Shown here: piece by piece, positions 1 to 64,000 of the stretch | Layout: every line of letters begins with the position of its first letter | How positions within the stretch are numbered: position 1 is the first letter of the stretch | Assembly: GCF_029227915.1 (NCBI RefSeq) | Contig: NC_079881.1 | Location: forward strand, 11,383,501 to 11,447,500 | DNA from: Hydractinia symbiolongicarpus | Lineage: Eukaryota > Cnidaria > Hydrozoa > Anthoathecata > Hydractiniidae | Direction of reading: 5' to 3' | Length of the DNA: 64,000 nucleotides | The notes under the pieces: model-generated | What the model saw: only the letters and a program-made list of their open reading frames with translations | The model's database searches: none | Told to the model about the DNA's origin: nothing | Program-made: the position numbers and the translations under genes

Positions 1-3000
1 TAAATTTAACAGAGGTACTTACTTTATTATACGTTTTGATTATTGTGTAGGTGACTGTCAGTGTAACAAGTTCAGAAGCTGTATACTGAAGAACAGGTTT
101 TTGAATTGAATTTGTTTGTGAAAAGAAATTCGAGAATTGTGGGAAATGCAAAACAAAAAATTGAAAATAAGTATGTCTAAAATTGTGGAATTTAAATTGC
201 GAATTCATACTTCAATAGTTCTGACTGAAGTGAATTTTGTACTGAAGGTTGCGAATGTTGAGCCTCTTCTTTAATATGGGATTGAAGTTTGCAAATGCAA
301 ATACGAGACAATTCCGTAAACATTGTGCATTTTTCTCTCACCTGTAGTAATATAGTTTATGTACGAATAGCCAGCCGCGGAGGTGGAATCCCCGAGAGCT
401 TTAAAACTTCACGTTACTTACTTAGATTTTCTTGATATGCCCTTAAGTCAAGACCAACATTAATACCCTGAACTTGTTTAGAAAAGTTTCTTTTCTCATT
501 CTAACACATTTATACTATTAATTGCCAGACATCTTAAATTAATTCTCTTATCTTAATTTGACAATTAAACAGGTTCATATCGCAAAAGCAATTTTTTTGT
601 GTTTTTGTATATATAAAACACTGTACTTTGGAAGGAAAGATTATTGCGTTTCTTCTCTTCAATGTCTCTTGTGGGGAGCTGTAAGGAGGTGTGTACTGCA
701 AATGTCTAGAAGAAAGCAGATTAATTAAATAAAGGGATGAAGTCCTAAAACCTGTAGTGTAAATAACATTTAAGTTGTCGTTTGAATTGTTTTCTATCTG
801 AAAATACATTGTGTTTCAGTTGAATTATGTTCTAACATATTTTACTGTAGCTTGAACCGCATGTCAATGGTCCCTTCACACCAGATCTGGGAACACCAAT
901 ATCAAAATTAGCCTCTGTAGCTGTAAAGAACGATTGGCCAACTGAAATTAAAGTGGGTGAGTGATGTTAATTTCTGGCATCGTTTGGAATATGAGCAATG
1001 TTTTTTGATATGTCAGGGAAATGTCTGAAATTTTAAGTTTAAATGGTCAATCAGAATAGAAATTTCAGCTAAAAATCAGGAGAATATCAGAAATTTTACT
1101 GAAAAATGTCAGGAGAATGTCTGGCATGTGAGAAAAATAAGTTATTATTTTAACGCATTGATTGACGTAATTTTACAATTTTCAACTTGAACAAATTTAT
1201 TTCTTTGCAGGCTTGATTGGTAGTTGTACTAACAGTAGTTACGAGGACATGGGTCGATCTGCAAGTATTGCAAAACAAGCTCTTGACCATGGTATCAAAT
1301 CAAAGTAAGTCATATAGTCGAACCCCACCCCTCTTTATAAACTATGGGCTTACTTAAAGGAGGATGAGGGGTTCGCAAATGGGGAATAAACAAGGCATGT
1401 TATGTTTCAGTTAAGAATGGGTGTATTTTTGTTTTATTAACTTACAAGCGTTGTAGACATAGTGGACAAATGGGAGAACAGAGGCTGCAAGTTGAAGATG
1501 CAGTGTCGCTACCCTTGGGTTGCATTTTTACAGATTGTGTAAAACTCTTATTATTCAGGTCAATCTTTACCATCACTCCTGGTTCTGAACAAATCCGTGC
1601 TACTATTGAAAGAGACGACATTGCGAAAACTCTTCGAGATATTGGTGGTGTTGTGCTTGCAAATGCTTGCGGACCTTGCATTGGACAATGGGACAGGTGA
1701 TATTAAGAAATGTTGCAATCACTTTTGTTTTATGTTTCATCTCGAGTGTTTATGTAAAGGCTAGTTAAACCCTTTATTTATCTTAAAACTTTAAATGAAA
1801 TCATGGTAGCTTTTCTTTCATTGTTTTAGTGGTCGGCAATCACCTGACTTTTTGATTAGTAGTTATCAAATTATTTCATTAGAACAACCATTTTTTGTGT
1901 GTTTATAATGAACACATTTTCTTTTCTTTTCTTGCGACTGCACTGTGTCATTGGAAGTTTTTATTCATTTTTTAGACAAGACGTACCGAAAGGCGAGAAA
2001 AACACAATTGTCACCTCGTACAATCGTAACTTCACCGGTCGTAACGACGCAAATGTGAATACCCACGCCTTTGTTACGTCACCCGAGTTAGTGACAGCGT
2101 TAGCTATTGCCGGAGATTTACGCTTTAACCCGCTAACTGACGAACTTACTGGCGCAAATAACGAAAAATTTAAGCTGGAAAGTCCCTACGGTGATGAACT
2201 TCCTTCTAAAGGTTTTGATCCTGGAGAGAACACATACCAAGAACCTCCTGCAGATGGTTCAGCATTGAAAGTTGATGTGGACCCACAAAGTAATCGATTG
2301 CAGTTGTTGACGCCATTCCAACCGTTTGATGGAAAAGATCTGCAGGATATGCCAGTTCTAATTAAGGTAATGTTGTCAGTGTAAAATATGATTTTGTCAG
2401 TATGTCTAACTGTATTTTTTCAATGCTGTCTTACTAAACTTGACACCTAACCGTTTCGGTTTATGTACTTCATACTGTCCATCTTCGTAAATATAAAATA
2501 ATTAAAAAAAATACAGGATGGCCAGCATCAGAAAAAACTTAGAAATTTAGAATAATTTAGTTTAGACCTAAAATGTGCTAGAAAAAACAGACCTTCATAA
2601 AAATAATACTGAATGAAAAATAAAATTTTCTTTCTGATGTTAAATGTTGACCAATAATTAATAGGAGTTTTCTCAGGTGGCTTACTGTCGATTATAATTA
2701 CCCCTTTATTGGTCCTAAATGACCTATGATCGTACGTCCGTTACCAGCTTTTCTCAGAATTAGATCATTAGTTTTTTCGTATTATTTGCACAAAGATAGG
2801 AACAATTGACCCTCGAATTTGACAAAGTCAGTTTTCTGAGAATTTTTCCCCGGCTCATTAATGGCGGTTTTGTGGGCAAAATGAGTGAAAACGATTTACG
2901 GATTTTCAACTTTTTCTGAGGATATGATTTTTAGTTTTTTCTGATATTCTAAATCAAGGTAGGTTTATTGAAGTTTCCCTTGTTTTTTTATTATTATATC

Positions 3001-5746
3001 TTTTTTAAAGCCTGGATCAGCTGTTAATTCAACTAGTTGCTTAGCATTTTTCGAATACTAATCGACCTGGAATTTTTAGTTAAGTTGTCTGAAAAGGCGC
3101 TGGGATGTCCTGGAATCGTATTTTCTATGTTTTCTGTTGCATTTAAACCTTTAATCGATTCCACACGTATTTTATCAACGTTTTAATAAAAAAGAAACAA
3201 GAAACATTCTTGTTTGTATTTTCCTTCTGTCCCTCCTAAAGCGTTGGTTCTCTTGTGCATTGTGTAAATTTGTTTTTTGTTTTTTTTTGTTTTTTTTTTC
3301 AGGTGAAAGGAAAATGTACTACCGATCACATCAGCATGGCTGGTCCTTGGCTTAAGTATCGTGGCCATCTCGACAACATCTCCAACAACATGTTTATAGG
3401 GTAAGTAAAGCGCTAGTTGTTAACACACTCTACTCATATGTTTTATCAATAAAAAAAAAGTCCGCAGATATTTTTATTCGGTGAAAGTAGTCATCTGCAT
3501 AAAATTTTTCGTTTCTAATAATAATCTCAATTAAAAAGGTAAACTAAAAATATCCAATGTTTGTATCCTAAATTAAGTTATTTTCGGTTCTAAACGCACT
3601 AAAGAAGAAAAAGCACAAATCGACAAAAAACTGGTGGGCAAAAAATAAATTGGTCAATATATTAGCCATCGGTACAACATATTATTCATACTAATGACCG
3701 AATTTTGGTTAGTTTTACCGACATTGTTTTATTCTTCAGCCGTATTTGACTTGCTTCTAGGTTTAAGTGGAAAATGTCAGTCGCGGAAAATTGTCGTTAA
3801 GCCAGAATGCTGTCATTTTTCCGTGCTTGAACGAGCTAGTCACGCTCATGTTTTGTGAATCTCTATAATAATAGCCGTCGTCTGTCTGTCTCTGCGCGGA
3901 CCCTCCGCTGAGTTAGAAAATCGTGCTACGGAAACACGAATATCAAATGCGATATATTCTTATCCCCTTTGTTGCCACGGGTAAATTTAAAGGACGGGCG
4001 ACCCCGTGGATTTTTCCACGGGTTAACGACTAGTAAATAAATAAGACAGGACACATTTTTAAATGTCTTAATTTTTGACTATTTTAACTTTAGTGCAATT
4101 AACGCTGAAAACGGAGAAGCAAACAATGTTCGGAATCAACTAACCAACGAATTCGATACAGTGCCAGATACTGCAAGATATTACAAGGTTGATTTTACTC
4201 GCTGTTTTCTTTTTTATTTCGTAGGAGAGTTTGGTTTTAAAAATGATGAAACTATCGTATTGAGCATTGTGTACAGCATCAGCATGTTTTTTGTATCACT
4301 GGAACACTTATAACTATCAAGAGAATAAATTTTCGCGAATTTGCGCTTTTTTATCCAATTCACGAAAATTTCTCGCAAAATATGTCAAGTCAGCCATTCG
4401 CGAAATTTAACTCGAGAAAGCTTGTTAACGTGGGAGCTTGACTTGAGATAATATTAATTATTTTGGTTGATTTCGTTTTAGTCTAAAGGAGTGAACTGGG
4501 TTGCGATTGGTGATGAGAACTACGGAGAGGGTAGCAGTCGTGAACATGCCGCATTAGAACCAAGACATCTTGGTGGTCGAGCTATCATCGTAAAAAGCTT
4601 TGCTAGAATCCACGGTGAGAATAGTTTACTGAAAACGAGTTTTAACTTTACAACTGTACAAGTAGATCTACTGTTTGAACAATCTCATTAATTTGAAATA
4701 TAAGAATTAAACCTTTTTTTTAGAAACGAACTTGAAAAAACAAGGTAGGTTTCTTTTTGGCATAAACTTTTTGTTATTACGTTGTAGTTGAACTGCTAAC
4801 AATGTCAGGCTGGCCACGCCTATAACCTTCTACCTTTAGATGAAAAATTCTTGAGATTTTTGATTAGAAAGCCAATTTCACAGAAGATATCTTTTCGATT
4901 TATGGCAATTATAATAATTTTGTAAAGGTTAATTGAGACTTTGAAGTGCTGTTTCACCAAAAAAAAATATTGTGGAATTTATTTTCTCGAACTGCTAATT
5001 TTAATTCCATTTCGCGGAAGATATATTTTTGGAAATTGCCAGCTTTAGTTTTACTTTGCAGATTTACATTTTATTAGCGAAAATTATTTCCGCGAAAAAA
5101 TTTCTACCCTTAAGATATGACCAAGGTAACCTAAGAAATAGAACCTCTCCCTAAAGAAAGTAAATTTTGACCTAAAATACCGTTTGTTTAAAATTTAAAA
5201 TTGGTTCTTCTTTTTTTTCTCTTTCAAAGTAGTTTTTATTTAGGTATGCTTCCATTAACGTTTGAAACACCATCAGATTACGACAAAATCGAGCCTTCAG
5301 ATAGAATTTCATTGGTTGGGTTAAATGCGTTGGCACCTGGAAAGGTAGGGAGTTAATATTTACTCGCACAAATGTATGTGTTTTTAAACTTTCTCGTAAA
5401 CATCACCAAATCTTAAAGTTACCCTGTGTGGACAAGTTTTCGCGCGGATTTTATTGCTTTTCACAAAATTAAAACTGTGCAAGCACCGATCAATATGCAC
5501 AATTATGCACAAGCTAATTAACTTTAATGTATCGCAAAATTAAATCTATGCTAGCTTAAAAAAAGCTTTCTGCAAAATTTTACATGTCATCTCAGCTTTG
5601 CCTTTATTTAGCCTGTCACATGCGTGATCAAACATTCAAATGGTAACGAAGAAAAAATCACATTACTCCACACGATGAATGCTGGTCAAATTGAGTGGTT
5701 CAAAGCTGGTAGTGCACTCAACAAAATGGCGAATAGTAGAAATTAG
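1..5746 (+). CDS. ACO2: Mitochondrial aconitate hydratase (aconitase), 3' part
   Basis: TCA-cycle enzyme that isomerises citrate to isocitrate through a [4Fe-4S] cluster in the mitochondrial matrix. The window starts inside the gene. Exons: 1-14, 851-956, 1211-1304, 1559-1696, 1976-2366, 3303-3400, 4094-4187, 4482-4614, 4724-4744 (21 nt), 5244-5344, 5612-5746 (stop TAG). All junctions are GT-AG and in phase, giving about 440 residues against about 780 for the whole enzyme. The first 14 bases read I-N-L-T-E and join [14 protein letters not shown]. Visible motifs are [13 protein letters not shown] (one cluster cysteine), [11 protein letters not shown] (the other two), [20 protein letters not shown] and [18 protein letters not shown] (substrate-binding Ser/Arg). 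The C-terminus ends [12 protein letters not shown]. The mitochondrial targeting peptide lies outside the window. Confidence 0.97.
3860..4033 (+). mobile_element. Non-autonomous Helitron-like element (intron of aconitase)
   Basis: A 174-bp element with the marks of a Helitron. It begins TCTCTATAATAATA after an A. It ends with the hairpin CCCGTGGA-TTTT-TCCACGGG (4003-4022), followed after 7 nt by CTAG and then a host T. A related copy in the opposite orientation lies at 51193-51330. The two share the GTCTGTCTGTCT block near the 5' end and the hairpin plus ACGACTAG at the 3' end. It has no coding capacity. Classification rests on termini and hairpin only. Confidence 0.6.
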
Positions 5747-7279
5747 AGAATTATATATCAATGTTTTTTATGTATATGATGTTTAAAATGAGAATGTTTG
5801 TCGTAATTTATTTTTGATCTTTTTTATTGTTGTTGGCTCCGCAAATACCTTATGCTTTTCCAGGTCGCTCACCCTAATTTTTAACTCGGTGAATTGTTGT
5901 ATCGAGCGTCAATTCTTGTTTGCTTTTGTAAGTGTCAACTATTAGTAAAAAGTTTATTTAGAAAAGTCAATATTGCGCAGGTAAGTCAGCAAAAAATTGG
6001 GTGGCCACCTACATGTGCAAGAGGTACTCTGTTGTGATGTTGCTTTGAAAACAAATACGTGCCTAAACCATGTCATTTTCAAGTACAGCTCATGACATAA
6101 AAAAAATTCTGTACCACCAAGTGATCGTGTTTCATATCAGCAGTTTTTCTTTTGTTGTGTTTAACGGACAGAAAACCTTGAAAATGGGTACAAAAAAGTA
6201 AATTACCTTGCGAAGGAAAAAAGCCTAATTCATCTTCAGAGGTGGAAAGAGATATCTTTTACACTGAATTGTCTCCTTAATTAACAAGCCTTGAGACAAT
6301 GTCTTAATTCTTTACTCCATACAATTTCTCTTTTATGATGAATCTACTGCATGTACACGCGTTTTTGAAAGCAACACGAAGCAGCTGGTGCCTGAAGTTG
6401 ATATACAGAGCGCAAGAGTTATTAAAACCACCAACAAAATCTTAGCAAACCAACACATAAACGTAACCTTTCCAAATCCATGTGAACCAAGCCTCATGCG
6501 TTGTTTATAAAACGTGCAGTTCCTTTCTAAGTTAACTACGGGGAAGGACTTGAAAGATCTTACTTATTGCAGACAGTTCTTGGATATTTCTACAGAAAAA
6601 TGTAGCAAAAAAATAAAGGGACAATTCAAGTTAAACCAATTTCAAGCAACAGATATTTTCACATATAAAAATAATTACAGATCTATACGTACTAAATAAA
6701 AATTATTTTGCGGAATTAAATATTTTTAAACTAGGGATCAGGCAGGCTTCTTTGCAAACCTAGGGCACAACCTCGTCCCCAGGAGCTTTTGCCTTTTTGA
6801 CATCGATGCCGGTTGCGAAGAAGGAGTTGGAAAAGGAAATGTTTGCGTTTTAAAGGTTTTTTTAGGAAATTTTCATCTTAATTTTGCATTTTGTATTAGA
6901 ACGGGTATTATTCCACATTCTTTAAAATATTTGATTAAATTTTATGCGATTGATCAGCTTTTGCCTATTTTCGCGGTATATATTTTTGCGCTTTGTTTTA
7001 AAAAGTACGATTTTCCAAAACTGAAATTTAAGAATAGGACCCAAAATCTGTGCAAAAATAAATTTTGCACAGATTTCTTCCCAAAGTAAAATTTGGGGGT
7101 TACTTTAGATTTTTATTTTAAAAACTTTTTTTATACCGTCTTACTGAAAATTTTCAAGATAAACCAAAACAAGTCTTTCAAATGTGCAACAAATTACTGG
7201 CCAAAAACTTGTTGTTTTTTTCACAAAATGCAGCGAAATAGAAGAAAAAATAAATAATCCCGCAAATATATCTCAATAT
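5747..7279. other. Convergent intergenic region, aconitase / PHYHD1
   Basis: About 1.5 kb between the stop codons of two convergent genes. No conserved coding sequence is visible. A sequence of the CAACCTCGTCCCCAGG repeat family lies near 6768-6786. Its opposite end may be the CCCTGGGAACAAGGTTGC at 7509-7526, which falls in the last intron of the dioxygenase gene. The rest is AT-rich single-copy-looking DNA. Confidence 0.5.
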
Positions 7280-13374
<6,095 letters not shown>

Positions 13375-13676
13375 TTTTAAAAATTGCTTACTTGAGCTGT
13401 CTCTGAATTTAAAATACCAAAGACAATACAATATATGAAAACCCGGGATTAAATTAAAATTTATGATCTAATTAATTTTTTTTGCTTGTGTGGCATTGCC
13501 TTAAAAACATTATGCATGATAGACAATATTCTTTGAAAACAGTCCTTGTTTAATTTTTGGTAGCCTAGTAAACTAAGCCCAAAATTCTCCCCTTTGATTT
13601 TTGGAAAAAGAAAATTAAACTAGGTAGACAGTATGTTCTGTATGGTGGCCGAGAACTGCTTTTTATTTAAATTCAT

Positions 13677-14921
13677 TTAAACTCACACATAAAAACTCAT
13701 CATTGTAGAGTACAGTTCTATTGCTGTAGATAGGACAAAAGTTACAAAACATTTATATATAGTAATAGCTGAAAATATATACAAGCATGAAATGAAAGTA
13801 GAACACATATATAATATAAGCAACAACAAAGCCAAGGTAAAACACATCTCTATATAATATTAATAAGCGTGAACAAAATATATATATACATAGCATAGCT
13901 CACAACGTAAAATATGTGAAAACATAGAGGTATATATAATAGCAGCAGGGAGGGAGGAGGAAGAAAAACTGCTAGAACTGAAAAGGAAAACCATGAGGCA
14001 ACTGCAGCTTAAATACTAGCAAGACTGCTGACCAAAAAATATGCTGCTGACCAGAAAAGGCACATAGGTAAATGGTGAACTAACTATGGGCAATACAAAC
14101 CAGAGTACTGTAGGAAGAAGATCTATATATGTGTGCATTTAAACACTCATAAATATATATTTATGAGTCACTTAAACTCACACATAAAAACTCATCATTG
14201 TAGAGTACAGTTCTATTGCTGTAGATAGGACAAAAGTTACAAAACATTTATATATAGTAATAGCTGAAAATATATACAAGCATGAAATGAAAGTAGAACA
14301 CATATATAATATAAGCAACAACAAAGCCAAGGTAATAACACATCTCTATATAATATTAATAAGCGTGAACAAAATATATATATACATAGCATAGCTCACA
14401 ACGTAAAATATGTGAAAACATAGAGGTATATATAATAGCAGCAGGGAGGGAGGAGGAAGAAAAACTGCTAGAACTGAAAAGGAAAACCATGAGGCAACTG
14501 CAGCTTAAATACTAGCAAGACTGCTGACCAAAAAATATGCTGCTGACCAGAAAAGGCACATAGGTAAATGGTGAACTAACTATGGGCAATACAAACCAGA
14601 GTACTGTAGGAAGAAGATCTATATATGTGTGCATTTAAACACTCATAAATATATATTTATGAGTCACTTAAACTCACACATAAAAACTCATCATTGTAGA
14701 GTACAGTTCTATTGCTGTAGATAGGACAAAAGTTACAAAACATTTATATATAGTAATAGCTGAAAATATATACAAGCATGAAATGAAAGTAGAACACATA
14801 TATAATATAAGCAACAACAAAGCCAAGGTAATAACACATCTCTATATAATATTAATAAGCGTGAACAAAATATATATATACATAGCATAGCTCACAACGT
14901 AAAATATGTGAAAACATAGAG
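13677..14921 (-). repeat. Split direct repeats: two full ~495-bp units plus a 254-bp partial unit
   Basis: Units start with TTAAACTCACACATAAAAAC at 13677, 14172 and 14668. The first two run about 495-496 bp. The third stops after 254 bp at CATAGAG, where the element body begins. The second half of the unit (AAGAAAAACTGCTAG to GAGTCACT) reappears alone at 20101-20312. The copies are nearly identical; for example, copy 1 reads AAAACACATC where copy 2 reads AATAACACATC. Near-identity implies a recent insertion. Confidence 0.93.
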
Positions 14922-14966
14922 TCCAAATCCAAAGTAGTAGTAGAAAATAAAATAAAATAAAAGATG

Positions 14967-16038
14967 TCATGCAAGGTGTGATGCCATAAGTCGTTGGGCA
15001 GAAAACCGCTGAGCAAGGGGCATGTGAAGGTAAAGAAACATACTATCAGATTTCCAGTCCCCCAATAAGGATATGACATCCAGAGGAACGCCTGCCTCTA
15101 AAGCAAAGGTGCCCCCCCCACGGCGAAACGAGTGGGTACCATATTGGGAGGTAGAACACCCTAACTCTGTCAACACTTTTTTCATAACGGACATGAAAGT
15201 CCGATATGTCAATATAGTGTTGGGTAGCATCGAGGATTTGCGCCAACAAAAGGCTTGAGCATCAGGCAGAACACCTGGAGTGAGAGAAAAAGCATGCAAA
15301 ATAGCCCGAACTGGACAAAGAGGAGAAGAAGGAATAGCCACCAGTGGAACAGTAATTGTGCGCTGTCCCAGTTGGATGGTCTTACTCCATCTAACTAGAA
15401 CGAGAATATGGTCATCATGAAAAGTAAAATCAGACCGAACTAGTTGTTTGAGGGGATTAAATATCGTAGAAGATGCCGGTAATAAATGTGACTTACGGAA
15501 CAGACCAAAAAATGAAACTAAACAAACAGCCCAAAATGAAGCATGAAAGCTACAATTTAGGTTAAGGCGAGAACGAATACCAAAAAGAAGAGCAGTGGTA
15601 ATAGGAAGACGTGGCTTGGCCGGAACACAAAGCATACGCTTCATACCTTTTAAAACTGTGGATTAGAGGATTAGCATATCCCATCTCAAGATGTAGAAGG
15701 CCAACAAAATTTAGATACATACAAACTGATTGTGGTAGTAAAAACCTAGCCAGATGGGCAATATATAGGCATAAAAAATCTGTGGAGGCAGGCACAAGTG
15801 GCGAAGACATCTGGCTACAAAAACATTCATAAGCCTTGCGATGCGTGCGATAGCTCTTTTTTGTATTCTCAGCATAGGTGGCCTGCCGAAAAAGGACAAC
15901 GTCGTGCACCAACTCCGAAACGAAGGGGGGCAACTCTAGAGGAAGGAGAATACAAAAATTAGCTACCACAGATGGTATACTTACCAATGAGAAAATAATA
16001 AGAATAGGCAGACATATGATTGATGGCAACCATATCAC
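14967..16038 (-). pseudogene. Tyrosine recombinase of the DIRS-order element (frameshifted)
   Basis: This replaces an integrase: it recombines the circular cDNA into the target. The N-terminal SAM-like part is at 16038-15645 (VHDVVLFRQATYAENTKKSY). The catalytic part is at 15644-14967, with FFGLFRKS (first Arg), RWSKTIQ (Lys), GTHSFRRGGG (His-x-x-Arg), GDWKSDSMFLYL (Trp and nucleophile Tyr) and a stop after RLMASHLA. The two parts are in different frames. The break falls at a run of four A's near 15650, and one A fewer would make the frame continuous. All catalytic residues survive. The start given is only where the open frame begins; no firm initiation codon can be assigned. Confidence 0.85.
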
Positions 16039-16737
16039 AGACTGAAGTCAGTAAGTTGAGCTGCAAAAAGTGCAAAAATGATAATAAGTGTTGTCTTGAA
16101 TGAAGACGTGATATGTCGTCAGCAAGGACATTCTGAGCACCAGCTACATGGAAAGCCTTCAAACGAAAATTGAAGGTAGCCGATAACCAAAACAACTGAC
16201 GTAAATAGTCCATCATAACAGGGTGATGGGTAGTTCCTTTATTAAGCATAGCAACAGCAGCAGTATTATCGCAGAAGACATGGATAGTTTTGTTCTGCCA
16301 AGTGGGAGCCCAGCGAATAGCAGAAAGAACTACACACAGGGCTTCCTTAAAATTAATATGCAAAGAGGCAAGAGGGGAATGGTCTACCCTTAGATGAGAA
16401 TAGAACCAATCACTCTCAAAAAACAGCGTCAGAGCAAGCATCAGTTTGCAGACTGGTAATAGGTCTTTGGTCATAGAAATCGCATTGTCCATTAAACACA
16501 CCCAAGAACTGATCCCACCAAGCTATATCCCTGTGAAATTCGAGCGTCAAGCGACACTTCGAGGCAGAGGAAGACAAGGTGTTCATCAGATCCAGGACAC
16601 GTCTCAAGAACGTTCTACCACCATACACGACTTTACAAGCCCAATTTAGGCGACCAGCAAGACGTTGCAACTCTTTCTTAGAGGCTCTCTGCTTGGTTAA
16701 AAAATGTGACACTACTTCCCTCAATGCATCCAGTTTA

Positions 16738-17740
16738 GGGGTCGTCTACAAATTTCGTATGATATTTTATACGAATATATACGAATTTAATTGCTTTTAA
16801 TTCGTATAAAAATCGTATACAATTCGTATAGTGTTAAATAGTTATACGATTTTTAAAAAATCTAATACGAATTTTATACGATTTTCATACGAATTGTCAT
16901 ACGAATTATATTCTCTTTTATACGATTTTCATACGAATTTTCATACAAATTATATTCTCTTTCATACGAATTGTCATTCGAATTATATTCTCTTTTATAC
17001 GAATTTTCATACGAATTATATTTCGTTTTTAAACTTTTAAAAATGCGATCTAAAAAAAACATTTCTATCGCCGTTTTTCGTTTTTCAACTTTTAACATGC
17101 GATCTAAAAAAACATTTCTATCGCCGTTTTTCGTTTTTCAACTTTTAAAAATGCGATCTAAAAAAACATTTCTATCGCCGTTTTTCGTTTTTCAACTTTT
17201 AACATGCAATCTAAAAAAACATTTCTATCGCCGTTTTTCGTTTTTAAAACTTTTAAAAATGCGATCTAAAAAAACATTTCTATCGCCGTTTTTCGTTTTT
17301 CAACTTTTAAAAATGCGATCTAAAAAAACATTTCTATCGCCGTTTTTCGTTTTTAAACTTTTAAAATGCGATCTAAAAAATATTTTATTTTGAAACTCAT
17401 ATACGAATTTAATACAATGTCAAACGATTTTCTTTTTTTTAAAACCATACGCATCTAATTAAAATCTCATACGAATTTTTTGTTAAACTCGTACGAATTT
17501 AACTCATACGAATTTAATTTAAAACTTATACGAATTTAATTTAAAACTCATACGAATTTAATTTAAAACTCATACGAATTTAATTTAAAACTCATACGAA
17601 TTTAATTAAAAACTCATACGAATTTTATACGAATTTAGAAAAATTTCATACGAATTTAATTACTGTATGGCAAAAGAAAATTCGTATAGTATATACGAAT
17701 TTTTTTGATACGAATTGCTACGAATTTTGTAGATGACCCC
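16738..17740. mobile_element. PIF/Harbinger-like non-autonomous DNA transposon inside RT
   Basis: A 1003-bp insertion with terminal inverted repeats: GGGGTCGTCTACAAATTTCG on the left against the reverse complement of TTTTGTAGATGACCCC on the right. It is flanked by a 3-bp direct duplication TTA (16735-16737 and 17741-17743). GGG-type termini with a TTA/TWA target duplication fit the PIF/Harbinger superfamily. The interior is satellite-like: TACGAATTT motifs on both sides and a minisatellite in the middle. No transposase is present. Removing the insert and one TTA restores the RT frame, so it landed in an RT that was intact at that point. Confidence 0.8.
17041..17390. repeat. ~50-60-bp minisatellite within the Harbinger-like element
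   Basis: Six to seven tandem copies of a unit containing ATGCGATCTAAAAAAACATT, TCTATCGCCGTTTTTCG and TTTTTCAACTTTTAA, with small length differences. It is flanked by TACGAATTT-rich arrays (16745-17030 and 17395-17730). It generates a spurious MRSKKTFLSPFFVFQLL repeat frame on the plus strand. Confidence 0.85.
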
Positions 17741-18582
17741 TTAGCAGGTGGAAGAGAAAGGGTAAGTGACACAGTGTCAAGCAGAATTCCAAGAAAAGTA
17801 AGTTGCTGGCATGGAGGGACCAACTTAGCAGGGCTAAGCTGAAACCCTAGTGCAACAAGTAATTTACAGAGTGTGTTATAGGCCTCATAACATTCAGTCT
17901 GTGTTCGGCCAATAACAAGAAAATCATCTAGGTAGACAATAACGAGAGGAAAACCTCGTGTTAGCATCATACGACGAACAGATTGTGTAAGGCGATGAAA
18001 TATTCCAGGAACACTTCGACCTCCAAAAGGAAGTCGAGTATCGACAAGATATGAGTATCGAGTGCTTCCAGAAAACCGCCATTTTAGACCAAGCGCAGCA
18101 TAGTTTGATGGATGAACAGGTACTGACCGATATGCATGGCGTAAATCAACCTTGGCCATAAAATATCCCTGTTTGATCATAGCACAGGCATCATCGATAG
18201 TTTGAAATTTTTGTTTTTCAATATCAATGTATGTATTGACACCCTTTCCAACTGGCATGGAACAGTCATGTATAATGCGTAACTCGTCAGAGTCAGGTTT
18301 GGGGACAGCCCCAAGAGCACTGACAATGGTAGGTTTACATTGAGTAAGAACATAGTTACCAGTTTTAAGTTCATCCAGCAGAGTAGCTTCTACTTTCATA
18401 TGAGCTGTAGGACTGGTAACAGAAAAGTAGTTATTCATTTCGGCAGGCAATAAATCAGAGTCCTTAGGAAGAAGCTGAAAACCACAGTGAATTCCATTAA
18501 GGAGGAAGTCACGATCTGGGTCTTCAGCCAGTTCATTGGTCCATAAGTCAACATTAAGAGGAGTGCGAAATTCTGAGGGTAG

Positions 18583-20020
18583 TCAATTGTCAGAATTGTG
18601 GTTTTGTCCAGAATGAGGTTTGCCACAAGCCTGATTACCAATTTTGCGGTTGCAGACGTGGGTGAATTTACATTCTGTTTTCTGGCAACCTTTTTGGCGG
18701 TTAAAATTACGACAGATTTCCACACCGGAAGAAGTATGTGTAGGAAACCCTGAAGACGATCCTGAGGCAGGTGAACCTGAATTTCCCTTACTTAAGGTAC
18801 TGGAAGGGTTACAGACAGGAGGGGAGGCCCAACGAGGTATAAGCATCACTTCATGCAAATGGCTATTGTCAAAGCTCCATGGATAGCCATAAGTGTGCTG
18901 AAGAATTCGATATTCATCGTCATACTTTAGCACAGACTCCCAGGTGTACTTTCTAGCCAACTCTAAGATCTTAATGGAATAAGACAAATAGTCACGTAAA
19001 TCGGACGAGGTTGGCAATCTGGCAGAAGACAATAATTCATAAAAAATTCTCAAATTAGCTATGTTATATTGTTCCATGGAAAGAGATTCCAGTCTTGGCT
19101 TCTTATTTCCAATGGCCAACATTAGCGTAGTTTGTAAACCAGGATCAGTAGAAATAACTTTCTCCTGCTCCACAGGACGAAGCCGAGACACAAAATCGAC
19201 TATACGAAGTGGCTTACCATTTCCAGTGTTTGAAGAAAGTGCCAGGGCGCAGAAACAATTCTGAACTACGGTCTTCTTGCTGGCGAAAAACATCCGATAG
19301 GGAGCGTGTTTGTTGTTGTGACAAGACAGTTCGATTGGTCAACAAATTGGCGGACTGTTGCGGAGCAAGCAAGGAAGCAAAACAAGATGGCGGTTGTACG
19401 TCAAGGGGTGAAGGGCGGAGATTGTCTTGGACACGATTGGTTGGATTTACAGTTTGCTGCAACGGGGAAGTGCTTAAAATTTGTGCTGGGCAATCATTTC
19501 TGGAAGAAGCTGAGCGAAGCCTAGCTAATTCTGATTGTCGAGCAGCAATCTGATTGAGAAGGTGTTGCTCTTCTGTTTGTAAACTTTCCCTTAGGGATAG
19601 CTCTTCCTGTTCTAAGACAGCCAGCTGATTACGAAGAGCAGCTAGCTGAGACGGTGAAGAAGATTTGTTTGGGTTGTTTAGGTGAGACTGCAGAGGCGAA
19701 GATCTTTGGATTGAAGACATTGGGTTATTAGCGATAGTTGAGGAAAGTGCTGAAGCAGCTGATGTGACAGTGTTGGTAGCGCTAGAACGACGACCTGGAC
19801 AGTGACGACTGGGAATACCAAAGTCGTGTAGAGCCAGAAGTGCCTTGCAGCCAGGACATTTTGGGATACGTTTCTTTTTGAGTGTGGACGATTCCTCAAG
19901 AGCGACAGACATTGCAGCAGATTGGAAGGTTTGAGAAGTTGAATCTTCATCTTCTGAGCCATCTGGCGTTTGAGTAGGTGAGATAAAATATAACAGCATC
20001 CATATAGGTGATAAATACAT
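18583..20020 (-). pseudogene. Gag-like ORF of the DIRS-order element
   Basis: The first frame (20020-19214) encodes a Ser-rich region, a CPGC...HCPG cluster (about residues 54-74) and a Leu/Glu/Gln coiled-coil stretch (LRNQLAVLEQEELSLRESLQ). The second frame (to 18583) begins around 19290-19240 with GNGKPLRIVDFVSRLRP. It ends with a Cys/His cluster of CCCH appearance (CRNFNRQKGCQKTECKFTH), then PHSGQNHNSDN and TGA. Crossing from one frame to the other needs a shift near 19250. Function as a nucleocapsid protein is inferred from position and zinc-binding motifs; no sequence family was recognised with certainty. Confidence 0.7.
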
Positions 20021-20100
20021 GTTTAATTAGCCAAAGATTGGTTTGATTGCAAATTGATTGATTAGATTTAAGTGGATTAATAAGCAGCAGACATAAGCAT

Positions 20101-20312
20101 AAGAAAAACTGCTAGAACTGAAAAGGAAAACCATGAGGCAACTGCAGCTTAAATACTAGCAAGACTGCTGACCAAAAAATATGCTGCTGACCAGAAAAGG
20201 CACATAGGTAAATGGTGAACTAACTATGGGCAATACAAACCAGAGTACTGTAGGAAGAAGATCTATATATGTGTGCATTTAAACACTCATAAATATATAT
20301 TTATGAGTCACT
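20101..20312 (-). repeat. Solo A1 terminal repeat of the DIRS-order element
   Basis: A 212-bp match to the A halves of the repeats at 13961-14171 and 14457-14667. It ends in the 24-bp perfect palindrome ACTCATAAATATATATTTAT+GAGT (20285-20308) followed by CACT. On the coding strand this is the upstream terminus, so it should hold the promoter. Confidence 0.9.
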
Positions 20313-21997
20313 AATTCATTTTACTTTTAAATCATTTTTTATTTTTTCATTTTTTTTATTTCAATTTATTATACTTTTACTTTTACCTTTTTTCTGTTTT
20401 TAAAAACGTTTTATTTTAAATTTTTAAAATCGATTTGTCGCTTGGCCGAGAGCTGCCATAGTATACCACAATGCATTTTGACTACATTAACACATGCGCA
20501 AGTAAAAACAAGGTGATAGAAACCAGCCCAGTAGTAAAGTTTACAACACATGCGCACGGAGAAGCTAATTCAAAATATTAACTTGAGAAGCAAGAGGTAA
20601 CAAAAAAGGAACAATCCAGGTAAATCTATTTTATGACAATGTATTGAAATGCATAGTTTGGGTAAGCACCAGGTTGCTTGGTGAATAAAGGGTCAGATTC
20701 CTTCTTTTTCTTAAGAACATGCAAGGATTTCATTGGTCAAACATTTAGAACGAGAATTGTTCTTAGTTTTCCTCTCATTTTATATGGAAAACCATGTATT
20801 AATCATAACTTAAAAATTCTTCTTTTTTACGGCAAAACTGTAATTTGGATAGCAATTTGTAAAGTGAGTAATTAAAAGATAGTACTATCGTACAAATGAA
20901 TGAGATCTTTTATAACAAAGGAACTGGCTTCCTATTGTCCTTTTCAGCTGTTATTACAGGTTTTAATCTTTCTACTAACATCTATTTGTTTTATATAGAG
21001 ACGCAAGTAACCTGCCCATTGTCTTGTGTACGTCGGCAAAAAGTACCCATGGAAGTTGCGGAAAATTCTTTCTTAACAGTGTCAAACCCTTTTTTTTTAA
21101 AACACCGGTTTCTACTATATTATGACAATTCTTATGCTTCCTTTATTTAGAATGACTGATTTTAAAGTTTTCCGAAAAGCCGTTGCTGCAAAAAGAACAA
21201 AACCAACCACGTCAGCTGGAAAGGACAAGTTTTGCAATAAAATTAAAGAATTTTTGGATAGGCTAGAAATTGTAGTGCAAAGACTAAGGAGTGACGTGCA
21301 AGGGAAGGAGCAAAAGTATTTAAGGATAGGTGAATATTTGTGAAAAAATTCTATACAAAAAAACTTATAGTGCCTAGGCATGTGATTAATTTGGAAAATT
21401 AATCTTCACAAAATGCATTTTTTTGACCTTGTGAAAATAATTCTTTGCAAAAATTAATCAAATTAAAGTATTAAAGTAGTTTATTTTTATTGATGTTAAA
21501 GTTGATATACAGGGGGTTAGCTAGCTATAGCTAGCCACAAATATTGCAATATTTTTATAAAATATAGCAGAAGGTTTTTGGGTCAAAATTTAGAACACAC
21601 AAAAAACTAAAAAAAAACACTCAATATTTTAGAAGGAAACAGAATAAAAGCCTTTCCTCTCTGATATTTAAGCACCTTAAACTTTTGATGGTAGCTTAGC
21701 TCTAGCTAGCTATAGCTATAGCTCTAGCCAATTAATAAAACATATATATATATATAGCTAAGCTAACGAGATTTAAAAGCAAAAATCCCTAATCATATTT
21801 AATCGTACTTGTTCTATAACTTCTGTAGTAACCAGCGGCATGGCTTGTTTCTAAGAACTTGTCTGTAAATTCTTGGAATTGAGTAGAAACCGTTTAGCGT
21901 GGATTAAATCTTATTTTCTGTGATTTTGTCTGTTTGGCGCCTCATATTTTTTAACAAAATGGTAGCTGGAGCAGTGGCGTAGTGAGGATAAAGTTTT
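20313..21997. other. Region between retrotransposon and dehydratase gene; one weak exon candidate
   Basis: T-rich low complexity at 20320-20420. A GGCCGAGAGCTGCC motif at 20443-20456 resembles GGCCGAGAACTGCT at 13647-13660 on the other side of the retrotransposon. At 21151-21343 (+) an ATG follows an acceptor-like TTTATTTAGA and opens 63 codons (MTDFKVFRKAVAAKRTKPTT onwards, with a helical Lys/Arg-rich middle). A possible donor AG/GTGAAT lies at 21330. It is not recognised and could be a first exon or chance. GCTAGC/TAGCTATAGC simple repeats occur at 21515-21540 and 21690-21760. Confidence 0.4.
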
Positions 21998-22960
21998 ATG
22001 GCAAACACTCTGTACGTTAAAACGCCTCTTATTGAGGCATTTAACATTAATGGGAAGTACACAGCATATCTTAAGCTTGAAAACACTCAACCTAGTGGCT
22101 CATTTAAGACACGAGGTATAAGCTTTCACTGCCAAAAGTTAAAAGAACGGGGTTGTCATTGTTTGGTTTCTTCTTCAGGAGGAAATGCTGGTCTTGCAGT
22201 TGCTTATACAGGACGGAAATTAGGACTCCCAGTAACTGTGTTTGTACCTGAAACTACAAATGATCATGTCATACAGAAATTGAATCAGCAAGGAGCTTCT
22301 GTCATTAAAAAAGGTGCTGTGTGGGACATCACAAATGAATATGCATTAAGGTTTGTTGGAGAGAAGAAGGAGGATTGTGCTGCACTTGTTCATCCATTTA
22401 ATCATGCTGAAATTTGGAAGGGTCATTCTACAATTATTCACGAATTGAAAGAACAAATGAAGGCACCACCAGATGCTGTTGTATTAAGTGTTGGAGGTGG
22501 TGGATTATTATGTGGAGTTGCTGAAGGACTTAAACATGTGGGATGGTCAGATGTACCTATAATTGCTTGTGAAACAGAAGGAGCTGACTGTTTTAATGCT
22601 GCTATTTCTGCGGGAAAAATTATAGCACTTTCTGAAATAACAAGTGTTGCAAAGTCTCTTGGAGCTTTAACTGTAGCTGAAGAAGCTTTTCGTTGGTATT
22701 CACAACGTAAAATTATATCTGTCAAATTAAGTGATAAAGACGCTGTATCTGCTTGTTTAAGGTTCTCTGAGGACCATAAAATGCTTGTTGAACCAGCTTG
22801 TGGTGCATCCCTTGCTGTGTTATATAAAGAAGATATACTGACTGAACTTGTTGACACAAAGCAACTAAGAAAATTAGAGAGTATTGTTGTAATAGTTTGT
22901 GGAGGTCATTCCGTAAACATCGAACAGTTAGTAAAGTGGAAGCAGGAATTTGATATTTGA
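21998..22960 (+). CDS. SDS: L-serine dehydratase / L-threonine deaminase-like PLP enzyme
   Basis: A 320-residue, single-exon member of the fold-type II PLP family; human SDS has 328 residues. It should convert serine to pyruvate and threonine to 2-oxobutyrate with release of ammonia, in the cytosol. KTPLIEA opens the domain. PSGSFKTRG carries the PLP-binding lysine (about residue 37), SSSGGNAGLAVAY is the substrate-binding Ser/Asn loop, and VLSVGGGGLLCGV is the Gly loop that holds the PLP phosphate. EPACGASLAVLY and VVIVCGGHSVN are conserved C-terminal segments. The start MANTLYVKTPL fits the family, with no longer N-terminus in frame. It has no introns although its neighbours have 10-20. A retrocopy, secondary intron loss or horizontal transfer would all explain this. 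A serine racemase-like assignment is less likely. Confidence 0.93.
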   Translation: MANTLYVKTPLIEAFNINGKYTAYLKLENTQPSGSFKTRGISFHCQKLKERGCHCLVSSSGGNAGLAVAYTGRKLGLPVTVFVPETTNDHVIQKLNQQGASVIKKGAVWDITNEYALRFVGEKKEDCAALVHPFNHAEIWKGHSTIIHELKEQMKAPPDAVVLSVGGGGLLCGVAEGLKHVGWSDVPIIACETEGADCFNAAISAGKIIALSEITSVAKSLGALTVAEEAFRWYSQRKIISVKLSDKDAVSACLRFSEDHKMLVEPACGASLAVLYKEDILTELVDTKQLRKLESIVVIVCGGHSVNIEQLVKWKQEFDI

Positions 22961-25116
22961 TCAAGCAACACAATTTTTAATAGGGTAAATCAATTAAAAA
23001 ATTCATTTTTTGTAATTTTGCACCCACTTATTTATGCAAAATCGTGAAATTAAATACAGACAAAAATTGACTTATTGAACTTTGCTAGACTATAATGTTC
23101 GAGGTAGCACCTATATTTCAATATTTCGCATGGATTTTATTTCGCGAATTTCAAAAAAATTTAATTGACACTAAAAACAAAGGAGGTAAACACAATGGTG
23201 CTAAATAACGAATGTTCAAATTTTCTGCAGTTCGAATTAATGTGCAATTTTTATAAAGAAAATATCAGCAATCAACCAACGAAACATGATATACAATTAA
23301 CAACAACCTTAAAAAAATACATGAAATTTTGTACTAATATTCTTGTTTTTTGGCAAAATTCACAAAATAGTATCTGCGGAATATGATAGTTCATGAATTT
23401 TTTAACCCTAGATTAAAAGGAACGAAAGTCACTTCGTTAGATCAACTAAGTGACTACTTTCTAAACATTTCTAAACAAATTAATATCAGCGAAAAGTCTT
23501 TTAACGGCAAAAATTAGTGCCATTAAGATTAGGTTCGCAGTTCGAGTTAAAAATTAACACGCGCTTCGGTAAAGGTATAGTGGATTTTTTGCTATAAGTT
23601 TTATGAACAGTCCATTGCATATAACTTCATCAGATGGAGGTTTTAAGAAAACATGTGCGGAAGGTATTTTCAGCGAATTCACATCTGACATTTTCCGCAA
23701 ACAATTTATCATATTAAGGTAGCTCTGAGCTATTCTCCCAGCTAAAAGAGACAGCTTGGGTATACGTCAACGTTATCTAGTAAAGGAAACAAATTTTGGC
23801 AATTATGTGTGACAAGAACACACGGCAGTGATTTAGTGATTTAGAATGGATCTTTATTAATATCATTTCGCGGACCTTGCGATAATGTTTGTCTGGAACT
23901 GCTTCGTCATATGTAAGTAAAAAAACTGAACACTTCTTACGAAGCGAAATTTGCAATTCTATTAGCACCTGCAGTTTACGGATCCAAACGTCGGTCTTGC
24001 CGTTAAGGCGCTGGCCGTGTCGAGATGTCTTTCCATCTGACGTGATGTTGATGCCGGTGCTTCAAAAGTAGTGTAGGCTTCTCTCAAGGTTTGACGATAA
24101 TCCAGGTTTTAAATGCCTGTTGGTAATTTCCATATTTTGGACCCAATTTTTTATTGCCCCACTTTATTTTCAGCCTTTGATTGTATCTTTCCCGAACAGG
24201 TCGTCGGTACAATCTGCGCGCTTTGGTGTTGGTTGTCTCCTCTTGGAGTGTTGTTACTCTTACCTCCATGCTCTATGCATAATCGATGGGGTGATGGCAA
24301 TTGCGTCCAAGAGACTAGCAATTGGATCTTTTTTGCGAGGACTACACAAGAAGATCCAATTGCCAGTTTTGTGTCTGCAGGTTTTTTATCGGTCCGCCGA
24401 CGACAAATAACAGGGGATGCGAGTTGTAACAATTTATGGTAAAAAAATTCATGGTGAAGACTCATGGGCTTCCCAATTCGTTACCCACTAACCAGTTACC
24501 ATGGAAAATGTTACACCAAACCTCTTTAAACCAGAAGAAAACTGTCCGCTTCATTGAAAATTAATCCCAAAACTGCAGCAAACTTAGTTCACAAGTCAGG
24601 AAGTCCATTTAGTAGTTTTTACAGACATAACGATCTAAAGCATTCTTTTAATTGTTTTTAATATATTCCCGTGCTCCACTCCTACACTATCACTAGTATT
24701 ACTACCAGAGTGCCATCACGCGCCTTTAACAGCTAATATTATATAATACTAACTACCAAAAAGAACTTTCCTGCTGCCAGCAAAGCTGTAGTAGTGTATT
24801 GTAGTAGTATGTATTTTTTTTTTCTTTGAAAAAGTTTATAAGTTCGTTTATCTATATGTTCGTAAATAAAAAATATACACATACATCAGCTAGTATATTA
24901 AGGATCTTAAACCATACGAAAAAGTTAAAAAGACTTACTGGAGCTTGCAGAAAGCAATTTTACCTTCAACAAGCCCCATTTTAAGTTTCGTTAGAGTAGA
25001 AAGTTATTTTTCCTTATTGTTTTTAAAAAAGTGACTTCGTTTTAAAATTTTGCAATATAATTTTTCACACACTGCTAAAAAACACATAGTGATGTTAACT
25101 TTTATAAATCTCTGTC

Positions 25117-25417
25117 CAAAAGGTTTTTCCATAGATGTTGTCCTCTTTTAGATATTTCGAAACTACTTCGCTGCGTAACAATTCTTGGCCGTATTATTTT
25201 TACGAAATCTAGTCCGGAAATTGTGATTTATTTGCTCAAAACTATTGTGAATGGTTTTTGGTGCTAACTTATTTTTAACTTTAAACATGAAGATTAAGTG
25301 TTGATAGATATTTATTCGATAGACATTAAGCCCCTTTAAATTTTTAATTAAATGCCTTGAGCGAGTGCCATGATCTTGATGCTCAATTATCATAGTTTCT
25401 TGTTTTTGTTTTCTCAA
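25117..25417 (-). mobile_element. 3' fragment of a LINE (CR1/L2- or Rex-like) retrotransposon
   Basis: The minus-strand translation reads LNVYRINIYQHLIFMFKVKN, KLAPKTIHNSFEQI and NFRTRF. After a one-base frameshift near 25170 it reads RGQHLWKNLLDRDL and a stop. This succession (N-Y-Q-x-L-x-F-M-x-K-x-K-N-K-x-A-P, then T-R-F, then R-G-x-x-L-W) is the usual C-terminal end of RT proteins in animal non-LTR elements of the CR1/L2 type. Only the last ~100 codons remain, as expected for a 5'-truncated, decayed copy. Confidence 0.7.
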
Positions 25418-27328
25418 AATTGGTTTTAATTTAATTTGATTTTGTGTGTGTGTACTTGCCTATACAATGTTTGCATACTGTTTCTCATATTCAATCAAAC
25501 TTTTCTTGCTTTCGGTAATTTTAACTAAAAAAAATTTGCTGTCACATCTATATCAAAACTCGTAAGTTTTGCCATCACCCATAACGCAAAACAGGCTTGC
25601 TGGATCATCCTAAAATAATTTTAATGCCTAGGGACCACTGAAGATTAAAGCTCGCGCTGAACTTTCTCGCCGCTCGACTTCTTCGATACATACCCACAAA
25701 CTTGTTTTTTTTAACTTTTCGGAATTCTTAGTAAGAAAGCTTCCTGAACGGTCGTGTCATAAATATTCTCATCTTTATCACTTCATTTGTCACAATTCTT
25801 CATATATGTTCTGCCATCAATTTTCTAAAAATTTACCCAAAGACTCAATCCGCTACGTCGGAAGAAAAGCAAGTTGCATTCAGCGCGGGTATGGTAGTAA
25901 ACTGCAACAAGAAGAAGAAACAAGATACCCTGGGGACGATGTTGGGAGAAGAACAAATTACCCATAAGTTTTAAAACATTTCAAGTACGCTGTGTTGTCA
26001 TTTAAAGAAAATTTTGTCCAAAAATTAGAAATGTCTCCTGCTCAATACGATCTCACTGGAAATAGAGTTGCTATTACTAATAAAGCTTTAGCAGTGAACA
26101 TTTACTTCGCTGATGACAAAAACTTTAATGTCTGTCAATTTGAATGCTTTAGTGTCTGACGTTCACGATGCGGTATTTTTTTGGACGACAGAAAAGCTAA
26201 AACAGGGCGAAACAGGCAATATCTCGACAAAATAACTGAAAGACAAAACTTCGATTTGAAAATTGAAAATCTGAATGCTTGTGGAACACCACATTTAATA
26301 TTCAGAACTGTCATATATTGTCTTGGGAGGCCTAAAGTATCATCTAGCTATTGCAATAAATTAAACATCGACGGATGCAAGAAAGCTGTCTAAAATGGGG
26401 AAATTGGTTGCTATGGGCGTTGCTATGCACTTATATTTGCGGTTGGTTGAAAAAAGTGGCAGGATGGCGTAATAAGAACCTAAATTTGTCATAAGCACTA
26501 CTTGCCACGGTATTCTAAGATGAATTTGCCGCAGAAAACAGCTAAATGACAATTTTTCTAGGGGAACCACCTTAATATTTTCATAGAAATTGTCGATTCT
26601 ATACAAATTTACAACTTTAAAATTTGTAATTTTTGTGACTATGTCCCGAAAGCTAAATAAAAGGATAATGTGTTGTTGTTGTTTTTTTGTGAATACGATA
26701 GTTGGTTTAGAATTGGTTTAAAAATTAAAAAGTCTTCGTTTATAATAAAAATTGACATAGTAAACAACAGCATCAAAAGCCTTTATAATGTTTTAGTTCA
26801 AAATTAGTCCAAAACTTGAAAATGCTTTTTTTATATAAATTTTAACACACTGAACAAATAAAGCATGCTGAACACGATGATGACAATAAATAAATTTTAT
26901 TTTTGTTATTTATAGAATTTCTATGCTGAAACTACTCAAAAAGGCTTTGTTTTCGACTATGGCACAACATCACCCCTTTTCACTTTCTCGCGCCATCCAT
27001 AAAAAACAGGGCCCTAGGGGGGCGAAATCAAACAGGAATGTAAAAAATTAAAATTAAAATTTTGATCCACAGTCCAAAAAAAGGTGGTGAACAAGACGGC
27101 TGTATTATAAACTGCTTCATATTGAAAAAAATTGACATAAACAATATAAAGAATGCTGATAATTATAATCAAGATGTCGATTTTGTGTCACCTAAGAAAA
27201 AAAAACTTTATCAGACCGAATAAATGTTTTATATTTTTTAGGCTAAAGTACACTATTTCCTCCTTTAAACTAGGCCATGTCCCCAGGGGTTCTTTACTTT
27301 TGACATCAAGATCGGCGGCGAAGGCAAC

Positions 27329-27416
27329 CTCGTCCCAAGGGTCTTGTGCCCCCTAAACGGAGGGGACAACTATCAACTTCATCAACAATGCAAAATGCCC
27401 TGGGAACAAAGTTGCG
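27329..27416. mobile_element. MITE of the CAACCTCGTCCCnAGGG family
   Basis: GCAACCTCGTCCCAAGGG on the left and CCCTGGGAACAAAGTTGC on the right form imperfect inverted ends about 88 bp apart. Further matches to the left end (GTCCCCAGGGGTTCTTT) lie just upstream at 27280. See the related copies at 43922, 47183, 50530 and 63424. Confidence 0.5.
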
Positions 27417-28226
27417 GCGAAGGGTCTTGTTAGCCGCGTAAGCGCTAGCGGCTTATAAATCCAGGCAACAATCCCTGGAGAGGCGTGAATGCCTCCAAAT
27501 CTTATTTTTATAAGTAAGAATAATAAAAAACAGTTTACTATTATAAATATTCCTAAATCTTATCAATTTTTTTCGCTGAAATTATTCTTCGAGTATTCTT
27601 TATATATGTGTATTGTATTAAAGAAGACGACACGTTTTTCAAGCCTCGTCTCCAGCAGTTCTCCTTTTCACTATTTGATACCGGAACCCCAATATCAAAA
27701 ATTAAAATAAGAGCCTTGGGGGACGAGGTTGTTTTTTTTTTTGTTTTGTTTTTTATGTTTAGCTACGCAGAAAACAACAGAAGTGTGATCATAATAATGA
27801 GTCATTTTGTTCTCCCTTCTGTGGAAAATAAGTCTGAGGGTTATTCCTAGTTCTTAAGTACATTCTACAGCGCAAAATTAAACCTTACGTTCCACACCGG
27901 CTCATATATATTCCGTTTGATCAACAAAGTCCAAGTTCTCGGACCGATATAGCCGATGCGCGAAGATTTCATTTGAATTGGAGTGGTCCGAATTAAGGTG
28001 CATACTAATTTTAAAATGGCCAATGTCTGACCCCTGAAGACAAACTTGGTTTGGTGCTCTACTTTTTAGTGGTGAAAAATTATGAGTAAATTTAAATATT
28101 ATTATAATAATAACATTATGGTAGCATTACATGCGTTGAAACTAGCTAGCTAGCTATAATTTGAAGGCTAAAGTAACTTGAGCGGTTGGAAGACATGTTG
28201 CTACTACTAGATCTAGTAGCAACCAT

Positions 28227-28268
28227 GTGCTATCAATAGCCTGTCTATAGACAGGCTATTGATAGCAC
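28227..28268. repeat. 42-bp perfect palindrome
   Basis: GTGCTATCAATAGCCTGTCT followed by AT and its exact reverse complement, with no loop. A second perfect palindrome CTACTAGATCTAGTAG lies just before it (about 28204-28219). Both could extrude as cruciforms. There is no gene nearby. Confidence 0.95.
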
Positions 28269-30913
28269 TCTAGCTATTATTCTTAAATCCGGGGTTAACA
28301 TGCTTAAAATTTTCTGAACCTTTCAACAAAAATACCAACATATTTTAGTTAAGCACTAAAATTTATGGAAACATACAAATTTTTAAGTTTATACATTAAC
28401 TTAGTATAGTACAACTGCCTCTATTAGCCAAACTTTTGTGTATACTTTTGTTTATGAAGAAATGACCACACAAATCAACTACAGTGGAAATGTTTCACTG
28501 CAGGTTAATATTATAGTTAAACTCTAAGAAAATTTGAAAACTCTAAATTATAATAAATCCTGTCTAATAATCGTATGGTATCTTATATAATTTTTGCTGG
28601 TAATCCAAAAATGCTATATACGCTGTTTTTGTTTTATTTTTCAAAATTTGTTTTGCTTTATTAACATATTGCCTATACTCTAATTGCCTCAAGAAATAGC
28701 CATTGACCATTTCTTTCTCAACTTACCCACCCAGTCTCTCGCAATGACCACTTATGGCAATAAAACTAAAGCTAAGGGCCTTATGGAGATGTTTGGTTGT
28801 TTCAAAGGTTCATTGATAAAAGATGTTCCTTGCCCAGATATTGTTGTTTTCTGGCTAGATTGCTTTTTCGCCTTCGTTCTCTTTCTCTAAAAATGTGAAT
28901 ATCTCCACAAAGCTGTTGTCAGGTGATATTGTTTCATGCTCATATTTAATGGGGTAAATTGCCTTTTTACGATCAAACCTTAAATTGGAATTGGAATTTT
29001 GAATATTTATGCCACAAAAGAAACGACTAACGAAAAAAACCACATACAAACGGCCAATGGTTGTTTGACTTGTCAAGTTGAGTATGAACATCACCCCTAA
29101 TGTCAGGTCTTAAAATTAGAATTTTTTACATCGAATGCAATTATTTTGTAGTCACAATAAGTAGGAGTAGCTCAAACAAAACCAAAAAGTTGTTATTTAA
29201 AAATTTCACAACAAAATTACGTTGGTAATTTTTTTGCCGATGCAACTACAGTATCTTCGTATTTTATACGTCAGCAATTGCGTTGGCAGTGCCGAATGCC
29301 AACGGCAATTTTAAGGGCTGAATGTTAAGGTTGCTGACAAATTTTAAAAGTAATGAGCTAGTTAATCTAAGTAGTTATTCAAATTGGTCTCAGTATACCT
29401 GAATAATGTTACTGTACTAGTAATTTTGTGAGTAAAAAATTATATTTCTTGAGTAGCAATTTTCCTGTTTTATTTTAGATACTCATCTGTATTCAATTTT
29501 ACAATTTTAACACTATTAAGCAGATGCTAATACAGGCTGGGTAACAAAAAATTAAAATATTTAACTAATCTTTAATTTTTTTTTTTCTTTTTAAAAAACA
29601 AGAAAATAACTGTTAGATTTTTATTTTTTTATTATCTTGTTGCTATTGTGGTAATTGCAAGTAAAGTTCTCTGTACAAGGATTAATAAATGTAGAGTGCA
29701 AGTGTGGGTATATTAAACAAAAGTATATATATATTTGTTTAAATTAAAAATATTTTATAAATAAAATTTGGTATTTTTGTGCCCAACTGCTTTTATAAGA
29801 AAGCAATGTTTCAGATTATTATATACTTTCAACAGCTATAAGTTGCAAAGTAAAATATTAAAAAAAGTGAATTGATGGGTCTGTCTAAAAAAATTTAAGG
29901 TATAAAACACCATCTATATTTTTTCAGAACATCTCTTTTAAAGTTAGGAAACCTGTTGTTTTTTTTTTTGAAAACAAGAAGTGTTGGTAAATATATAATA
30001 TTGCTAAAATCTCCTAGTGTGCTCTGTACCTTTCCTTCAAGAGGTTTTAAAAAGAGAAGGAGATTATATTATTATATTACAACTCAGCTGTTCCTAATAA
30101 AATCATCTGTTGACAACAGGTTGCTGTATTGTTTTCAGATTGAATTTTAAAAACAAAAAAGTAACTGTTGCTTTCTGTTAGATTTGTTAGATAAATTTTA
30201 CCACAACAGTACCTTCTGGTGATATATATGCAAGAAATAAGTAAAATCAACTGAATGCTAGGGGTATTTGAAATACAGTAAAAGAAAATAAAAATGCAGA
30301 AAAACATAAACTGTACACATTCCCTCATGGATCTCTTGTGCTGCCTTGCTCGGCTGTTATAGTATGAAGTAATATCATTTCTTTGAGAGGAGGTATATTA
30401 CCGTGATTATATAGGTTATAATAACAAGTTATATCACATGCAAGGGCTCTAAAAACGAGCTGATTCCTTTTGTAAATGGGAAAAGAAACTTCACTAGCAT
30501 TAAATTCTGGAGCTTAACAAAGCCACCTGTTTTACTTGTCTTCAACATTAGTTTTTAATATGTTTTCCGAAAGTTCTGTTTTGTTGTTAAAGCGCTTGTC
30601 TCATTGTTGGTATGTTAAAATACAGCAAAAGCAGGAGGACAGATGGTTTTGAAATATCTTCTGTTAAGACAACATGACAAACATTTTGACAAACATGACA
30701 AGATTGAGCGTACACAAAATATATTTTCTGTTTCTGGAACCAATGACCATCTAACAGCACTTTCTAATTTTTAAAACACCAATTTTTTTCTGCCTAGAAT
30801 TATCAAGTCTTTAGTATTTTAGTATCTTTAGTATTTTTATTATGGTTTGATATTGATGTAGGAAAAATTTAAAAAAATAATTTTAGTGCTGGTTGGGGAA
30901 TTAAGAACCAAAA

Positions 30914-33900
30914 ATGAACACAGGAAAAATAGTAGAAGTGTTGTGTCCAAATGGAAGACGTCAAAAAGTTAAAGTAAATCCATCAATGACAATTTTGCAA
31001 GTAATATGATACATCTTTTTATTTTTTAGGAAAATTATCAGTTGCCACACCTACCTAAAACCTTTCAATTTACCTCAATTTTAAAAAGTTTCCTCTAAAC
31101 TAAAAAGGATCATTATGTTTATAATCTTAAATTTGATTGGTCCTAAATGTTTTTCAAAAAAAATTACATTGGGGGAGAAGTATTGAGTTTTCAATTGTAT
31201 TTGTTATACTTAATTAAGAAAAGCATCGTTTTTTCTTCTCCAAGTTTAGATAAGATACGAAACGTCTTCTCAAATAAAAATCCCCTAAAAAGTATTCAAT
31301 CCCTCTGAATTTGTAGCAACCATATTGTATTTGAAGGTATAATTTTCTAAAGAATAACCTTATTTCTTTGTTTAGGTTCTGCAAACAGTGTGTGAGAAAC
31401 AAGGCTATGATCATGCTGAGTATGACTTAAAGTAGGTATTTCCGCAATTTTTGCTAAGTATATATTGTTCTTTAATCCATTTTGAAAAGAAATTAGAATA
31501 AGTTAAAGCCTACATTTATAGTGTTTATCTTTAGACATTTGCAAAAAGTACTGAATGTAACATCAATGATGAGGTTTTTGAATCTTGCTAACAATGCCAA
31601 GCTTGAGATGATCAAATGTATCAAAACAAGGCCAGGTGTGTAACAAATTAAGTAATATCAGTGAGAATATTGTGCACATTCTAAACACAGTAACATTAAT
31701 ATTCCGAAGTCTGTTTGATTCGATTAAGTAGACGAACTAATAAAGCTTATACATAAGCTGGAATATTTTTAACATGGCTTTTTTGTTTTCCCTAGGGTGT
31801 TAGTGATATAACTCTGCTTTTTATATAACTATTTTCTGTTTCGACTATATTTAGCTTCTAGTGTAACTGTAGCTTTGCAGTTAGAAGATGGTTCTCGTCT
31901 TCAACATCAATTTAATCCAAATACTACTCTATGGAATCTCTTAAATCACTTTCAACAAAAAAGGTAGGAAATTTAAAGAAATGTAGCAATATGCAGTAAA
32001 TATGTAATTGTTAACAATTATTAACGTTCAACAAATCAATTAATTCAACCACAGGTAGATAAAAACATCATTTAAATGAATGCAGCTTTTTTAAAAAAAT
32101 AATTTAAACACAAGTGGTTTAAACTTATTTTGATAATGCAATTGAATTCAGAATGTGCAATAAATTGCCTGCCTGGACTACTATTGCAGTGCAGACTGCT
32201 AATGTGTGGGCATGTGTCTGTGCAATCACACATATCTCATCGAATTCCCTGCATAAACAACTTGGATAATTCAACAATTTCCTGTTGTTTTCTTTTTTAG
32301 CAAGAATGATACCACCAAAGAAGAAGCAGTGTGTGTATATATGGGAAATGAGGTAATCAATGTTTACTACTAAAAGGAGTTTTGTATTTTACCTTATTCC
32401 AACTTCTATGAAAATTCCATCTCTCTAGTAATCCCTGCTTTTAGGCAAAGATTGAAAATCTATTTTTCCCTGTCTATCATCCTACATGCTTAATTGCTAT
32501 CTATTTCTGTCACGTTTTGCCTACATAAAATACCCCCAATCACATAAAGTCACCAGACTTGGAGTCATAGAAGTTTTGGAATTATCTAGAAGGAATTTAC
32601 ATCTTGGGTTGGCTTTTTCAGCTATTTCTCAGCTCTATAAGAAACAAAAATTTCAGCAGAATCAGAAAAGCAAGTTAAAAACATGACATAGTAAAATATG
32701 TTTTACGAATGATATGACTATTCGTGTATCCATCAATGTTTGTCACTGTTATCTAAAAAATAATAATTTGATCTTCTTTTTAATGCCAGTCCTTTTTAAA
32801 ACATTTCAGCATAATTTAATTTAGCAGCACTGGTGCAACAAGTTTCATAATTAATGTTTCATAATTCGTATAATTCAAATTGGTGTTTTGCAAAAAAAAT
32901 GTATTAATAATTTAACATTATATATTTAGAATGTTATTATAATTTTATTTAAATAAAAAATTTATCTACGGACATTTCAATTATATATCTTAAAATCAAT
33001 TTATTTAATAAGAAACTGAAGTGGTTTAATGCTAAGTAAGTCTCATACAATATAATATGACAGTATCAGCATAATTCATCCTAACCTCGTTTTGCCAGGG
33101 CCTTGTTTAACAACTTCATATTTCAAAGTTATTCCATCAGTCTTTTGCGAAACAGTGTCTTTATACTCACAAAAATTTCTTATAGTCATTAAATGTCCCC
33201 GAAAGTCAATTTCTGTGACTAGCTGGATTAGTAAAAAGGCATAGTACTCACAAGGAACGTAAAATCTTTTGAAATACAGAGCACCCTTCAAACACTTTGG
33301 CAAGTTTCTTTTCACCATCAGTCATCTCACAGCATTCTTTGCATCTGCCCTCAACTTTCGAAGATTTTCACTACACATACCCTTATAAAAAAACTCTTTT
33401 TTCCGTCTGTCATCCATAAATCATACTATGTAACTACTTGTCAAAATCATCATTAGACATAAGTTCATGCGACGACAACTTTATTAACAAATGCTCTACC
33501 CAAATTGTAATTATGAAATTTAAAGACAGCCTTGACGTACCAGGAACAACAACATCATTACATCATTACTAGATATTTTGTCAAAAGCTCATTGTAAGCA
33601 ATCGTGCTTTGATTATAAGTAACCAAAATATATCGATTTAAACCTTTAATTCCATGTTGTAATAACTTATTCCCATACATCTTCTATTCTCCAGATTTGT
33701 TCTCAAATGTAAAACAACAAATTTTATTTCTATCTGTCAACAATACTAACATTCAAAAATAAATACACTACCACATATATAACACCTTCACCTTACGCCA
33801 TCAACCAAATTTTTCACAACTATTCAACTTTTTTATTTTAAAAGTTAATGACCTAAAACCTTTAAAAGTATCTAACCACCAATCATTATCGTAATCACAC

Positions 33901-36900
33901 CACCACCTCTAAATTCAACAGCAATAACCTCAGCTGGCGTGGTGGCGTTTGCGGCATTGAGATATTTTTTGAATTTGAGAAAGTGGTTGATGTCCTGCGC
34001 CAGGCAAATAATGGTACAAATTCCTCTTCTCAGAAGGGACCTGAGACCAGTAAAAATAAATTTTGTCAGTTTATAAAGTTTAACAGAAACCCTTTTGTAC
34101 CGCTTTTGTTTTATCGCACTTAAAATTTTAATTATTTTACTTACCAGCATGTCAAAGTTGCTATAGTTTTCCCTTTATTTTTGAAATGTATTCCTGGTTT
34201 GGTTGATTTGTTAAATTTAAGCTCAGTAATAAAATGTCAAAACTCGGATGGCCTTTTTAAAGCTCCTGTAGATATGCATTCAATTTTATTTGTCAACTTC
34301 TAATTTTACTCCTAATATTTGTTTTATAGTACAAAGGCGCTCAAACAATGGAATCTACTACTTTAAAATCTATGGGTATCTCTGGTGGTAGGGCAGCTAT
34401 CAGGTATATAATTATTTTATCAGTATGAAACCGAACCTATATAAAAAGATAAAAGTATACCATATTCCCATATTTAGAAAGTCTGCTTTTTGAGTTTGCA
34501 GTGAAAATGCTCTATACATCAGCAGTAGGAATAATTAGTTATATGAATATAACGAAAACCATGTTTCAAATGCACTTTAAGTGAGGAGTATACGTTCTGT
34601 GTGAATGTTGATTTTTTTGTGCCTTTGTTGTGGTTTTGTTTTGCAGAGTTCTTATTTCTCTGCAGACTTTTTTACCGTAAAATTGAAGAGACAGAAGTAA
34701 ATTTATCCGTAAAAGCAAAACAGACAAGCAGTTCGCTAACGGATGATATAAAATTCACTTCTGACATAGCAGGTAATCCAATATTTTTAATTTAAACAAA
34801 CGCCTTGTTTTAGCACCTTTCATAGAAGCACATGAAGTGGGTGTTCTATGTAAACTAAAGACCTCTTACAAAGTTTATGTGTTTATTATTATAGATACAG
34901 GCGTATACTAAGAATGTTTTAATTGAAATTTTGTTGGGGTTTGACCTGTACTTAAATTTCAGAACCTAATGAAAAAAAGATCAAACTGGAAGTCGTTTCT
35001 AGTGTTAAATCGGATGAGAGGGAGTTATCAAGTTCATCTACATTGCAACAAGCAGCATTGGGTCCTCCACCACGGAGTATATTTCCTGAAAATGAGACAG
35101 TGCCTGACAGATCAAGTATATTTCCAGCAAATACAGCTGAACCAGTTGAACCTAAGAGTGCAGCAGTTAAAAACGAGTTTGCTGACTTTCAGGTATACAT
35201 AAGTTCTAAGCTGATAGCATTTTGTGAATTGATTTCAATGTATTCAAATTAACATTGGAATTGGTTTCAATGTATCCACTTTAAATCCAAAAGTTACTAC
35301 TGCTGGTGAAATTTTGGAACACTCGTGAAATGTGTCGTTGAAGATTTATTAAAAGTTCGTCCAGTTACATTTTTTTTGACATAACTGACTACGTCACTGG
35401 CAGGTTAGCTTTCTTATTGCAAGATAGTTTGAATCCATAAATAAATAAACTTGACTATTAAAATATTAAGGATTATTTTATTATTTTATTTTTTAGTTTC
35501 CAGAAACCTCCAACGGTAACATGGAGGAAGAAGATCCAGCAATTGATCCAAAATTAATGTTTGTGTTTTTCTATCTGTTTCTTGTTTTCATACCTATCTA
35601 GATTCTCAGTGCTAAATTTATTTTTTTCACTATTAATAACATAGTTGTGACTTATGTCTCATCCTAAAATCAATGTTATAAAATAAAATCGTTAGAACAA
35701 GCAAGTGAAACTTTTACATGCACTAGTAAGGCATCAAATCAGCTGCAAGCGATTGTATGTTAGGAGCTGTAATTTGTACTATGCCTTCTTTATAAACTTT
35801 GTTAAATTCATCAAACGAGCTGAGATAGGATAGAAGATAAATTTATTCTTTTAGGCGAACAGAAGTAAAACTTTCAATGCCGTGTGAAAGGAGAGCTATC
35901 TTGTACAGTATAAATTCATCTGATTTGACAACAAGTTCAACAGAAGGTACGTTTCCTCACTCTTCTCTCTATTCATTTACGTAAGACCTTTTGTGTACAA
36001 TCACTTTATAAAATATGAGTTGTCTTGCACATTGTGTTAACCAAAGCTACCTGTTGTCTGAGGTACCTAAAAATTTAGTTCGTTATCTCGAAAATTTTGC
36101 TATCTGAAACTTCTTTTCTGGAAACCATTGCTACAGCGCGCCCTCCCTACCTGCCTATACTGCAACAACCACACCCCTTTGCAAAGCTCTTTTTTTTGCC
36201 TTGGAGGGTAGCAGGTCAGATATATTGACCCTCTCCTGAGGAAACCAGCCTAAATGAGGGTAGGGTCATATCTATTTCTATATTTACACATATTTCTGTC
36301 TAAATATCTCCCTTCAACTAACCTTTTTTCATTAAAGCATCACGAAAATAAAGTCTGCAAACCTCTAACAAGGTTGGTTGTCATCTCGCCATCTTGTCAT
36401 CTTAGATTTCTGATCGATAATAATTATACCTTTAGAACTAGACGACAATTTTTTTGAGGTGACGATAGATGACTTAAGAAAACGTTTAACTGATTTAAAA
36501 TCTGACAAGTAAGTGAACTAATTACATTTTGCTTTGTTTGTTTGTTGTTTTATTTTGTTGTTTGTTTGTTTGTTTGTTTGTTCCCTATTTTGTTTGTTAT
36601 ATTTTTTCTCATTGCCTTACTTAAATAAGCACGCAAACTTTGATTTTTGTGTTGGATTTATCAAAACATCAAATGCACATGTTTTTTGTAAGCAACAAGT
36701 TGCTGCGGACTGAGGTTAAGAATCCGGCGGAAACTTTAGCAACGGCTGGCCAGACTGGAATGAAAGGTCTTTAAAACAATAACATTAAAATTAAAAAATA
36801 GCAAGTGTAAATTGACCTCTTAAAAAAACTTATACTATACGAATACCTACCAACTTCTTTGCAACTATGAGATTGGAATAAAAAAATTACCCTTAGCAAC

Positions 36901-39900
36901 CGAGACTGAAATGAAAAATGGGGTATCTTATAAAAAATGTGGAACGTTTGCTTAGAGTCACTATCTCTAAATGGCACCTTAATCCACCTACAAATGAGGA
37001 ACTAATTAGAAAAGAAGAGACCAAGCAAAGAATATGCGTGTGGATAGAGGTTTAATAATTGACTGAAGGAAAAGGATATTTAAGTCATAAAAATGTTTAT
37101 TTTTTCTTATTGATTTATTTATTTATATACAAACAAGTAAAGCGAAGGAGGAAGCTATGTTGTTAACAAAGACAAGTCGACAACGTCTAGAATTAGAAAA
37201 ACTCGCCAACTTTCAAAAGGTATAACTTGATTTTATCTTACAACGGGTTTTTAGGAGTACCTCACCTTACTTTGCTTTTAAAAAAATGCTCGACATATAC
37301 TGGCGACTGGTCTCTCTCCATCTGTTAAACACGTAATCTGCATATGAAGCTTCTTTTTAGCTGTTACAAAACCTTGGCCTTCCCCATTTAAGTGATAGCT
37401 CCTAATTACTTTGACATAGTGTTCTGTCAAATTTTTATTAAGACTTTTTGAGAAGTACAGGAAAGAACTGTTACCAATCCTAATATTTGATATTCTCTCG
37501 CTCTTTTATCTTTTTCATTTGCATATACTTATTTTTAGATTCCAATCCGATTTCAGTTTCCGGATAAAACGGTGTTGCAAGCATTTTTTCGTCCGTTGGA
37601 AACAGGTATTACTCGTGATTGCGTACTGTTGTACTATGCGCTTCTTTACAACACTGGTAGAGAATTTGAATTTGCACACCCTTTCAAAACCTTTCCATCT
37701 TTTTTTCTATTTTAGTTAAAAGCGTAGATGAATTCCTTTTGGAATATTTATCGGATGAAATTAGAGTTTATGAAATATGTAAGATGTAATTTGCTGTTAT
37801 TTATTTGTTTTTCTTTATTTGTTTTTTACTTAAAGCTCGTTTCCATTTGACTTTTTTTTCCGCTAAAGCGCAAAAAGCTCATTCGTGCGCACTTTGATTT
37901 TGTCCAAGTGCGCATGTGCTCACAAGAAAAGCTCGTGAGCAAGTAGCAGTAGTGAAAAGCAGTAGCAGTAGTGAATTGGAAACGAGACTGTCAATCATTT
38001 TTTTTTTTATTGTTTGTGTTAGAAGTTTATATTTCTTTCATTCTTTTCAGTCACTACCCCTCCAAAATTCATTCTAAACGATCGCCAGCAGACTTTACAT
38101 AAGGTATCTACAGAATTATGTTAACAATAAAGTACTATTTCATGTTCTTTTATTTTTGAAATTTCGGATAGGAGTCAATTCTATCCGTGAAAGCATGTAA
38201 AAGAAGGCAAAAATCTAAGTGGCATTGATAGCTATAGAAAAATATGATTCGGATATAAAAATCTTGCTTCGCCAAAAATTTACGACGATGTTTTGCGTGT
38301 ATTCTCGGCCGTTGTATTCATCCCGCGAGTTTTCCGCGAACATAAAAATGAAACTTAAACTTATTAAAGAAATATTGTTTCATCAAACCCATTTTTTGTA
38401 TAAAAAGCTATTTTATTATACCTATCGTTGTTGCGCCCTAAACCGTATCAATCTAAAACAGGATTCGAAATTGCACTTCATGTTACGTAATGGAATTCGC
38501 CGAACCGTTACCAAGGCATTTTCCAATCTGAACCGTGTCAGATAATATGACGTCATGAAGGGAAACCAGTATAAAATAAATTTAACGTCATAAAAAATCA
38601 GTCTTCGCAAGATTTATGTCGCGCGCAAGACTTTCAAAGTGAATTCTAACTTTGATAAATTTTAAGTGAAACTTGAAGATATTATAAAATATAAAGTATG
38701 GATGATTTAGAAGTAGATGACGTTCGTTATCTGTTATACACCAAAGGATTTGTGGTGAAAGAACCGCAAGAAACAAAGCAGTTGAAAGCACGGTTATTTG
38801 AAATGGAAGAAGAGTGTGCAGAAAATGAAAACGAGAAAGAAAAACAGGTACTTGCATGCGCTAAAGAGAGAGACGAAATTCAAGATTATTTAGAGAAAGA
38901 ATGCATCGAGGTAGCCCGATCATACCGTTTGGAATGCCTGAAATTTGAACGATTAGAGAACCAGTTACGACTTCGTAATGCATGCAATAGAGGCTTCATG
39001 ACAGCCCTAAAAGCAAGAGAGAAGAGACTTATCGCATTGGATCAAAAGTTCAACGAGACAAAGCGAGCAACTGAGTTGTATAAGAAAGAAGTTTCTAGAT
39101 TACGCAAAAGTATTAAGAAGCTGCAGGATGGTACCAAAGGTGGTCGAAAGGAGGTGGTGAGTAAAAGAAGTGATGCAAAGAAAATTGGTACAACTCCAAA
39201 AGCAGTTAAGACTCAGAGTCCATTTAACAATGCTCATCCCATCCTGCCGCCTATCAAATCAAAACAAAACACAAGTTATTTTATCCCTAACTCACCACCG
39301 CCCACTAAAGATACCCTTCCACCGCCCACCAAAGACGCCCTCCCATTACTTCCTACCCCTCCAACATCAAGTAAGCCAGAAGCTCGATATGTGCGAAAAT
39401 TTCGAACACCATCGAGCAAGAAACCGCTACCACCAATTGGACAACAGAAAGAAGTTCTACTCCCTCTGAGAAAACGCTTGCCGTAAGCAGTAGACAAGCG
39501 TTAACTAGATAGAGAAGGCTGGAGGTGTGCTAGCCTATGGACCACGGAACAAATTCTTTCGCCTGCGGTTAAACGATTGGAATAAACATTGGAAGAATAA
39601 GTATAGCGGCAGATAGCTGTAAAAGGTATGCTAGCCCATGGATGACGGAATAAAGTCCTGTTGTCTTGGGTAAAACGATTGGAATAAACATTGGAAGAAT
39701 AAGTAGCTTCAGAAGATATATCTTCTGAAGCTACTTATTCATATATGGTAGCCCATGGATGACGAAAGGCCACCCTGGCTCGTCTAAAAAACGATCGCTA
39801 TAAGCAGTTGAGGAGCGGTTAGTAACAAGAGATGGGCGAGAAATGGAAATCCTGCCGCCTCCGAATAAATGATTACGACAAACAGCGGAAAAACATTGAT

Positions 39901-41865
39901 AGCAAGAGATGGTTACAGAAAATCTGTTTTGGAACCACTTCATTTTAATATTCTTGTTTGCTATTGTATAGTAACTTCATTTTACCAGGGTGGGAAACCG
40001 TGGAATTTATTTGCTAAAAAATCATCATAGCTACTTGCAACAATGTACAACTGTTACTATTAAGTTCGAGAAAGCTAGCTGAGTGGCTGACATCCATATG
40101 TAGACAACCAGAAGTTCAAGTACACTTGAATTGACCAAGTACTGTCGCCCTAGCCCATATTTGAACTAGGCGTAGCGGAGTTTCTACTGGTACACACAAG
40201 ACTGAAACAGCATTAAGAAGCTTGATAAACCATGTACATATTTGTCTCTCTGATTTTAGGCCAAACTTTTCCCGGCTGCACTAATACATGTATCAACAAA
40301 AAATAAATTCAGTAAGTATGAATTAACTTTTTCTTGAAAATCTTATACGAGTTCGGGTTTTTACGGAATATCTTTTAGTGTTTTGTCAAATTTCTCAAGG
40401 AGTAATTTCAAATGGTGGGTGGTTAAAATCTGGAGTATTGGTTAAAATGGGTTTTGTTTTAACTTGTTAATATATCAATTACGAAGAGGTACACTATGTC
40501 GCTAAATTGTAGTGTCAAAATTATTAATAATTTGTCTTATGCTAATTTTGCGCAACGAACAATTTCGCGCGCATCTCATGTTTTTCCATGTTTGATTTTT
40601 ATTTACAGATATAAAGGAGGTAATTTTAGGGTGTGTTTTGTGAAAAGTTTTTCTGTATGTTGACTTAAACTTTCGCCCCTTAGAAAAATACGTTAAAGAC
40701 AAATATATGGACGACTTAAAAACATACGAGGAAGCAGAGGCTATTTTAAAACATGATCTTGAAAGGTATGATATGAAATGAAAATTGTGCTTGATGATAG
40801 TGTTGTCAAAAATAATAATCGCTCCATTTTAGAAGTCACGGTACACAAAAGAAAACCAACCATGTAAACAACATAGCAACGACCACCCCCGCTACAACTG
40901 CTAGTGCCGTAACATCAAAAACCTCCGGTGCCAAAAAAAGGAATGTGCCCAAATGGTTTAAAACAGGAAGGTAAGGCTTAGAGTCTGTAAAACTGTAAAA
41001 TTTCGAGAAGATCGAAAGTAGTTAATCACAGAGAAAATCAATTCCCTTAAAATGTACTCCAAAAATTTGGGTATTGTGGATTTTTTTTACTCATTTTTTC
41101 ACTCATATCCACTGTACCAAAATTTGTTTGCACATTACCTTTTTTTACCGTATAGCCACTTCTTCCATATAAACTCCCAGCGCAAAACTTAAATTTTCTT
41201 AAGCTCAGGACCACACATTTTCTTAGAAGACCAGCTGGAAGTGACATGGAAGTGAGCAAATGGACATGTTTGCGTAAAACGTCAATACAATACATTAACA
41301 AGATCAACGTTTAAAATTTAACGCCCCCCCCCCACCCCACTTAACTTCCCCTCCCTCTCTCCCCCCCCGTAACTTCAACGATAAAATGTGTCGTCTTTCT
41401 GAGTTTTACCGTACACTTTTTGATTTGTGAGTTACCACCTGAAGATATAACTTTTTGCATGCTTATATTTCACAAATGTGTATTTAGTGCCCTTTCAGCA
41501 AATAAACAACTTTTCTTTTCGTCAGGAACATTAGTCACATCACATCGTGCAAAATGAAAGTAAAATTGCGCTTTTTAACATGGACAGATGATCTTTATGG
41601 CAATTACAACTTGGGAGCCACCTTTAGATAAGATATTTTGTGTATTTTGCAGACCGGAACAGGGCTTTTTTTTAAAAGCATACTTTGTTTGACGCTGGAA
41701 TGGTTAAAAATGGAAAAAGAATACTTGGGTTTTAAATTACATAAAGAAAGATAAAAGATTTCGAGATCTTAGGTGGTTTTACATAACAAAGTTTTGTCAA
41801 TTTTAATAATCGAAATATTGACGTCACTTGGGACAACTTCACTATTTTTTTTCTTTTTTAGGTAG
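30914..41865 (+). CDS. ASPSCR1: ASPSCR1/TUG-like UBX-domain tether protein
   Basis: A 527-residue homologue of human ASPSCR1 (553 residues). TUG tethers GLUT4 vesicles and binds and disassembles p97/VCP hexamers. Exons: 30914-31000, 31376-31431, 31535-31635, 31855-31963, 32301-32352, 34330-34403, 34666-34772, 34963-35192, 35497-35558, 35855-35946, 36436-36508, 37138-37219, 37539-37605, 37716-37778, 38051-38103, 40260-40311, 40684-40765, 40833-40970, 41862-41865. All junctions are in phase. The N-terminal ubiquitin-like domain has VEVLCPNGRRQKVKV and NNAKLEMIK. The second has VTVALQLEDGSRLQ and TLWNLLNHF. The C-terminal UBX region has IPIRFQFPDKTVLQAFFRP, TTPPKFILND and KLFPAALIHV. The end VPKWFKTGR matches the vertebrate C-terminus in type. 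The last exon contributes only G plus the TAG stop. Intron 15 contains another gene. Confidence 0.95.
38548..38592 (+). promoter_or_regulatory. CRE-like site and TATA box before the nested gene
   Basis: A perfect palindromic cAMP-response/ATF element TGACGTCA (38548-38555) is followed by TATAAAAT (38570-38577) and a half-site CGTCAT (38586-38591), all within 150 bp upstream of the ATG at 38698. The motifs are seen directly. Their use as the nested gene's promoter is inferred from position. Confidence 0.5.
38698..39486 (+). CDS. Nested single-exon coiled-coil protein, unknown family
   Basis: A 262-residue open frame within intron 15 of the TUG gene, same strand. Residues 1-25 are acidic with MDDLEVDDVRYLLYTKGFVV. 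Residues about 25-145 are almost pure charged helix (Glu/Lys/Arg/Leu heptads), predicted coiled coil. From about 146 it turns basic, then Pro-rich with a doubled PPPTKD[TA]LP motif (about 205-220), and ends KPLPPIGQQKEVLLPLRKRL. No signal peptide or membrane segment is seen. Domain contrast, coding-like composition and the promoter motifs upstream argue that it is real. Being intronless inside an intron suggests a retrogene or a lineage-specific gene. Not recognised. Confidence 0.75.
   Translation: MDDLEVDDVRYLLYTKGFVVKEPQETKQLKARLFEMEEECAENENEKEKQVLACAKERDEIQDYLEKECIEVARSYRLECLKFERLENQLRLRNACNRGFMTALKAREKRLIALDQKFNETKRATELYKKEVSRLRKSIKKLQDGTKGGRKEVVSKRSDAKKIGTTPKAVKTQSPFNNAHPILPPIKSKQNTSYFIPNSPPPTKDTLPPPTKDALPLLPTPPTSSKPEARYVRKFRTPSSKKPLPPIGQQKEVLLPLRKRLP
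39520..39940. repeat. Imperfect ~100-bp tandem repeats with a 44-bp palindrome
   Basis: Two clear units share ATGCTAGCC(C/T)ATGGA and AAACGATTGGAATAAACATT+GGAAGAATAAGTA (near 39526-39604 and 39630-39705). Weaker units follow to 39940. A perfect 44-bp palindrome sits at 39697-39740 (GAATAAGTAGCTTCAGAAGA, then TA, and the reverse complement). It appears to mark an inversion junction between units. It lies directly after the nested gene and could be in its 3' UTR. Confidence 0.75.
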
Positions 41866-43319
41866 CATGATGATCGTGATATGTTGTTCAATGTTACTAA
41901 GAATATTGGTTCATCAAAGCAGATTCAAGAACGCACTCCTTCAAAGACCTAAAGAAGTTGAATACAGGATTTCGTTGCGCCTTCAAAGTGTGCTCGGTTG
42001 ATTGAAAATAAAGTTTCTTGAATTTCCTATTCGGACGATGCGGGATCTTTTGGATAATTAAAATTATGAAGATCAGTTTAAAAAACTTCACTTTCCCAAT
42101 ACATTTGTTATTTATCTTGTGGTTAACTTTTTGCTCTGGAAACTCGGATATTGAATTTACGGATCGGATAAATTTTCTTCTAAAAATTTTTATATATTAT
42201 ATTTATTTAATAGTGTATCTTCAAATGTTGTTCCTAAATTTCCTTTCCCCTAAAAGTTAATTTGTTGTTCCTAAAATTCTTTTCCAATTAAAGTTTTAAT
42301 TTTAAATTATTTGACGTAACTGAATCATTTTCTGTGCTGGTAAACCGCTGACTTATTGACATGCTACATTAACAACGGGTTAGCAATAGCCCTAGCTTTA
42401 GAACACTTCGCATGAAACGCCCAGTTGCAGGTGTGATGGGACGTCGGCCTTTACTTAAAAATTAGTGGGACTAACTTTCTACAAACAAATTAAATAACTA
42501 AGACTCCAATATGTAAAGACAAAATGTACATACTCGCGTTTTTATAAGCAATATGTAAGTAAAATTCTTTAAAAAAAACAAAGCAACTGACCAGCAGCAA
42601 CCAGCCAGCCAGGAGTGAGTAACGAGAAGAAGAAAAAGAAAATATAACAGGGATTATAAAAACAAATATAGTTTCTAACAGAATCCTTATTAAAATTGTA
42701 AATTACATATGAGCAAGAAACGCGAAATTTTGGTCTTCAAATAGCTTTTTGCCTGATTCGCGAAAATTACAGGAAAGGCGTGTTCGCGAGAATATATTTC
42801 CGCGAAATATCTGAATTTAATCGACTCGCGTAAATGAAGTGGCGATTTTACAACATCTCGCGAATAGTGTGGTTTGCGATAAAAAGAGCGTATAAAAATC
42901 AATTCGATGGTTGTATAAATCCCGCATTTCGTTTCGTTTTGCTAACTTGCTGTGTGGCTTTTGCTTCCACTATCGTTATCCTAAACAAAACTATTTTTAG
43001 TGCGTTCATTTTAAAATTAATGGCGTTTTTAAATCGAAAGTTGGAGAAAGTTTATCATAACGCACAAGCATAATGCTGCTTCACAACCAAATAGCATGCT
43101 AATTTAGATATTGTGTATGTTAACCCCTTTGCAACTTCTTCCTGCCTTTAAAACATTTATTTTCCAAAGAAACATTCAAAAGTTTGATCTGATAAAGAAC
43201 AAGACAATTTCACAATCCAATTTTTTTATATCCAAAAAAATCCTAATTTACAAAATAATACACCTGACAAGACCTACATATGTTGTGCAAAAATGTACTA
43301 CTAATACGAGAACATTCGC
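41866..43319. other. Convergent intergenic region, TUG / acidic-exon locus
   Basis: AT-rich, with the usual scattered TTCGCG motifs at 42720-42890 but no supported gene. A plus-strand frame at 42834-43073 is hydrophobic in its second half but has no homology or splice support. Confidence 0.5.
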
Positions 43320-45113
43320 TTATTTTGATACATTATGATACTGCTCTTCGTCATCATCAAAAGACTGCTCAACATCTCCGTCATCTTCACCGTCGTCGTC
43401 ACCGTCGTCGTCTTCCAACTCGTCGACGTCATTTACGCCTTCTTCATCGTCAACGTCATCATTTTCCGTCTCTCCTTCTGGTTCCGCCTCTTCTTCATCA
43501 TCGCTATCAATAATGTCGTTATCAATACCGTCATCATTACCGCCATCAGTCATTTCTTCATCGTTATCGTCGCCATTGGGAGCTACTTCGTCGCTGTCGT
43601 CGACACTGTCCATTTCTTCTTCACCATCTTCATCGTCATTAACATCTTCTGTCAACTCTTCATCGCTATCGTGAACGTTTTTTATTGGCTCGATTAAGTC
43701 TTCGTCACTGTCATCCAACTCGTCTTCGTCATTAGCTTCAACGGCGTCGGATTTATCTAGAATGAAAGTTCTTATGAAACAACTATTTTCAATAAAGAAG
43801 AATATTGTCTAAAATCTTGGAACAATAAACTCCTCAAGAGAACAGAATAAAACTTTGAAACCTCAAACATCACTTAACTCTAGAACAAAATTTAGAGCGA
43901 AAGTACAGCGATTAGTTCAACCAACCTCGTCCCCAGGGCATCTTGTATCTAATGGCTGTCCCAGTGACAAAATGATACAACATGTCCAGGGGCGAGGTTG
44001 AGTTACCATCTACTAACAAAAGCTTAAGAAATACACTTCCTAACTTGAAAGACATTTCCTGAAAAATTATAGCTTTCTAACCCTTTTTTAAGCCTAAGAA
44101 ATTTTGACGACATTAATTTTTGAGTTTAATGCACATACCTAAAGATGTCACGTTTACACGAATCAATGTTTTGTTGTTCGTCCGAGGAAGAACAGCATAA
44201 CTAAAGAAGTTGTTTAGTTTAAGTGGTGAGACTGACGATTCTTTGATATCTAACGCAGAAAAAGTAATCGCCTTTGCAACTCCAGTGTTTAACTCTTCAT
44301 AATAAAATTGTCTCGATTGCCCAGCCGGAATTTCGAGTTCACTGGCGTCTGATTTTGACGGAACGATTGTGGCGTTAGTTTCTGCAAAATTTTGAAACAT
44401 AACATTAACAAATCGGAGTTCCTCTTTAACGGGGACTGTCGGTTTTCCACCGCCACCGCCAGTTTGTCCTCCGCCACCGCCAGTTTCGCCTCCACCACCG
44501 CCAGTTTGTCCTCCGCCACCGCCAGTTTCGCCACCGCCTCCGCCAGTTTCACCTCCAGTACCTCCACCTATTCCACCTTCAACAAGATAAATAGAATAAA
44601 ACATTAAATTTTAATCTCAACCTAGTTCCTAGGAAATTTTGCCTTCTGTGAAAACGAATTAAGGGGGAAAGGCCCTGGGAAAAATGATGTTCCCTTTCCA
44701 TTGCATGTTGTCTATAACTGAAAGTAAATAACAAATAAATACAAAATGCTTATCGAATAATGGAAAATGATGCTTCATAACTTTTTTCAGGGAAATAAAG
44801 AAGTCCTTGAAATCTCTTGTAACCAGCCTTGTTTCTAAGGTCTAACGGAGACAACTGACACATTGGGTACTAGGTTCTCTGGTAACAAGATGTATGGACA
44901 TGACGTATATGTGAGCAGACAGTTATTTTAATAATGTTTGAGTTAATTGCATGCTGGAATAATAACAGGGAGTTCATCTAACATTTGAGCATATATTTAA
45001 ACTTTGTAACGCCCAGTTGCCCCTCTGCCCCTCTTCCCCAACTCATTTTGTTTTGTAAAAAAATAACTTACCTTTCAATAACTCCCCTAATACTTTACCG
45101 ATCACCCGTCCGT
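43320..45113 (-). CDS. Gly-rich plus Asp/Glu-rich secreted-type exons (3' cassette, no own start found)
   Basis: Three exons in phase: 45113-45072 (GRVIGKVLGELLK, amphipathic), 44576-44139, 43756-43320 (TAG/TAA-type stop after QYHNVSK). The middle exon starts with about ten Gly-rich units (GGGGGETGGGGGQT) and then a folded-looking segment (LRFVNVMFQNFAETNATIVP to NNKTLIRVNVTSL) with N-glycosylation sequons. The last exon is about 145 residues of mostly Asp/Glu. No initiating exon was found between 45114 and 45731. The first exon needs one preceding base (intron phase 1), which is the phase left by the leader exons 47148-47061 and 46786-46730 of the cationic gene. So it may be an alternative 3' end of that gene or a separate gene whose first exon I missed. 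Function unknown. Confidence 0.7.
43922..44000. mobile_element. MITE of the CAACCTCGTCCCCAGGG family
   Basis: Begins CAACCTCGTCCCCAGGGCAT and ends CCAGGGGCGAGGTTG, inverted termini of about 17 bp enclosing 79 bp in all. It lies in the intron between the Gly-rich and acidic exons. Confidence 0.7.
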
Positions 45114-45275
45114 CTAAAAATAAAAGTGAAGTGCGTAGTAATTGAATCGACTGCACAGTTTTTTCAAGTGCCGTAAATTATAATGTATAAATATATATAT
45201 ACTATAATCTTTACTTTATTTTAACTTTTATGTTCAGGAGGAGAAACATTTGTACAAATAATAGGACTCAATTTT

Positions 45276-45524
<249 letters not shown>

Positions 45525-45731
45525 GTATAATATTTTATAATGAAGACGAAACCTTAGTAGAGCCAAAATATCGAACAAAATTAAATGTTGAAAAAAAATT
45601 GTTTTTTTTTTTAAAAAAAAATTCTTGCTAATTTTTTGCACCACCAAAAGAAGTTGGCTAGCACTACCGCGCAAATTGATTGGCGTGCCAGAGTTCGACG
45701 TTGCCGTAATCTAGCCGTAATACGTTTGACG

Positions 45732-47768
45732 TCATTTTTTGAAATATTTATTAAAGGCAATCACAATTGTGCACTTACATTTTTTTAACCAACTTTTTTT
45801 GCTCGTTGTCGGTTTTTTCTTTAACCAAAACCCTTTTCGTTCCCCTCCTCTCTTTCTCTTCAGCCATTGTCTAAAACTTTTTCTTCTTATTCTTTTAAGA
45901 AAACTTCTTGTTTTACGAGTAATTTGCCTAAATTTGCGACCTATTCTTTTTCCGATCCGTCGTAAACGCGATCCAATTCTTCGAACCAATCGACGTATCG
46001 GTTTTCTTTTGATATATCGCCTAACCCGTCTAATCGCTCTTCGAATCGGTTTTCTTTTGATATATCGCCTAACCCGTCTAATCGCCCTTCGAATCGGTTT
46101 TCTTTTGATGTATCGCCTGACCCGTCGAAACGCCCTTCGAATCGGTTTTCTTTTGATGTATCGCCTGACCCGTCGAAACGCCCTTCGAATCGGTTTTCTT
46201 TTGATGTATCGCCTGACCCGTCTAATTGCTCTTCGAATCGGTTTTCTTTTGATGTATCGCCTGACCCGTCGAAACGCCCTTCGAATCGGTTTTCTTTTGA
46301 TGTATCGCCTGACACGTCGAAACGCCCTTCGGACTGGTTTTCTTCTGATGTATCGCCTAACCCGTCGAAACGCCCTTCGGATCGGTTTTCTTCTGATGTA
46401 TCGCCTAACCCGTCGAAATGCCCTTCGGATCGGTCTTCTTATAATGTATCGCCTAACCCCTCGGCGGAATCGTCTAAAACTACGCCTGATACCACGTCGA
46501 AAACTTCGAAAGCTACGCCGAAATCCACCTCGAAAGCCCCCTCGGCGTCCTCCAACTGAATAAATGCATACACAATTTATAAATTTAATATAGAAACTTG
46601 CAGCGAATTAGAAGCCTAACAAGTCCTAAAAACGAGGTTGGTAGCGAACAAGAACAGCCTTGCACTACTGCTTTTTTGTGGAAGGTAAAAAAAAGAAAAT
46701 AAAAATTGCGTGCTAAAGAATGCTCTTACACCACGGATCTGATTTTTCTGGTAACGCTTCCTCAATATCGCTGTTTTCTTCTTCATCTAAACAGATAATA
46801 AAACTTTAGAAGAAGAACGCACTTCTTATCTTACAATTTGTTTTTTTAAAGAACTCTTTTTAGAACTCTTAAAAGTGCGCTGACAGTTACTATTTTACAG
46901 CATTTATATTATCGAATTTTAAGTAATCTTGTTCCCAGAGCTTCTTTTTCGCTTTCTGGATATAGTACTTCTTTCGCGCAGCCACATTTTAGAAAGAGAA
47001 AAAAAGCCTTGGAAACGAGATTATTTTTTAGGTAAAAATTCACTTCAACAGAAAACTTACCTAGCAAAGGAACGAATTCCAAGGCATTCTCTTTTTCGCC
47101 AATTCTGTCTTTTAGATCTTCTATCTCCGCCAATGAATTTTCTACATCCTACATTAAAATGAAGTTAAACTTATTTTCACGATAACCTCGTTCCCACGAT
47201 CCCACCTTTTCCACATTGGGACGAAAACGCGTATTTCGCAATGAAAAAAAGGCAAGGGGATCCTGGAAATGAGGTTGTAAAAGTTTTCCACAGCAAGACA
47301 AATAACTCAAGATTATTCGTAGTGTCGGTTTGTGATGAAATTTACCAAAAAAAATTAAATGAACGTGCACGCTGAATGTCATATTGATGTTTAGATTTTT
47401 ACCCATGCTCTGACCGAATATTTAAACACCAAAGGAACTTCTATTTTAATTTATCATTTAATTCATTTTTTAGTTACTGCTAAAATGGTTCAAAGTATAA
47501 ACTTTCACCTATGTTTTTGTTGTTTCGCAAAAACGTTTCACAACAAAAAACTTCTAAGCCTATAACATACTATTTACACTGTAACACTGAACATTAATTC
47601 AACTATAAGTTGCTTGTGCAAAAAAAAGGTATATGTGGCAGAATATTTAATAAAACAAAATTATAGATGGAGTTGGAACACAAAAAAATTACTCACCGAA
47701 TTGTCGTTAAATGGTGCAGCTTCGATCATAAATATGAGAAGGGCGAAGAACGCAATCCTTCGCAACAT
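45732..47768 (-). CDS. Secreted polycationic Arg-repeat precursor, arminin-like antimicrobial peptide candidate
   Basis: Four exons, 346 residues: 47768-47697 (24-residue signal peptide MLRRIAFFALLIFMIEAAPF), 47148-47061 (leader, IEDLKDRIGEKENALEF), 46786-46730 (acidic DEEENSDIEEALPEKSDPW), 46555-45732 (TGA stop). Splice sites are GT-AG and phases 0/1/1 agree. The last exon starts with GGRRGGFRGGFRRSF, then ten near-identical 16-residue units RRAFRRVRRYIKRKPI (F or I at position 4). A further basic tail follows (RRIGSRLRRIGKRIGRKF, KSWLKKCKC). Signal peptide, acidic pro-part, then Arg-rich peptide after a Pro-Trp is the plan I know from Hydra arminins, whose active part also holds an RRAIRRVR core. 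Processing into several peptides is inferred. A structural, mucus or adhesive role is an alternative. Confidence 0.85.
45990..46470 (-). repeat. Ten 48-bp tandem coding repeats
   Basis: Units of 48 bp (16 codons) with the core (plus strand) CGGTTTTCTTTTGATGTATC+GCCTGACCCGTCGAAACGCC. Variants change F to I or K to R in the product. The unit length is a multiple of three and lacks stops in several frames, so three long frames exist here. Only the Arg-rich one fits the splice phase. Confidence 0.95.
47183..47276. mobile_element. MITE of the CAACCTCGT family in intron 1 of the cationic gene
   Basis: AACCTCGTTCCCACGATCCC on the left and GGATCCTGGAAATGAGGTT on the right, 94 bp in all. A further degenerate copy (CTTGTTCCCAGAGCTTC ... 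AAGCCTTGGAAACGAG) lies at about 46927-47020 in intron 2. Confidence 0.6.
47547..47627. repeat. 80-bp direct repeat, copy 1 (intron 1 of cationic gene)
   Basis: From AAAACTTCTAAGCCTATAAC to GTTGCTTGTGCAAAAAAA. It matches 48476-48555 with one substitution (AAGCC / AAGTC) and small A-run differences. The two copies bracket the signal-peptide exon. Confidence 0.9.
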
Positions 47769-48475
47769 GTCTGCGCTTGTTTCGTGAAACAAGCAAGACT
47801 GAAATGTTTTATTTTTGTTGGAGATTTTTATTTACAAAATCCTAATGACTTTTATTTATTTTCTCGAGATCTCCATGCTCTCGAACTCGGGGGTTATTAA
47901 CCGCATGTAATTGTGTATTTAATGTTGTCTTTTATAGCTGCGATGGAGACTGTGATGTTTGTCACATGATATTTAGCTATGACTTCCCAGAAAATCTAAT
48001 TAGAAAAAAAAGGAATTATGTTGTGGGGGGGGGGGGGGGGTAGGGTGACTTTAGTTAGGTGTCTCAAATCCATGGTTTGCCCGAGGGAAGATATTAAAAA
48101 ATAAGAACTTCTAGATTGCCAAAACAAATTGAAATCTAAATTTTTTTTCAACTTTTTAGATTTCTTTTACCAAAATTAGTGCTAAGTAAAAAAAAAGCAG
48201 CTAGAGATTGTTTCGGTAAATCTTTTAGAATTGATGGTACGTCCAAGTCAAAGGATAAGGACGACACAGCCAAATCGAAACGAATCAGCTAAAAGCGAAA
48301 CAAAGACCATTTTATTTCACTTTGATTTTTGTTAAGAATACAAAATATATCTTGAAAGTTGAAAGTAAAATGTGGTTTTGCTGATACGAACTGAAACTTT
48401 CACATGAAGCTAATTTAGAGAAAAAAATAATCCATTACAACCGCCAAAAGTTATTTGTTATATCAAGAATGGATT

Positions 48476-48555
48476 AAAACTTCTAAGTCTATAACATACT
48501 ATTTACACTGTAACACTGAACATTAATTCAACTATAAGTTGCTTGTGCAAAAAAA
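48476..48555. repeat. 80-bp direct repeat, copy 2 (upstream of cationic gene)
   Basis: Same sequence and orientation as 47547-47627, about 930 bp away and about 700 bp upstream of the signal-peptide start codon. It could be a small transposon or the trace of a local duplication that included the first exon. Confidence 0.9.
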
Positions 48556-50529
48556 TACAGTCCCGCAATCTCGTTCCCAGCACTTGTTGTTTCTTTACTA
48601 TAACCGGGACTGTGAGACGAACATGGGCCTCCATTGCACAGTTTTTTGGGTGTAATATTTAATGAGATCGCATCATCGCATGTTAACTTCAATTAATACA
48701 TCTCTATTATGAGTAATGTTATTTTGTCTCTTCGTGATAAAAAGTCGTGCCATGGACACAGGACATAGCAAATACGACATGTTTTTAACAACGTTGTTGC
48801 GACTGTCGAATTCGAATGGATTCTATTATCTGGGAACGGCTAGTCATTTATTAATAGACAATATACAGTTTTTTTATTTATAATATTTTGTAAGTTGTTT
48901 GAAACGTTCCTCAATAACATTTTAAGCAATGAGTTTATTGAAAGCAATAAGTCTATTTAATACTTTAATGTTCTTATGTATAATCCATCTCTCATCACAA
49001 CAGTTTTGCATTATTTATCTTTTCGTGTATATAAGTTGATGAATGTCCCTTTGTTGTTGATAAAAGTATTTTTGTCATATATCATATTTTCAAATCATAT
49101 TTTTGATTGAATATGCATCTTATGGAAGCTCATCAAAATTATAAATCTTGCAATATGACCTCAGAATTTAAGAAACATTTACTATGACGGCTTGCTTCGT
49201 TCTTTATAAAATATAAAACATGTGCTATAAGAATAATATTTCAACATTTGATGCTCTGAACAAAACAAAGGGAATTATGAGACGAGAAGATTTGGCGGAC
49301 GGTCAATCAGATGGCAAAACGTTCGTTAACTCAAACGAACGGGGCCTTTGACTTGCCAGAAGTTTTGAAATACGTGTTATCTTCTCAACCAGTTGTCCTT
49401 TCGAATATAGATGGTTCGATGAGCGAGACTCAAGTCGAAACGCTTTTCTTTCACTTTAAGTCCAATGTAAAGCTCAGCAAATTGCAGGATACAAATAATA
49501 AATTAGTTTTTTCATACAAGGTTGGCTAAAGAGTAAAAAATCTACTGCAAATTTCCTCCAACACTCTATGTGAGATCTTGTACTGATGGTTGAAAGTATA
49601 ACGGTGATGGCGTTCTTGCGAATTGCATTTTTGTAATTAAGAAGAGAAAATACTGACACAATTGTCTGTGTTTGTGAATTATTTGTTGCAGATTAGAAGT
49701 ACAATTTGTTACAATTGAGTCATGATATTTGAAATTAGTAATGACCTACAAATTTCTTTCGCAAAATACATTTGTTTTTTTGAAATATAATTTCAAATTT
49801 CAAAATACTGGTCACCATCGATTTTTTGCCAAAACATCTAATCTTCAAGAGAAAACACACATAAGAACAGTTAAGGATGAAGACTAAATCTTGACGTGGA
49901 AAAACACGTGCATTCAACATATAAACTATCAGCTGGAGACTGGTGACACTAACGTATCCTTACGTAGGACTCACAGTTTTAAAGCTTTATTAGAAAGAGA
50001 TGCATAATATTTCAAAATATCGTTTTTGTGTGATGTATTACGCTAACTTCTAGAATTCTAACAGAACGACAATTTTCTGCTAACATCAACATACTTTCCA
50101 ACTATGGGGGAAATAACCATGTTTTTTTTTGATACAGCATTGTGTGGAGTTCTACAATATTAATCTTGTAATTCTCACTATCGGCGTCAAAAGCTTTTTT
50201 ATTTTAAGACCCCAAGTCCCTGCAGTTTTGAGAGAGACCATCCCACCCATCATTGATATCTGCACCATTCCAATACATGTGAAAAGAAACAATACTTTAA
50301 TTGGATTATGTTCTGCCTGGGTTAAATTTCGCAGTTTTCGCGGTAATTGAAATATTCGCGAAATTATTTCCACGCGAAAATATTTAAAGTAAGGGCTGTC
50401 TGGGAATCCGCGTGAAATATTAAGATATTGATCCTCCACATAAATAAATTAACGAGAAATATCATTATATCAAGAGCCCGCTAAATTTAATAAACATTGT
50501 GAATCAACCTCGTTTATATGGTTTTCTGT

Positions 50530-50616
50530 CAACCTCGTCCTAGAGGTCTTATTTCACTTTCTTGATATTCTTGAACGCCATCCCAATACCAAAAAAGAGC
50601 CCTGGAGACGAGGTTG
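50530..50616. mobile_element. MITE of the CAACCTCGTCC family
   Basis: CAACCTCGTCCTAGAGGTCT on the left and AGAGCCCTGGAGACGAGGTT on the right, 87 bp in all, non-coding. Confidence 0.7.
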
Positions 50617-51192
50617 GCTTTTTATCCCTTATTTTCATTGGGTTGGCGAATCGAAAAGATGATAAAAACAAGGTCGATTGGAATGCTACCTATATTTTTT
50701 TTTAGACAAGATTTTTACCTTCTTACTCGACTACCCGAGCAGAAAACTATATAATATGCAAGATCTGTACGTCTGATGAAGCCCTTGTTTCTTTCATTAT
50801 TTCCATTCACCCAACATTCTTTCTCTATATACGAATCCTTCAAAGAAGGGACGGCTAGCCCCGACATTGTCCCCAGGGTCCCCTGAGCTGTTGCAAACGA
50901 GATCGAGGTTGACCCAACCCGAGAACATATTTAAAGAAAAAAAAACTAGAGGGCACCCACATTCTTTAAATTTTGAAAGGAAAATCATATTCTTGTTGTT
51001 CAAGTACTCCACAATTTAAAGCACGTTTTTAGGCGCTCAGCTGTGGACTTCTACGCGAAGAACTTATGAAAGACTTGGTATACATCAAAAATACGGGAGG
51101 GACTTTATGCTGGTAAAGAGTTCGACGTGTTGTAAAGGCACAGTTCCACTTCGGTGCTTCGACACAGTTGGCATTGGGCGTATTTGTTGTTA

Positions 51193-51330
51193 CTAGTCGT
51201 TAGCCCGTGGAAAAATCCACAGGTTCGCCCGACCTTTTTATACCGCATTGCGTGCGTCTCGCTACTTACGTAGCTAAGCTACCATTTTGTGAGACAGACA
51301 GACAGACGTATACGGGTATTATAATATAGA
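51193..51330 (-). mobile_element. Non-autonomous Helitron-like element, second copy
   Basis: Read on the minus strand it begins TCTATATTATAATACCCG after an A. It passes through GTCTGTCTGTCTGTCTC and ends with the hairpin CCTGTGGA-TTTT-TCCACGGG, CTAACGACTAG and a host T. It is about 138 bp, shorter than the copy at 3860-4033. Confidence 0.6.
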
Positions 51331-51924
51331 TACCACCAATTTTTCCCCTTTCCCTGATCTTACAGACACCAAGCTGGGTGTCTAGCTTCCACATCATCCC
51401 ATGCATAGTTTTTCTTATGAGCAAAATGTTAAAAAAAAAACTTAAATTGTTTATATATAATCTTACGAAAAAAGTACAAATTTTTCTATTTCTGACAAAT
51501 CATAATATTTTTGGTATAAACGCCCTCTCGACATTATTTTTTTTTGAGTAGATAGTTGGACTTCGGTTACTTCCCACCACTTTATATGGCGTTTTTTATC
51601 CAATCAAAAATGTCGTGGAGGCGTTCATTAACAAACCAACTCGTTAAAAACTTCTTAAAAATTACTTCAAAAATTTCGAGAACTGAACAAATTAACAATG
51701 AAAACAAAACTAAACAACAACATACAAACAAAAATCACACAAATTAAGAACAAATAAAAAATGACAGGACAAAAATTGCAAAGGTAATTAAAGTTTCTGG
51801 TCTGTAAAATGTTTACGCAAACTTCAATAATTTAAAACGAAACAAAAGATTACAGAATCGCATGAAAAAATTTTGAAAAATATACGTTTTCTATGTTATG
51901 AGAATGATTTAGTGAAATCAAATT

Positions 51925-62053
<10,129 letters not shown>

Positions 62054-62764
62054 GATTTTTACTATATCTTTTTGCTATTAAGTAAGCTATATATGCATAT
62101 AACAACCCTTCCTTAATCGATAAAAAGTGTACAATAACAAAAAAGCAACGTGAAGTGATAAACTCTTCTCAGCTCCACAGACCGCAGTGGCTATAGATGA
62201 AGCTGTGCTCCGAACGCCTTCCAAAATAGCCCAGCCCTTCTCAGCTTTTAATTGGTGGAATAGGCTAAATCACGTGACAAAACAAGAGCGTGGTCATACA
62301 CAAGATAAAATCATTAAATTGCCCATGTGAATTATGTGCTAGCAACAGCGCTATTTCTCGTATAAGTGCATCTTCTTACAAAAAAAATTAATTCCATTTT
62401 GTAAAAAATAAGTCAGAATTTTTCCCATTATTTAGGCCCTTCACTAGCTATAATAATGAAATATAACACAATGTAAACAAAATAATTTTAACTTAGTATA
62501 TGTGGTCTCGGGGTATTGCTGATATTGCAAACAGGGCGGAGCAGCTACGAGTTGCGACAATTGCTTAAAATTGTCCACACAAAGGCTTTAAATAATTTCT
62601 ACCTTTTGTATTTGTTTTGAAATTTGTCTGCAGTTTTGATCGAGATTGTTAACATTCCATTTTATGTTATTAAGTGAGTTTGTCCATGTTTCAAATTAAA
62701 GCAACTACATTTTCGGTCAAACCGGAATAGCCGTGCCTATTATAATAATATTACCATCATTTTA

Positions 62765-62774
62765 CCATATAAGG
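62765..62774. promoter_or_regulatory. CArG box (SRF/MADS site)
   Basis: CCATATAAGG is a perfect CC(A/T)6GG serum-response element, about 710 bp upstream of the myosin start codon. In animals SRF controls many actomyosin genes through such sites. Use here is inferred. Confidence 0.45.
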
Positions 62775-63423
62775 TCTATAGTGATGTTGTTTACATTTTT
62801 GATCGGTATTGACATTTTGACAATGAACTTTGTTTCGCGACGGAAATATAAACACCAGCTTAAATAACGTTTGCAAAGTTGTCAAGACAAGACAAAACTT
62901 CTATTTATTATTAAAGACATGACGTGTTGCCATAAAAATTATTTTTTTTAACGTGTTGATTATTCTTAATTTCGAAAACATAAACTTGTTTTTCGTTTTT
63001 CAAACAATTTGTACATGTGTTACGACACAAAAAAAACAAAATGGCTGCAATAATTTCTTGCTTTTCAGCATTTTTTCTATGACATCACCGAAAGCTTGAA
63101 AGTTCCAAATACCATTATCTGCTAAAAATTCAATTACTTTTGTTCTAGAGCGAATTTTAAAATTCCTTTTGAAGTTTTTTTCGAAAGCCAAATAAATTTA
63201 TTTAACATATCTTACAGTTTTTACATAGTTTGTAATAAAAGTTGCCTAAAATTTTGCCCGAATTTATTTGTCTAAAAAGAAATTTATTAATTGGGAAATC
63301 GGATTAATCACGTGTGGGAAACAAGCAGAAGGATTCTACTTGATGAAACAAAGTTGTGTTGTAAGTTTCAAGTTCTAAGGATAATCTTAACAAGAATTGT
63401 ATTTTCCCGATTAAAAGGATTTC

Positions 63424-63520
63424 ACACCCTCGTCCCAGTTTTTTTTGTCTATTTGCTATGATTTTTCGTCGTCTTCTCTCATATAAAAAAAAGAAAAAAA
63501 AACCCTGGGGACGAGGTTGA
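63424..63520. mobile_element. MITE of the CAACCTCGTCCCCAGGG family
   Basis: ACACCCTCGTCCCAGTTTTT on the left and AACCCTGGGGACGAGGTTGA on the right, 97 bp, near-palindromic and non-coding. Confidence 0.7.
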
Positions 63521-64000
63521 AGGATAACATAGAGATTTTTAGGAGTAGTTTCAACTAATAGCCAATATAAAAAGCCTTCGAGAGGTAGGTATTGTCTATT
63601 AGATGAATATTGAAACTCAGTCAGTAATGTTAATAATGCCTGATGTTAATAATCCCAACCAGGAGACACAGCGTAATTTTTTTACCATTAAAAAATCTGA
63701 ATAGTAAGGTGGGAAAAAAAACTCGTTATAATATTCTCGATAAAAGCTGAGTTAACTAGGCTCATAATCCCCATATTTTTGTCTTTGTGCGCTTTGTGTT
63801 TATGGACACGCAAAATATTGATACACGAATAAGCATATAAATATAAGCTTTAGAACAATAGAGGAACCAGCCTTGTTAGAATTTTTTATATTTTTATCAA
63901 AAAGCGTGTATATAAAGACGGGCGAACAGTATGGTATAACAACAACACGGCCCGCCAAATAAAGTAAAACGACGCACCTGAATAAACAACATTAAATACA

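Follow-up and report, generated by a model that had tools for sequence, protein, structure and literature searches.

A Hydractinia gene with a predicted seven-exon, Arg-repeat product: a block polyampholyte of arminin-like layout and candidate host-defence precursor

In the genome of the colonial hydrozoan Hydractinia symbiolongicarpus we analysed a stretch of 64,000 nt (contig NC_079881.1, positions 11,383,501 to 11,447,500), which we call the window and in whose coordinates all positions are given. On its minus strand lies a gene that, on the best reading of its sequence, codes for a block polyampholyte of 636 residues, predicted to be secreted on account of a signal-like first exon. We tentatively infer that this protein would be secreted, processed and active as a host-defence precursor of many units that carries its own polyanion, a proposal to which we give a little less than an even chance. 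The gene resembles the precursors of the Hydra arminins in layout, and membership in that family is not supported.

The gene model comprises seven exons spanning 43320-47768 of the window on the minus strand (contig positions 11,426,820 to 11,431,268), with intron phases 0, 1, 1, 1, 1 and 1, and a poly(A) signal (AATAAA) lies 158 nt downstream of the stop codon of exon 7. Its features, in the order of transcription, are the following.

47697..47768, minus strand: exon 1, with the start codon, the signal-like MLRRIAFFALLIFMIEA(A) and the first residues of the pro-region; donor GTGAGT, phase 0
47061..47148, minus strand: exon 2, acidic pro-region; donor GTAAGT, phase 1
46730..46786, minus strand: exon 3, acidic pro-region up to its terminal Asp-Pro-Trp; donor GTAAGA, phase 1
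45779..46555, minus strand: exon 4, 777 nt, symmetric (1-1), coding for a 259-residue Arg/Lys block
45999..46478, minus strand: ten 48-nt units within exon 4, one diverged (46478-46431) and nine near-identical (46430-45999)
45732..45778, minus strand: segment that starts with the donor GTAAGT and closes with an in-frame stop, a probable read-through into intron 4
45281..45520, plus strand: (TAA)80 microsatellite inside intron 4
45072..45113, minus strand: exon 5, 42 nt, 1-1, coding for YGRVIGKVLGELLK; donor AAG/GTAAGT, score 11.5
44139..44576, minus strand: exon 6, a Gly-rich linker (GGGGG[EQ]T repeats) and a 102-aa domain with no family assigned
43320..43756, minus strand: exon 7, a 145-residue acidic tail and the stop codon

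A first-pass annotation of this DNA had described a first exon that looks like a signal peptide, followed by two acidic ones ending in Asp-Pro-Trp, all running in phase into the Arg-rich exon. This part of it agrees with our coordinates, GT/AG sites and phases: exons 1-3 are joined in phase to the Arg-rich exon, which begins at 46555. The signal-like call on exon 1 was made by eye and by a hydrophobicity scan of ATG-led frames, in which this exon ranked 10 among the 709 frames scanned in the window. The weakest link of the gene model is the exon 3 donor, whose score of 6.0 is the lowest of the six donors; decoy sites within the repeats reach 7.5 by the same crude score, and this is among the points that count against the gene model and the host-defence reading.

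The same annotation had closed the gene, after four exons, at 45732. This 3' end is very likely wrong, and exon 4 appears instead to splice on to three more exons. The donor AAT/GTAAGT at 45779/45778 is in phase 1, is the top site of exon 4 by a simple consensus score (9.5), and sits ~45 nt ahead of the apparent stop. Estimated from the site density in the window (41 of 6821 GT sites, both strands), the chance expectation for a right-phase donor in this gap is 0.005, and exons 5, 6 and 7 all carry on from this donor in phase 1. Alternatively, the Arg exon could end at its own stop (45732) and exons 5-7 could form a separate downstream gene. Such an arrangement would fit the in-frame stop itself, an AATAAA starting ~21 nt short of the frame's end, and an in-frame ATG that the exon 6 frame (44113-44610) carries upstream of its acceptor. 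We nevertheless consider it improbable, in view of the position and phase of the best donor of exon 4, the phase 1 kept through all three downstream exons, and the loss of the basic pattern within the 15 residues past the donor. Nor did we find a convincing signal exon between the two parts: the hydrophobic stretch that follows the exon 6 ATG is very short, and among the 12 most hydrophobic ATG-led frames listed for the minus strand at 43-49 kb, a single one (44778) falls in the gap from the Arg exon to exon 6, and by eye it has no GTRAG donor. Because the four-exon model lacked exons 5-7 and the polyanionic tail that they add, the nature of the predicted protein is changed.

The repeat array of exon 4 is genuine and beyond chance. 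TRF places a 48-nt array at 45997-46463, with 9.7 copies and 93% matches. An earlier count of ten near-identical units was slightly high, since the ten units comprise nine near-identical ones and a diverged tenth. The unit consensus, [IV]RRA[FI]RRVRRYI[KR]RKP, has 16 residues with a Pro closing each unit. RVRR occurs in nine of the ten units (each of the near-identical ones), and the motif R-X-[KR]-R is found at 12 places. The basic pattern extends past the array in both directions, with 11 Arg among the 28 residues of the N-terminal flank and 32 Arg or Lys among the 70 of the C-terminal flank.

Since a 48-nt unit holds a whole number of codons, several frames of the array can be open, so that openness alone is weak proof of coding. 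We therefore compared the frames by their substitutions. Among the distinct changes that separate the nine units, 8 of 11 are synonymous in the Arg frame and the other 3 are conservative. The nonsynonymous/synonymous ratio of the array is 0.14 in this frame, the lowest of the six; the other five range from 0.22 to 2.97, the runner-up (0.22) being an antisense frame. In a simulation that kept the number of transitions, the synonymous excess in the Arg frame had p = 0.0024. The antisense and shifted frames, some of which are open, were rejected for their poorer synonymous ratios.

These results bear on whether the locus is a working gene at all, or rather an array that is not expressed and whose splice sites arose by chance, or a misassembled satellite. 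A point for the latter readings is that the 346-aa form of the first reading, searched against 5.8 billion proteins, gave none at E <= 1 among the 7994 scored candidates. The candidates of that search had lengths of ~190-605 aa, a range outside which the full-length protein falls. The synonymous excess, the seven in-phase exons with GT/AG sites, the poly(A) signal and the single place of the locus in a chromosome-scale assembly make a non-functional array very improbable.

Each unit is predicted to form a helix of strong amphipathicity that ends in Pro: its hydrophobic moment is 0.99, as compared with 0.41 for permutations of the unit (p = 0.003). A single-sequence structure model of exon 4, which is of low confidence (mean pLDDT 56, below 50 over much of the array), has helices mostly of 11-14 residues, with breaks close to the prolines, and a single long helix where the array ends. 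With its many units, the cationic block looks membrane-active.

To appreciate how charge is distributed along the predicted chain, we computed it block by block. Residues 1-18 are hydrophobic, and the acidic pro-region that follows (residues 19-72) has a net charge of -15. The exon 4 block, for which well over 100 Arg had been claimed, holds 102 Arg together with 31 Lys and a single Glu, and has a net charge of +132. Exon 5, which codes for a 14-aa helix, contributes +2 and exon 6 contributes -2. In the exon 7 tail, 77 of 145 residues are acidic (47 Asp and 30 Glu), for a net charge of -74. The pro-region and the acidic tail together thus carry -89, and the predicted protein without its signal has a total charge of +43.

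We propose that, on the way through the secretory pathway, the pro-region and the tail (-89) would shield the +132 block. Once the protein is secreted, or once furin-type cleavage occurs at RVRR, either many ~16-residue cationic helices or one long polycation would be exposed, and these could bind and disrupt bacterial membranes. R-X-[KR]-R is a furin motif, and a furin-type cut at RVRR would give 16-residue products starting with Tyr. Since exon 4 has 777 nt and is symmetric (phase 1-1), its skipping would keep the frame intact and could produce an acidic form without the polycation. Some features point away from this proposal. Because the chain is so rich in Arg, the recurrence of RVRR is weak evidence for processing, and with such dense dibasic sites convertases might shred the units. 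A usual pro-segment is, moreover, far smaller than the -74 tail, the size of which would also suit a structural role.

The great size of the acidic tail makes a cohesive or adhesive polyampholyte the chief alternative to the host-defence precursor. The uncleaved chain would then condense with itself, with mucins, with chitin or with other polyanions, and form a cohesive gel, a glue or a capsule matrix for the colony. Long blocks of opposite charge (+132 and -74) in one predicted chain are a feature of cohesive and coacervating polyampholytes, and the Gly-rich linker and the long tandem array would suit such a material as well. However, the hydrophobic face of the unit is conserved and strongly amphipathic, which would be needless in a simple polycation, and among the papers listed by searches of the open-licence PMC literature, none concerned a hydrozoan Arg-repeat, acid-tailed secreted protein. 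We regard the structural role as somewhat unlikely. The amphipathic units, the charge-bipartite design that the precursors of most Hydra antimicrobial peptides (AMPs) are reported to have (PMC10945409, in excerpt), and precedents of multi-unit AMP precursors in insects lead us to prefer a host-defence precursor with masking acidic ends. It is conceivable, if fairly improbable, that the gene goes further and represents a 'self-neutralised', lineage-specific defence polyprotein outside Hydra, in which a skippable cassette exon would supply about ten amphipathic Arg peptides, a C-terminal polyanion would keep them inert until cleavage, and splicing would let the colony change over from a lethal cationic form to a harmless acidic one and back.

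In Drosophila, Baramicin yields tandem-repeat AMPs that are released by furin, and Baramicin A is, like the product predicted here, a single secreted precursor in which peptide units stand in tandem and furin sites occur (PMC9246212, in excerpt). It differs in being an insect protein with three IM10-like repeats and other domains, and we liken the two by description. The precursors of ant hymenoptaecin and bee apidaecin also have a signal, a pro-sequence, several near-identical units and RR sites, with 23 units deduced in the hymenoptaecin precursor of one ant (PMC3415428, in excerpt). As far as that excerpt goes, they have EAEP spacers, and hymenoptaecin units of 97 aa, whereas the Hydractinia product lacks acidic spacers and has its acidic stretches at the two ends of the chain. 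Of the traits of such polyprotein AMPs, a secreted precursor with several near-identical units is present here, secretion being predicted from the signal-like exon. As to regular processing sites between units, RVRR occurs in nine units, and such motifs come freely in Arg-rich sequence. A further parallel is found in Trichoplax AMP1-4, which have an acidic N-terminal and a basic C-terminal part and are called 'arminin-like' by layout (PMC12013895, in excerpt). Unlike the Hydractinia product, they are of ~150-250 aa and have a C-terminal Gly for amidation, with no array described in the excerpt (PMC12013895); here too the likeness is one of description.

The first-pass annotation had taken the gene for a cationic multi-unit precursor related to the Hydra arminins. 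The secreted-looking layout, the acidic pro-region and the cationic block hold up at the level of sequence; the kinship is not supported. We compared the gene with two Hydra sequences, arminin 1a and arminin 1c (88 aa each), of a family marked by antibacterial activity and by expression in the endodermal epithelium. Against the mature peptide of arminin 1a, the Arg block scores 38, a value reached by 414 of 2000 arminin shuffles. The unit scores 37, a value attained by 302 of 2000 permutations of the unit and by 492 of 2000 that keep the pattern. Both comparisons thus give p 0.15-0.25 under composition- or pattern-matched nulls. For the leader, local alignment scores are 42 with arminin 1a and 40 with 1c, with 106 to 210 of 2000 shuffles scoring as high (p 0.05-0.11). 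Its global scores of 18 and 16 are equalled by 1170 and 1320 of 2000 shuffles, respectively (p 0.59-0.66). Pairwise BLASTP against the arminins gave E values of 0.32-1.3. The proposed relation of the leader to arminin pro-regions fared no better in a profile search: within the limits of a two-sequence arminin profile, the match covers 7 aligned columns with 1.6% probability and a P-value of 0.031. A search of the whole genome with arminin 1a gave 12 weak matches, the best at E 0.08, none of them at the Arg-repeat gene.

Can the gene still be a true but highly diverged arminin relative, that is, a repeat-expanded member of the Hydra family? In both, the parts come in the same order (signal peptide, acidic pro-region, cationic C-terminal part) and a Pro-Trp stands at the boundary between acid and base. 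There is also the weak local similarity of the leader, and an 8-residue run, RRAIRRVR, is exactly shared by the unit and arminin 1a, at a frequency of 0.0002 in plain shuffles and 0.00025 in unit permutations. When the amphipathic pattern is kept, however, the run has p = 0.0095, and with arminin 1c the shared run shrinks to 4 residues. By the measure used for the unit, the core of arminin 1a shows no alpha-amphipathicity (moment 0.38-0.48, p 0.40-0.49). The alignment scores lie inside their nulls, and the BLASTP, profile and genome searches described above point the same way. The arminin order of a signal peptide and then an acidic pro-region is one that many AMPs share.

Other arminin traits are absent. 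Hydra arminins are 88-aa precursors with one cationic part and without an array, a Gly linker or an acidic tail, as against 636 aa, ten units and an acidic tail here. Arminin 1a is charge-balanced (-13 in the pro-region, +12 in the mature peptide), whereas the Arg block here far exceeds its pro-region and the tail partly rebalances it. Arminin paralogues are clustered in the Hydra genome (PMC10945409, in excerpt), and we found no second copy of the Hydractinia gene within 100 kb on either side. The excerpt of the same paper reports arminins as confined to Hydra and describes Hydra AMP families as lacking homologues in Hydractinia and Clytia (PMC10945409), which agrees with the lack of support for arminin membership in our data. 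What remains of the likeness after these tests is the layout, a borderline local score of the leader and one 8-residue run, and we hold membership of the Hydra arminin family, even as a highly diverged relative, to be very unlikely.

The gene is apparently single-copy, as judged from the whole genome for the exon 6 domain and the Arg exon and from 100 kb on each side for the leader and tail. The genome searched comprises 480,894,487 bases in 76 contigs. The exon 6 domain has one match in it. Exon 4 has at least 202 matches, with the best 147 of 778 candidates scored; the self-match reaches 442 bits and the next best among the matches listed 39.5 bits. Among six of the weaker loci that we inspected, one passed an Arg/Lys filter and proved to be a frame of a QTDR microsatellite. 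In the flanks (20 stretches of 10 kb, with the window itself matching as a positive control), searches for a further copy of the leader, Arg block, domain or tail gave no match at E <= 1 within 100 kb on either side, and the three matches at E <= 10 were at chance level (best 5.7).

Relatives in protein collections were sought with further queries. The leader combined with the arminin peptide retrieved the two arminins and nothing else (2 of 5 candidates, lengths 57-180 aa). The leader combined with the window's dehydratase retrieved 7238 proteins (lengths 149-474 aa); all of the best 120, which were listed, carry the dehydratase domain, so that a lower-ranked relative of the leader would have escaped notice. 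As the protein searches together spanned ~57-605 aa, a full-length relative of 636 aa would be out of range, and a lack of relatives is unproven. The exon 6 domain gave no match in Pfam, one in NCBIfam at E 0.043, a best E of 0.023 against PDB sequences, and no relative in the viral or bacterial contigs searched. Its single-sequence AF2 model has a pLDDT of 57.7, and Foldseek found none at E <= 0.001 among 547 matches at E <= 10. We rejected as compositional a match of the Arg block to the Pfam family T2SSF (E 8.4e-7 and 1.6e-7, above the family cut-off), which four stretches of the block each pass alone. IMG/VR matches came from three loci, and the one that was translated is a low-complexity RKPPRNPS repeat. 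Rfam at gathering thresholds gave no match in the window.

The window also holds a serine-dehydratase-like protein, which is 63% identical to its Hydra vulgaris counterpart and 97% identical to an assembly-derived protein. In a tree of 23 rows it groups with the latter (support 100/100), separately from the row of Hydra vulgaris and the row sister to it, within a wider group that is weakly supported (80/78).

Hydra AMPs are described as genus-restricted (PMC10945409, in excerpt). A term search of main texts found none of the words 'antimicrobial', 'immune', 'arginine' and 'adhesive' in the Hydractinia cell atlas (PMC11876637), and neither 'antimicrobial' nor 'arginine' in the Hydractinia genome paper (PMC11067881). 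A secreted multi-unit cationic gene in Hydractinia would be a candidate component of the as yet uncharacterised antimicrobial repertoire of colonial hydrozoans. Hydractinia is a model organism, in which direct tests by knock-down, localisation and peptide assays are feasible. If the structural role is the true one, a chain with such large blocks of opposite charge would be of interest as a material. The gene may provide a bulk source of microbe-killing peptides, or else a sticky charged material.

In the window around the Arg-repeat gene, which lies on the minus strand and encodes a predicted secreted protein, we found the following features outside the gene:

1863-2384, plus strand: aconitase exon (PF00330; Pfam), close to the window's left end
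13673-14921: tandem repeat, 496-nt period, 2.5 copies, 99% matches (tandem-repeat scan, TRF)
14967-20026, minus strand: retroelement pieces (Pfam matches in open frames)
16865-17660: clustered tandem arrays built around ATACGAATT and a 54/107-nt unit (TRF)
21992-22960, plus strand: serine-dehydratase-like gene (PF00291; Pfam family, open frame)
38695-39486, plus strand: coiled-coil-like open frame of 263 residues (by eye)
52351-62074, minus strand: myosin heavy chain gene

The serine-dehydratase-like gene is a single frame, open for 322 residues, whose protein is 63% identical to that of Hydra vulgaris. In the myosin heavy chain gene, the Myosin_head domain (PF00063) lies in the frame 57877-58956, with coiled-coil-like rod frames downstream of it. 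The coiled-coil-like frame at 38695-39486 matched no Pfam family at E <= 0.001. The retroelement pieces include, on the minus strand, a reverse transcriptase (PF00078, 17656-18582) and a recombinase-like frame (PF00589, 14967-15662) that scored under the family cut-off in Pfam, a layout reminiscent of DIRS-type elements.

Within and next to the Arg-repeat gene we recorded three further features:

46907-47031: dispersed repeat within intron 2
47547-47626 and 48476-48555: 80-nt direct copies, 99% alike, in intron 1 and upstream of the gene, respectively
47799-47804, minus strand: TTTCAG, an acceptor-like site (by eye)

The part of intron 2 matches at least dozens of places in the genome at 70-91% (genome search, matches listed). 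The two direct copies lie 929 nt apart, and a third one was absent among the genome-search matches listed. The TTTCAG was seen by eye 30 nt upstream of the start codon; this acceptor-like site may end an intron in the 5' UTR or serve in trans-splicing.
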